From Phialocephala subalpina (Eukaryota; Ascomycota; Leotiomycetes; Helotiales; Mollisiaceae): DNA of 64,000 nucleotides. A program made the position numbers and the translations under genes. The DNA lies in contig FJOG01000036.1 of the NCBI GenBank assembly GCA_900073065.1, forward strand, positions 373,086-437,085. Direction: 5' to 3'. The notes beneath the pieces were generated by a model. The model was not told the origin of the DNA. It worked only from the letters and a program-made list of their open reading frames with translations, and ran no database searches. Of the stretch, positions 1 to 64,000 are shown one piece after another; the stretch's first letter is position 1; each line of letters begins with the position of its first letter.

Positions 1-617
1 TTGAGGAGTATGAATAACCTCGCACTTATACTCTCCCGCCAGGGAAAGCATGAAGCAGCTCGGGAGCTACAACAGCGGGCAAGAGAACTACGCGAATGAA
101 GTAATGAATAGCCCACGCTAATCTACGATTTGTCCAAGAAATCAAGCCATATGGGAGTCTGTCGGTACGGCAATCTCGCTATGTCGGAGATATGGTTCTC
201 ACGTGGATGCCTAGATTGTGGATGCACCTCAATGAATGTCATCAGATAGTTACCTAATTCGGAACATGCGTACATGAACACAGTCCTTACAAGCTTAGCT
301 TCAATCAATCAATCATTTACTGAGACAATATGAGTGAGCACTTCTAGCTACCAAACATGACTTCCAAAAGAATAAGAACCATAAACGTAATACCACGTCA
401 AGGGAGGGTTGGAGACCGCTTGATCCTGATAAATTCGAAGTCATGCAAAAGCACCCAAAGATCTTATTATGTTCTGAAGTCATTCATGTCTATTATCATG
501 TCTACCGTGGTATCGTATCTATTCCCCATTTCCTCATGTAAATGTAGCAGCCGCTATGCAGAACGCCATCGCTATGAAGCCCAAAATCAACCTAACCATC
601 CCAAACCCAACCGCCAT
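1..617. other. intergenic, no gene seen
   Basis: No reading frame here looks like a real gene. The longer open frames reaching into it from 357 onward are antisense shadows of the UFD1-like gene. No repeat or RNA gene was recognised. Confidence 0.5.
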
Positions 618-2951
618 TCACTTCTTCATCGGAGCCCAATTCTGCAACCACATACGAGCCGCATCGAGATTGCCCGTCTCTGCCTCACATGCAGCGACAC
701 ACCACTCCAAATCGTACACCTTCTCGGCTGCAATAAGTTCCGCAAGGCCACGTCTCTTCTGACTACCTTCATCCACGCAGAAATAGATAGGTTCGTCCTT
801 GTATGGAAGATTATTGATCAGAGGTTTGATTTTTGGGAGAGCTTCTTGCGCAGTCGCTGCTGAAACACCCTTGCCGGTATTCTTCGTAGCGGTCTTGCAG
901 TACTCATTCTGGCACCACTTCTTGCCACAGCCAGTGATCAGTTGACTGGCATAACGACGCTCGATTCTCCGCCGCATGGCCTTGCCTTCAGGGTCGTGCA
1001 TGCTGACGTACAGTGGCCCGAAACAGATGCTGCACAAGCCCAAATAATTGCCAGGTCCCTGGCCCATTCGACTCCCGGCACCAATTTCACCGTTCTTGCC
1101 TACACCATGCAATGTTCTACCACAGTTGATGTTCCGACAGATTTCAGGTTTGGACTTGGTTAATTTCTCGAGTTCGTGGTGCTTCAAGTGGGTTGCCATG
1201 TCTCGAAGGCGGATGATCTTTGAGCACAGGTGACAATCGGTAGTTCGCGCACCGTCTGCAAGTTCGTGTTCGGTCAAGCCGGATATGAGCGCTTCAGGAG
1301 AAGGGTCGAATGGGTCGCCTTCCTGTGGGACCTCAAGATGGCAGAACTGACAAAGGATGAGCTTCCCTGGGCAGGTAGAGGTTCGATGTGATGCAAGATC
1401 TCTGAGGTTGGTTGCCTCGTAAGGACAGTTTGGGCATTGACGGGATGTGTGGACGATGGAGTCGTGTTGGGCTTTGCTGGCTGCTGTATTACCATGGGCA
1501 GAGTCGTGTTCGCAGTGCCAATGGTTTTCCCACTCCTGGGATCTCTTCTGGAAGACATTCTCGCAATGTGGACAGAGGATGTTGTTCCGCAGACAGAAGT
1601 TCTCGTGTAGCATCATTGTTCGCTTCGGGATCCATTGGTGGCAGTTCTTACACTGCTCCTCGTCCGGGCCATGCATCTCAGTATCTTCGTCTAGAGACAC
1701 TGGGTTCTTCGCAGAGCCGTTTTGGATGCCACCCAACTTGAACGCTAGAGAAAATTTGTGTGGCTTTGATGACTCCGAGCTTTCTCCTCGTGCATACACC
1801 GAGACGTACAAAGCCTCCGCATTCTCCAATTCGACATTCGTAGGCGATATCGTGATAGTCTTCGTAGAATCATTGCCAAAGTCCCCAAAGACGTGCTCGT
1901 CGTCGCGTGGTCTGGCTCGCTGGCGTGTCGAGTATGGGCTGACGAATAACTCCAAATGATCTCCATCATCTGTCGACAATTCGATATTTATAGCCTGCGG
2001 CCTGTCCCACGACGGCAGCTGGTAGTCAACGTAGTCTCCATCGAGGACCTGTCCAGTGCTTGGCTTCCAAATACTCAAGTTTCCACCAACAGAGCTTCCC
2101 TCGGCTGATCCTGGCGCCTTTTGTGCCTTCGACATGATCTGCTTGAGCGTCTCCCTAGCCTGCTCCTCGTTCAGCGCCTCAATATCCACCTCCAAGTCTG
2201 TATCCACCACGCATATTCCATCTCCCTCAGGCGCAAACTTGTCGACCAGGAAGCGGAACTCTTCAGACTTCGACCCCTTCACAGTCAAGATCTCGTCCTT
2301 CGTAAGTGTAGTGAAGTTCTCCCGCAAATGTCTCTCCAACAAGGACTTCCAATCTTCAGGGTTGTATCCAGCTTCGAGTGGTCGCAAGCGCACGTATGTT
2401 CCCTTTGGAAGCTGCTTCGCATGGATTGTGATTCGTGGAGCTTCGTCTTCTGGTTCATCTTTCGTAAGGTCTATGGCGTCTTCCTTCGTAAGGTCTATCT
2501 CCTCCTCCGTGAGGTCTATCGGCGCAGATGGTGATCCTGCCCGACTCGTGTTCTTCGACTTGAGCGCTTCTTTATTGATTCCCAAGGCTTCGAGTAGGAA
2601 GGAGCTCAGTACAACCTCGCCTTCCTCCGCAGAGAACTCGCGAATGCCCGCATGTACCACGTTCCCATTCTTTGTGTTTACCAGCCGAAAAGTCAGCGGA
2701 TGTGGGAGCTGCTGTTGTGTGTCTCTCCATTGCGATTGTTCGGCGCGTGCCGCCGCGAGGGAGTATGGATTGAAAGGGTCGAAAGCTGGGGCGTTTGGTC
2801 GGTTTGCGGCAGGTACTATGACTGTAGATGCGGACAAGAGCTGTTCGAGAGCGGATTGTGGTAGAAGGATCTTGTCGCCTGGGAGTGTCTTGTTCTGTGT
2901 CGCGACTGTAAAGACTCCAGTCCAAGACAGAGATATGTCTTGGGTTGCCAT
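618..2951 (-). CDS. UFD1-like protein with C-terminal zinc fingers
   Basis: Intronless, 777 residues from the start chosen at 2951, where ATG has a good fungal context (caaccATGGC). An in-frame ATG at 3080 would add 43 residues rich in non-conserved sequence and is less likely. The first ~170 residues resemble the UFD1 N-terminal barrel (LPQSALEQLL, PLTFRLVN, EGEVVLSSF). An acidic linker with repeated IDLT(K/E)E units follows, then a second UFD1-like segment (KQLPKGTYVRLRPLEAGY). The C-terminal third has many CxxC/H pairs (CKNCHQWIPKRTMMLH, CPNCPYEATNLRDLASH, CQFCHLEV, CHLCSKIIRLRDMATH) of TRAF-type or C2H2 style. UFD1 binds ubiquitin together with Cdc48/Npl4 in proteasomal degradation. The zinc fingers suggest a specialised ubiquitin-pathway role rather than the canonical short UFD1. 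The family call is firm; the exact function is inferred. Confidence 0.85.
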   Translation of the reverse strand: MATQDISLSWTGVFTVATQNKTLPGDKILLPQSALEQLLSASTVIVPAANRPNAPAFDPFNPYSLAAARAEQSQWRDTQQQLPHPLTFRLVNTKNGNVVHAGIREFSAEEGEVVLSSFLLEALGINKEALKSKNTSRAGSPSAPIDLTEEEIDLTKEDAIDLTKDEPEDEAPRITIHAKQLPKGTYVRLRPLEAGYNPEDWKSLLERHLRENFTTLTKDEILTVKGSKSEEFRFLVDKFAPEGDGICVVDTDLEVDIEALNEEQARETLKQIMSKAQKAPGSAEGSSVGGNLSIWKPSTGQVLDGDYVDYQLPSWDRPQAINIELSTDDGDHLELFVSPYSTRQRARPRDDEHVFGDFGNDSTKTITISPTNVELENAEALYVSVYARGESSESSKPHKFSLAFKLGGIQNGSAKNPVSLDEDTEMHGPDEEQCKNCHQWIPKRTMMLHENFCLRNNILCPHCENVFQKRSQEWENHWHCEHDSAHGNTAASKAQHDSIVHTSRQCPNCPYEATNLRDLASHRTSTCPGKLILCQFCHLEVPQEGDPFDPSPEALISGLTEHELADGARTTDCHLCSKIIRLRDMATHLKHHELEKLTKSKPEICRNINCGRTLHGVGKNGEIGAGSRMGQGPGNYLGLCSICFGPLYVSMHDPEGKAMRRRIERRYASQLITGCGKKWCQNEYCKTATKNTGKGVSAATAQEALPKIKPLINNLPYKDEPIYFCVDEGSQKRRGLAELIAAEKVYDLEWCVAACEAETGNLDAARMWLQNWAPMKK

Positions 2952-3459
2952 GGTTGATGTGGCGAAGGTAAGGGATGATGGTTTGCGCAGAATGTTGGAC
3001 AAGATGTCTCGTGGATGTAGAATGATTTGCGGAGATGACTGACAATTACCAAACCAAGATATAGGAAATCTAAAAGACAAACAACGTGCAGTGCGGTGAA
3101 TAAGGAAATGGACGTCGACGTGGAGTTTGTCAGAACTTCGAGAAGATGCTACTCCAACCTCAGGCAGAAATATCCGATAAGGCGATAAGGATTAAGCTTA
3201 AATATTAGCGGGGAATTTCCAAAGTCAATCTAAAGCGGCCTATAGAGTTTTGGAGAGATAAGTGAGCGCAATGTAATGTCCCACAACCTGCAGTACTTTA
3301 TAGTAATGTAGTGTTGGATGAAGATTTGGGGCATGCCTTGCTCAAAAGTCAAGTACTTTTCTTTTTGGAAACTTTATGATATTCCTTGCTGCTTGAGACT
3401 ATGGAATGCTGCTTTTGAAGCCTGGAGCGATCTCCGGGCACGTGCACTAGCCTCGAATT
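2952..3459. promoter_or_regulatory. divergent intergenic region
   Basis: About 500 bp between two divergently oriented genes (the UFD1-like gene on - and the F-box-like gene on +). It must hold both promoters. No clear TATA box or repeat stands out. Confidence 0.35.
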
Positions 3460-4965
3460 ATGATGCGTTCGCATCTCAACGCAGCCAACGTATCTCAACA
3501 GCAACATCAACGACTTCAAAGACGACACGGTCAACGATATAATATTTCTTCGAGTGATATGGAGTCAAACCCTTCAATACAACCACACGCTATTGATCTG
3601 TCGATAAATCTACTTCAACTACTTTCCAATTCACTCGTCTTATATCAAACCACTCCGTACTTACCGGTATCCGCCCTCCTCGCCGTTGGAGCCACCTCGA
3701 AGTCTTTCAACGAGCTTGTGCACGTTACCCCGAATGTCTTCAGACATGTTGACTTGACGAAAGTCAAGCAGGCACAATTTGAGATAGCAGCCATCGATCA
3801 TGGCGGTGAAGTGTGGAGGAATGTCCAGTTAGACGAAAACGTCACCGAGGACGAGTGAGAATCAGTATCAGCATACCATGGCACGTATTAATGAAGTCAC
3901 AGCTTCTATGGAGGACCACTCCGTGGTATCTTCAACACTCTCAAACGACGACACATCCTCCGAGATGTCCAAACTCTTGTCCTCGACGGACTTTCGGTGA
4001 CCTCCGATCTGGTCTGTGAGATTCTTCTTCTTGAAGATTACAATGTTCGACTGCTGTCAATCCGAGAGGTCCAAAACATGAACGAACACAAGCTGCAGCA
4101 AGCCCTCATCTATTCTGTTCGAGGCTCGAGACCTGCGAATACTCCAACACTTCAAGGACTTTATATATTCGGGCCCAAAGATGCGTCCCCAGTACTTCGC
4201 TTTGATAGGCAGGTGACCGCATATCCAGCCGGTATTGATCCATCATACGGTAGAGGAGTCACACACTCCAATGGAGCGCAGATTGGTGCACGTTGGAATC
4301 AGAAGTCGGGCGAGACGCTTGCTGATGAGTTGGAGAGTGGCAGTGACAAATGGTATCAAGCCAGTGGGAAGGTCATTGCGAAGGTGCCGTCCCAAGACTG
4401 GGCTCACGCCATGTTCCATTGCGCCGGAATCATCAGTTTCGATGCCGTCTTGTGCCATGGTCCCCGCCATTCCAATGCGGCTTTTGAGGATGACGAAGAG
4501 GCCAAAGCTCTTTGGTATCACAGCAGATGCTCCCATCTCTCGGCTCGGGTTGCGACGCATGCTCTTGGTGGATGTGTAGGATGTGGAAAGGCACCAGAAG
4601 GATTCTCCAAGTTTGGAGTCTCTCCCCTGTCCCGCTTTCCTCTCCTCGCTCCTCCTACGCTCCATTCGTCGACTGCGAAGGCTGCCAAAACACCATTCTT
4701 GCCTGACGATGACCGCCTTCTGGTGCGATGTGTGGATTGCCTGAAAGGTCGATTCTGCGAGAACTGTAATAAGTGGTGGTGTGAAGATTGTTACAAGATT
4801 CCGGACAACACCATTCCGCAGGGCTCACCAGAGCTTGAAGCCATGGCTGGCACTCTTGGCGGACATCCTGAGAAGCATGTCAAGGTACATATGGGTCTCT
4901 GTGTTGAAGAGTGTCTCGTCGCGGAGATGATGTCCGGGGCGGGCAGTAATGGGATGTGGGGTTGA
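3460..4965 (+). CDS. F-box-like protein with Cys-rich C-terminus
   Basis: Two exons, 3460-3854 and 3903-4965, joined by a 48-bp GT-AG intron (3855-3902) that removes an in-frame TGA. Splicing gives ...VTED-FYGGPLRGIFNTLKRR... in one frame, 485 residues, or 452 if translation starts at the ATG at 3559, just before the conserved-looking part. The N-terminus (SLVLYQTTPYLPVSALLAVG, KSFNELVHVTPNVFRHVDL) resembles the degenerate F-box of fungal proteins that act as SCF ubiquitin-ligase adaptors. The middle has a leucine-rich flavour (LVLDGLSVTSDLVCEILL). The C-terminal part carries Cys pairs (CVGCGK, CVDCLKGRFCENCNKWWCEDC) suggesting zinc binding. A Cys-rich open stretch continues past the stop (see 5049-5310). 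The substrate is unknown. Confidence 0.75.
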
Positions 4966-5048
4966 AATGACTTCACAGAGGAAACGTATGGGATAGACTT
5001 GATTTCTTTTTGTCTTGCGTGGCGTGGACAACGCTGACTGTCCCCCAG

Positions 5049-5310
5049 CCGGGAGTTCTCAGAAGCTGCTTCGAATGTGGACCGAATGTAAGTTTTCCCG
5101 TTGATGTCCAAGGACGCTGCTGACAATTCCAGTGCCACGAATGCATCAAACAAACCCAGCTCATGTGTAGAATATGCGGGGGCGGATATTGCCTCATACA
5201 TAACGAGGGGTCAACGCACACTACTGCAGGTCGCCACGCAATCGATGGATGTCGATGTTGACTAACGAGCTCTAGTGCGATTGTATGAAGAGTTCAGCCT
5301 TTGCGAATTG
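5049..5310 (+). other. possible 3' exons of the F-box-like gene
   Basis: Downstream of the stop at 4965 lie segments that splice well: 5049-5087, then a 45-bp intron (5088-5132), 5133-5229, then a 46-bp intron with a ctaac branch site (5230-5275). Read through, they encode SCFECGPN-CHECIKQTQLMCRICGGGYC, a Cys-rich zinc-binding pattern in keeping with the upstream Cys-rich region. I could not find a clean in-phase donor before the stop at 4965, so this may be an alternative isoform, a decayed 3' end or chance. Confidence 0.35.
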
Positions 5311-5411
5311 GCCTTGAAATTGATGCTAACCTGCCCCAGGGTGTGCGAGAAGCGGACGCCGAACAAGAGAAATGTATTGAACAACGACCGCGATTAAGAC
5401 CATCTCACCAC

Positions 5412-6050
5412 TCAATCCATTTTAGCTCTCCTCTCAGTCAACTCGATCTTGAAGTTTCGGAAGAAAGTGCCGCCCGGTGGAAGGGACTCATTGGGTGTGA
5501 AAATCCGATGAAGCGCTTGGCGAAGGGGCTTCGCCAGATTGTGGAGTGTCTCCTGGAAAGGGGGGCCGCCATACCGAGGACTTCGAGAACCGTCTTCTCC
5601 ATCTTTTGTCCATTCACATGTTTCTTTGGGAGGGGAAGGACTCACGACTCGCTTCGGCATAGGTCGTGCCAACTTCATCCAAGCGAGAGTGGCTCTCAGC
5701 CACACCATATTCAGAGTATTTTTGGTTAACCGAACGAAGATCTTTGGACGTTGAAACGTCTGTTCGTCATGCAAAATGCCATCGACATGATTCGCTGCGC
5801 CTTCTTCTGATGTTTGCAGTTTATGCGTATTGAAGCTCGCCAAGACCCGCCCACTTCGGGAACGCGCGTTGTCTTTTGTCCACCAGCAACAACATCCCTC
5901 GACAACCACGGAAGGACTACGCGTCGGCCGGATGCATAAACGAAAAGGTAATTTTCTCCTCCTCGAGGTTATCGCCATCAGCCTGCCGATCAATATTTCT
6001 TCCAGAAGTTTTTTGAGCTGGTGGCCAATAGGAGTACCCGAATTGGTCAA
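5412..6050 (-). CDS. hypothetical protein (weak)
   Basis: A 212-codon open frame on the minus strand with ATG. The product is basic and rich in Arg and Pro with no recognised domain. Several other frames are open across the same DNA, so coding status is doubtful. It sits between two + strand genes. If real it may be only the C-terminal ~100 residues, which have the more protein-like composition (NMVWLRATLAWMKLARPMP). Confidence 0.2.
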   Translation of the reverse strand: MTNSGTPIGHQLKKLLEEILIGRLMAITSRRRKLPFRLCIRPTRSPSVVVEGCCCWWTKDNARSRSGRVLASFNTHKLQTSEEGAANHVDGILHDEQTFQRPKIFVRLTKNTLNMVWLRATLAWMKLARPMPKRVVSPSPPKETCEWTKDGEDGSRSPRYGGPPFQETLHNLAKPLRQALHRIFTPNESLPPGGTFFRNFKIELTERRAKMD

Positions 6051-6275
6051 ACATCGCCAAGCTTATGAGGTGGAGAGAGGTGGACTATGGGGTAGCAGAG
6101 CCTCTGAACGCCTCATCTCCTAAATTATTTCGGACGAAACCACTGCTCTGCCCTGTTCACGGCAGTCTGAATATTGGTGGAACATGGGAGACAATCAGAT
6201 GGAAGGGCTGCGACTACGCAGCCATGAACGTCTTCAACTCTTGGCGATATGTTGAATCGTCCGCATGAAGATGTG

Positions 6276-6281
6276 TATATA
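6276..6281 (+). promoter_or_regulatory. TATA box of the dioxygenase gene
   Basis: tatata lies 125 bp upstream of the start codon at 6406 and is followed by a long pyrimidine-rich tract (about 6310-6400, many TCTC and TTTC runs), the layout of a strongly expressed fungal gene for a secreted enzyme. Confidence 0.5.
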
Positions 6282-6405
6282 TTGGACCATCTCTGCTGCA
6301 GTCTGGATTTCTTCACCACCATCCTTCTCTCACTCATCTCATCTCCTACATTCTCTTTCATTTCAACCAACAACTTTCATTTTCGATCCATCTTCAACTT
6401 TCACC

Positions 6406-7566
6406 ATGCAGCTCATCACTTCCCTCCTCGCAGCCTCTGCTTTGGCTTCCACCGCCCTCGCCCATCCCGGTCATGACATCCGCGCTGAGATGGCAGAGCG
6501 AGCTGCTTTTATGCAGACCAGCAAGCGCGACCTTAGTCACTGCGCTGCAAAGATGAAGGCTCGTGGTATGGACAAGCGCGACATTGCTCGACGAGCTGCC
6601 ATTGCCAAGGATGCTCGCAAGAAGCGAAGCATTGCCGCCGGTATGACACCTGATCCTTGAGAAGCTTCTCTTGCTAATGCCTATTCAGACGCACCATACC
6701 TCAGAGTTCGTGATGCCGCCTCAGTCCTCAACACTACCCATTTGTCAAGCACCGACTATTCCAACGCCACTGACGAGGCCGTTCTCTTCGCCGGCAACAA
6801 CTCGTGTGTTCTCTCCCCAGAGGTCACCCAAGGTCCATACTATGTCTCTGGCGAATACGTCCGCGAGAACGTCGTTGAGGACCAAGAGGGTGTAGAACTT
6901 ATCCTCGACACCCAAGTCATCGACATGGCAACCTGCGACCCCGTCACCGACGCCGTCATCGAGATCTGGCACTGCAACTCCACCGGCGTCTACTCCGGCA
7001 TCGTCGCATCCGGCAACGGCGACTCCTCCGACACATCCAACCTCAACGCTACCTTCCTCCGTGGTCTCCAGCCAACCGACGCTGAAGGTGTGGCGCAATT
7101 CACAACCCTGTTCCCAGGTCACTATACCGGCAGAGCAAACCACATCCACGTCCTTGCTCACTTCAATGGCACAACTTTCGCAAACGGTACTTATGGTGGC
7201 GGATACGTCTCCCACGTCGGACAGCTCTTCTTCGACCAAGATCTCATTACTCTCGTCGAAGCCACCTCGATTTACTCCACCAACACCCAAAATCTCACTC
7301 TGAACTCCGCAGACTCGATCTTCTCCCAGGAAGCAGCCACCTCCGATCCAGTCGTTGAGTACTCTCTTCTTGGCGATGATGTCTCATCAGGTATCTTTGG
7401 ATGGGTTGCTTTCGGTATTGATCTTACAAGTGAGCAGACTATCACTGGAGCTGCGACCTTGACTTCTAGCGGTGGTGTTGAGAATGAGAGCTCTGGTGGA
7501 TCTGGTGGTGGATCTGCTCCTTCTGGAGCACCTTCTGGATCTCCTCCTTCCCGATTCCGCAACTAA
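6406..7566 (+). CDS. extracellular intradiol ring-cleavage dioxygenase
   Basis: Exons 6406-6640 and 6689-7566 with a 48-bp intron (gtatga...ctattcag); 370 residues. The protein starts with a signal peptide (MQLITSLLAASALASTALA) and a Lys/Arg-rich propeptide-like stretch. The core shows GPYYVSGEYVREN (from ~127), IWHCNSTGVYSG, FPGHYTGRANHIHV and a C-terminal Gly/Ser-rich tail (GGSGGGSAPSGAPSG). The expected non-haem Fe(III) ligands are all present: Tyr ~180 (GVYSG), Tyr ~224 (GHYTG), His ~230 and His ~232 (NHIH). Enzymes of this family cleave catechol-type rings, and the secreted fungal branch probably acts on lignin- or plant-phenol-derived aromatics outside the cell. Substrate is inferred. 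Confidence 0.93.
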
Positions 7567-8826
7567 GTTGGTGGGGATTGGGAAAGAAAGGTGATGGATG
7601 AAAAAATTGCATTTGGGATTTGGAATTTGGATGAGTGAGATAACTGTCAGTCGTTACAGCATGTATCAGTAGAAAAAAAACTTTGGGATTTCCAATTGAC
7701 CTTCGTCTTTTCGCACATTCATCTTCATGGTGTCATTTTCGTGAGAACTTGTCTTCTGTTACGTCGATTTCATGACAATGTTCATCCTTAACTTGCACTT
7801 CGTCGCTGAACATAAAGTCCCAGCCATTCTTGTACATTGTCGACGGTTGGCTTGGTTTAGCCGACGTCTGCACCATTGCTGATTGTTCCGTGTCTCCATA
7901 AAAGCATCGCTGCTTGCACAACTCCCAGGATGTCCCGCGGACAGAGAGGAGCTCTGCCCATTCGCTCTTGCATAATCCGCAGAGGTGTAGGTCTTCAGAT
8001 TGGGGGACTGCATCTCTAGACTCGCGGAACGTTGTTCCTCACCGTCATGCTTCCTCAACGGATTCCCGACAAGCTTGAGTCGGGCCGATCGATGCGATGC
8101 GATTGCCATCGTGGGATCTTCGACGGCTGTCTACGGGAGAAAGGAGAATTAGGACCACCAGTAACACGAAGCCAAGCATGAAAGAGACTAGGATCGTTTG
8201 ACCTCGATGGCAGGCATGGAAACGATGATTTATCTGAAGTTGAGAATCGGAGAAACACTTGATAGCCACAGTTCGAGACTAGTGTAAACGTCCGTCCCAA
8301 TGGCCAATGAATCAACTGGGACCGAAAGCCTTGAACGTTTTGGTGCCGTTTAATCCATGGTTTATATCAAAAGCTTGTGAGGGGCACCGGCCTCAGCTTC
8401 TGAACCTTCGACCAGCTCGGGCGAGGAGTAAGAAGACAGCCGAATAACATAATATGAGAGGTATCTTATCCTCATAGTCTTGGGACAATCAACGGATCAC
8501 TTGCGAGGCAGGTATGTCCTGCCCAAATGGATGAAGTGCCAAGGGAAAAATGTTTGATCCCAGGATCTCGCAACATCCGTTCCAAAAAGAGCCCAACTTG
8601 CAGAGCACCAATGTCCCTCGTAAGGCTGGTGAACCTGGCAAAATCTTGCTAGAACGAGAGAAAGTCCAAAACTTAAAGAGGCTAGCTGCCTACCATATTC
8701 ACGTAAATCGTAGGGGACATTCATATGATCTGTCGAAATCGTAAGCCAGTTTTCCTGGGGAAAAAAGTAGCAAATTTTGGGGTATCAACTGTAAGCAAAT
8801 TCGGAACAGAACTCCTCGGAAGTTCC
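7567..8826. other. convergent intergenic region
   Basis: About 1.26 kb between two convergent genes (dioxygenase + and Arp6 -). It contains only short, mutually overlapping frames of poor quality. It should hold both 3' UTRs. No repeat seen. Confidence 0.5.
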
Positions 8827-10225
8827 TTATCTTCCACCAAACTTCCTCGCAACCCAAGCACTTCCATGTTCATCGTAATCCTCCTTCGTGACGCTCAAAG
8901 CAGCCAATCGATCCTCATCTCTGGCAAGACTCGCCCCGCCTTGCCATGTACTCACAATCGGATCACTCGGTTTAGCAACCCGGACAATGCATTCAGCAGG
9001 CGCCAAAGCTCTCATATCCATCTGCAACCTTGGGATGAAACCTTCGATGTTTGCATTCCCACCAACAACGATTATGTTTGCCAAAAAAGCCTGGCCATAA
9101 ACCCATCGGTAGCTTAGAAAGACTGTCCAGAATTTGTTGTGCGATGCCGCTCTGGCGTAACCCAATATCAGATGGACTGAATAATAGCTCTGGCACCGTG
9201 AATCGTTCATTCCTCAATGTCAAGACGTCTTCTGATGCTGCAATCGGTTTGCCCTTCGTCATCTCTTTGAGCTTTGTGGCGGCATCTGGGTCGTGGTCCC
9301 GTACGAATCCTTTAGTGAGAGAATGGTAGTCTGGCAGGACATAGTCCTTCGCGATACCTCCACTGGTTTCGTATACTGCCCTGCGGTCGCCTTTGGGACC
9401 TTTCCATGTCTTTTCCATATCTTCCTTGAAGTCAGTCGTGATGTAGCATGTTGCTTCCTTGATTTCGTTAACAAGGTAGGTGTCATTTCGCATGTCGTAT
9501 TGTCGGAGGGAGAGGAGGCGAGTAACGTAGTTTGTGAGAAGCTTTCCACCGACATCTAATCGTCGGATGGCAGATTGTATGGGACGACCGAGGAGGAGAG
9601 GTGTGATGGTTGTGTGGGAGTAGGAGCTGTCGATGAGCATCATGATCTCAGCGGGAGGTATGGATGTGAGGTTTGCTGGGCGAGTAGAAGGAGGCGTGTA
9701 GATGGATTGGATATCATTGTAGGCGTTTAATTGAGGGCCTGTTATTGTTAGCAAGCGGGAATGGTGGATGGGGGAGGACATACCTAGACATCGAAGATAT
9801 CTAGCAAAGCCAAATTCCTCAAACACAACTTGATCGCAGAATGTTTGCAGAGCTGGTAACGCATTTGGAGCCTCTGTCAAGATCAATCCGGTCTCTTTGG
9901 GGTCGCAATGTAGAGGCGCTTTCGCATCGAAAAATTCGTGCTCCCAGATCTCCTTCTCTGCTTCCCAGTTCACCAAGTATCCCTTCTCCACTGGTCTCCT
10001 GAATACAATCTCGCTGAAGTCTTTGCATGCGGATAGCGAAGATCCAATGTATACTTTCTTGTCGCGATCGCGCGCCAGGCAGTTTGGTATTATGGAAGGC
10101 GTTGGTGATTCGATGCCTAGGCCAGAGAAACCAGCTTTGATCGTGTGAGCCCCATTGTCCAGCACGAGAGTTTTAGCTGGGGGAGCTGGGCCTGAAGACT
10201 TCGTACGGCGCTGCGTCGGGGACAT
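8827..10225 (-). CDS. ARP6: actin-related protein Arp6, with a frameshift
   Basis: Reads 10225-9784, then a 45-bp intron (9739-9783, gtatgt...aacag), then 9738-8827, giving about 450 residues, normal for Arp6. The intron is stop-free and a multiple of 3; removing it joins RYLRCL to GPQLNAYND as in the family. Actin-fold motifs: TLVLDNGAHTIKAGFSG (phosphate 1), MLIDSSYSHTTITPLL (phosphate 2), IIVVGGNANIEGFIPRL near the C-terminus. Arp6 is a subunit of the SWR1 complex that deposits histone H2A.Z in the nucleus. Near 9080-9090 the frame slips by one nucleotide in a run of six A (+ strand) between GLWP and ANIIVVGG; the rest of the protein is intact, so this looks like a one-base assembly error or a very recent mutation. 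Divergent neighbour starts 184 bp away. Confidence 0.92.
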
Positions 10226-10408
10226 CGTTGTCGTTGTTGGATTCGAGTTTGTTGATGTTGGTGTTTACAATGTTCCTGTTCGCGGTGGAATTTCGATTTG
10301 GAGTCACGCCGAACGCGGGGTCCTCAAATTTCGAGATTCCGCCGCCACCAAAATTTGTTTCTTCCCACATAGCTTTTTGCAGACAGAATACAACATCTGC
10401 ACGCCAAC
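10226..10408. promoter_or_regulatory. bidirectional promoter, Arp6 / GCIP-like
   Basis: Only 183 bp separate the two divergent start codons (10225 on -, 10409 on +), so both genes must share control sequence here. The compact arrangement suggests co-regulation. Confidence 0.5.
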
Positions 10409-11570
10409 ATGTCGAGCAGCAAGGCCGACGAAGATATCGAGATCTTGAAATCGACTGTATCCATGACCTTGGATCTGATCACGAAACTCGAAGCATCTGC
10501 GAAGCCTGGAACAGACTCCAACGACAGTTCAGTCAATGCCCTCGATCTAGCTCACGATACTGCCTCCCTCGTACGGGCGCATACTACGAAACTGTCCCTC
10601 CTGATCATAAACAAACCGTTCACACCATCTGCGATCACCAAGATACTGCGAGAGCTCGTGGCAGGTCCGCTGCCAGGTCTGGCATCGGCTGTAGAGCTAT
10701 GCACTTCGGGGAAATACACAAGGGCTATGAGCTTTGATTTAGAATACTGGGCTGGAGGTTTATTCTCGAACCTGGGCATATTGGTCAAGGCGATCCCATT
10801 GGACGGAAAAGTTCTCAGCGACGACGCGAAAAATGGGACTGGGACGGTGGAAGGGAATGGAAGTCTGGCAATCACAGGGACAATTTGGGAAGCTTGTGAT
10901 CGTGTCGTTGAGCTGAAGAAGCTGGGTGTCGCTGGTTTGGTGATCAAGCGAGCGGAGGAATATAGAGACTTGCTCAAGGATGCTCTGCAAGAGTTGCAGG
11001 AGTGGGGAGAAGAAGAGGGCGACGACAATGAAGAGCAGGATGCAAGTGGAGATGAAGATCCGGATGAAGCTCAGGCCGCGGTGGATAATATGTTCTCGGA
11101 AAGGCACATACCAAAGGACGATCCGGACAAGATACGACCTAAGCTGGAGTCTTCGTTGAAGCGGTTACGGCTCTTGATACTGATGTATCAAGCGGTGGTA
11201 AAGCGAAGATTCAAGGCTCTTCCACCCCTGCCACATCTCGAGCCGGAGACAAGAGGCAAGGGTAAGGCAGACGAAGACCCAGGCCCGATCGTTAGCTGCG
11301 TGGATGAGGTGCTGAACGTAATGAAGAGGCTGCTCGATATCACCGATGATTTGGCTAGTGCTTTCTACGAGTTGGATGGGCCAGAGATTGATCAGAAGAT
11401 GGATGATTGCTTCTTGACCAGCTTTGGTGGTGTCGAGTTATTGATGGAGAATTGGAAAGGCCAAGAGGACGAATTCACAACTTGGGTATGTTTCTCGGGC
11501 AGATATTTGCACGTTACTGATACGGAAGCAGGCTCGCAAATTCCAGGTGGCGATGAAGAAGGGCTGGTAA
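10409..11570 (+). CDS. GCIP / cyclin-D1-binding-protein-1-like protein
   Basis: Exons 10409-11485 and 11532-11570 with a 46-bp intron (gtatgt...gaagcag). Splicing changes the end to ...TTWARKFQVAMKKGW, giving 371 residues; without it the frame would run on through non-conserved sequence. The protein is mostly helical, with an N-terminal region containing LDLITKLEASAKPG and LPGLASAVELC, a conserved FDLEYWAGGLFSNLGILV segment, an acidic linker (EEEGDDNEEQDASGDEDPDEAQ) and a second helical half. This matches the Grap2/cyclin-D-interacting (CCNDBP1) family, helical-bundle proteins of poorly known function in fungi. The 3' end is supported by the short Lys-rich terminus and a normal branch site. 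Confidence 0.8.
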
Positions 11571-12139
11571 TCTTATCATCTTGCCCATTCATCCAGACTT
11601 TTCGGGATATAAAGTTCAGATGCATCCCACTTGGCACAATTGTGGCTGATCAGGGTCGAGAGGATCAGACCTCGCTTGTGACACAAATCTTGCACCAGCT
11701 TTGATTCCCGGCTGCCCTGTGTTTTGATATAACCCTAAATCATCGTAAGCTGAAATTGTGAAACAGGAACCCGTGGAAGAGATCCTAGGGATTGGTGGAG
11801 AATTGGCAGAGAAGCGCAATGTACCTGTGTCACTGCGCGTGTATTCGGCTCCATCCAGACGCTTACCCTCGCCACCCCCTTACTCTCAACGCTTTTATCA
11901 CCGTTCTTCCCAATGACATGGGACTGGTGAAGCCGAGTACCCCCACGATGATGTAGTTTCATCTTTGGCCATGGCAGGTGTGCAAAGGCACGCGATGCAT
12001 TTTGTTCCTTTCTTTTGCTTCTCCCTTTCCTCTTTTGTACCTCCTACCACTTTTCGAGGACCGGATTTCTCGATGAAATTTAGTTTGTACATTCGTTAAT
12101 TAATCTTCATTACATTCTTTACGCTCTGAGAGCATTTTA
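11571..12139. other. intergenic, no gene seen
   Basis: About 570 bp between two + strand genes. A pyrimidine-rich stretch near 12000-12050 and the sequence just before 12140 look like the promoter and leader of the downstream gene. Confidence 0.45.
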
Positions 12140-13222
12140 ATGGCACCAGCTACAGCCATGGCCACTTCTACACAATCGGTTTCTGCTTTCGCGATCACGA
12201 CGACCTTCACAGCTCCAACAGCATGTGCACAGTCAGTTGGTGGATTGACTATGCTGCAGGATGATCAATTTCGAATCTGGTTGAACCATCCGCTTCCTGT
12301 GCCTGGCACTACGATCACTTCATGTTATCCCGATGAATTTGCATCCAGTTTTCTTCTTCAGACTGGTGGGGTATCTCAGGCTGCTTTTAGTCCGTTGGTG
12401 TGTCCGGCTGGGTACACCACTCAAGGACCCTACACATCGAACTATATTGCTTGCTGTCCGAGGTAAGTCATGGTTCGTAGGTACTCTTGGTCAGAACTGA
12501 CAATGGAAAGCGGCTGGGATGGACTAGCCGTTGCATCGAATGCGCCCTCGGATCGACCTGCCTTTGGCGGCACATGTTTCTCGAATATCTTCAACGTCCC
12601 GATCCGAATCACGTCATACGATACTGAGAGCATCAAAGCTTCCTCCATCTTCACAGCGACGAACTCACAAGCCCAAGCGTTCGCTTTCCCGTATGAAGGG
12701 TTCGCATTGGGAGTAGCTGTGGTGGCAAGCACTACGCCTACAGGTAGCTCGACAGCGACTGGCACTTCAACGACCTCATCTGCTACCGCCTCCTCGGACT
12801 CCTCAAACTCCTCGCAAATCGAGACCACATCCTCGAAAAGCAATACAGGCGCAGTCGCAGGAGCGATCATAGGAAGCATACTCGCAGCACTCTTCCTCAC
12901 AGGAGGAGTGTACTTGATGATCAATTACAGGCGGAAACGAATGTCGGGTCAGAACCAAGATGGACAATTCCCAGATTACGCTTCGCACCTTCGTCTCCAG
13001 AACGCAAGCCCGACGCCAATGGTCTACTTGTCGCAGCCGCCGCAGGTGATGACGGAGTATTACAAGGCGAATGATAGAGGGCAGGTCAATCGGTATGATG
13101 GGCAGAAGTATCATGAGATGCATGCGCATAAGCCAGTTGTGTATGAGATGGATGGAGCGACTCGCTTGCCGATCACGAAGACGAAACAATTGCCAGACTT
13201 GCCCCCAAATCGAAGTCCGTAG
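12140..13222 (+). CDS. single-pass membrane protein with Ser/Thr-rich stalk
   Basis: Exons 12140-12462 and 12511-13222 with a 48-bp intron (gtaagt...gaaag) give 344 residues. The N-terminal ~190 residues are Cys-containing and likely extracellular (ACAQS, TSCYPDEF, CPAGYTTQGPY, ACCPS). Then comes a Ser/Thr-rich stalk (TGSSTATGTSTTSSATASS) suited to O-mannosylation, one membrane helix (AVAGAIIGSILAALFLTGG followed by the stop-transfer YRRKR) and a cytoplasmic tail of about 95 residues rich in Pro and Tyr. No classical N-terminal signal peptide is obvious. The layout is that of fungal plasma-membrane/cell-wall sensors and related anchored proteins. The specific function is unknown. Confidence 0.8.
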
Positions 13223-13821
13223 GTGTACGAGGGGAGAGCTGCGAGTTCAGAAGGCGTATTTTGTGATGCGGGATTCGGCGCTGGAGGATCTTGGGCCTTG
13301 GGAACGATCCCATCCCGATTTTCGAAGGCAAGACCGAAATGGGTTGTGATGTAAATGGTTTGGCAAGTGCCTTCCTTCCTTGTATAATCTTGTCGCTTTC
13401 AATTGTACATTAATCTCGAGTAGCCCTACGTTGGCGTTGGATGGGAAATGAAGCTTACTTACTACTCGGCATTTACCCATTTCGATGTAGCACCTTGCTG
13501 TGGTTCAGCAACCGAGTTCCCGTCAAACACGACTTGTCAGCAAGTGCTGCGATTGTGGTTGGTTCCCAAAATGGCAAGTGTGCGTCGCACTGCAGCTACC
13601 CGACCAACGAGAACACCACATCCGTCATCGTAAAAGCCTCCTAAGTTTTGACTGGGGTTGAGGTAACACAAAAACGGGAAGGCGGGACTGGAATGCGTGG
13701 CGGTTGCCTTTTCAGCTGATCCTCAGCTTGACAGCTTCCTTCTTGCCGTGGAGGGAAATGAGTAAATCCAGCCTTTGATACTCATTTCTTTCTCTGACTG
13801 AATTACCCTTTATTATAGAAA
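13223..13821. other. intergenic, no gene seen
   Basis: 600 bp between two + strand genes. Only short frames without domain signal. The last ~60 bp are pyrimidine-rich and lead into the ATG at 13822. Confidence 0.45.
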
Positions 13822-14773
13822 ATGGCATCCTCAAGTCACGATTCAATTCCGGTCTTGCCTGCACCATGGACCCTCAAAGGAACCGTGTATATCTTCATGA
13901 TGTATATGACATCCAAAGATGCTGCAACACTTTCCGCGAATCCCGAATTCATCTACTCGCCGCTCGAGGCGAAATCTTCCTTCTCGAAAGACAAGTTGAT
14001 CGGAGGGCTCAGCATGGTTCAACTGATCAAGTATTCCGAGTCGCCAGTGGGACCTTACGACGAGATGGTCGTGATACCAGGCTACTTTGAGTATGAGATT
14101 GAGGTCACGGCAAAGGATGGAAAAGTGAAGACTGAGAAAAGAAAGAACCTGAGATGCACGAGAGTTTTTGTCAGCCAGGAAAAAACATGTTGGAATGGTC
14201 GCAACAGTATGAACTTTTCATATTCACCAATAGTGATACTAACAAGACATAGACTGGAATGTCCCGAAGCATCTCGCACATTTCGATTTCGTGGATCTCC
14301 CAAACGGTGGGACTCGAATTGTGGTCCATCCATTGCTCCCGGACGCTTCAGGACAAGAACGCATTAAGAGCTCGACGCCTTTCTTCGCCACGACTTTCAA
14401 GCCCGTATCTTATTCTCCCAGCTTTCCATCTTCGACGGATTGGTCAAAGTATATTGGCTGGGATCTCGGTCTCGTGCAACCGCCGTTGCTAGCAGGCGAA
14501 GGGGAAGAACTTGCTGGAACTGACAAGTGGTGCAAGATCGCTGCTGTGGAGTCAAGTAAGAAGACTTCTCTGGGCTGGTTCGATCTAAAGCAAAGGAGCG
14601 AAAGCGCTGAGCGAGACCCACTTCTGGGAGGTGATCAGATTGAGAATGAAGAGCAGGAATTTGAAGGGTATGCAAATTTCTGGCCTGGACTTGGGAGGTG
14701 GAGGATTGGAATTAAGATGGAAGACACCGTGGTTGATTTTCCTGTGGGGGAGCATTGGGGTCCACCAAGCTGA
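13822..14773 (+). CDS. acetoacetate decarboxylase-like protein
   Basis: Exons 13822-14206 and 14253-14773 joined across a 46-bp intron (gtatga...acatag) produce 301 residues, with the join reading WNGRN-NWNVPKHLAHFDF. The first half holds LPAPWTLKGTVYIFMMY, LIGGLSMVQLIKYSESPVG and GPYDEMVVIPGYFEYE, the pattern of the acetoacetate-decarboxylase superfamily fold. The second half is the large fungal-type extension ending in PVGEHWGPPS. In bacteria the family decarboxylates acetoacetate using a catalytic Lys; I cannot assign that Lys with certainty here, so catalysis is not assured. Many fungal members are annotated only as superfamily proteins. Confidence 0.75.
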
Positions 14774-15076
14774 GGGGGTGACAATGACGGAGGGGCTCAG
14801 CGGAATGGTTTGGTCAGCTCACAGAATTCCCTTTGAGCTCCCCGAAATCCTCCGTCAAGCAGCCAGGGCTTTGCCATAATATTGGATAGGATTGAAGAAT
14901 AGAAAAGTGCCGTAGGTAGGAGCGACCAAGTGGCAAATGAAAGTGGGATGTCGCGCTAGACAAACCAAGTTCAACCAACATCTTCGTTCGTGGAAATCGC
15001 GACTTGTATCTACACTCAAATTTTCAACACTCCAAAGCCTGTCCAGAATCTCACATAAAGAACATCTACACATACC
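14774..15076. other. short intergenic region
   Basis: Promoter-sized spacer between two + strand genes. Nothing specific recognised. Confidence 0.4.
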
Positions 15077-16164
15077 ATGGCACCAGCAGTAACCGAAGTT
15101 GCGTCCCATCCAGCCATCAAGCCGACATACAAGAGTGGGGACCCCAGCTTGACGCTACCAGAAGACGTCCCAACAGGTCCGCCAACCTTCACAGACAAGT
15201 ATGAGGAAAGGAAATATCTAAAGCATCGACTTGCTCTTGCATTTCGAATCTTTGCCAAATTCGGTTTCTGCGAAGTGAGTCATCGTACAGGAAAACATGT
15301 GGTAAACACCAAGTAACTGGACTCAGGGTGTCGCCGGACATATCACTCTCAGAGATCCCGTTGACCCTCAGAACTTCTGGGTGAACCCGTTTGGTCGGTC
15401 TCCAATCCCGAATGGCACACCGCATCGCTCATCGATTCTAGGTCTCCACTTCTCATTGATCACACCGGATGACTTGATCCTCGTCAGTCATGATGGGAAA
15501 GTCATCGGTGGAGGACGAAACCGGTTCCTGAACTACGCTGCGTTCGCAATCCATTCCGAGATTCATACAGCGAGACCCGATGTTGTGTGTGCAGCTCATT
15601 CGCATAGCACGTTTGGCCGAGCGTTCTGTGCCACTGGAAGGACATTGGATCCTATCACCCAGGACTCATGCGTGTTCTACAATGATCACGTCTTGTATCC
15701 GTAAGTTCTCACCCAACATTTGACTCTTCAGTAACCGAGAAGACGCAGGACATTCGCAGGAGTTGTTCTAGCGTCAGATGAGGGCAAGCATATCGCTGCG
15801 GCCTTGGGCAACAAAAAAGCCATATTGCTCGGAAACCACGGTCTCCTGACAGCAGCGCGAAGTATCGAAGAGACTGTTGCGTATTTTGTGTTGCTGGATA
15901 AGTGTTGCGAGGTTCAGCTCGCTGCAGATGCGAGTGCCGCTGGTAGCGGGAAACCATTGGTTATGATTGGACACGAGGAAGCTGTCTCAACGTGGCGGGC
16001 TGTGGGGACGAAGGAGAACGGATACTGTGAGTACAATAGTCTGTGCGACGGTGAGGCAAAACTGACCTTGCGAAGTCCAGGGGTTACCACTGTTCCAGAC
16101 TGTCGAGCACGAGTTGGGAGAACGAACTTTCTTGGGGCGAGGTGTTGAGCCATTGTACAATTGA
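15077..16164 (+). CDS. class II aldolase/adducin domain protein
   Basis: Five exons: 15077-15274, 15327-15393, 15442-15700, 15749-16026, 16076-16164; 296 residues. The intron 15394-15441 is stop-free and a multiple of 3, but removing it restores the family sequence NPFG-LHFSLITPDD. Other introns are 48-52 bp. The core motif AAHSHSTFGRAF supplies two metal-ligand His (~141, ~143), and LLGNHGLL supplies a third, as in L-fuculose-phosphate-aldolase-type zinc enzymes. GVAGHITLRDP and the C-terminal FQGLPLFQTVEHELGERTFLGRGVEPL also match the family. Fungal members are cytosolic proteins of mostly unknown substrate. Aldolase activity is plausible given the intact His set, but the substrate is not predictable here. 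Confidence 0.9.
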
Positions 16165-16558
16165 CTGATGGCTCTCGACTAATTTATCTCTTCCGCAAGC
16201 TTCTATATCTTCATTAGCCCAACAGCGTTGATATTTAATTGCACGCACGTGATCCATTCTAGAATAAGGTTTGAAGATCTTCTGTCGCTCCCGCAAGCCC
16301 CCTAGGCGCACTGACATCAGCCAACCGGAACCATGAAGCAGGGTTGATCGCTGTTTCGCTGAAACAAAAATTGATACATTGAAACGCAGCCTTGGCAGCG
16401 ACACCTCGATGCAGACGGCATTTGTAGACTTCGATCACTACACAACTTGAAGTTTGTTCTTTATTGCTTTCGGGCGACAACTTGGTCTTCGAATACAAGT
16501 CGGACGGCTAACTTTCACCAACTTGCCAACGTACCTGTCCTGCTAGGACGACTGCAAC
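16165..16558. other. intergenic, no gene seen
   Basis: About 390 bp between two + strand genes; holds the 3' UTR of the aldolase-like gene and the promoter of the acyltransferase gene. No motif recognised. Confidence 0.4.
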
Positions 16559-18019
16559 ATGACTTTGACCGATGTCAGCTCAGCAAATGATCGGGACCCT
16601 CCCAACTATGAAGAATTCATCGCACTCGAAGCCATGGCCCTAATCGATCAAACTCCCGTATCCAATCCTACCTTCGACAAGTCACGATGTTTTGTTGAAA
16701 GGTTCCAGGACTCCTCCATGTTACAAAAACTACTGTATTACCCAGCTCGTGATTCATTGGAGTTGAAGCCAACATCATGGCTGGACGGAGTTCGAGGCGT
16801 TGCCGCTTTGGAAGTTTTCATCTTCCATGCCATGGGCTGCTGGGCAAACATCGTCCCAGCCTGGCAATCAGACGAACACCAAACCAACATCATGCAGTTC
16901 CCGATCATACGGACATTCTTCGTCTCCGGAGGTGCATCCGTATGCCTATTCTTCGTCCTTTCGGGCTATGTACTCACGCACAAATCTCTTCGCTGGATCC
17001 GAGAAGGCCAAAAGCATCAAGTATACCCATCTGTGGCCTCTTCTATGTTCCGCCGGGGTTTCAGATTGTATCTACCGCCAATCCTCCTGATGTTCTGCGA
17101 AATGATCGCAACACGATTCGGCTTTGCTCCGCCTCTGAACTTTACCTTTGTTCCGGAATCCACTGTTTTCGCCCAGTTTCTGGATTGGCTTGGGGAAATC
17201 AATCGTTTCGTCAATCCATTTTACACTTTCCAAGGCGGGATTCAAGGAACGATCACTCATACCAAATATGATGTTGTGGTGTGGACTATCCCACTGGAGT
17301 TCTATGGGTCATTCATGTGTTACTTCTTCCTGTTCCTCTTGGTGTGGACTCCAAGCAGTGGTGCGAGGATGGGGCTTGTTGCAGTATTCTCCATCTTCTG
17401 CATGTTCCTCGGGAGCTGGAATATGTTCTGTTTCTCAGCAGGCATGCTGATCGCGGATCTCAACCTCGGCCAGGAGCACAACGAGAAGACGCCATCGCCA
17501 AAGCACCGAATCATTTGGACGACCGTATTCGCTCTCGCCTTGTACCTAGCCGGCTTCCCATCCCTCCTCACAGGAGTTACACCCATGCCTGGCTATGAGA
17601 CCCTTCTTTCACTCATCCCGACGAGTTTGAACATGCAGGATTATGCTCGTTTCTGGTGGTCCATCTCTGGAGTTTCGCTCCTTCTCTCGATTTCGCAACT
17701 TCCTCGACTGCAGAGAGTCTTCGAGACTAATTTCTGCCAATACCTTGGGAAGATTGCCTTTTCGCTCTACCTGATCCACGAATTCAGCATCATTCTCTTC
17801 GGCCTGGGCATCCAGAGAGTGCTGCTGGATGTTTTGGGGTCGGAGGAGCATGCGTACACGCTGCGGTATTGGTTGATTTGTGGGGTCTGGTATCTATTTT
17901 TCACATTGCCGGTCTTTGCCTTGGCGGCGAGGGTTGAGAGATGGGTTGATGCGCCGAGTGTGAAGTTTGCTAGGTGGTTGGAAGGGGAGTGTTTGAAGTG
18001 TTATAGAAAGAAGATCTGA
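16559..18019 (+). CDS. acyltransferase 3 family membrane protein
   Basis: Intronless, 486 residues. The typical start of the family is seen at about residue 77: LDGVRGVAALEVFIFHAMG, with the predicted catalytic His in FIFHAMG. SGYVLTHKSLRWIREG follows, then RRGFRLYLPPILLMF, and about ten hydrophobic segments (for example YGSFMCYFFLFLLVW, ALALYLAGFPSLLTG, ISGVSLLLSISQLP, FSLYLIHEFSIILFGLG, LICGVWYLFFTLPVFALAAR). Members transfer acyl groups to sugars, polyketides or lipids on membranes of the secretory pathway or plasma membrane. The acceptor is unknown; nothing nearby forms an obvious secondary-metabolite cluster. Confidence 0.9.
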   Translation: MTLTDVSSANDRDPPNYEEFIALEAMALIDQTPVSNPTFDKSRCFVERFQDSSMLQKLLYYPARDSLELKPTSWLDGVRGVAALEVFIFHAMGCWANIVPAWQSDEHQTNIMQFPIIRTFFVSGGASVCLFFVLSGYVLTHKSLRWIREGQKHQVYPSVASSMFRRGFRLYLPPILLMFCEMIATRFGFAPPLNFTFVPESTVFAQFLDWLGEINRFVNPFYTFQGGIQGTITHTKYDVVVWTIPLEFYGSFMCYFFLFLLVWTPSSGARMGLVAVFSIFCMFLGSWNMFCFSAGMLIADLNLGQEHNEKTPSPKHRIIWTTVFALALYLAGFPSLLTGVTPMPGYETLLSLIPTSLNMQDYARFWWSISGVSLLLSISQLPRLQRVFETNFCQYLGKIAFSLYLIHEFSIILFGLGIQRVLLDVLGSEEHAYTLRYWLICGVWYLFFTLPVFALAARVERWVDAPSVKFARWLEGECLKCYRKKI

Positions 18020-19021
18020 TAAGGGGTCTATTTGTGTCTTGCATACAATTTATGAATTCGACGACTGGAGACATTAGATCGAATGCAAAGAACTTGTACG
18101 ATACTAGTTTATTTGTGGACTACTTTCGGGGGCCAAGTGGTCCAAAGACATTTTGAGCAGGTTGGGACAGCTATTTGGTGATCTGGCAAGAGCCTTCTTG
18201 ATGGAGCCGGTTGATGAGATTCAAAGAGAAGGCGCCTTGAGCTTGATTTTCGGACCAGGATCGGGCAGTTGGATGAAGCTAGTTTTCCCTCGAGTTGACG
18301 GTTTTGTCATTCTCGAGCTCTCACCTTTGCCTGGACTCTCTCGACTGTCTTTCTCTCCGCAAAACAGATTGTCCGAAATCAGAAGAAACTGGATTTCTTG
18401 TGTCCAGGAAGCTGCGTTCTGCACTACCGTCTTTTATCCCAGAAGGCTGTGAATGCGAAAAAGTTGAGACGAATCTGTGCTGTTGGCAGGAGGCACGGGG
18501 CTGTTCTTCGAACTTCGTAGCTTCTGTTTGTTGAGAAATGTTTCTCTTGGTCTGCATCTTGTGAGTCAAACTTGTAGTGTTCATTTTGATATCTATGATG
18601 TATCCCCTGCAACTCTGCGTTTTCTAGCAGCAGTGCTTATTGGTCACGTCGTGTTGATAAATCCAAAAGCCGGGGCTATTGGTTGATGAATACAGTTCGT
18701 GGCTAGGAAAATCCCACATTCCATTGGTCAAATTTACGATCGCCGAGAGGACCAACGACTTTGGAGATATTTAGAGACCATTGTGCAGATCCTAAAGCAG
18801 AGTGCATGTATTCCTTCATGTCCGATTTTTGTGATTTATAATTCTCAGGTTTCTGTAGCATCATGTTGCGATTTGAAAAGTATTTAATGGCTCTCCCTTT
18901 CCAGACCAGTAGAGCTTTAAACCCTCACCACAATTTAGACCTGGAGCAGAAAACTTTTCGAACTTTTCCAAAACTACAATCGTGCTGTCAAATCTGATAG
19001 TTTAATTCTATTGAAGTGATC
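18020..19021. other. intergenic, no gene seen
   Basis: 1.0 kb between two + strand genes. Short frames overlap on both strands without domain signal. A low-GC stretch from about 18830 to 19020 precedes the Rid gene and is probably its promoter. Confidence 0.45.
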
Positions 19022-19482
19022 ATGTCGAATCTCGGCTACTTTTCATATGAAGGTTTCGGTGAGCGAGCCAAGCAAAACGCCCATTACAGTCAGGCTGTCC
19101 GCATCGGCGATACGATCGAGATCTCAGGCCAAGGTTTGCATACCGCTCGTGCTCACTTTCAAGTCACTAAGTTGTCCCAGGCGGATGGGATCGTCTCACG
19201 GATGCCATTCCTTCCTCCATGCCAGCACAAATTGCTCAAGCATTCGACAATGTTCAGCACACACTTGTCAACGCAGGGTCCAAGGGATGGGAAGATGTCT
19301 ACGCCATGAGAGTCTATGTTGTCGGGGGATTGACTGATGAGACTCAGACCGAGCTGGTGAAGGCGACGAAGAAGCATTTTGGGGCAAATCACAGACCAAT
19401 CTCGACCGGTGTTGTGGTGGAGGGTTTAGCCTCTGGAATGTTATTTGAGGTCGAGGTGAAGGCGTATGTGGGAGAAAAGTGA
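19022..19482 (+). CDS. Rid (YjgF/YER057c/UK114) family protein
   Basis: Exons 19022-19133 and 19181-19482 with a 47-bp intron (gtttgc...gtcccag); 137 residues, the usual length. Splicing yields IEISGQG-GWDRLTDAIPSS. Family features: YSQAVRIGDTIEISGQ, AFDNVQHTLVNAGSKGWEDVYAMRVYV, and the C-terminal strand HRPISTGVVVEGLASGMLFEVEV. RidA enzymes hydrolyse reactive enamine/imine intermediates and need an Arg in the C-terminal strand (PAR(S/T)); here the motif reads RPIST, so the canonical Arg seems absent. This places the protein in a Rid subfamily outside RidA proper, with uncertain activity. Confidence 0.88.
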
Positions 19483-20959
19483 GAGGTTCGGAGTTGTGTT
19501 GAGGGGGAGCGAACTGGGTTCTCAATTTTCCGCATTACCTCGGCTTGGAAACATAGGGCTGGATAGCCATCTTGAATGAAGGTTATAGAATAAGGGTGCC
19601 ACAAAATGTACCAGCAGATCCAAAGATGGGAGATTGATGGAAGTAGAGTGAATCGACATGGGAGTACTTTACAAGTTTGACACTCGAGTACATTCTCACC
19701 GCATCGACTGATTTAATTTCGTAGTCTTTTATTCTAGTCATCCAAACACGCTCTGCGCTCAAGATGATATTGTTAGGTTTGAAATGGGGAAATGAAGTAG
19801 TCCCAGGAACGGAGACACGCCGCAGCAAGTTCAAAGTCTCGCGGATGAGAGAAGTCGAGATATTAAGAGTGTATACGTACAATGCTTACAAAACATTGCT
19901 TGATTTCTGCTATACATGCTTAGCTTGTTCCGTGGATCAAGTGGGCAATGATGAAACACTCGCTTTGAATGGGAAGTGATTAGGTTCTAATTGTGGATCA
20001 TTGCTGCGAATCCAAAATTCAATAACTCATGACCTCAATCTAGGCCCCTTCGAATGTTACGCGGACATCGAATATTCGAAATCATGCTTGAGACTATCCT
20101 ATCCCATCCTTTATAACGCTCCCCAGGCTTTCAATCATGTATGATTTATTCTAAAGGCTCGAGAGTTCTCTTCCCTAAACTCCAAAATAGAACCCAGAAG
20201 TCCCAATTGTAATAAAGGTATAAAGTAACTATTCGTTCTTTTAATACTCATATTCAGGGGTCAAACCACGCGGAGGCGATGTCTCCTTTCCTTAAATGCT
20301 ACTCTGAAGACCCACTTAGTCGTGAGCCTCCCAAGGGAATGAGTTATGGTCTACTAGTCGGAGATAGCACTTTTGGTTGTATGGGGGTTGCGGACATTTA
20401 GTAGAGAGGTATAAATGGAATTCTTTAATGGAGAGGAAAGACTTGCAAGTTTTGGGTTCAAAATATGCACCTAAGATATCATTTATATAGTAGGAGAATA
20501 TTAAAGACTTCTTAGACAATGTTGGTATATAGAACTCAAGAAGACATCAAGAAAGATTATTCTGTCCATCAAATAGCCCGCGAAATGTGTTATGTTCAAA
20601 ATCCTTTCTATTCGAATTTCTTGAGAATTATTGCATATTTGAATTTCCCCAATTAGGAAGTACTCTTTATATTAAATATTCCTATGCTTAGATGTAGCAG
20701 AGCTTAAGAGAATGTCAAAAGATGGAAAAGCAGTCAGGCCCCGAGGAACACTAACTCGGACACGTTCATCGCTTCACCGGAACAATATATTTATGTGGAC
20801 ATCAAGCGCGTGAAGGCCGAAAAATTTTTCGTTACTCGGGTATCCAGAAGTTTAATTTGAGCCTTCGATCGTAGAAGTGGTGCAGGTGATGCTGTACTGA
20901 GGGTGTTTCGGCAAATGGGCTCGAGGTAGGCTCGAGGGAGAATGTCTTTCTTTCTACGA
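19483..20959. other. intergenic; transition to accessory region
   Basis: About 1.5 kb with falling GC, many short frames and no domain signal. It separates the conserved gene block on the left from the HET/transposon-rich region on the right. No repeat was matched inside the window. Confidence 0.5.
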
Positions 20960-22023
20960 CTATTTGATTTTGATAGTGAAACTATGTGTAGGGTCTACCG
21001 CTGGGTACCGATGTCTCTCTAACAGGTCAGGGTTTCTGCTTATACCCAGTAATGTAGCCAAACTTGATGGTCTAGCCAATACGTGGCCAAGCCTTTGATA
21101 ATGACCCTGTCCTAATTCCATAGGCCGTAGCACAATACCATCGCACCAACCGAAACTTTCCTCGATCAGTAGGAAATACACTTGAGTGTTCATTCCTTCT
21201 AAGCAGGCGTCCTTGTCGTCCCAACGAATAGAGCTCGTCATGATAGAGACAACATTGTCGGTGCAGTCGAGACTTCCACGACTAAGCTCGAGGAATGAGT
21301 TGCCCCCTTCCGGGCCGGTGGTCCGGATCGCACAAAGTGGCCCTGTTAAGATGATAGAACCTTCTATCACAGTTCCAAAAGGATCTCCAAGGTGACTGAT
21401 ATCTACCGAGATTAATTGACAGTATGGTTTATTCGCATATCGATACCTAGGTCTAGCAACATATTCATCTATTCCTTGGTATTCTTTTTCGAGTTCTGTC
21501 TTTGGCATCAGTAATTATCTCTCCATTCATACACGCCCAAGACCACGAGGGAGCCCTCTCAAGAACACGTTTGCGGCGGCGAAATGAGGCATGGTCCGCC
21601 AAAGTAACCCCGTAGGCATATCGGCCCTCCATATTCCAGCCAAGTAATCTGTAGATTCTACCCCCAGCTGCTGGCAGGTTCGTTGAGCAAAACCAGCCAG
21701 TGCAATAAGCTCGTCGGATTCGAAAGTCAGAAGGCATTGTGTGTATTTGTTAACTATCCTCTCCCAGTTGTCGTAAATATCAATAGAATCTGCCGATCTA
21801 GCTGCCAAGATATCCAAGTCCTGCTGGGTAGTTGTAACCTGGGGAAAACTCGCTGTCTCTGCAAGACTGACACTCCCAACGAACTTGATCCTCGGCAAAA
21901 TGGACGACTCTAGTGGAGAGCACCCTCTCCTGAATAACCCAGGCTCGTCGGGCTAGAGGTGCTTTTTCAACACTGTCTCCCCAATTATGATGATCATGGC
22001 AGATAAATTGGGTTTTATCTGTT
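20960..22023 (-). pseudogene. HET-domain gene, C-terminal half (split by insertion)
   Basis: Minus-strand remnant of the part of a HET protein that follows the HET core: KTQFICHDHHNWGD, then APLARRAWVIQERVLSTRVVHF, QVRWECQSCRDSEFSPG, ADMPTGLLW, ERAPSWSWACMNGEI and a tail ending at 20960. The pieces lie in three frames, so at least two or three frameshifts separate them (near 21840, 21580 and 21500). It is the downstream continuation of the N-terminal half at 24809-25891: joining the two halves at the 6-bp direct repeat gives one continuous frame. HET proteins act in vegetative incompatibility. This copy cannot make a functional protein. Confidence 0.8.
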
Positions 22024-22027
22024 TTTT

Positions 22028-22382
22028 CGACCAATCCTCACTTCACTTTGCAAGTGCGCCAAGCCACCAGGCACGTGACACCTCGCTGCCCTGCTCACTG
22101 TTGTGGCCTAAGGCCCCTACGCCACTGGTGGCGTAGAAGGCCCTGAACGGGCACTTCGTTCAGGCTAGGAGACCCCGAAGCTTCAGGGCTTATAGGGCCC
22201 TCAGGGCCTATATATACAGCGTACCTGTCCACTGTAGAGGTAGAAGAGCAAGTCTTATAGCACACCTCAATTTATCACGTGCACGCTAGTCTAAATTTAT
22301 CCGCAACACTCACCCTCGCTTCACCTCAACCTCAACAATCCTTACCGGCCTGTATTGTGCGCTCTCCACCGCCTCACCTCTG
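22028..22382 (+). repeat. cassette left-end block, copy A
   Basis: Two stretches match copy B: 22028-22090 (core tgcgccaagccac at 22055-22067, versus 47108-47120) and a 75-bp ungapped stretch 22308-22382 (versus 47146-47220) with only a few differences. Copy A carries about 215 bp between them that copy B lacks, including the hairpin cluster. The block ends 20 bp before the start codon of the HET gene and so forms its leader. Confidence 0.75.
22117..22216 (+). promoter_or_regulatory. hairpin cluster and TATA box upstream of the HET gene
   Basis: Consecutive inverted repeats: 9-bp arms at 22117-22125/22128-22136 (ctacgccac), 8-bp arms at 22142-22149/22157-22164 (cctgaacg), the palindrome gaagcttc with C/G flanks at 22173-22188, and tataggg..cc arms at 22191-22210. 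The last runs into tatatata (22209-22216), 186 bp upstream of the ATG at 22402. The TATA box probably drives the cassette HET gene. The role of the hairpins is unknown. Confidence 0.5.
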
Positions 22383-22401
22383 CTCACCCATCTTGCCTGG
22401 G

Positions 22402-24504
22402 ATGTGCTCATCCCCGGTCGCGCGGCTGTCGAGAGCGCCAACGCCTAGCGAGAAGGATTTAGGGGAGCCAGACCAGGCTCTTGGGGCCGGCAGCGACACC
22501 GAAGTAGATGACAACGGTTCTGGGTCCGGATCTCAAGCAAATAGCCTTTATACCAGTTTGAAAGAAGGCCAGTTCCGGGTCCTTGAGATACTTTCCGGTA
22601 GCGATAACCAGATTGTGTCATGTCAACTCCACTATCTCGAAATCGGCAACAAATCACACTTGGAATATGCGGCTCTGTCTTATGCTTGGGGAGATCTATC
22701 GAAGCCACGGCATGACATCTATGTTAACGGCCAGCGACGTGCAGTGACGGAGAACTGTGAACTCGCTCTGCGAGAACTCAGGCGTATAGCCACGGAGTCG
22801 TCGGACGTGATGATTATCTGGATTGATGCGATTTGTATCGATCAGGATAATAACAATGAGCGTAGTAGTCAGGTGTTGGCTATGAGAGACATCTATAGGA
22901 ATGCAACAAACCTTGTGGTGTGGCTGGGGCCAAGAGGCGATGACGGAGCTGACAGAGCTCTGAACTTTTGCAATGGAGCTTTTCAGTGTTCTCGGGAAAA
23001 TGAACTGGTTTCCAAGGCACAATCCATTGCTAATTATGAGAAGTGGCTAGAGGGCTTTGAGGCACCGCCGGGCTACGCCTTGCGAATGGCTTGCTTCGCA
23101 TCGTTATTTGCAAGATCCTGGTTCAGGCGTGTATGGGTCGTCCAGGAATATTTGGGGGCGGCGCATAAGGGAAACAAAATCATGTTTTTTTGTGGAGAAA
23201 GTCGCACGCATGATGTATTACTTCGTCGCGTTGCTCGCGATATCTTTCGGCGCTTTGATTCAACTCATTGGAATGCCAATGCGAGGCTTGCTGATCATGC
23301 ATTCAACAATGTCATGAACTCAGCTGCTTTGGGGGCCTCGTGTTTCAATTGTATGTTGAGGCACCGGGAAGAGTTTGGACCCTCCACCCCATATAAGACA
23401 GGCCGGCAATTCCTGGAGTTAGTTCTGTCCAGCAACAGCAGCGACGCCACGAACCCCCTAGATAGGATCTACGCACATCTAGGAGTGGCCACAGAGTTCT
23501 CAATCGCAAATTACGCGAAGCCATTCCGATCACCACTCGTCACCAAAGAGCAGCCCGAAATGATCACTATATCATCAGATATAGACCTTGACCGCGCTTC
23601 TTTACTCAGAGCATTGGGGAAATACGTATGCGATTTCGATTCTACAAAGCTGCTTGTCGATTACAACGCGTCTGTAGAAGATGTCTATTCGAGTTTTGTC
23701 CGCTATGTCATTTCCACAACAAGAAGTCTAAATATATTAAGTATTGCAGGAGGGCGCACAGAGAGTATTAAACGGACATGGACCCCAGATTTAATAACAC
23801 TTTCGAAAGGGAGTATCAGAGGGATTTTATTTGACGAGCTGAGCGGGGTTGATAGGGTGCGATCCTACCGAGCCTCCGGCAGCATAAGGTCTATTGTCAA
23901 TATTCAAGATACTCCCGAGGCGTTGTTAGTCAAGGGGTTTGGATGGGGGTGTGTATGGGGGGAGTTTGCGTCTCTAATTACTCCCAAGTTCGACAGTGCA
24001 TTAATTCTCCAAGACAAACACTTTCTGAAGTGTCTCTTCGAATTGGTCGATAATCTAGGATTTTATTCAACAAAGGACTCCATTCGAAGAGCTTATTGGC
24101 GGATGTATACTCATGGTCTGGATGAAAAGAAGTATGACAAGAGGACGCTCTATCAGCTTTGGTGCTTCTGGCTCGAAAACTATAACGACAAAGGAGTTAT
24201 GGATCCTGTTCTCATGTCTTTCTTTGATGAAATGGATAGCATTTCTGGCCAATCTCCTGAAGACCGACATGGTTTTGTCACGATGAATGGGGCAATAGGA
24301 GTAGCAACCAAGAAAATTGATAAAGGAGACTGGGTTGTTATTGTCCTCGGCTGCGATGTTCCTCTAGTACTGCGCAAAGTAAATGAGCATGTGGAACTTG
24401 TAGGAGATTGCTATATTGATGGCATTATGGAAGGAGAAGCCGTGAAGGAATGGGAAGACGGAAAGGGAAGACCGGCTAACCTGTCTCTATATCGAATACT
24501 CTGA
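22402..24504 (+). CDS. HET-domain protein (intact cassette cargo)
   Basis: Intronless, 700 residues from the ATG at 22402; the frame is open further upstream but without another ATG. After a low-complexity acidic N-terminus, the HET domain shows FRVLEILSG, YAALSYAWGD, ELALRELRR, MIIWIDAICIDQDNNNERSSQ, MRDIYRNATNLVVWLGPRG and ARSWFRRVWVVQEYLGA, i.e. all three conserved HET blocks. The C-terminus ends in the usual GDWVVIVLGCDVPLVLRK...VELVGDCYIDGIMEGEA. HET domains trigger growth arrest or cell death when incompatible hyphae fuse. The gene sits inside the cassette that split a host HET gene and, unlike its host, has no stop or frameshift. Function in this isolate is inferred. Confidence 0.9.
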   Translation: MCSSPVARLSRAPTPSEKDLGEPDQALGAGSDTEVDDNGSGSGSQANSLYTSLKEGQFRVLEILSGSDNQIVSCQLHYLEIGNKSHLEYAALSYAWGDLSKPRHDIYVNGQRRAVTENCELALRELRRIATESSDVMIIWIDAICIDQDNNNERSSQVLAMRDIYRNATNLVVWLGPRGDDGADRALNFCNGAFQCSRENELVSKAQSIANYEKWLEGFEAPPGYALRMACFASLFARSWFRRVWVVQEYLGAAHKGNKIMFFCGESRTHDVLLRRVARDIFRRFDSTHWNANARLADHAFNNVMNSAALGASCFNCMLRHREEFGPSTPYKTGRQFLELVLSSNSSDATNPLDRIYAHLGVATEFSIANYAKPFRSPLVTKEQPEMITISSDIDLDRASLLRALGKYVCDFDSTKLLVDYNASVEDVYSSFVRYVISTTRSLNILSIAGGRTESIKRTWTPDLITLSKGSIRGILFDELSGVDRVRSYRASGSIRSIVNIQDTPEALLVKGFGWGCVWGEFASLITPKFDSALILQDKHFLKCLFELVDNLGFYSTKDSIRRAYWRMYTHGLDEKKYDKRTLYQLWCFWLENYNDKGVMDPVLMSFFDEMDSISGQSPEDRHGFVTMNGAIGVATKKIDKGDWVVIVLGCDVPLVLRKVNEHVELVGDCYIDGIMEGEAVKEWEDGKGRPANLSLYRIL

Positions 24505-24717
24505 AATTATTCTTGATGGCCTGTTTATACTATCTTTAATAGGAAATCTTAAGAACTAAGAGTTAGTTCTCGATTTACCGTGTGACGGTATGTAAGAGAT
24601 ACAGGCAAGGATACGACGAGTGTGGGATCTAGAATTAGCTCCAAAGAATCCTTGACTGACTTTTTCCAATTTTAGCTGGCGGCAGTCGTAGCCGAGGAGC
24701 CGAGACTGGTCGCCTTC

Positions 24718-24806
24718 GACTCACCCAAACCCGCTGGTAAAGCAGCTCTGTTCACCTTTCCGAACCGAGACAGATTTTCTTCATGTTAGGATTGGCGTGT
24801 GATAAT
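24718..24806 (+). repeat. cassette right-end block, copy A
   Basis: 89 bp that align without gaps to 51550-51638. By eye about eight positions differ, mostly transitions, as expected from RIP or drift. Begins gactcacccaaacccgc and ends ggattggcgtgtgataat, after which the two copies diverge at once, 2 bp before the tctgtt direct repeat. Confidence 0.85.
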
Positions 24807-24808
24807 GG

Positions 24809-25891
24809 TCTGTTGATTTTCCTTTCAGATTAATCAAGCAAGGACTTAGAGCCAGAGGGTTCGAACGTTGGAATAGACCTCCATTGCCATCGACCGAGGC
24901 AGTCGCAGCGATATTCAAAACCGTATTTGAATATATGTCGCCGATAAAAGCCGACTCCCGATGCCAATCCTCGCTCGATTTCTGGATGATACAAAGAGAA
25001 TCGATCCAAAGATATCGGTATCCGAGACCTCTCGTCACTTCTACAGCATCTCGGAATGTTTTTGACAAGCTTTCAAAAGGAATTGACCTTTAAAATTCCG
25101 TGATATTACTGTCTAACAATGAGATGACAGGGTTCCGGCCCCAGCAATGGCTCAATGTCACGTATATAGTTCCCGGTTTGAGGTCGCTGGTATCTCGTAC
25201 TCGAAGATGCGGATTTCCGTCAATATATCCAACATCAAGCAGCCTTGTTGGCAATTTCTTTTTGCTGCCAGCTGCTCTCATGGACAGATCTCGAGTCTGT
25301 TGACAGTAGTGATGGTTTTCAACGCAATTGGTGATCCAATCTCTGATCTGCCGTATAGAAGAGGCGCCAGGCGTGTGGGGAGGAGTAACTCGGCTTGCTT
25401 GCAGGTTTTCAATCTTTCTCGTTGGCTAATTAGCCATTAGTAATGCTAGCTAATCCTTCTGTATCTGGGAAATTTGGTCTCACCCAACTTACAATTCGTG
25501 AAATAAGTACATCTCTGTGCGCTCTATAAGCTGAAAGTTCAATCAAAAATTTGTCGCTGACAAAATTATGAGTAAAATATACAAACACAGCTTCGACACC
25601 CCGGAATTTGTTGGGAAACTGTGGATCATTGCGTTTGGCAGAATGTAACAGTATATTACATAAGTGGCAACCTTCTTCAGCAGACCGAATTACTGCGTCG
25701 GAGTTTGTTCGTAGGTGTTTTTTTTGTATATGGCGTAGTCCCGTTGGACAGGATATATTCAGATGTCTGGTTATCGAAAAGGGTTTCGCATATCTCACAT
25801 AGATGGTCGAAAGTAATGGGCGCCTCCATTGTACTGGAGCTGGAATTCTTATGGCCGGACACGTCCAGTCCCAGTTCAAGTAAAGATCCAC
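24809..25891 (-). pseudogene. HET-domain gene, N-terminal half (split by insertion)
   Basis: Minus-strand start of a HET protein: CEICETLF near the N-terminus, GCHLCNILLHSA, QIRDWITNCVENHHYCQQ, KLPTRLLDVG, YVTLSHCWG, SKTFRDAVEVTRGLGYRYLWIDSLCIIQ, then ..DIYSNTVLNIAATASVDGNG and finally LINLKGKSTD at the insertion point. Lesions: a frame change in a run of eight T (+ strand, about 25718-25725) and an in-frame TAA at 25087-25089 (EF-stop-RSIPFESL) that fits CAA to TAA. At least one intron is needed between about 25430 and 25380. With the C-terminal half (20960-22023) it was once a typical 700-residue HET gene. Confidence 0.8.
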
Positions 25892-26936
25892 TTCCAGGGC
25901 ACGTAAGCTGGAAAGGCGAGGCAGTGTTAATATAATGTAATGTTACGAAGTCAAGGCTGGTTAGGCAGCAGGGATAAAGTAAAGGTAGGATACTGAGTAC
26001 GCCAGCCGATGGTATTTTGAAGCATGATCAAGTTGATCCGTAAGAATATTTCTCGTGTCTCAGCCCAGCTACGAAGGCGCGGTTTTAGAGTAATGAGCCA
26101 TGGTCCGAGCTTCTCCCAACTACTTGATTTTTAGCAGGGGAAATCACGTACATAGCTCATTACTCAAAAGCCGCGCCTTCGTAAAGCATAAGTTTATAAC
26201 CGCTCGCAAAGCGAAAAAGCTTCTGAGGCCCGGAAGCGTGCAGAATATATACTCGGAAATGGAAGTGAGGTTTTACCCTGAGCAACTCCAAGTCGGAGTT
26301 GCTCAACGTTTAGCGCTGGATAGAGCCGATCTCCATTACGATGGTGAAGCCGAGCATTCGAGAATTTGAGCAGGCACTCTGGATTATAGGAGCAGTGAAA
26401 ATATCTGCATAGCCTCGTTGCTCCCTTTGTGATAATACATCCTCCACAAGTGCAGCCCTGACAACTGTCTTGATAGATACACAAGAAGATTTACTGGGCT
26501 GTGCTAGACGTAATCAAAATAGGCCTTACATGATAAGGCTGAAACAATAACCCCCTGATTCTATTCCCCTCAAGGGCCCTCAAGGGGCCGCTAACGTGTG
26601 CGCCAATCACAAGTGTCTGTTTAAAAGAGGGCGTGCATAAGGAAGAAATCATATTCATACCCGAAACCTTGAAGAGGGGACACGACATGTGCTAGAGACG
26701 TAAAATCACCTGACTTGATCAAACGAGTGCACTACGCTTCATGCGGCTAGCTCATTCATCCCCGAGTTTCGGGCTAGGAAGGGCGCCTCGCCCCCTACGA
26801 TTGGTTTTGCATGGGCATATTAGCGGTGTGGCTCAACCTCGTGATTTTATTCAGCAGCATGTCACATCAAGGCTGCACGAAGCTTCGGGATTATCATTTT
26901 GCCATTCTCCCCACTTGTCCTTGATGCTAGCTGGAA
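25892..26936. other. intergenic with foldback repeat
   Basis: About 1 kb between divergent HET loci. Apart from the foldback at 26070-26183, there are short palindromic stretches at 26521-26540 (aggcctta..taaggct) and 26566-26590 (ctcaagggccctcaagggg). No coding signal. Confidence 0.5.
26070..26183. repeat. foldback (inverted repeat, ~30-bp arms)
   Basis: Left arm 26070-26099 (tacgaaggcgcgg... gtaatgagc) and right arm 26154-26183 are reverse complements apart from a few bases and an indel in the central T run, with a 54-bp loop. It could be a tiny MITE-like element or a transcribed hairpin. Confidence 0.6.
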
Positions 26937-29036
26937 ATGATCACCACGTCTACGCTTGCGGAGAGCCATACACCTCTGAACGGAGCAAAAGAGATATGCC
27001 TATTGCAACCTGGTTCTGACGACTTTGAGCCTTCTCAAGTGGAGGTTTGTAGAATCTGCCGAAATCTGGACGAAAGTTCGCGTTTTCCCTTTCGAAAGGA
27101 CGATATCAGGCCAGACGGACTGCGAGTTCTCCGTAGTCTAGATGATCTCAAAGCGTCCTGCAAGACGGACTGTCGCTTTTGCTCCATATTACTTTCCATC
27201 GTCGAGTATTTCTCGGATGACCTATCGGGTTCTACTTCCTTTGGTATTCGTTTGTGGGGTGGGCACACTGAGCTATCATTGTACAATCCCCGACTTGACA
27301 TCGAGATATACTCCCCACGAGGTCAGTTGAGCCTCTGCTCATTCGGCAATTGGCGCCTGCTCGGTCACTCCGCTGATGCCGATTCAATTGCTAATGCTTT
27401 GCGATGAAAAGGAGCTTCTGTAGCGTGGCAACATCTTCCCATTCTTGGAGACATCGAACCATGCCCTGCCTCCGACAAGTCTTTCGCCTTCGTGGAAGAT
27501 CTCTTGAACAACTGCAACGAGAATCATGTCCTCTGCAAAAGAGCATCTCCCTTCTTGCCAAAACGAGTCCTGGATGTTGACCACTCTCCTAGCGTCATCA
27601 AGCTCGTGGAGACCAAGCCAAACTCCACGGATCCATATGTCGCCCTAAGTTATTGCTGGGGCCCTAATCCGAACTTCACCACCACACTTTCTTCGCTTGA
27701 TGAGAGAATGTCAGGCATCGAACTTTCATCCTTGCCAAAGGCGTTGAGAGACGCTGTAACATGGACTCGGAGATTAGGCATACGCTACATTTGGATCGAT
27801 GCATTGTGTATCATCCAAGACTCCGCAACAGATTGGGAAGTCGAGTCGATGAAAATGGCAAGCATCTACGAACAAGCGTATGTCACAGTCTGTGCGGCAT
27901 CATCACCTGCTTGCAGTGAACCATTTCTTTTTGAAAGAGAGAAATCTTGTCTCACTATCGAATGTTTGGATGATAGCGGTCAACCAACGATTGTAAATGC
28001 AAGGAAATTGCCAAGAACGGGACTGCATGATTGGTCAGGAAGTATTCCAGATGTTTGGGATATGCGTTCTTGGACTATGCAAGAGAAAATATTGTCTACG
28101 AGATTGGTTTCATACTCGGGAGAAGAGATTCAATGGATTTGCAAGACTGTGGATGCTTGTGAATGCAAAAGAGGCGTTCCGAGCAACTCGACTTACTTAA
28201 AATCCATATTCCAGCTGGACGGTCCTAGAGATGCTTACTTGTTCTGGCATGGACAAGCCGTTGAGTATACAAGGCGACAGTTGACCTGTGCCCCAGATAA
28301 ACTACCAGCAATCTCAGGGATAGCAAGTGTCCTTCACCCAGTCACAGGCTCTAAATATCTTGCTGGCTTATGGGTGGACAATCTTGTGAATGACTTGTGC
28401 TGGGAGAGAGTCGATGTGGGAGAAGTGGAGAAGAGGAGACCGTCGTGGGTCATTCCATCATCGTATCGGGCTCCATCATTTTCCTGGGCTTCCGTGGATG
28501 GAGCAGTCTTCTACAACGAGGATTGCCTTTCCCAAGATTGGACAGGACATGCAGCTGTTCTCGATACTTCCATTAAGCTTTCTGGAAATAACAAATTTGG
28601 ACAGGTGGAATATGCCAGCATCAGGATGCGGGGGCCATTTTCCTCAGCGACATTGAGCAGCAGGCACGATGTACCGGACAATTCATTCCCATATTATGAT
28701 CTCTTTGATCCTGATGGCGAAAAGCACGAGTTCCTAGCAGATGTTCTACTTCAGCTGTCTACTTGCGAAGGTGGTGTGTCCTCGATCGGTCGAGCAACTT
28801 CGAAGCTTGATCACTTACTTGAGAAAGCACCAGTTCGGGTTCTAAGCCTCGGACATATTTGGTATGAAGACGAAAAAGAAACATGGTATGTGCAATACTG
28901 CCTAGTCGTTGGGCAGTCCTCGACCGAACCGACATCGTATGAAAGACTGGGCTTGATATCATTCTATCATGAGGATTACTGGGACTGGAAGGCGTATCTG
29001 GGGGAAGCTGGATATGAAGACATTAAGCTTGTTTGA
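26937..29036 (+). CDS. HET-domain protein
   Basis: Exons 26937-27321 and 27412-29036 with a 90-bp intron (gtcagt...gaaaag) that removes an in-frame TGA; the join reads IEIYSPRG-ASVAWQHLPILGDIEP. 669 residues. The N-terminal Cys pairs (CRICRNL, CKTDCRFCSILL) are typical of this HET class. HET core: KRVLDVD, YVALSYCWGPNPNFTTT, LPKALRDAVTWTRRLGIRYIWIDALCIIQDSATDW, MASIYEQAYVTVCAA, and WDMRSWTMQEKILSTRLVSYSGEEIQWIC. A C-terminal region of the same class follows (RAPSFSWASVDG). Complete and undamaged, so presumably functional in vegetative incompatibility. Confidence 0.9.
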
Positions 29037-30169
29037 ATTCTTCAACTTTCCACTATAATTTTCGTCGCGGATGTTCTTTGCATCCAAGCTCCCTGAGGAC
29101 GGAGAGATTCAGCTTCTTCAATCTCCCAGCCTCGTCCGGACTTTCGCCTGACCGGATAGGCTGGGATGAACATAATATCTTTGAGGTTGTAGAAAATTAA
29201 AAATTTAAAATGGGAAGTATCAGCAAGGCCGGCTGGGAGTTTGAAAGAGCAATAAAGATTAAGCAAAGAAACCAGAAGGCACCGACTGCGGTGCTATCAA
29301 ATTGGACAGAAACATGGAGGGAGGTACAAAACGCCTACGTTAGGAAGTTTAGGAACCGGCTGGCGAGAGCGACGGGTAAAGTCGTCGCGTCAAGTTCAGT
29401 TTCAAGTCCAGACCAGAATCCAGAAGCATCGTTGTCTTTGGTGCTACTGTCCCCCAGTCTAACCAAGTCCACATACATGCTTTCAGGCATGGATTTCGTT
29501 GATGGATGGCAAGGAATGTTGCCGTGCAGCATGCAAGAGATCTGGGGGATATCGAGGGAAACGAGGTCATTGTGCACTGTAATACTTTCCGACCTGAGCT
29601 CCTTCTCCGACATCTCAATTACTGTCTCCCAGTACCGTTAACCTCTGGCTACATTGAAGGAAAGGTTTCAAGATATAAACAATGTTGGAGATGGAAAGTC
29701 TCGCGAGTACGAGAAAACGAGCCCCTGAAAACCTGTACCCGGATCGCTAAAACTCGCTTGGATTCTATCATGGACACCTGACTTCTTCTTCTTTGTGGGC
29801 TCAAAGAGCGGAATTTGCTACTGAATATACGAGGTAATTACCGTATAAGAGAAAAAAGGAGGAAGGGGAACGAAATATCGTAAGACGGAGGAAGGAAAAA
29901 GCGGTACTAGGAACAATTTAAAAATTGCAGAGTATGTTTTCTGCTATCGCTAAAACCTGCGAAAACACCGCGAATGTTTTTGATAAGCTTTGGACATCTC
30001 AAGGATAAAACGAAGGATTGAAAGATAGCCAAAAATGATCCTCTCGCCCCTAGTATTCTCGTGACGCAGTACGCCCCTGAAGATGAACCGGATCCAAGCA
30101 CTTCTCCAAATAACACCATCGCTACCCCGGCTTAGCCAAACCCTCCACAACTGCCAAAGACGAGAGGCC
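29037..30169. other. intergenic, no supported gene
   Basis: Several overlapping frames up to ~140 codons on both strands around 29210-29640 mirror each other and lack domain signal. The rest is AT-leaning. Possible gene remnants, but nothing I can name. Confidence 0.4.
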
Positions 30170-33100
30170 TTAGCAAATCTGGTGATACTTGAGGAGTTTC
30201 GCTGCGGATTCATGCCCACTACTGGTAGCAAGGACCATCGCAGACTTGAGTTGAGCACGTCCAAACTCGGAGGTAATGTCTGCCCCTGCATTCAAGAGCA
30301 GTTTCAGCATGTCTACTCGACCAAAATGTGCTGCAGTCTCTAAAGCAGTGTAGCCACGACGCTCGGAGGCAGGTGCATTCACATTCGCCCCATTCTTAAG
30401 AAGAACATCTGCTATATGCAAATAACCACCTCTGGCAGCGGCTTGGATTGCAGTGAGCCCCCAATCATTACAGGCTGGTGCATTGGCATCCGCTCCTCTC
30501 GCAAGCAGAAGCTGCACCATGTAATAATGCCCAACTTCTGCGGCGGCTTGGAGGGCAGTTCGTCCATATATGTCGGCTGCGGGCGAATTTATATCCGCCC
30601 CATATTCTAGCAAGAGACAGACAATTTTATCATCTCCTTTCTCTGATGCTGTTTGCAACGAGGTCTTTCCAAAGAGAGCCGCAGGCATATCATTTGCGTC
30701 GGCGCCTGCTGTCAACAACATTCGGACAAGCCCAATGTCCCGTCTTAAAACGGCTGCTTGTAGCGCTGTGACTCCACCACTCTGTCCTGCAGGACTGTTC
30801 ACTCTGGCACCCCAATTGAGCAGGAGTTGAACGGTTTCAGAGCTTCCTGATTGTACAGCGGCTTGCAAAGCTGTCCTGCCCTCGTACTGTGCAGCGGGTA
30901 CATTCAAATCAGCGCCTACTTCGAGAAGATACCTCACGATATTGATATTCCCAGTAATAGCCGCAGCCTGCAGAACATTCAGATCTCCGATAAGACCTGC
31001 ATTACGACGTCTTCTCCCCCGCTGATCACAGTTTGCGCCTCCGTCAAGTAGAATCTTGATCAAGTCCAGGTCACCGACGTAGGCTGCTACTACCAAAGGG
31101 AGAATCGCGGACTTTGGCGCGGGGTTGGCACCTGATTGTAATAGAAATGAAACGAGACTGTGATCCCTCACACTAACTGCCACGCTTAACGCACTTTCAC
31201 CACATTCATTCACAGCATTGATGTCTGCACCGGCTTCCAACAACATCAAAATGAGCCGTAAATTTTGATTTCGCACCGCGGAGACGAGAGAATTGCCGAG
31301 CCTTGGATGTGCTGAGAGAACGAGTTGCACTATTGCCATGTCATCGAGCCTCGTCGCTGCTTCCAGGGCGGTCTCTGACCCTCTCTCGTCATTTATGTCA
31401 GCCCCACATCTTAGCAAAAGCTCAACAAGCTCATAATTTTTGGATAAGACGGCCGCAGCAAGGACTGTCATTCCCATCCCCATGTGTTTGCCATAATCCA
31501 AGTTGACCTTCCCTGGAACTGCGTTGAGGTTGGCACCGGCATCCATCAATATTTGACAAAGTTTAGTGTTTCCATTTGCTGCAGCCCATTGTAGTGCAGT
31601 TCGGCGGTCGTGCTCGCGTACCAGATTTTCAACAAGCCTGTATCCATCTTTCCATCTTGGGGCAGGCGCATTTGCATCTGCCCCTTGTTGCAGTAGGTGT
31701 TGAACAGTTTCGTGATCGTCGACCATGGCAGCCGATTGCAACGGTGTGTTGACGGAAGGCTCAGTACCATTAACGTTTGCACCACGCTGCAGAAGCATCT
31801 CAAACATGGCGGTATCCCGAACGCGAATTGCGCATTCGAGGGCACATCCGCAAGTCCTGGACTGTACATTGATGTCTGCTCCGTGGTCTAGCAGTGTCTT
31901 TGCAATTTCGATATTTCCTTTTGAAGCAGCATTCTGAAGAGCTGCTGCTCCCCATAGATCAAGCTTGTCTAACACAGCGCCCCTCGAAATGAGGATTTGT
32001 GCAAGTTCCATATTCCCGTTCCGCGCAGCGATTTGAAGTGGCGTTCGTGAACCATAATCTGACATCCCCCCTCCGGTCTGGTCCACGTCTATATCAAACT
32101 CTAGAAACAACTTGACAAGATCGAGATTATTCTTTCCTGCCGCAAGTTGCAGTGCTGTACAGCCGAAGCCGGAAGGTGATGAGGAGACGCGGATTACAAT
32201 ACCCGGGTTCATGCCTGAGTCGAGAAATACCCTTACCATTCTTTGATCTTCAGCTTGAAGGGCACTGGCAAATATACCTTCTGCAAAAGCCTCAATCGTG
32301 GGCATCTTGTGCGAGAGTATAGCTGCCAGCAGCAGATGATTATCACCCATCTGAAACCATTTGAGCAATTCGTCACAGATGAGATCGCCGTTATCCAAAA
32401 GATTGTTGGACAATAAATAAACGGTAACCTTTAAAATCTCCAATGTAGCAGCAGTGAAATCGTGTCCCACAATGTGGCGGAGGACAGGTAAGATATCGTC
32501 ATCCCGTTGCACTGGTAAGGTGGCAGAAAGATGGTGAAAAATGTTTTCCATCGCTAGTTGTCCGAGATTTGGTTCAGTACAAATGGCAGGTACGATGGCC
32601 TGGAGGATCTGAGGTGGCATGTCTATCAACATGTTGAGGTTTGCTAATTACAAGCATCAGCCTTGTTTAACGTATCAACATGTGCATTGCATACTTATTG
32701 GAGCAAGCTGTCTCAGAAAGTAAATGAATGGTAGGTCTCGCGTTCTCACGCTAAGCATATAACCATCAGACGTTGGTGTAATGACGGTCATTCCTGGTGG
32801 AGTTTTGCATTCTTCGGCTGTATTGGTCAGGCAAGCCATTTTGCTGCGAGAGAGCGAAAGAACTCACGTGCATAAGGCGCTGCGTAGGAGACGTAGCACC
32901 CAGCAGTGGCTTGCTCTATGTCGAGCTTCGAAAGCAAAACGCCCTTGATGTAAACATGGCTGTTCTTGTTTCTTCGCTGGCGTTGTTCCAGCTTGATCTT
33001 CAGAGATATCATGCTTGTCTTGTCTCTGTTCTTACGGATACCCCACGCCTTCAGCTGTCTCTCGTATCCAGATTTACTAAAGGAGTGTTAGACTTCGAAG

Positions 33101-33246
33101 TGGATGTTCACAATCGGGGTAGCTTTCTCTTACCTGGCAGAGAAACCTTCGCACTTCATGATTGCCATCACACGATCCAAGGTGTTATTTCGGTCGCTGA
33201 ACAGCTCCGTTATTCTCTCCTTGCGAGATTCCCATTCTGACGCCAT
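30170..33246 (-). CDS. Clr5-domain ankyrin-repeat protein
   Basis: Four exons: 33246-33134, 33076-32868, 32817-32695, 32643-30170, with introns of 57, 50 and 51 bp; 972 residues. The small first exons encode a Clr5 domain: WESRKERITELFSDRNNTLD, VMAIMKCEGFSA-SKSGYERQLKAWGIRKN. The large last exon holds about 18 ankyrin repeats from roughly residue 310 to the end, with consensus (G)xTALQAAxxxGxxxxVxLLLxxGADxNxP. Repeats 12-17 are the most regular. Clr5-ankyrin proteins are a fungal family of unknown molecular role; long ankyrin arrays usually bind protein partners and are also used in fungal NLR-like receptors. Neighbours are HET genes, so a role in recognition is possible but inferred. No break seen. 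Confidence 0.88.
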
Positions 33247-34077
33247 ATTGAGCAAGGCTGTGATGGGAAGGGCATGAGGTAGCTGGATTTCGAGATATCA
33301 ACTATCGGTTCGAATCAAGGTGACTGGGGATGCACCGCGGGGCTTCCTAACAGGAGTTTCAGCGAAGTGACTGATGGATGTCGTGAGGATGGATGTTGTG
33401 AGGGAAGGAAGTTCAAGCCTGGAAGACTCGACACAACGCCCATGCAGGCTCGCTTGGCGAGTGACATCCTAATTGGCTGCACCACCAACCGTCATGGTAT
33501 GAGACTCTCCTTCTTGATTCGTCAATAACAAAACCGTCAGGATAAGCTGGGATCTACCATGCATGCATGCCAACCCGCATGCACCAAGTTGCTATTGGAC
33601 GAGGACGAAACCGTCAAGTCGAAAGTAGGACATGGCTAGCCTTGCTGCAGCATCGTGTGAAGATTGTCACTCTCATGGAGGGATGACTACACTCGTACGG
33701 AATTTTGGAGCACTTGAGCCCCAAGGTCCAACTTCTGACTGGCGCATTTCAAAACCTTCAGATCTCATTTCAGATTTCGCTCTCATTCGAGCTTCACAAA
33801 ACCGTCATCGGGTTTGTAATGGGCAACAATGGATTCTCCGCCTCAGAAGCGTTCTCGACGGGGTGCACAACATGATCGCAAGACTTATAAAGACTATACC
33901 ATGCTTCTCCTTGAATGCGTTTCGTTCTCTTCTCCAGAGTATCACAAAAACGTCTACCTTCCTGCATATATTTCGTTACTCTTGAGACATCAAGACTAAG
34001 AGTACACCTGCCTTTCTTCTGTCAGCGATCACAGCGCCCATCCCTTCCATACACTTCTCTGCAACTTCATCTTCGCC
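33247..34077. other. divergent intergenic region
   Basis: 830 bp between the Clr5-ankyrin gene (-) and the hypothetical gene at 34078 (+). A 117-codon frame at 33632-33985 lacks any recognisable feature and is not called. Pyrimidine-rich sequence just before 34078 suits a promoter. Confidence 0.45.
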
Positions 34078-34782
34078 ATGGCACCAGAAAGAAAGCACCG
34101 AAGATCTGGCAGAAAACACACGTCGGTCCAAAAAGGCGGATGCCAAGGAGTTGTCAACGGTGTTAGTGTCGACAGCGCCAATGTGGATGGTACCAATGCC
34201 GCAGGTGACCATACCTCTGCCACCTCTAGCAGAAATGCCGCCCTTCAACAGCCGTCTCAAACATACCCCGCCGAGTTAACTCAACACACCACCATTTCAA
34301 ACACCATCCTCCAAGCCTCCACCTATGCAACCTTACAAAGCATCCCTCGGCCATGGGCTCAAGATGCTGTCAGTTCTAGCACCCTAGCTGCCATTGGATT
34401 CCATGAGCAGCTATACCCCGTCGATGAGGTTGCACCAATTGGAACATGGCAACATAAAAGCATCGACCACCAGTCCTGGCATACCAGTCAAGGTCCATGG
34501 GCACAAGATGCTTCGAACTTCAGCACTGCTGCAGATGCGAATGGAATCACGCCAATGCTACGATGGCAGCAAGAGAACGTCAACAGTCAACCTTGGCATG
34601 CCATGCAGGGTGTATACAATCACAATCATAATGAGGAAGACGTGTCAAACAGCCAGCGAGAGTATGTAACAAATAATGATGGACAGGATATCAATGGCTT
34701 GCAGGAACAGGATGACGACATGAACAGCATGGCTTGTAATGCTTCTGATGCTTGCGGTGCTTGGTCTGAGACTACCTTTTGA
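34078..34782 (+). CDS. hypothetical low-complexity protein with internal repeat
   Basis: Intronless, 234 residues, ATG preceded by a pyrimidine-rich stretch and in good context (gccATGGCA). The N-terminus is basic (PERKHRRSGRKHTS), the rest is rich in Asn, Gln, Ser and Thr. Two tandem copies of about 50-55 residues are visible, each starting PWAQDA..(S)ST and ending WQ...QSWH or QPWH..QG. No signal peptide, membrane helix or known domain. The basic N-terminus and polar repeats could suit a nuclear or disordered regulatory protein, but this is a guess. Confidence 0.5.
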   Translation: MAPERKHRRSGRKHTSVQKGGCQGVVNGVSVDSANVDGTNAAGDHTSATSSRNAALQQPSQTYPAELTQHTTISNTILQASTYATLQSIPRPWAQDAVSSSTLAAIGFHEQLYPVDEVAPIGTWQHKSIDHQSWHTSQGPWAQDASNFSTAADANGITPMLRWQQENVNSQPWHAMQGVYNHNHNEEDVSNSQREYVTNNDGQDINGLQEQDDDMNSMACNASDACGAWSETTF

Positions 34783-35194
34783 AGGAGATTATATAATCAT
34801 GTTGGAGTCGCTGCAAATACATGAAGGAGGAAGGATTTTTTTTGTTATGGTTAGGCTTCAGTGCGCTATCTCTCGCTAGTATGTAGGTATACTTTAATAC
34901 CATCGAAGGAACTACCCCTTTAATTCAAAGCTGTGACGAATCAAATGATCTATAATGAATGCCTCCTCTTATCAAACAACCCCCATCGCCCCAGCACCGT
35001 GAATTCACGACACAACAATCTTGGCACCGCCCCAAGGAGGGTTTATAGGCACAAACTGAGAGCCTCCACGGCCTCCACTGCCTCCAAGGCCTCCATCCAG
35101 GCGCAAAATGACTATGGGAACATCATTTTGCTCTTGATGATATATCTGATGGGGAAACAAGCGAAGATTCCTCCCAAGTGAAGTATACCCAGAT
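34783..35194. other. convergent intergenic region
   Basis: About 410 bp between convergent genes. It contains a short run of CCTCCA-type repeats (about 35065-35098). Nothing else seen. Confidence 0.4.
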
Positions 35195-36983
35195 CTACTT
35201 GCTTGAAGCCTTGGCCAACGGCGTTGCCTCTTCTGCGGCTGGTTCTTCTCCCTCTAAAACAATCTCCTTGCCATTGGTCCCTTCAGTCACCCAACGACTA
35301 GCAACACATGCCAGTACACCAAGACAGGCAAGACACCAGAACCCTAATCCGACCACCCCGATGTCTAAACCTTTGCCGAAGATTGCAAACGCGATTATTG
35401 GGAAGACTGATCTGCTCAGGTTCCCGATTACCGTTCCAGCCGTATGGATGGTGCCTCGAACAGAAGGATGAGGAGTACAATCATTGATAAGCAAAGTCGT
35501 TGCTGGCGTGACGCCGGTCCTCCCAATGATGAAGAGCAGGAGAACAAAGCCCACTGCAAGCCAGACCAAGACAGTCTTTCCGCTCTGAAAGTTTGCTGAT
35601 CCCACGAGGGCCGGATATGGAGCCAATGCGTAGGCGAGTGGAAACACATATAATGCTGATCTCCATATGTTCACAGTTCCAAACTTATCGTTCAATCTGG
35701 GATAGATGACGAGCTGTAAAGTGACGCCTATTGCCCCCAGGGTGGACATTGCGAATCCAACGTCACGCGGCTGCATGCCTAGACCACCGCTGAAGATGAA
35801 AGGTGGGTGTTGGTGCTTCGAGTCTTCCACGGGTGTGCTTAGGAATATTGCCCAGAGATTCGTAAAGGTTGCGATATGGCCGGCGATGATGAAGTGAGCA
35901 AGCATTGTGCAGCAAACATTCCAGGTCCAGATGCGGGAGAATGGAAGTTTCGCCTTCTTCTTGGGTGGTAATTGGGTTTCAATGTGCTGGGAAAGTGGTG
36001 ACAGCTTGACGGGAGAATCAGGCTCATCCGAGTCAAGAGCAGCATAGTTGTGATCCATGGACGTGTCTCTCTTGGAGAGCTTGGTCCAAAGTCGTCTAGC
36101 CAGACTTCCCTCTGTATGTTTGAGACTTTCATGGGTTTCTTTCAAGCCAAAGAACACCCCGATGAATGCAATGGTATATATAGCAGCTGCGAAGATATTG
36201 GGGAGCGCGTAAGGGTATGCTTTGAAGGTTCGAGCCCCGTCTTGTGAGCTAAGCAGTCCACCAACGAGAGGACCTAGAAGCATTCCGGCATTCGCGAATA
36301 GTGGTAGGAGGAGGAGAGCTCGTGTTCGGAAGCTACATCTTGTCAACAAACTTCACGATCTGGGTCGTAAGACTCACCGTTTCTCTGGATTTAACTCCGC
36401 CACAACACATCTGACAATGCCAACGTTGCTGCTCATAGCACCACCGAACACCTGCCACGCCACTGCTGATACAAAGGTCTTCGAGAATCCGTATCCAATG
36501 CATGCCAAACCTGTTCGACATCAGCAAAAGAATTGGGAGCTGTTGAAGAGAATTACCCGAACTCAACAGTCCAATCATCAACACAGTCTTCCTTCCACCC
36601 CATTCTGAATCTGCGAGTCGGCCCCAAAGCATGCCGGTGCATACCTGAGCAGCTGTCTTCGACCCCACAATTATCCCAGCCTGGGTCGAGATCATGGATT
36701 CCGAGGCAGATGGATTGAAATATTTGAGTTGGTAGAACATATAGGTCTGCGAGGTCAGAACCATCTTTGCTCATTCTTGGTGACCTACCTGGATGGAAGA
36801 TGCAGCGAGAGGATCTGCTAGTCGCGCAATACATAAAAGGGCAAGCTGCTTCTTGTTTGGCAGACTCGCATAGGAGACTTTCTCCTTTGCTCTTGCCTGT
36901 GCCTCAACATCGCCGTTTACGATTAACGGCTCTTGCTGATGAGCGATCGATTCTGATACTGCAGCTTGGGGATCGGAAGACAT
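35195..36983 (-). CDS. major facilitator superfamily transporter
   Basis: Four exons: 36983-36789, 36746-36557, 36510-36378, 36332-35195, with introns of 42, 46 and 45 bp; 551 residues. Joins: SSIQ-TYMFYQL, LLSSG-LACIGYGF, NPEK-RFRTRALL. The first half has the MFS motif A GRLADSEWGGRKTVLMIGL, the conserved GAMSSNVGIVRCVVAEL and GMLLGPLVGGLL. A long hydrophilic loop (about residues 245-315) divides the two six-helix bundles. The second half has PRDVGFAMSTLGAIGVTLQLV and GRTGVTPATTLLINDCTP. It resembles the DHA1-like/ZIFL-type fungal transporters. Plasma or vacuolar membrane proton-driven export is the usual role; substrate unknown. Confidence 0.9.
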
Positions 36984-37706
36984 GATGAGATTGCAATAAC
37001 ATGGAGGCAGCACAGCCTTCTTGGGAGAGGGAGATAGATTATTATGTAGACCACTTCCATTCAATGCCGCATTTCCATGATGACGAATCCTCAAATTCTA
37101 CCCCGCTTGGAGTGCAGACCAATTCAATGTGCATAGAATGAAGTCGACGTGGTAGTGGTATCTTCACATGTATGAGGATGTCTCTACCCACGTGTGATTG
37201 ATTAGATCTTGATGATCTGCAATCACGAAACCAGAAATTGATGCTAACCAAAACTTTCTTGATTGGAGACTTCGCTTGTAGGGTGCATCGCAATCTTTTC
37301 TTGCTTGGGGACCTTGGAATACCGCGACTGTAGTATAAGAAGAGGATATCGAGGAATAGGAGTGATGTATGAACGTGGTACTCGAAAGACCAACCTTATC
37401 GCCGGCTAAGGCCGAGTGGCCGCAGCAAACGCCTTCGCCGCACCATCCTTTTCGACCCCACTGTCGCGAATCTACTTCGTCGCAATAATTTAGAAGACGA
37501 CCCCATCTCTTCTGCTCTCCTCAAAGACCCTCACTCAGTCCTATCCACTCAACACGTCAACTATGCGACAATTGTTGTCTTATCCACAATGTCTTATGCC
37601 AACCCAGCCCATAAAACACCGACATTCCGGAAGAGGTGGCATAACGTCCATCCCTATGTGCCGGAACGACTTCATAGTTTAGTGGTCTCAAATCTCTACC
37701 ATATAA

Positions 37707-37813
37707 ATATTGTGGAGGGGTAAACCTCTTGGAGTCAATTCTAGTGTCTGCGAACCACATAGAAAGCTGCCTAAAGAACTAAGAATACAAGATGCCAGAT
37801 CTCTTAATATATC
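37707..37813. repeat. 107-bp dispersed repeat, copy 1
   Basis: Near-identical to 56218-56324 (starts atattgt, contains ggggtaaacctctt and tctgcgaaccacatagaaag). Weaker similarity continues beyond (ccacgtga, ccctgccacaatat versus ccctgccacagtat). Probably the preserved end of a degraded transposon; both copies border AT-rich blocks. Confidence 0.85.
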
Positions 37814-37859
37814 TTCACCAAACCACGTGATACACCGCCCTACCATTCTGCCCTGCCAC

Positions 37860-38270
37860 AATATATAAAGTTATAATTAGATTGCTATTATTCTTTAGCT
37901 ATTTCTTTATAAGGGTTCGGTTTATAATAAGAAAATATTATAATTATAATCATATTATTATTAATAAGATTATTAATAATATTAAAAAAATTTTCGATTA
38001 TTCCTTTTTATTTTATAATAATAATTGGTTTATCTCCAAATTTCGAGATTATAATACGAAGCTCCTATTAAAAAAAAAAATATAATTCCAAATTTTAAAG
38101 ATATAAAATATAAAATAATTTTTATATTAAATTTATCCAGATAAAATAAAAGGAAAGTATATAATACGCGAAGCATCTTAATAAGCGAAGGAAGTGCTTA
38201 TATAATATCATATTTACAGTTAAAGTTACGCTAACTTAATCGTATTATATTACATATTATACGAAACTCA
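37860..38270. repeat. AT-rich block, probable RIP-degraded repeat
   Basis: Sequence almost devoid of G and C, made of short AT runs. In this kind of genome such islands normally are transposon copies destroyed by C-to-T mutation. No recognisable coding remnant. Confidence 0.6.
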
Positions 38271-38874
38271 CGTGAACTGTAGCGTTCTTCCAGAAGGTTC
38301 CAAAAACAGACACGTACGTGTCTGCTTTTGCACGGAGCTGCCACTCAAATCGTCCCAATACTATCCCCATGAAAGGAACGGAGGAAAGCAATGAGCGATG
38401 GCGCCGTGAAGCCCTTGCAGAGGCTTTTCCGCCGGGAGCATAACGACTATCGAGTATCCACAAACAGGTTTCCGGGGCATGCTGACCAATTTTTACCTAT
38501 ACCACTGAATCATATAACTATAGCCGTTTCCCAGCCTCCTTAAAATATCACTCACTTTTGCGTTTATGCAGCTGCGTGCCTGCTGTACATGCTGATGTAT
38601 GTTCTTCCTCACTACAAGATGCATAGAAAGACGATGCATGGCTCGCTCGAAATAGCCAGATAGATAGCCGCCATGATCTTCTGAAGTGTCTGGCCGCGAT
38701 TGGCTGGTCTCGCGCGGTCGTTATGATGATGTACGACGACACCATGCCATAAGGCTATCGTCCAGCTAAGCCGTAGATCTCGCTTTACTCCCATCTCAAC
38801 AAATCTATACATACTACGAGAATCATTCACTGACATTCTTTCCTTCAGATATCCTCTCGGGTCCTGTCTAAATA

Positions 38875-40060
38875 ATGCGCTTACTACAATACAACGACGA
38901 TGGAGAGTTCAGCCTGACGGAGTTCTTCGACAATATTCCCCCATATGCTATACTCTCGCACAGATGGGGACCCGAGGAGGTCACCTTCAAGGATATGATA
39001 GAGAGAACTGGAACAAGCAAGGCTGGCTTTGACAAGATCCAGTTCTGCGGAGAACAAGCCAGACGCGATGGCTTACATTACTTCTGGGTGGACACATGCT
39101 GTATCGATAAATCGAGCAGTGCCGAGCTCACAGAGGCTATAAACTCTATGTTTCGCTGGTACTGTGATGCGGCGAAATGCTACGTCTTTTTATCGGACGT
39201 TTCGAGACCGACTGTCGATGGTGGGAACCGATCCCATCAATATCCCTGGGAACCGGCAATCCGACGAAGCAAGTGGTTTACACGAGGCTGGACTCTTCAA
39301 GAGTTAATTGCTCCGAAATCAGTTGAATTCTTTTCTAAGGACCGGGAGTTTATAGGAGACAAGGAATAGCTAGAGCGACATATCTGCGAGGTAACCGGAA
39401 TTCCTAGAAAAGCACTTCGAGGAAGCCCTCTAGCCGATTTCAGTGTGGCCGAACGAATGTCATGGATAGAAGCTCGTCAGACAACTCGCAAAGAAGACAT
39501 GGCATACTCATTACTAGGCATTTTCGACGTCTCTATGCCGCTAATCTATGGCGAAGGTAGAGAAAAGGCGTTCAAGCGGGTGCAGGAGGAGATCAACAAA
39601 CATTCAAAGGGTTTCGATCAAGAACTGCAAGGAGCCCAACACATTATCGTCTGCTATAAGTGTCCGTACTTCTTTAGTGTCTGAACAGAGAACTATAAGG
39701 TTGGTATGACTAATCTTGTCAGGCGTTAGGCGGCGAAGATGGACATTATGCCAACGATCCCCACTGTTTCAAATGTAAGTTTTCTGGTGCTTGCAAAACT
39801 CAATCTTTACTGACAGCTGCAGGTGGAGAATATGGCCATTATGCCAATGATCCCCATTGTTACAAATGTAAGTTTCCGGGGGCTTGCATGCACTCGGCCT
39901 TGACTGACACTTATAGGCGGAGAATATGGCCATTATGCCAATGACCCCCATTGTTATAAATGTAAGTCAATTGTGATTTCTAGTGAATTGACACTTATTA
40001 ATGTCACTGGAACTGCCAGGCGACCGCTGGGGTCATTTCGCATATGCCTGTCAGATATGA
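38875..40060 (+). CDS. HET-domain protein with zinc-knuckle repeats (in-frame TAG)
   Basis: Short HET type that starts MRLLQYNDDGEFSLTEFFDN and continues YAILSHRWGPEEVTFKDM, HYFWVDTCCIDKSSSAELTEAINSMF, KWFTRGWTLQELIAP. A TAG at 39367-39369 interrupts the frame after IGDKE; the downstream LERHICEVTGIP and MAYSLLGIFDVSMPLIYGEG are conserved and in the same frame. The first exon ends at 39661, followed by exons 39730-39774, 39823-39867, 39917-39961 and 40020-40060. All introns are phase 1. The three 45-nt exons each encode CGEYGHYANDPHCYK-like units. The last exon makes CYKC-DRWGHFAYAC, a perfect C-x2-C-x4-H-x4-C zinc knuckle. About 320 residues if the TAG is read through or is an error. Either a recent pseudogene or a polymorphic allele. 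Confidence 0.8.
39730..39961 (+). repeat. tandem exon-intron repeat (93-94 bp unit)
   Basis: Three successive 45-nt exons with their introns form a tandem array of period 93-94 bp. Exons two and three differ at only three of 45 positions, and the introns between units are also alike (gtaagtttt/cc.gg.gcttgca... tgac). Because each exon is symmetrical (phase 1-1), units can be gained or lost without a frameshift. Confidence 0.85.
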
Positions 40061-40310
40061 GATTTCTTCGGAGTTATTCAACGGTCATTGGTCGGACGTC
40101 AGCAGTTTTTCTTTATTAGCTTTGGAACTTTGTTTAAGTTTAAATTACATCGTAATTACCCAAGTATTATGGCAGGTGTAAGAACTAACTTACGAGAACG
40201 CAACTCGAACCTCGAAGCACGATCAATTACGCCATGTCTTCTTATTTTTATCAGGCTCCCTTCTAGGTTGTTCGCTCTCTAACTGCATTGGCAGAAATTC
40301 TGTACTCACT

Positions 40311-42101
40311 TTACAATAAAGTAATAGTCCTAAGGTCGTTTCCGTCCGTCGGCCAGGCTTCCCCATCCATAATTCCATGAACGTAGCCATGTCCAACAAG
40401 ACGGAACTGACTGCCGATAGGCGATAATACAAGTGGCATTTTCAGACCCGCCACAACAGCTACTACGTCGCCTAGAGAGACCTTGCCCTGAGCTGTTCCC
40501 ATCCGAGCGTCCTTTGTCAAAAACAGCCTCTTGCCTCGTGAGGCAATCCATGCATGGTGATGAAATTTTCTCAGTCTAAAATCACTCCCCTCTCCGCCAG
40601 GATGGAGAGTCCTCGTGCACCAGATTCTATTCATTATGTCCTTATGTTCCTGAGTTTCCTCCTTTAGAACTGTTTGTTTGTTTCCAAAAGTGCGTCATAC
40701 CACCTCTTAAATGCCAGTTTATCCTCATAGATTTTCTTGGGGTCAAGATTTGAACAACGTGTTTTCGCTTCCACGTCAAAATCCGGCGAGTCTTGCAGAA
40801 TGGTGAAGTAGAAGTCATCAACAGCCTCTGGTTTAATGAGACTCTCATGGACGCATTGTGCCCACTCACGAAATACCTGGTACCCCTGCCATCTATCCTC
40901 AGCTGATTTGGGGTATAAATGTATTTCTGGCTCGAGACAAGTAAGGAATGGTAACTCATCAAAGAATGGCACAAGCCCGCCAGTCCAAGAGACAATATCG
41001 ATAATCGTACCACGTAGTGTAAGCGCTCTGAGATTGCTATCGATGTTGAACAGGGGGGAGGAATGTAGAGATCAAGAAATAAGCAGATTCCATAGAGACC
41101 AAATACACTGTCCTTAGGTTCGCTTGATTCCCTGTTCCGAGCATTGACGAAAATATCTAATAGTTGTGGTCTGCTGCTGTCGCTAGGGTTGAAGTGCAGG
41201 AATTGCAGCGATGAATCTAGGAACCACGATGAACGCCAGCGCTGTACTTGTGATTGTACCTTTATGAAGGTGCCCAGAGCGTCGTATAGAACAGTGTAAT
41301 GGTCAAATGTATATTTGTGCATAACGTCCATAGCACGCGTGATCGTCTTCCACTCCATAGTTTCGTCTCCGTAATAGATAAATGCAGAGCTTGGATTTAA
41401 TGCGATTTCCTGCAGTGTCCAGACCCGTGTGAACCACGGGTGACAGAAGAATCTCTCCATCAGACTCCACCTACAACCGGAGGAGACCAGCTTTTGTGGC
41501 TTTGAGTCTTCCACTATTTAGCTTTCTTTACATCAATAAGACAGCTGGGCTTACCTTCGCGGATGTTATCGAAAACTCTCTGTAATTGGCATCCGCTATC
41601 TGTATCTGTCGGATTATGCATTGCAAGTTCCCGGATATACTTTAGCGTGAGCAAGCCATCTCTCGTAACATGATCCCCAAGCCAGACAAGCACTCTTTGG
41701 GCGAGAGAGTATACAAATCCCATATTGGCAATCTGGCGTTCTTTGTCTTTTATAGAGGATTGATCAATGCAGATGGCATCTATCCATATGTACCGAACCT
41801 CGTTGGGAAGTCGCACTCTGCGGAGTGCCGCGCTGGTATTGGCTGTAAGATTCAATCTTGAGAGGATGTTATCTTTGCAACGGAAGATAATGAAATGGTT
41901 TGGGGAAGGGCTTTGCCCTTCCCATGTGTACGAAATCGCCTCATATCTCAACAACGGACCCTTTGCCGTGTCCAGGTTGGCGACGAAAATTTCACCCTGA
42001 AGCTCCGCTTCAGGATCCGTTGTTGGCTTCAGCCTGATTATTCTTGTCAGGAGACCGTTCATTGGTAGAGGATCGTATTTATACGCTGATTTCATCTTCA
42101 T
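40311..42101 (-). pseudogene. HET-domain gene with two frameshifts
   Basis: Exon 1 is 42101-41555, a 41-bp intron follows (41514-41554), exon 2 starts at 41513; the join reads NIRE-VEDSKPQKLVSSG. HET core: YEAISYTWEGQ, VRYIWIDAICIDQSSIKDKERQI, VYSLAQRVLVWLGDH, HPWFTRVWTLQEIAL, PKDSVFGLYGI. The frame is lost in a run of six G (+ strand, 41053-41058) and resumes as LFNIDSN...GGLVPFFDELPFL. It is lost again in an (AAAC)n repeat near 40675 and resumes as VLKEETQEHKDIMNRIW, ending with the standard LVGHGYVHGIMDGEA at 40311. Both breaks are in slippage-prone sequence, so this could be a functional gene with assembly errors or a young pseudogene. Full length would be about 590 residues. Confidence 0.8.
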
Positions 42102-42918
42102 AAAGATACAGAGACAAGCAACTTTGTAGGAAACCTCTCAAGAACCACAGTAAAACATGCGATGCTTGACTATGGGGTGGTGATGTAGTCGATTTTCGTT
42201 GCTGATTTTCGTGCCTGGACCAACTACGCCAGGCATTGAAGTCATTACTAAGCTGGATGTGGCGCACTTGGTGCACCAGTACCTCCAGCCACTGTTGGCC
42301 TTTATGCCTAAGGCTTTAAAGCTGAAATTACGGCGTAAATATTGCGGGGTTGTGTTGCACTAACCAAAATCGTCACTCGCTTTAATCCGAGGTATAGATC
42401 CGCGTGGCGATCATGCATGAATTTGCGTGCTATAATAGCCATAAGGCTGATGATGATTTCCTGTATAAGTGTTAGGCCTTAGAGCTCGGATAAGACTCTT
42501 TTATAAGTATTGGGATAGTATAAACTTAGTGGTAAAGCTGTGATAAAGAAAGTCTACTACGTTATAAAAGGAAACTCTTTGCAAATTAGTCGTGAGGGCG
42601 ACGATACGAAACGTGATTTTCTAGTTAGAAGGGTTTAAAGTGTTTAGGAGTAGCCACGGAATATAATTTATAAGAAAATATAAGAGATATTAAGGTGTGT
42701 ACTGTACAGATTTTAAGATGCTTGAAATTAAAGTACTTCTCATTTTTTCCGGCACGTAGGGTTTTCCGCTACGTAGGGATAAACGTTAGCAATGTGAATC
42801 CAGAACTCTCGCAGCCTTCTAGAACAGCGCTGTACATATAAATGTACGTGAATGCCAACAAGCAAGCGCAAGCCTCCTTCCACTTCCCAAGACAGCTAGT
42901 TTACTAACACGAAAAACC
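42102..42918. other. intergenic, no gene seen
   Basis: About 800 bp between the HET locus (-) and the F-box gene (+). AT-leaning with short frames only; no match to other parts of the window. Confidence 0.45.
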
Positions 42919-43459
42919 ATGGCTAAAGAGACACCGCATCAGATCTTCCTGGTGCCTGAAATTTTAGAAGCTATATTTCTGCAATTGCCAATTCAAGACC
43001 TGCTTGTAAATGCACAACGAGTAAGCCATGCTTGGAAGACCAACATAGATTCATCTGTAGTGTTGCAGCAAGCTCTCTTCTTCCAACCCNNNNNNNNNNN
43101 NNNNNNNNNNNNNNNNNNNNNNNNNNNNNNNNNNNNNNNNNNNNNNNNNNNNNNNNNNNTCACCCACCCCTTCCTCTCCACAACACCCATCCTTCAACCC
43201 TCTCCTACAGAAAGCCTTCCCCCCTTGGTTCAAAACAACGCATGACACTTATAGGGGAGCGAGAGTCGTCGCTTCCCTCCCCTGGGCCTCCTCTCCAGAA
43301 GCACAAGTGGCTTTTATGCGCGCAGACGCCTGCTGGAGGAAGATGCTACCTTGTCAGCCTGCAAGGAGAGTGTTTGAGGTAGTGGGGAAGAAGAATATTC
43401 AGAAAGGGATTTTTGAGTCGAACGGGAGGGTGAGGTTTGAGGGTGGTGTTAGGATGTGA
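42919..43459 (+). CDS. F-box protein interrupted by an assembly gap
   Basis: Good start context (aaaaccATGGCT). Residues 10-50 form an F-box: IFLVPEILEAIFLQLPIQDLL, NAQRVSHAWKTNIDSS. A run of 70 N (43090-43159) hides about 23 codons and possibly a frame change. After it the matching frame continues as NPLLQKAFPPWFKTT, FMRADACWRKMLPCQP and GRVRFEGGVRM, ending at 43459. That C-terminal pattern (xxASWRxMLxxQPP) is typical of a large fungal F-box family, so the two sides belong together. Around 180 residues visible. F-box proteins recruit substrates to SCF ubiquitin ligases; the target is unknown. Confidence 0.75.
43090..43159. other. assembly gap (70 N)
   Basis: Undetermined bases within the F-box gene; true length may differ. 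Confidence 0.95.
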
Positions 43460-43939
43460 GCTCGAATCGAACCGTCAATGTCTCCGTTCGCCCAACTTTG
43501 TCATCCATCATGCAATCATCACCCTGCCCTGCAGTGGCCGTGGCCGTGGCCGTCGCTACTGCCGTCCGCCTCACTTTCTCAGTAAGGCCTGGCCAACGAA
43601 CCAAGGGCCACGTGGGCACCACGAAAACTCAGCTGTAGCCTGTTGGCAGTCTCCGTTTGGAACGGGCCAATGAGAAAGGACAACGCAGTTGGAGAGTACA
43701 TCGTGTGATTACCTCCGCACGATATTTTCAGACGTCCGAACCCTACTTGATCACAAATGACAGACTTGCGGGTGGAGAACCACTCCTCGCTGTTGTTCCC
43801 CGCTTCGGCATTAAGTGGTTGGTGTGGGGGGCTGGATTGTGATGGAGTATAAAGGTATGCAGGAGCCAGGCACACATTCAGTTCTTTTCCTGTTGAAATA
43901 GCGTGTGTGAGTTGGATTCATACAAGGGGAGGTATAGAG
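43460..43939. other. intergenic, promoter-sized
   Basis: 480 bp between two + strand genes; includes a short gtggcc-type repeat (about 43533-43552) and a TATA-like gagtataaagg at about 43846-43856 that fits the C2H2 gene starting at 43940. Confidence 0.45.
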
Positions 43940-44858
43940 ATGTCTTCAAGGTATGCCCTGGGGTCGGTTGACGGTGAGATGGTAGATCAGGTATGTGTTG
44001 GAGCTGGAAGGCAACACCGATGACACGGTCGCCTTTGGGTTGATGTTGAATTTGGGTGCAGGAGTTACAACGGGACGAGGCGAGGGATGTCGCGATGGGG
44101 AGGCAGGATGAGTTCATTGAACAGGGTTTCGGAACGGGACCCGGTGGTTGGGGATGGTGAGTTTTTGATCCGATAAAGGGAGGTTGGTTGTAGGACTTAT
44201 GTTTTGGAGGGAATTAAGGGACCCTTATTTTTTGGTCGCGATATGTGTTGGAGCTGGAAGGCAACACCGATGACACGGTCGCCTTTGGGTTGATGTTGAA
44301 TTTGGGTGCAGGAGTTACAACGGGACGAGGCGAGGGATGTCGCGATGGGGAGGCAGGATGAGTTCATTGAACAGGGTTTCGGAACGGGACCCGGTGGTTG
44401 GGGATGGTGAGTTTTTGATCCGATAAAGGGAGGTTGGTTGTAGGACTTATGTTTTGGAGGGAATTAAGGGACCCTTATTTTTTGGTCGCGAACCCGATGG
44501 AGCTTTCGCAAATGAGTTGAATGATGGGGACTGGAGCATGGGGCCTTTGTCTACTGGACCGTTTCCAATGGACCAATTCAGGCAGGTCAATCCGGGCCTC
44601 AACACTCAGGCAATGCAAACCCAGAGGGTTGGAAACAATATTTGCCCCCCCATGATACAACCACAGATGCTGCCCGATACCTTCCCTTGCACAGGTTGCT
44701 CGGGTATCTTCAAATTTCCCCACGAGCTCAAGCATCATTTTCGGAGGGTCCACAGCCCCAACCCATACTACTGCAAGTCGCCTGAGTGCGGTGACCACAA
44801 AGGGTTCAAACGTTACGATGGTTTGGTGGGCCATAATAAGAAGAAGCATAGATGCTAA
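43940..44858 (+). CDS. C2H2 zinc-finger protein, disturbed by tandem duplication
   Basis: Likely CDS 43940-43990, 44312-44406, 44444-44858 (186 residues): MSSRYALGSVDGEMVDQ, then ELQRDEARDVAMGRQ...GTGPGGWGW, then TYVLEGIKGPLFFGREPDG, ending in FPCTGCSGIFKFPHELKHHFRRVH and CKSPECGDHKGFKRYDGLVGH. The two fingers suggest DNA binding. A perfect 250-bp tandem duplication (43992-44241, 44242-44491) duplicates exon 2 and the start of exon 3. The first copy (exon at 44062-44156) leads into an in-frame TGA near 44291, so the second copy must be used, or the duplication is an assembly artefact. Intron 2 would be only 37 bp, unusually short. Confidence 0.7.
43992..44491 (+). repeat. perfect 250-bp tandem duplication
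   Basis: Unit from tatgtgttggagctgg to ttttttggtcgcga, two adjacent copies (43992-44241 and 44242-44491) with no difference seen. It lies within the C2H2 gene and 830 bp from an assembly gap. Confidence 0.95.
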
Positions 44859-47081
44859 GATGCGAGCTTGAGCACGGAGTTCTAAGCGGCAGCCGGCAGA
44901 GCGGATAGGGGATAAAAGGAGGATGATGTTGTGACGGGAGCGGGAATGTTAACGGGCTTCTTGAGCAACATTCTTTGATTTTTAGCACTGCTTTTGGAAT
45001 CGAGGGTGATTTACTGAGGGAGGTAGATAATAGTTGGTTGAATGCAATTTTCTTCTACAGTTGTAATAATTTTCATATCGACCTCTGCTAAGATCCTGAA
45101 AGCGTCTATAGCTGAGCCGCACAATTCGTAAGTAAGTCAAAGGATTGCCTATAGATGCCAACCTTTTCTGCCATCGAGCCTTCCGTCTTCCTAACTAAGA
45201 TTAAGATAAGGTGCTGAAGCTAGTATTTGATTGGTTGGGGGATTCAATAACGCAAGAAAGGGGTTCTCACAAATATCGATAAAAGCATCTGCTTAACTAG
45301 CAAGGCCCTATCCCCGAAGTGGTTGCACTAAAGTCGAAGAGGCAGCAAAACTTAGTTTACGGAGAGAAGAAATCCAAAATCGTGGAAGATACTGAAAGAG
45401 ACTTGGAGGATAAGAGCAGTTGGTGCTGGTGCTGTGACACGTGAAGAGATTCGCACCAAGCACGTCGATGGCAACCTAGCGCATGTCTCCAATCACATTT
45501 ACGAGCGATGGACCAACGGGGCCAAGTAATGATGAGAAGAGTACGGACGCTGTTGGTTCATGACTCAACCTTTTGCTCCCTGAGCTCAGAGTCAGTTTCT
45601 GCACCGGACCGGGTGAGATTTTCAAGAAGCAAGCCTACTCTATAAAGATCCCGGTGTGAAGAAATATGTTTCTCGGACCGGCTCCCAGCGTGCGGATTAA
45701 TCATACGGGAAATGTAAATATCCCGTACTCTCAAGGACTTTGGAAGGAAAGTAGAGTTAAATTCGACCAAATTTCGAGAATTAATTCAGGAGAAGCTGCT
45801 CTTGGCTGTCCTTGAGCCCTTGGATGCCATATTCCCAAGTTTGATGATTTTTTTGTCTTCTCGGTGCTTCGGTCTATCGCTTTTTCTGAACATCGACTGG
45901 ATGAGGTAAGATTACATTCAAGGGTTCCAGGCTCGTGGTGGACGAGGAATTTAATTGAGAAGGCAGCAGGTTTTGTTTAATACCCACGACTAAAGGAGAA
46001 TAGAAAGCAGAAATTCGGCAACAACATTGAGCTGTTCTCACCTGGTACTGGAGAGGCATATGCTGTTTGAAGGGTGTTCATTCATTTTGCTGAGGGAAGA
46101 AGGGGGGATTTGGGGATTTGGCGAGTACGACAGTACGAGACGCGAGCCCCTGAGAACGTGCCTCTGAATGCTCGCCAAAATTGAAGGCATGTTTGCTGAA
46201 ACTCGACTGGAGCACGTCGTAGATGGTCAAGCTGTTCTCCAAAGTTGGTCTTGTAGTTGCGACGTCATTAATATTCATTGGAGTCTTGTGGTTTCGCGAT
46301 GTCTTGGTTTGGTGGCTGGAATGAGTCCCTCAACACTACATGAGCTGGAAAGTTTTCACACAGACTTGTTCAAGACAGAGAAACTTCTGTCAAAGATATC
46401 AAATAGGTCTCTGGAAAACTAAGCGTGGCTTTTTTGTTTTGTGAAAGAAATCAAGGTGTCTCTCCAAGTTCGTGGGCTAAATCGCCAAACTAACCTCGAG
46501 CCGATGAAAACCGGTTAGCGTTGACGATTAGCAAAGATAATATGCTGTTTTGAACTCTCCCCTCTTTCTCTTCCATTCACCGCAAAGACTGAACTGCCAG
46601 CCTACCACCTTCGATTCTTTCTTCCGACTTCTTCTACACGTTCCCGAACTCACCTTGACCCCGTAAGTACTGTTATACCACGGGAATGTTGACGCTGGTG
46701 CTTACGTGACCAGCGCCGCCTTTGTGCTTAGTTCTGCTTGGGCACAGCTCAGGCCTGCTCAGGTCTGCTCACCTGTTGGCGCAGAAATCGTAAAATTTTA
46801 ACGAGTGGCCTGGAAAGGCTTCCCCTCCAGCCACGCGTCCCAAGTCTGTTACCAGTGTATATTCACCATCTCTGCCAGCTGGAATCCATCCCAAGACAAT
46901 TTCCTCGTTTACCTATCTGCCCGTGACTGACCACTTACAGGAACATTATCTGCGCCGTAATTCAAGAGTTTTTTTTAATCCCCTTGCTTATTTTATCTTG
47001 GACCAAGTAATCTAAATTAGCCGCACCGTATTTGTCGCCTTCGTATCTTGCTCCCCGATTTTCCTTCTGATCTCATTTTGG
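44859..47081. other. 2.2-kb region without supported gene
   Basis: Only short frames (under ~90 codons) on both strands; none shows a domain. The part near 46560-46930 is pyrimidine-rich and could be an old promoter or leader. No repeats matched except the cassette end that begins at 47082. Confidence 0.5.
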
Positions 47082-47220
47082 CGCCAAAATATTGCCAATT
47101 TTGCGGATGCGCCAAGCCACGGCGCACGTGACCTCTCGCCCCTCTACTCACCTTCGCTTCACCTCAACCTCACCCATCCTCACCGGCCTCCATTGTGCGC
47201 TCTCCACCGCCTCACCTCTG
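47082..47220 (+). repeat. cassette left-end block, copy B
   Basis: Matches copy A at tgcgccaagccac (47108-47120) with gcacgtgac just after, and over a 75-bp ungapped stretch (47146-47220 versus 22308-22382). The ~215-bp hairpin-rich segment of copy A is absent. Confidence 0.75.
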
Positions 47221-47566
47221 GGCACGGTATGATGCAGGCACGCCAGGAGGAACGCCTTGCGCTAGTGCTTGACTGGCTCTGCCCATATTAGCCTACCGTG
47301 GTGATGGTGATGGCGATATGAAGGAGACGAGTGAGAGGCAGCGGTTAGGCCGCAGTGTACCTCCGGACATGTAGTGTCCATGGAAAGTTCGAGAAACCTG
47401 CTGTAATGCGCCACACCCGTGACCAAGTTTACAATAGTGTCACGTCAGGTTGGGCAGCTATAGCCTCACTCGGAGTCGACAAACAATTGTCACCTTACAT
47501 TCCCCAAATGAATCATTCGCATCTACCTTAATCCTTACCCATCACTCTATCCACAACACCAGCGCA

Positions 47567-50500
47567 ATGCCTCGCTATCAATACTCTAGACTTCAAGTCG
47601 AAACTCAAGAAATTCGCCTAGTCACCTTACTAGCCGGAAAATTCAGCGATGCTATTCGATACTCAATATCTCACAAGGCGTTTGTTATTCCTAAATCAAA
47701 TTCAAAACCGAAGGCATCCTTGAACACGATACAGGAAACTCTTCCCGAAAATTAGGGTGTCTCTGAGACGCTTGAAGGGCGACTTCTGTACGACTATAGC
47801 AACCCAGATCCGGCTCTCGAGTTCACATCATGGGAACATCCGAGCCCATCGTTTGATCCATGCATCATAAATGATGAAGATAACCGGGATATTATAGAAG
47901 TGCAGCCTCAATTTGAGGCACTGTCATATACATGGGGCTCGCCAAAAAACCCTGAGATCTCATACGTCGAGGTCATTGATGAGAAACAACATAGCACCAC
48001 TCTTTACACTTTAGAGATTGGCCAGAATCTTGCCCTTGCCCTTCGGCACTTACGGCGCTCGGATGATAGCAGAGTGCTGTGGATTGATGCAATATCTATC
48101 AACCAAGAGGATATCAAGGAACGCGAGACACAAGTCATGCGAATGGGAGACATCTACAGACACGCACACCGAGTAGTAGTGTGGCTCGGGCCTAGCTTCG
48201 TAAAGAGTCACCTCGCAATCTCGGCTCTGGAATTCATTGGCAAGCAAGTAGAAGCGACCAAAAATGACTGGGTATATCAATCTCCAGACTGCACAGAACC
48301 CCAATGGTATCATGCCAGATGTGTTCTGCCATATACTGAAAAGGTATGGCACGCTACACAAACTCTGCTAGAGTTTCCCTGGTTTCAGCGCGTCTGGATC
48401 GTACAAGAAATTCAACTTGCGAACGAGAGGTGTATGATGATATGCGGCGACAAGGAAATCTCCTGGTACCTGTTCCGACGTGGCATTATCCTTCTTTTCG
48501 GCAAACGAAACCACCTTCCCGAAACACTACGTCCACTTATAGAACGGGTTGCTGAACTTTCTCGGACACTGACTAGTGATCCCTTACAAGCTCTCCTTAT
48601 TGTTGCTCGAAGAAATCTGTGTAAAGAGCCCGTGGACAAAATATTCGGCATACTAGGACTTACTTCCCCTCTTTTTGAGAGCAAGGTTCGGCCCAATTAC
48701 TCGCTTTCCGCCTCAGAAGTTTACAAGAGCATACTTCTCGAACAAAGCTTCCTCTCAAGTCGTCTGGAGCTGCTTGCCTCGTGCGACAGTAGAGTGCCAA
48801 GGATGGTCGGGCTACCATCTTGGGTTCCAGATTGGTCAGTAGACACAGGGGAAACAATGAGAACCTATGGCTCCTTTGTCACTACGGGATATTCATCCTC
48901 TCGTATAAATATCTACCCTCTGGTGTGCTTGAAGTTGTCGGAAGAGAGTGCTGCACAGTGTTACTTGTCAGTAACAAAGCTCTGGATACGACACAAGATC
49001 TAGCAGATTTTGCTCGAAGAATCGGTTCTAGAGCTACTGGACATTCTTATGTCACAGGTGAAGATCTGTTAGATGCATACGCCTGGACATTGTCCAGTGG
49101 TACCTTAAGAGATCGATACAAGGCCTTACAACATTATCCGACTCACGCGGAGATGAAAGAGCTTATTCTTCATCATACAACCAAAGCGTCCAAAGAAACA
49201 TCAGACAAAAAGTTAAGCGACAAATTCGAACGTTTTGTACAGTATTCGAAGGGAAAAAGTTTCATGGAAGCTACGAATGGATATATTGGGATAGGCATCT
49301 CAAGTGTTCGACCAGGTCAGTGGTCCGGTTCTGAGACCATACCTCAAATATTTAAAGTGCTTGGAGTGCTATAATTGACACTTAAATAGGCGATATGGTG
49401 TGCACAATCTTAGGGTGCTCACATCCCCTCCTTCTGCGTCCAAATTCCGAAGGCACCTTTGAAGTCATTGGACCTTGCTACCTCCACGGAATAATGTACG
49501 GGGAATCCTTATTAGGTCCTCTGCCTCATCCATGGGAGTATCAGCTACTCGATATGAAAGATGGTGGCGGCGCATTTGAACCATGGTACTTAAATCCAAC
49601 CACGAACATACACACTCGAGACGATCCAAGACTAGGGGAATTACCACCAGAATGGGATAAGGTTGAAGATCGAGAGAGAACGCGAGATGATCCTGTATTC
49701 GTGTCATGGTACAGAAACAAGACTAGTGGAGAGGAAATCAATTCTGATCCACGACTTACTCCAGAAGCATTACAGTACTAGACAATAAGTCTGTGCGGTT
49801 GAAGCTTTGACCAGAAAATATCAAAGAAATCTATTCGACTTATTATTACACAAAACAACCATTCTAACAGCTATCCCCTTGATTTTTGAAGTAGATTAAT
49901 AAGAAATAACAATTGCATTTTCCCCTTAAAACAAAATCTACCCTAGCCACCCTAGTACTTCGTATGCTAGCCCTTTGCCTTAATATAAGCCTTAATCCTA
50001 TCAGGCATACTCTCCACCAAAGACTCAAAAAAAGAGTCAGGAATAGCAAGCCAAGTAGCCTTCAAAGCTTCTTCCAAAGCCTTCTTATCTTCTTCTGATT
50101 CCCCCTTAGTATTTATAACTTCAGGGAATATCTTTTGGACTCGTTTTTTGAGTTCCCACTAAGCGTGTTTAATAGGGTTGAGATCCGGGGAGTAAGGAGG
50201 CCAATTAGTCGTATTTATGCCGTTTTCCTCGAACTATTCTTTGACTTTTTTGGCAGTATAGATAGGGGCGTTATCTTGCATGAAAATAAGCTCGTCGTGG
50301 TAATACTCGAGGAGTCGGTGTTCTAATACTTGGATGTATAAGTCGGCAGTATACCCATGCTTCTTAGACTCGAAGTCACGCTCCAAAATAAATAAAAGAC
50401 ACCTTTCTCCATTGCCCCAAAAGGCTGCCTAAATTATCACTCTTATCTGCTTTCTATTCTTGTATATTGTGACCATCTGCGGCTTCCATTTATCGGCTGG

Positions 50501-51184
50501 AGTCCCCCATACCTATTCTTGCTCCACACCTTTACCCCGCTTTACAAAACACTTATCACTCCACATGTATTAACGCCATTTATTAACGGTCTAGTGCTCC
50601 CTAACTCGGCACCAAAGAAGCCTGTTAGCAGCTATAGTTACTATCAATTTAGGCCTCTTTTTAGCACGCCAATGCTTGAGCCCATAGCGACGTGCTAAGT
50701 TCTTGATGTAAGTATTGCTCATTATAAGGCCTATATCTTCTCGGCGGTACTAAAAGGTTTTTTTGGGGTATTTTCGGAGGTCTCGCAGTATCGTTCGCTG
50801 GTCTCGTTCGTTATAAATCGGAGGATAGCCTTTTCGAGGTAAAGAAGCACCGTTAGTTCTTAATATTTCGAGTGCAAATATACCGCGTATAATGCTCTCG
50901 CCGCGCTTTATCGCGTCGGCGATTTTAGCTTGAGATATGCCGGCCAAAGCAGCGCCCTCGATCCTTCCCCTTTCATAAGGAGTTAGTTCGTAACCTCGAG
51001 GGCGCCAATTACCATCGGTTTGGCGCAAAGGAATACGTTATGGTGGCATAATGGTAGTTTAAAGAGGAAGGAGTAATAAAGGAAAGCGCGAATTTTCGCG
51101 ATTTTAACCAAAAAACGCACAGACTTAAAACCCGTGACTGTACTTGCTCGAGGTGTTGAACTAAAGACTTTCAAGCTAGTTTGA
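47567..51184 (+). pseudogene. HET-domain gene with nonsense, frameshift and Tc1 insertion
   Basis: Starts MPRYQYSRLQVETQEIRLV. A TAG at 47753-47755 replaces what is probably Trp (PEN-stop-GVSETLEGR), fitting RIP. HET core: FEALSYTWGS, NLALALRHLRR, RVLWIDAISINQEDIKERETQ, MGDIYRHAHRVVVWLGPS, FPWFQRVWIVQEIQL, PVDKIFGILGL, LPSWVPDWSVDTGETM. The frame slips near 48895-48915 (continuing as KYLPSGVLEVVGREC). An intron lies at 49316-49389 (VRPG-DMVCTILGCSHPLLL). Then GPCYLHGIMYGES and DPRLTPEAL, where a Tc1 element enters at TA 49771. After the element the last codons continue in frame (LARGVELKTFKLV, stop 51182-51184), the standard HET C-terminus. Three independent lesions make it non-functional. 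Confidence 0.85.
49771..51142 (-). mobile_element. Tc1/mariner-type transposon, RIP-damaged
   Basis: 1.37 kb bounded by TA (49771-49772 and 51141-51142). Inverted ends both read cagt... then aagtctgtgcg about 15-18 bp in. The transposase runs on the minus strand from about 51050: MPP-stop-RIPL, then the helix-turn-helix part ELTPYERGRIEGAALAGISQAKIADAI and LRDLRKYPKKTF-stop. Later pieces include FMQDNAPIYTAKKVKE-stop-FEENG and NWPPYSPDLNP followed by a stop inside W-ELKKRV, the Tc1/mariner (IS630) DDE catalytic region. The stops sit at expected Gln and Trp codons, the mark of RIP. Inactive; inserted in the 3' end of a HET gene. Confidence 0.9.
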
Positions 51185-51549
51185 CTAGGCGATGGGGTAT
51201 CGGCGTTGGAAATTGTAGGAGGCATTGCAATAGGCAGTTTTTCGTTATAAACCACTCTATATTGAAGGTGCTTGATGACTCTTGCTCGGTTTTGAATCTG
51301 GATTTGTTCTCTTGGTGTTCTAAACGCTTTTGTTCCGGCAAGGACCCTTGATAAGTGTAAGAGGGGAGCGAGAACAGCCACCGTCACGATATCTTAATAG
51401 GCTCAAAGAGGTAGCTATGTTACGGGCAACATGATTTTCAAAGTTCTATATATAGATAATATAGAAACTATAACCGATTCTCGAGGGAGCTAGAAGGGGA
51501 CCCCTGTAAGCGTGATCCATCTCACCTTCGACTCACCCTTGCTCACCTT

Positions 51550-51638
51550 GACTCACCCAAACCCGCCGGTAAAGCAGCTCTGCTCACCTTTCCAAACAGA
51601 AACCGATTTTCTTCGTGTTAGGATTGGCGTGTGATAAT
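51550..51638 (+). repeat. cassette right-end block, copy B
   Basis: 89 bp, ungapped match to 24718-24806. Sequence similarity stops exactly after gtgtgataat in both copies. Confidence 0.85.
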
Positions 51639-51940
51639 CGCTTGCAATTACATGGCATTAATCTGTCATACACTTACTTAATTTCTCTGTTCTATAAGAA
51701 CCCGTTCTTAGAAATGCATAATACGACACTATACTTGTGATAGCACGTATAAATTGCGGCAGTAAAACTGCTTTATAGATTGCTACAGACAACTATACTA
51801 AGCTGAAGAGGAAGAAGAATAGAGAGAGATACAAGTGACAGATTTAACAAAATATAGGAAGAAGATGAATCGTGCAATGAAAAGATCGATCATGGAAATG
51901 TAAAGGGCTTGCTCAGAGTCTGTCTTATTGGAGTGTCATA
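51639..51940. other. short intergenic region
   Basis: About 300 bp of AT-leaning sequence between the cassette end and the 3' end of the C2H2 gene. No feature seen. Confidence 0.4.
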
Positions 51941-53131
51941 TTAGGACGTGTCCAACATCGATTCCCAGCCGTGTCCCTTTCGATGCTTCAATAGGTCCTT
52001 TTCCCTAAAGAATCCTCTGCCACCAGTGCGACCGCATCCCAAAATATCACACGGGAACAGACTCTCATTGTGTACTTCACGCAAATGCTTAGTGAACTCC
52101 TTCCGCTTTCGAAAGACAATTTGATCTTGGTTTCCGGGCGCCTTTGGAGGCATAGCTGTTGTTTGGGAATTATATACACATCCTTCGTGCGGACAAGAGA
52201 TAATTTTGTTCCTGACTGTCCTTTTCTCGGCGAACGACTGAGAATCCTGGGTTCCGTCGGATATATCGATGTTGTGGAAGTTTCGAAGATGCTGGGCCAG
52301 GTGATCCCGACGAGGAAACGCTTTGAATCCAGAGAACCTTGAGCAATATGGACAGGGATGTAGAGTTCTCGGGTTGAATTTGTCAACATGACGGTTCATG
52401 ACGTCGAATCGAGAGAAAGTCACTCCGCACAAGCATACATAAGGTGCGTGCTGAGTTTGCTTTGCGTGACTGTCAAGTGCAGTCCTGTTGCGAAATTGTG
52501 TATTGCATTCTTGACAGACATTCAATTGTTCTCCCTGAACCTGAGCGTGGAAGTGCCGAGTATTATTGGTCTCGTCGAGGTCTTGCACAAGGTCGGCGTT
52601 TTGTTGAAAGCTTGGTGCGGCATGCGTCATCGCAGACTTGTCTGGGCGATATTGGAATGGAGCTTCATGATTTCTGTTCATGTCATTAGTCGTGGTTGAA
52701 GGAGAAAGGTATTGAAGAAGAGCTTACGAGTGCTGAGGAACAAGATGCAGCAAAGAAGCATCCCAGCCACCATCATTCGTCCATGGACACGGCTCCGCCC
52801 GGTCAATCACATTGGGACCTGCAAGAGGGGTATGGGCGCCGTTTGGTAAATATATGTCCGTGTCCATAGGACTGCCCAAGCTGGGGAAACTTGCAGGATC
52901 CAACAAGTTGAAGGTTTGCCCTCGATTGGCAAGAAAACCATTGTGAGTCGGAATGGAATAGTCACGTGACGATACATTTCTGTACAAAGATGGCCACTCC
53001 TGAGCCGAAAATAGAGTTGGAGGCAATGTTGAAGAAAAAGACTCTATAATTTGCGGCTCATAGTAGGAATCAAACGGGCTTGGGGTCTCGTTGAGTTTCC
53101 ATAGAACGGTTGAGGTAATTGGTTGTGTCAT
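51941..53131 (-). CDS. C2H2 zinc-finger protein
   Basis: Exons 53131-52728 and 52673-51941 with a 54-bp intron (gtaagc...gaacag); 378 residues, with the join reading VPQHS-NHEAPFQYRP. The N-terminal ~135 residues are Pro/Ser-rich and acidic, as in activation regions. The C-terminal half has several zinc-finger-like motifs: CQECNTQFRNRTALDSHAKQ, CLCGVTFSRFDVMNRHVDKF, CPYCSRFSGFKAFPRRDHLA, CPHEGCVYN...RKEFTKHLREVH and CDILGCGRTGG...KDLLKHRKGH. This is a common layout of fungal C2H2 transcription factors. Target genes unknown. Intact. Confidence 0.85.
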
Positions 53132-54419
53132 TTTTGGAGGGCTTGAAGCGAGGTGAGCTTAACGGCTACGGCTTCCTTCGGCGAACACAGAGAGAACAAA
53201 GTCTTGTTAAACCGAGTCTATGCGCGTGTTCTTATTCTTAAGAGACCGAGTCTATCCGCACGAGGCTGGCTGACCGAGTAGGTCCCTAGACATGACATCA
53301 CAATTCACAGCTGTTACGATTCGCTGGTTTGGCGTCTTTTTTGGGTTAGCTGCATTAAATCTCGCCCTTTTTACAAGTAATTTGAACCCCGGCATATCAA
53401 CGCCCGAGTGCGGTAGAGGTTTTCGATGCCTTGTATCACATGACCCCGCAATGGACGCAGGATTGAGAAGCCAAAATTTGATGAGGGCGAAATCAGGCGC
53501 ATTTCGCCCTTTAATACCAGAGGCTAGAGAGTAGAAGGTGGGAAGAACTTGCGTATAGTGTTCTTCGTTTGAGTGTCACGTGCTCCCGCACACTGTTCCA
53601 GCACTCAGGTCCAGCTCGGTTTCGGCTCAAGTCTGCACTGGTTCTGCACCCTGGGAAGAAGAGGACGATGAGATGGACCCTGCTCCTCCAAGCCCAGCGC
53701 AAGCTGGAGCTGGAGAAGCCAAACACCTTGCTGAACTGGACGGGTTGGAAACTTGTAGATGGTTTCGCGTGGAGAAGAATGGCAACGAATCAATTCTCCA
53801 TCATCTTGACTCTTTCTCTGCTGTGATATACCTTTGTTGTGGTTACGTGAACGCGATCCCTGGAACATCTACACTCAGAAGGCGTCCAACCGTCGATTTG
53901 TTCGGGAACTTCAAAGTCCGGTTTGGCCCGAGACATTGCCAGGAGCCTCAGTCTACTTTCTTATTGATTTTATGATATCACCTTGCAGTGTCGTTGAGCG
54001 TTCACGATAAGAAGGTCTCAGAATGTCCCAGCAAACCAGGAACATTACCAAGGACTTCACTGAGTCTTTTCTCGACCGTGCAAAGCAGATATTCAATGCT
54101 CCTCCTGATCAAACAGTCTCGTCAAGCAAATATTTGAGCCTTGAAGCTTCCAATTCCATGTTTGGATCGCCCATAAGGAGAATCGTGGAAGTTCCTAACC
54201 GGAATCTCACAGCGATCCTGAACATCGCCGACGACCATCGAGTTCTCGATAGCAGACCTCTTTGGGGCTCACATTTCCAACATTTTCGTGTTTAAAGCAA
54301 GGTATAGAGATCATCCAACTCTTGTCTCAACATCTCCATGGGACGGCATACACTTTCTGCAGTTATCTTAATGCATTGCCTTATTAGATTGGGAACATTA
54401 CCGCAAATTCTTCTCCTTT
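53132..54419. other. region without firm gene
   Basis: About 1.3 kb. Frames of 70-130 codons at 53569-53975 overlap in two + frames and on the minus strand, and a 90-codon frame lies at 54023-54295; none shows a domain. They could be exons of an unrecognised or decayed gene. Confidence 0.35.
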
Positions 54420-56217
54420 CACAGGAGTACAACTTATTAACTTTGAAACTCTTCTAATTCCAAGAATTCTACTAATATAAGGAAAAAATACTTAATTACT
54501 TATATAATTATTAAGTTCAATAAAAATAACCAGATTATAATTAAATTATTAAATAAAATAATTAAATATTATTTAATAATATTATATAATTAATTATATA
54601 ATTAATATATATATTATAATATATAATTCTTTATTTTTGTTAATTAGTTTATTATATAAAATAAAAATTAAAAAATTAAATACTTTTTGAAATTTATTCA
54701 AAAATATTTATATTATATATAAAAATTAAAGAAAAAAATTTTTTCTCGATATAAATTTAAAGTTTTATTAGTATTATTATTTAAATAATTATTCAATTGA
54801 ATAGAATAATTTATATTTTTGATTAAATCAAATTAAATAATATTTACTTTGGTAATTTATTCGAATTTATTAAAAAAAAATTTATTTTAAATTAATTATT
54901 TTATTATTTTTATTATAATTCGATTTCTTTAAATTATAAATTTTAATAATAATATTTTATTTTATTTATTTTAATACTCGATTAAATTTAGTATTTTATT
55001 TAAGTAAATAATTATTCTTTAAATTTANNNNNNNNNNNNNNNNNNNNNNNNNNNNNNNNNNNNNNNNNNNNNNNNNNNNNNNNNNNNNNNNNNNNNNNNN
55101 NNNNNNNNNNNNNNNNNNNNNNNNNNNNNNNNNNNNNNNNNNNNNNNNNNNNNNNNNNNNNNNNNNNNNNNNNNNNNNNNNNNNNNNNNNNNNNNNNNNN
55201 NNNNNNNNNNNNNNNNNNNNNNNNNNNNNNNNNNNNNNNNNNNNNNNNNNNNNNNNNNNNNNNNNNNNNNNNNNNNNNNNNNNNNNNNNNNNNNNNNNNN
55301 NNNNNNNNNNNNNNNNNNNNNNNNNNNNNNNNNNNNNNNNNNNNNNNNNNNNNNNNNNNNNNNNNNNNNNNNNNNNNNNNNNNNNNNNNNNNNNNNNNNN
55401 NNNNNNNNNNNNNNNNNNNNNNNNNNNNNNNNNNNNNNNNNNNNNNNNNNNNNNNNNNNNNNNNNNNNNNNNNNNNNNNNNNNNNNNNNNNNTATCCGGG
55501 GTTTATTATAAATACTAAGATTTTAATTTGGTATCAATAAATATATTCTCTGTTTTATCTGGTTTCTCTTTTTCTCTCTTTCTCTGCCCCTTTCTAGAAG
55601 GGGTACCTAATTACTTATATAATTAAGGAAATGAGATACTAAGATAATAATTATTAGGGTAATAAAGATTAAAACTTTATTTCTCTATTTACTTTTGAAT
55701 CCGCCCTTTTATCCTATCGCTAAGTAATCACCTGATTATACCGACATTATTATTATTAATTATTAATTAAAAATAAATATTAGATTAATTTTTCAAAAGA
55801 ATTAAAAAATTTTAATTATTTAATATATTAAGGTATTTATATTATAATATATATACCAATAAAAATAAAAATATTATTTGATATATATATTTTATAATTT
55901 CGTATTTTAATATTTCCTATAGAATAATATAATATAAAAACGTAATAAATAAACGTTTAATCGTAAATTATTTCGTTATAATTAATAAATTAAATTAATT
56001 TGATAATAATTATATAAAGTAATTAATTATATATAAAATAAACTTATAAATAAAATGGACAAAAATATTTGATTATTTTTAGAGAGTAAAGAGCTCCTTA
56101 TATAGTGGGGAATACGTGGTTGGTATAAACCCTCGAAACTACCTAATATAAATAAGGATTTCTAAGAAACTTATATAATTTTATTATAATAATTATTACG
56201 CTAGAGAGTCCGGGCAG
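54420..56217. repeat. AT-rich block with assembly gap
   Basis: Extremely AT-rich sequence interrupted by 465 N (55028-55492). Small islands of normal composition remain (about 55540-55610). This is the expected look of a RIP-destroyed repeat cluster. Flanked on the right by the 107-bp repeat. Confidence 0.7.
55028..55492. other. assembly gap (465 N)
   Basis: Undetermined bases in the AT-rich block; true size may differ. Confidence 0.95.
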
Positions 56218-56324
56218 ATATTGTAAAGGGGTAAACCTCTTAGAGTCAATTCTAGTGTCTGCGAACCACATAGAAAGCTGCCTAAAGAACTAAGAATACA
56301 AGATGCCAGGTCTCCTAATATATC
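56218..56324. repeat. 107-bp dispersed repeat, copy 2
   Basis: Same length and nearly the same sequence as 37707-37813, in the same orientation, again bordering an AT-rich block. Probably the end of a degraded transposon. Confidence 0.85.
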
Positions 56325-57905
56325 CAAGACTAAGTCACGTGTAGCACTAAGCCCGATCTAGAACATCAACACCAGCAACCAGATCACCCTGCCACAGTAT
56401 CCTCAAAGATAACCTTTGGACGATGTTGCCAGCATTTGTGGGTAACATTCCTGTTGGAATGGATATCACGTGTTTTAGGCTATATGCCTAGCGTGAGCAT
56501 GCTCTCCATAAGAGAGCAGGCCTCGAGCTCTTAGACTCGACAAGACAATAACAATGAACCAGAATTTGACCCTACTTTACGCCTTACCCTCCACCATAGA
56601 CACGTACGCTTAAGTGATACGTATCTCCGATTGTAACGACAATTCCAATGTAATCTGCCATCCGGGTCCTGATTCGGGGACGATTGGGAAGAGAATTGAA
56701 TTGTGGGATCGTTTCTGTCTGTCCTATAGAGGAAGAATGCTAGGGTTACTTGTAAACAAGATTGAGATCCGTTGGCGTTTGACCTCATTGTGCCAAAGCA
56801 GTGAAAACGATGCGAAGGAATTTGGTAGTTCAGCCTCAGTCTCGTTCGGTCCTCGGAACATATGTTTGCTGCTTTACGAGAGAATCTCGCTAGTCTGTCA
56901 AATTTCTGTCTCTTGAGTCGTATTTTGGTCCATCTCTGTACCATTGTTATCCCCAGAAATATTTCGAGCTTTGATAGACTCTTGAGTGTCCGACAAGAAA
57001 GTTGGTATGCGTGATAAACCAAGAATCTTCAAACATACTCGAAATAAACAGTCTTTCAGGGAATCCGACACAGATGCGAGGTCTTATGGAGGATGTGGTG
57101 GTACGGATGTACTGGATAACAATTTATATTCAAATCCGTTCTCAGAGCCAGAGAAGAGAGTAGTAAGCAGAGTTATGGGGATGGGTTCAATTGTAGGTAT
57201 ACGCTTTTTCCAAAGGAAGCTATTCTAAGTGCAGAGAAGTACTAATACCAGACTTAAACACGATCCTGCACTAATAGGGTTTTAATATCAGCGGCTAAGG
57301 AAATTCGTCTCAAATAAGCAGCCAAGGAAAACCATGTCTCTCGAAACTCGACAGGGGAAAAACCTTTCAGTGCAGTCGATTACAACTGGTACACAAGAGG
57401 ATGAAAAAACCCCGCTTTGGTAAAGAGATGGTAAGGAAAGACGCGTAAAATAGAAAGCTTTATCCATATTTTGTGTAAGGGTGCTTTGCTCCCCATGTAT
57501 CAAAAAGGTATCATAATAAAAAGAAAGCGTTACTGCGGGTGATATGTTCCATGGCCCCAAGTATTGTATATGGCGGCCAGAATGGGAGTTAGTCCAGAAA
57601 CCCGATCCCCCCTGGGCCATACCAATTTATGATACGGCTTGGTCACGGGATGATCAACTCAAGAAGAACCCAGAAGTAGCCGACCCCAAAAGCCAGGATA
57701 CACTTTGAAGGCATACACATTGTGCATAGCCCACAAAGCCAATGTTTCTAAGGAAACCATGGTTTGAGTCACAGCCCAAACATGATCTCGATCAAACAAC
57801 TGGCCAATCCTGGAGTGGAAAATTGGGACCCAGAAACTTCCCCATTCTTCGTCCCATCCCTTTGAGGATCTACCATGTTCATCAACTTCAGGTTCATTTC
57901 TCACT
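56325..57905. other. region with decayed sequence
   Basis: 1.6 kb with open frames of up to ~160 codons on the minus strand (56531-57022, 57288-57620) but no domain signal. It may be the 3' remainder of the NACHT-like relic to the right; I cannot show this. Confidence 0.35.
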
Positions 57906-58481
57906 TCATATCTTATCTTCATTCGATCTACTAATGCTCAAGTCAGCCCGTGGTCCAAGCATTTTCTCATAGGTCCTTGATCCGTCGCCACTCATCGCAC
58001 TCGATGGCAATAATGATCGCAGAGTGCAATTAAGGGTGAACATACATGAGCGACAGAATGACTGCAGGAAACGAGATTCGCGAGATTGTTTTTGTGTTGG
58101 TGTGAAGGAGAATCGTGATGTGCATCTGAATAGCGGTTCTCCTTGTGGTAGATGGGACGCCATAGAATTCCAAATTGTCTCGGGATCCCCAGGACCGAGG
58201 TTCGTTTCATTCGCAATCATTTTGTGTCGTGGCAGGGATGGTAATTTGTCAGAGGACGAATAAGTAATATCAAATCGGAGTTCTTCCTTGGCATAGAAGG
58301 TCTCAGTCCAGGCCACGAGGGCTGAACCAATGTTTGTAGAAGAGTCGTTGTAGAGGTATTTCATGAACGTGGTTTTCCCTGAGCCAGATTTTCCAGCATT
58401 CCGATAAATGCTATACGGAGATTGAAGCCAGTACATGATGTGACGGGCGCGTTTTGGAGATCTCCAGATCGTGCTTTCCAT
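57906..58481 (-). pseudogene. NACHT-like P-loop NTPase relic
   Basis: The start of the frame reads IMYWLQSPYSIYRNAGKSGSGKTTFMKYLYND, which matches the Walker A region of fungal NACHT (NLR/STAND) proteins, including the hydrophobic strand before the loop and the (S/T)(L/F)MKYL after it. A few residues later comes WTETFY. Beyond about 60 residues the sequence no longer resembles the domain, no Walker B (hhhhDGLDE) was found in frame, and neither an N-terminal effector domain nor C-terminal repeats are present. It ends 87 bp from the 3' end of the C2H2 gene upstream. Most likely a truncated, mutated relic. Confidence 0.5.
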
Positions 58482-58567
58482 TCCGAAAGTTGAGCTACGT
58501 ATTGTTGGACTTGGGGATGGTGTTCGGGATTGGAGTCGGTTAGAGCTTGGGTTGTTGCTCGCCGTGG

Positions 58568-59657
58568 TTACTGAGAATGCTGTTCCTCAAAGTGTCGTTG
58601 ACAGTTGTCTGACCTCGAAAACGTTTCTCCACAACCTGGAAAGTGACAAGTGAAGGTGCTCTTGCGGTGAATGGTATCGATATGACGGCGGAGATCTTTT
58701 TGTAACGTAAATCCTTGGGTATAGTTGCAACCGGCGATGTCACACTTGAATGGGCGCTCGTGGCTCTTGCAGTGTTTACTTCAGCCTGGGTTAGTGACAG
58801 CTTCTGAATCAATGATAGTTCGAGACTTACTTCAGGTCGCAACGGCGTAGAAACACCTTAGAGCAGGAGGTACACTTCAACTGTCGGTCGTGCTTGCGTC
58901 GGCTTCGTGCGGGTATTTGCTGGGGCGGAATTTGAGCGAACAAGCCAGGGTTAGGTGATGGCACAATAGAATCCCCAGATGATTGAGAAGTCAAACGGCT
59001 TGTCGTGCTGAGTTGCTGCTGTGGTTGGTCCTGAGGGAGTTCCGGTATGATGTGTTGCTGTGAGGTGACCGTGTTATCCTGGTAACCTAGATGCTGATGA
59101 ACAAGCTGATGGTGCATCAAAATCCGGGTATTTTCCACCGTGGAGTCACAACTGGTTTTAGGATTGTACAGCTCGAAAGAGGACGCCTGTACAGGGGCTC
59201 TTGGTAGAAGACTGGGCTCTTGAGGAGAGTGGCTTAGACTTGGTGGTGAAAGTCCCGGTAGTTGAAGCGAAGTTCCAGGTTGAGAATAGTGACCCTGCGG
59301 CTGTAGAATTGCAGATGGAACGGTTGGTGGAATATCGTGATATTGGGAAAGTTGTGAGGGAGTTGCCAAGGAAGGATTTGTTGGAAGTGCACTCAGATCG
59401 GTGATACTGTCAAGGTAATTACTGTATTCGTATCTGAACGATAGAGGATAGAGCGTCTCTAAGTCCTCGTACCCCGATGCAAAGATGTTTGAAAATGCGA
59501 CGTAAGAGTCGTTGTTCGATGCAGCTCCTAATTCTGCTGGGCAGACATAAGAAGTGAGATTGTGTTCTAGAAAGCTTTCTAAACTATGGTCTTCGAACTC
59601 GCTCGAGATTGCTGTTGCGCGAAGACAAGATGTCTCCGCGCGAGAATCGCCGGAAGA
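58568..59657 (-). CDS. C2H2 zinc-finger protein (start not resolved)
   Basis: The last two exons are clear: one ends at 58831, followed by a 52-bp intron (58779-58830), then 58778-58568. The join gives CTSCSKVFLRRCDL-NKHCKSH, then CDIAGCNYTQGFTLQKDLRR...H and CHFPGCGETFSRSDNCQRH, i.e. three C2H2 fingers at the C-terminus. Upstream is a long Gln/Pro/Ser-rich region (QPQGHYSQPG, PQEPSLLPRAP) typical of transcription-factor activation domains. The frame is open up to 59657 but contains no ATG before the Pro-rich part, so a first coding exon must lie further upstream and was not found, or the gene has lost its start. Confidence 0.7.
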
Positions 59658-60595
59658 TTAGGAGGAAAAGAGAGCAGCGAAGGGGCACTCTTCTGGTGGG
59701 ATAAGTTCTAGTGTAGACTTATCCCCGCTGGCACACAATGTGAGCCTGCGGGGCGGAGGGGTAACCAGATCTGGGATCTTCAGTCAGTTTGGCAATGAAG
59801 GTGGAATATAGCGATTTCGATGTTTCTTGACGAGGTGGCGGCATGAAAGGGCCAAAGGCCATACCATATATAGGCTTTCCTTAAGTTAGGCCGCCAAGGC
59901 GTAGGGCGGACAAGGCTGTATGTGGGTGGCCTCCAACTTAAGGCGCATCGGGTTTTTGAAATGGGTGGCCTCCGCCACGAAACCCTGCCGCATCCGGCAA
60001 TGATGCAATGGGAGCCTTGTCGTGTCTTCGATAAATCGGTGTCATTGGCCGAAGAAGAAGTAGGTTCTGTGATTTGATAGTTGAAATTGGTGGCCTCCAT
60101 TATCGTTCAATCGGGGGCGGTGTTTCAGTGAGAACTTCAGCCACTGTGGCGGAGGCCACCGATTTTGTTACATGCAGAATAGAGTAATACTGGGGCAACG
60201 CCCAGCCCCACCTTACAAAGCTCCAATCCGCCTTGACTGCTCTCATTGCGGGCAGTCATGGGGTATTAAACGATAGTATTTTAGCGGTCCAATTGGAGCA
60301 TTGCTTAAAGCTGTGCCTTGGACCGTGAATCCTTCTACATAGTTTTATTTAAGGCATTGCAGCACAACATCAATTTGCTTCTTAGAGTGTGACAGTAACT
60401 TATCCATGTTATTGAGCAGTTATATTTGCTCAATATCAGAGGCATAAAAAGTTAGAACCACACGCCCCAACCCCCACAATCTCCAGCCATCTTTTACCGC
60501 TTGACTCCCAACCTTTTCCCGACGTGAGATTGATGTTTGCTAGCTTGACAATTCATAGCCTATTGCTATCAGGGATACATATGTGCGCTTGCAAT
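59658..60595. other. intergenic with repeated GGTGGCCTCCA motifs
   Basis: No supported gene. Copies of ggtggcctcc(a/g) at about 59925-59935, 59964-59974 and 60089-60099, and the inverted form ggaggccacc at 60151-60160. The same motif recurs at 61324-61436 on the other side of the small gene at 60596-61194. Confidence 0.5.
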
Positions 60596-61194
60596 CTAGC
60601 TATCAAATTGTGCCCCAATTCCTGCCAAGTCCCCATGCAAATGCTCGTCCTTGTCTGCACATGTCAAAGACCACTGAGCTTGTTGTGGTGCTGTGCAGTT
60701 CCAGTGCTGTGACCACCCAGGAAGCTTGATTATCTCTACAACCGTCGAGTATATATATCCACTTCCATGTTGATTCTCGATAGCTTTCTGTAAGTATGGC
60801 GATATGTTGATACCAAGGCTGGAGATCCCGGAGATGACTTGCGCGGCATACTGCTGGACGTTTTGGTCCTGAGGTTGGAGGTTTTGGTCTGAATTGATGG
60901 AAAGCAAGTTGCTGTACATCAGCATTGAGTTGGTGCGGGACGTGCTCGTCCAAGCACGAGAGTCTGCTAGAGAGCTCTCTCCGCAGGCCAATTCAAGGCG
61001 AGAGTTTGATGTCGAGGCACCAGCTTGATTGGTCGTGGATGAAGGTAATTGTTTCGTGGACGAACTTGATGCTCCGGATTCTTTCTTCTTTCGATCACTG
61101 CAAGAGATATCAATTTCCATGTACCAATTGAGACATACTCGATGGCAAGAAAAAGCCCCTACCTTTGAAATCTAGGGGAGTAGTGAGGAGACAT
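60596..61194 (-). CDS. hypothetical protein
   Basis: Two exons, 61194-61163 and 61097-60596, with a 65-bp intron; 177 residues. The start MSPHYSPRFQ-SDRKKKESG is a better gene model than the ATG at 61120 inside the intron. The N-terminal third is basic then Ser/Thr-rich (SSSSTKQLPSSTT). The rest contains QYAAQVISGISSLGINISPYL, which might form helices, and ends with Cys and Trp residues. No domain is recognised; a small nuclear protein is possible but unproven. Flanked on both sides by the repeated GGTGGCCTCCA motif. Confidence 0.45.
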
Positions 61195-62507
61195 GGTTAT
61201 CGACGGTGGAATAGTTTGTTTTGTTAACTTTGTTGATGGTATATCAATAAAGGAAAGCATTCTCAAGTGCTTAGATCATCATTATAGCAGTTTATATATG
61301 CTTCATGCATCGCACACATGCTGATGGAGGCCACCATAAATCCCACTATCTGGGAAGAGTATTGGTGGCCTCCAAAACGATTGATGGAGGCCACCAAGGA
61401 TTCCAAGATTGATTGGGAGAAGATTGGTAGCCTCCAGTGGAAGCAGTATCATCTTCCAAATACCCACCTCGAATTTCCTTGAGGAATTTCTAGGCCCAGC
61501 CAAACGTGAGCCTTCTTGGCTGACAGATAAAAATATCGCATACACCCTACTTAAACATTCTTCTCGTCGTTGTTCGATTGGTTGATGCAGATAGTATCTG
61601 CCCACAGCCTATGGGATTCGTAGCGTCCTTCGACAAGCTGAGGCCGCACTCAAAATGAAGGAGGAGGTTCGGACGACGAATCGTGGTTCGAGGTCGTGCT
61701 CTCCATAGTAATTTCTGACGAGGCTATCCTCCGGTATAGTACGACGATGGGATTTTAGACGAGTAGATAGAATGGCAACTCTGTATCCGTGTAGCCTGAG
61801 TGCGTCTTGTAAGATACGAGAAGAGCTGTCGACGTCTCTCTTTCATAAGAAAGTGACGACAAGACCGCATCTTAGAGGAGCAACACTACCGTGGGTATTT
61901 TCAAATGCCCCAAGCTAAACGAAATGCATCTCAAAAGCTGATTCGGTAATGATGGCTTCTCCATCCTGCGGGATGTCTTAGCGCAAATCCATCTACTGAC
62001 TTGGTGGCCGTAAAGTTCATTGACTGAAGTTGACGTAAGAAGCTCACACCTCCCACACCAATGGCCCCTCTCCTCTCTTCTGTCTCCAATAATTTGTACT
62101 CTCCGAAGCTCTTGGCACCCTGTCGGCTTTTGACTTCCTTGGGGTTGGTTGGCGTTGGAACCTCTGTGACTGAAAATGCCAAGACCGTGGTAAGTACCGT
62201 AATTTCTGCGCTAGAGATTGTTGGGAGATATCTTGAAAAGCAGCCGTTGGATGATATTATTAGCATTTATAGGTAAAGTTGCCGAAGCACCTATGTATTT
62301 AAAAAGATCGTAGAAAAAGTCGTTATTGTAGCTAAGGTTGAAATAGCCCAAATTTATTAATGTATGCATGAAGAACATCTCTTAATCTGGTGGAAATGAG
62401 AAGAAAGAATACTGAAGTATTCCCGAAAAACTGAAAATAAGACAAAATTTTGCGCGTGAGTGAATTGCGAACAGAAAATTAAGCCTCCTTTTGTCCGATG
62501 CACTATC
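61195..62507. other. region without firm gene; inverted motif pairs
   Basis: Two adjacent ~51-bp inverted pairs of the motif tggaggccacca...ttgg(t)ggcctcca at 61324-61374 and 61384-61436. A 71-codon + strand frame at 62061-62276 has a passable ATG context but no domain and a competing antisense frame, so it is not called. Confidence 0.45.
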
Positions 62508-62870
62508 TTAAATGATACAAAGAGCATCGACTCAAAGATACTGCAGCCCTGTCTTTTGGGTGCACCTTATCGCATTTTGTACTGTCTTGGGACGACTTGT
62601 GATTCGGATACCTTCTGTTTCGTGCCAAGTAATGTTCTCAGTTGTAGTTGTGAAATTTGTATCTCCCCAGCAGTAACTTAGTGCCGAGTACTTAGCACTG
62701 GTATTACCGGTCGTATCAGTTCTAACAAAGATCTGGTCTGTTTCATTTTGCCCCAAGTCGATGATACGAGCTGGGAAAACAGAGAATTGAGGTCTAGAAC
62801 TGGCCTGGTGCTCCTCCATCCATTCTCTAAGCCAACAACGTGTTTGTATAAATGCCTCCGCAGAGTTCAA
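62508..62870 (-). pseudogene. HET-domain fragment with RIP-type stops
   Basis: N-terminal HET piece: RCWLREWMEEH, FPARIIDLGQ, KYSALSYCWGDTNFTTTTENI, PKTVQNAIRCTQKTGLQYL-stop-VDALCII-stop. The two stops stand where HET proteins have Trp (LWVDALCII) and Gln (CIIQ), exactly the Trp-to-stop and Gln-to-stop changes caused by RIP. The sequence upstream does not supply a normal start. Non-functional. Confidence 0.8.
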
Positions 62871-63581
62871 ATCTCTGATCAGATCTCTGCCTGAAACTTA
62901 TGTCGCTGGTTGATCTTCTGAAAATTGTAAGATTTTACTCTTCAATAGCGGTCTTGCAGTTACACTATAAAATAGCTAGCTCACCTATGTTCGCGACAAC
63001 CGAGAAAATTCCTGATTGTCTGCTGCTCCCTGCCCATATCTCTATCAACTTTTCTGTGAATGACAAGGCAGGGTTTCAGTCACAAGCAGCAACGAACAAA
63101 CGAAGAATACCTCCTCCTCTGAACTTATCGATATCGGAGAAGAAAAAACCATACTTTTCGCTAATACCGTAAGTGTCTCCTTTGCCAGCTGCCGAGGAAA
63201 CTTTCCCGATCAAGTCCCGCACGTATTGCAGAACTATAGAGCACCAACTACAATTATAATCAGAAGCTGAGGACTGCGAATCCTAAGGAGTGAAGTCGTA
63301 TTCAAAGAAACCGCGCTCTGGGACCATCCAGTTCAGAAAGAAACAGGGCTCAAAACACGTTTGGCGGTATTCATCACACAAGATCTCTCTAGCCAATATA
63401 TTGGATTCCATGATCGGAAAAAGTATACGTTATTCGACTGTAAGAATGGCTAGCCTCATGCTTCTTGAACAGACGAACAAGGAAGGTAGAGGCGCCTGGG
63501 AGCGGTAGTGATATAGAATGCAGAGACTATGGGAGATCTAGTTCGACGCTCTAGTTCGTTGGTGGGAGTCTAATTTGATGG
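62871..63581. other. region without firm gene
   Basis: 700 bp with short frames; a 46-codon stretch at about 63310-63450 (LWDHPVQKETGLKTRLAVF) looks protein-like but is unassigned. Confidence 0.35.
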
Positions 63582-64000
63582 TACAGTCACCTCGCTTAAT
63601 AATCCGTGATTTTAACTTTAAAAGCGCGTTTTTACGCGACCGCGTTCCTACCTACCTACCTAATTATCCAAAAATGCCACCTCAACGCATTCCTCTTGGG
63701 CCAATTGATGGGAATACTCCTCGCAATACCGATCTCACTGAATTCGAAAGAGGTCGGATTATTGGCATGCACGATGGCGGCGCAAAGAAGGCTACAATCC
63801 AGCGGTTCTATTCTCACCCATATTCCACCGTCAGCGACACCATCGCACGAAACGAACTACGCGATAACGGCACCTCTCTACTTAAAACCGGCAGGCCAAA
63901 GTCTTATTCTCCCGCCGAAGAACGCCTTGTGCTACGGCATGTTCGAAAATTCCCGAAGGATTCATATGCAGAGGTCATTGAGGCATGCTCGGTCACATTT
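63582..64000 (+). mobile_element. Tc1/mariner-type transposon, 5' part (runs off window)
   Basis: Begins with the target TA (63582-63583) and a terminal sequence cagtcacctcgcttaat that resembles the end of the relic at 49771-51142 (cagtcac...). The transposase start is at 63674. Only the left part of the element is in the window. Confidence 0.75.
63674..64000 (+). CDS. Tc1/mariner-type transposase, N-terminal part
   Basis: 109 codons open to the end of the window. MPPQRIPLGPIDGN corresponds to the RIP-damaged MPP-stop-RIPL start of the relic at 51 kb, and DLTEFERGRIIGMHDGGAKKATIQRF parallels its ELTPYERGRIEGAALAGISQAKIADAI, a helix-turn-helix that binds the inverted repeats. LLKTGRPKSYSPAEERLVLRHVRKFP is the second DNA-binding part. 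No stops or RIP signs here, so this copy may be recent or active; the catalytic DDE domain lies beyond the window. Confidence 0.85.
   Translation, partial: MPPQRIPLGPIDGNTPRNTDLTEFERGRIIGMHDGGAKKATIQRFYSHPYSTVSDTIARNELRDNGTSLLKTGRPKSYSPAEERLVLRHVRKFPKDSYAEVIEACSVTF

Follow-up and report, generated by a model that had tools for sequence, protein, structure and literature searches.

How large repertoires of HET and NLR genes are generated and spread in fungi is an open question. It is raised directly by a locus in Phialocephala subalpina, a genome reported to encode 534 HET models among 20,173 genes (PMC5148876), where a complete HET gene lies inside another HET gene on the opposite strand. How did one recognition gene come to be placed within another? 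We addressed this question for a 64,000-nucleotide stretch of DNA (the window), for which a preliminary description had proposed that the inner gene belongs to an insertable cassette, a packaged recognition gene that disrupts a rival.

The inserted unit and the interrupted gene

The 2785-bp insert (22024–24808) is enclosed by copies of tctgtt at 22018–22023 and 24809–24814, and the two minus-strand pieces of the host gene, 20960–22017 and 24815–25891, join in frame over one 6-bp copy. The coordinates of the split gene and of the opposite-strand HET unit in the preliminary description were correct, as was the restored frame; relatives of the host protein align through the joint. The features of this locus and of a second, related unit in the window are listed below.

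20960–22017, minus strand: 3' half of the host HET gene, decayed; the read-through protein matches P0119–P0123
22018–22023, plus strand: left tctgtt copy with the core TGTT inside (junction reading, end alignment)
22019–22098, plus strand: conserved left end, outer part, with the imperfect inverted repeat ccaatcctcac
22099–22308, plus strand: nested MITE-like repeat, 210 bp, with dispersed copies in the genome
22309–22486, plus strand: conserved left end, inner part, with the ATG at 22405 and roughly the first 27 HET codons
22405–24504, plus strand: HET gene (PF06985), 699 codons, open throughout
24626–24808, plus strand: conserved right end, matching C58, C91, C14, C86, C51 and other copies
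24809–24814, plus strand: right tctgtt copy (junction reading, end alignment)
24815–25891, minus strand: 5' half of the host HET gene, with an in-frame stop at 25090–25092
47071–51644, plus strand: second unit of the family, 4.6 kb, with left end 47076–47232 and right end 51520–51644
47756–49003, plus strand: HET ORF of the second unit (PF06985, E 3.9e-33)

The inserted gene, held by an ORF at 22261–24504, is a member of the HET-domain family (PF06985, 106.5 bits against a cut-off of 22.5, E 2e-30). Its closest relatives are P0001 (90% identity, 93% coverage) and P0002 from Cudoniella acicularis (72% identity, 65% coverage). No P. subalpina protein occurs among its 118 database matches, and the host gene has a single match from this species, P0226, with 31% identity; hence, both may have escaped annotation or may be polymorphic within the group. 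The first 27 or so codons of the inserted gene fall within the conserved left-end repeat, so the beginning of the protein may come from the element; P0002 has a different, native-looking start.

Besides the insert, the host gene has the in-frame stop and several frame changes, and to judge from its reading frames it is now a pseudogene. The five closest relatives listed for its read-through protein, P0119–P0123 (66–78% identity, 53–83% query coverage), align across the insertion joint with no adjoining gap; in P0122 a single-residue gap follows some 12 residues beyond it. Among three more distant relatives, P0124 and P0127 are gapless at the joint and P0125 has a one-residue gap there, while paralogues from the same genome also cross it, for example C68 (query 1–198) and C71 (query 1–206). 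The relatives are open at the lesion sites, so intact copies exist elsewhere. On these alignments, the uninterrupted host gene that the preliminary description had proposed to look for is found at the protein level in the five closest relatives, which form a protein-level empty site and may be paralogues of the host. The host HET piece alone matches at least 154 places in the genome, so a HET gene is an unremarkable insertion target. Together with the further lesions of the host, this abundance leaves the disruption of a rival unsupported as a functional event, and nothing shows the switching of recognition that had also been suggested.

Several other features of the window were noted. Just upstream of the host gene, an inverted repeat at 26070–26183 (33-nt arms, 91% complementary, 48 nt apart) may be another MITE. 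An ORF of 825 amino acids with ankyrin repeats (30170–32647) adjoins another HET ORF (27408–29036), and an AT-rich block at 54000–56000 contains degenerate AT repeats, with a G+C content of 24% and 10% in two 1-kb intervals.

Conserved ends and their distribution in the genome

A search of the 68.1-Mb genome found only one copy of the full-length insert, the ends of which recur and the middle of which does not. The recurring parts are insert positions 8–75 together with 286–463, and 2555–2785 or pieces thereof. The outer left end (positions 8–75) matches the C14, C58, C74 and C84 copies at 81–84%, and the inner left end (positions 286–463) matches other units, whole or in parts, at 71–92%. The stretch between them (positions 75–285) is a dispersed repeat with 8-bp inverted ends, TGTTGTGG/CCGCAACA, and with CTCAC at 22094–22098 and 22309–22313 as a flanking duplication (both read by eye), which marks it as a MITE-like element lying within the left end. 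Its copies are 98–99% identical on C62, C100 and C115, in addition to many diverged ones. This MITE is missing from the other left ends aligned, and unit C25 has a reversed copy in the corresponding position of its own left end.

When 18 left and 19 right ends were aligned, most showed sharp edges and unrelated flanks; at the edge, the left ends W47, C84:80675 and C86 have diverged or align poorly. The left ends follow the pattern TGTTRTTT...CAATCCTCAC... and the right ends ...GTTAGGATTG...CTGTTRTT, forming asymmetric terminal inverted repeats by eye, with CAATCCTCAC near the left edge and GTTAGGATTG further from the right edge. The TGTT core is present at 13 of the 17 left and 16 of the 20 right ends in a listing without left ends W47, C58A and C84:80675 and right end C51; the base preceding it is C in 15 of these right ends and 7 of these left ends. 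The core repeats are 4–6 bp long and missing from W47; outside TGTT the two copies of a pair vary, and tctgtt stands at both ends in two pairs, this insert and C14. Accordingly, tctgtt at the junctions of the insert is explained by the common occurrence of TGTT at the family ends: the hexamer does flank both sides as had been described, but a plain, free 6-bp target duplication is ruled out by the same core at most other ends of the family. The distribution of the C before the core weakly fits site-specific recombination, in which the core would adjoin element sequence on one side and target sequence on the other.

The search for further copies of the end blocks, which the preliminary description had put forward, yielded 25 left and 21 right ends, with unrelated cargo between those that pair. 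The 21 right ends remain from 25 places, of which C54, C51:3288379, C78 and C84:256374 were dropped for matching the query in its inner part only, and the left ends include five short matches counted uninspected (C3, C39, C105, C35 and C29). Nine of the 25 left ends have a right end in the same orientation within 15 kb, compared with 0.06 expected under uniform placement. A tenth unit, C22, which is in neither end list, came from a profile search of a locus fetched for its HET gene. The ten paired units span 1.25–14.6 kb, the 14.6-kb C52 pair being possibly nested or a chance pairing. Units C58B and C58A stand head to tail with one core in common; in the pairing count, the nearest right end of C58A is that of its tandem neighbor (4 bp), and its true partner lies 7.7 kb off. 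No right end was found within 7–10 kb of left ends C74, C84:371845, C114 (8.6 kb) and C37 (9.8 kb). The second unit of the window is diverged at the core at both ends, with no TGTT at either edge.

In an all-against-all DNA comparison of nine of the ten paired units (without the 14.6-kb pair), common sequence was limited to the ends, the nested MITE and some short repeats. The comparison also revealed short internal similarities of about 90–165 bp in C74, C84:80675 and C25, about 370 bp near the left end in C25 and C96, and 70 bp in C58A and C91. As had been noted for the insert, no transposase was seen in the subset of unit ORFs that was scanned, and no autonomous copy was found among the family loci. 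None is visible inside left ends C52:243993, C46 and C36, where N bases make up 3787 of 5501, 1990 of 5001 and 1443 of 4501 positions, respectively, or at left end C96, where the ORFs resemble retroelement pieces by eye. Peptides of the left end occur in further proteins (P0240–P0243, P0249–P0254 and P0256), and the family thus probably extends beyond this genome.

Genes carried between the ends

Among the ten paired units, HET cargo was identified in three (this insert, the second unit of the window and C22) and NLR cargo, with NPHP3_N/NACHT domains and ankyrin repeats, in another three (C58A, C58B and C25). Other units carry a protein kinase (C45) or a Clr5-TPR gene (C86), and the doubtful 14.6-kb pair holds BCS1_N and C2H2 ORFs. 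The cargo of C14 is a small gene matching P. subalpina PAC_06518 with 100% identity over 37% of the query, its second exon matched by eye; the homologue P0239 has a few different residues upstream, at the start, a weak hint of possible gene capture in C14. Several cargo genes are split over frames, which points to introns or decay, as do the frames following the HET ORF of the second window unit. The orientation of the cargo relative to the ends varies among units; the ends are therefore more than just a promoter. Inside left end C114 lie an ORF that looks hydrolase-like by eye and an NPHP3_N/NACHT-type ORF, as in C58A, and inside left end C37 lie ankyrin, HET and NLR ORFs.

HET or NLR genes are thus the cargo of six of the ten units, or of four of eight without C22 and this insert, both of which were met through their HET genes. 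The genomic background includes at least 154 NPHP3_N matches, not every one of which need be an NLR, as the model also matched in 9 of 14 control genomes (5 above the cut-off). HET or NLR matches lie within 6 kb inside 4 of the 25 left ends, compared with 0.79 expected if uniform; an initial count of five was reduced because the match at C52:400694 lies beyond the right end. Outside the left ends the count is 2 of 25, one of them being a neighboring unit. These numbers rely on at least 211 HET and at least 149 NLR positions, from which the HET genes of W47 and C74, for example, are missing, and do not separate a preference from residence in HET/NLR-rich regions. Since the genome is full of recognition genes, a preference for them is suggestive only. 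We regard as rather unlikely a stronger version, namely a cassette family with mostly recognition or immune cargo (HET, NACHT-NLR, kinase), occurring as loaded units only, giving new start codons to its cargo and landing in or beside HET loci, which would reshuffle the incompatibility repertoire much as integron cassettes reshuffle bacterial genes.

Some single left ends have other neighbors. At C74, the C-terminal frame of an ice-binding protein gene (PF11999; L012 7299–8462) runs into the family left end, and a HET ORF followed by an ankyrin-like ORF (by eye) lies about 2–4 kb inside. At C84, an ORF of 341 amino acids just inside the left end (L014 2213–3235) has no Pfam match; it looks bacterial-like by eye and was possibly acquired horizontally.

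Alternative explanations and relation to known elements

We consider it quite probable that 22018–24814 is one copy of a short non-autonomous mobile family whose conserved ends recombine at a TGTT-containing target and enclose varied host genes, and that this copy, with a HET frame starting in its left end, landed in a HET gene of another subfamily, now a pseudogene. The earlier notion of a packaged recognition gene holds to the extent that common ends enclose unrelated cargo, two units stand in tandem and a protein-level empty site exists. In the proposed mechanism, host genes would be captured between the ends, and movement of the units would depend on an enzyme provided in trans. Candidates are a tyrosine-recombinase-type, site-specific recombinase, suggested by the near-fixed core bordered by a target base, and enzymes of the Helitron2-like or DDE kind. 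An element carrying one HET gene would then have inserted into another. Points against this reading are the missing autonomous copy, the unpaired ends, the possible paralogy of the relatives used for the empty site, and core repeats that are short, variable within pairs and missing from W47.

A misjoined assembly, with the HET unit placed artificially into the host gene, appears extremely improbable: both junctions coincide with conserved element ends found elsewhere, and the host frame reads through with one core copy. It is also improbable, though less so, that a MITE-like or other repeat landed on either side of resident HET or NLR genes, in two insertions or as tandem arrays, the HET gene never having moved as a unit. 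This would agree with the unpaired state of 16 of the 25 left and 12 of the 21 right ends, with the density of HET and NLR genes, which makes them common neighbors, and with two C84 left ends just outside HET genes. However, the whole unit is missing from the relatives of the host gene, the oriented pairs far exceed expectation, and the shortest pair spans 1.25 kb, no pair with its ends close together being seen.

The ends also resemble those of non-canonical Helitrons (Helitron2). These rolling-circle elements, whose terminal inverted repeats are asymmetric, have been described in fungi (PMC5148889) and could here have captured HET and NLR genes. Inverted repeats at unequal distances from the ends, the head-to-tail pair and the cargo speak for this origin, and the FoHeli elements as presented in PMC5148889 have similarly asymmetric repeats and a near-tandem insertion comparable to C58A/C58B. 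Their termini (TCAG..ATTTT and TGCCT..CTCCTGT) differ from the ends described here, and gene capture is given no important role by their authors (PMC5148889); Helitron gene capture in a fungus has been reported elsewhere (PMC4289320). Against a Helitron2 origin, TGTT stands on both sides of most units, and neither of the two Helitron_like_N loci in the genome has family ends in the 9.5–9.9 kb around it, masked stretches and contig ends being unseen, so that unlike in Helitron2 no Rep-helicase was found beside the ends. The single right-end hairpin tested had 70% of its cells paired, a value reached by 129 of 500 shuffles (83% when the partner was slid by -3). Overall, a Helitron2 origin seems doubtful to us.

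Starship elements have short direct repeats at their ends, and the units might be remnants or miniature versions of tyrosine-recombinase elements of the Starship or Crypton kind, which is the most plausible of the alternatives, yet still short of an even chance. The short, near-fixed direct repeat at both ends is in line with this origin, and the C preceding the core weakly looks element-borne, at the right ends only. Starships mobilize cargo as the units do, and one with an NLR is reported in PMC12134995, but the sizes quoted there, 15–700 kb, exceed the 1.25–14.6 kb found here (2.8 kb for the insert) with one or few cargo genes. None of the 25 DUF3435 matches in the genome lies beside an end, with masked or missing sequence past several ends; a Starship captain beside the ends was rejected on these grounds, the nearest DUF3435 on the same contig being about 96 kb off (C47), and the unit ORFs scanned contain none. 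Crypton elements are described as having terminal direct repeats of 4–6 bp, taken as recombination sites (PMC3212892), and repeats of this length are present at most family ends, though not at W47, whereas the imperfect inverted repeats, the gene cargo and the lack of a recombinase gene in the same DUF3435 search are unlike Crypton.

Pack-type and other gene-capturing non-autonomous DNA transposons have common ends, no transposase and different host genes inside, as do the units insofar as their ORFs were scanned. In contrast to these, the units frequently carry a long HET or NLR gene, their ends fit no family tested, and no short empty pair was seen. Mutator-type Pack elements have long TIRs and variable target duplications of 9–11 bp, in contrast to the 4–6-bp near-fixed repeats and short imperfect TIRs of the family. 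Compared with HET incompatibility genes (PF06985), the insert has the domain and the host aligns with HET proteins, but in contrast to usual HET-domain genes one lies here inside another, in a mobile unit. The units are best read as a non-autonomous, gene-carrying mobile element family of Phialocephala.

A literature search for short HET/NLR cassettes with common ends showed no match among the papers listed. According to PMC5148876, HET-domain proteins and similar sequences were left out of the P. subalpina transposon library, so the family could escape routine annotation. On the comparisons made here, we conclude that the family appears to be a real and new-looking group of short cargo-carrying elements, with one copy having brought a HET gene into another. 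Other genes framed by the same ends, several of them recognition or immune genes, suggest that such genes can move as packages. If true, short elements carrying whole recognition genes would provide a concrete, testable route for the spread of HET and NLR genes, one that would predict presence/absence polymorphism, fusions with element-made N-termini and dispersal between species.
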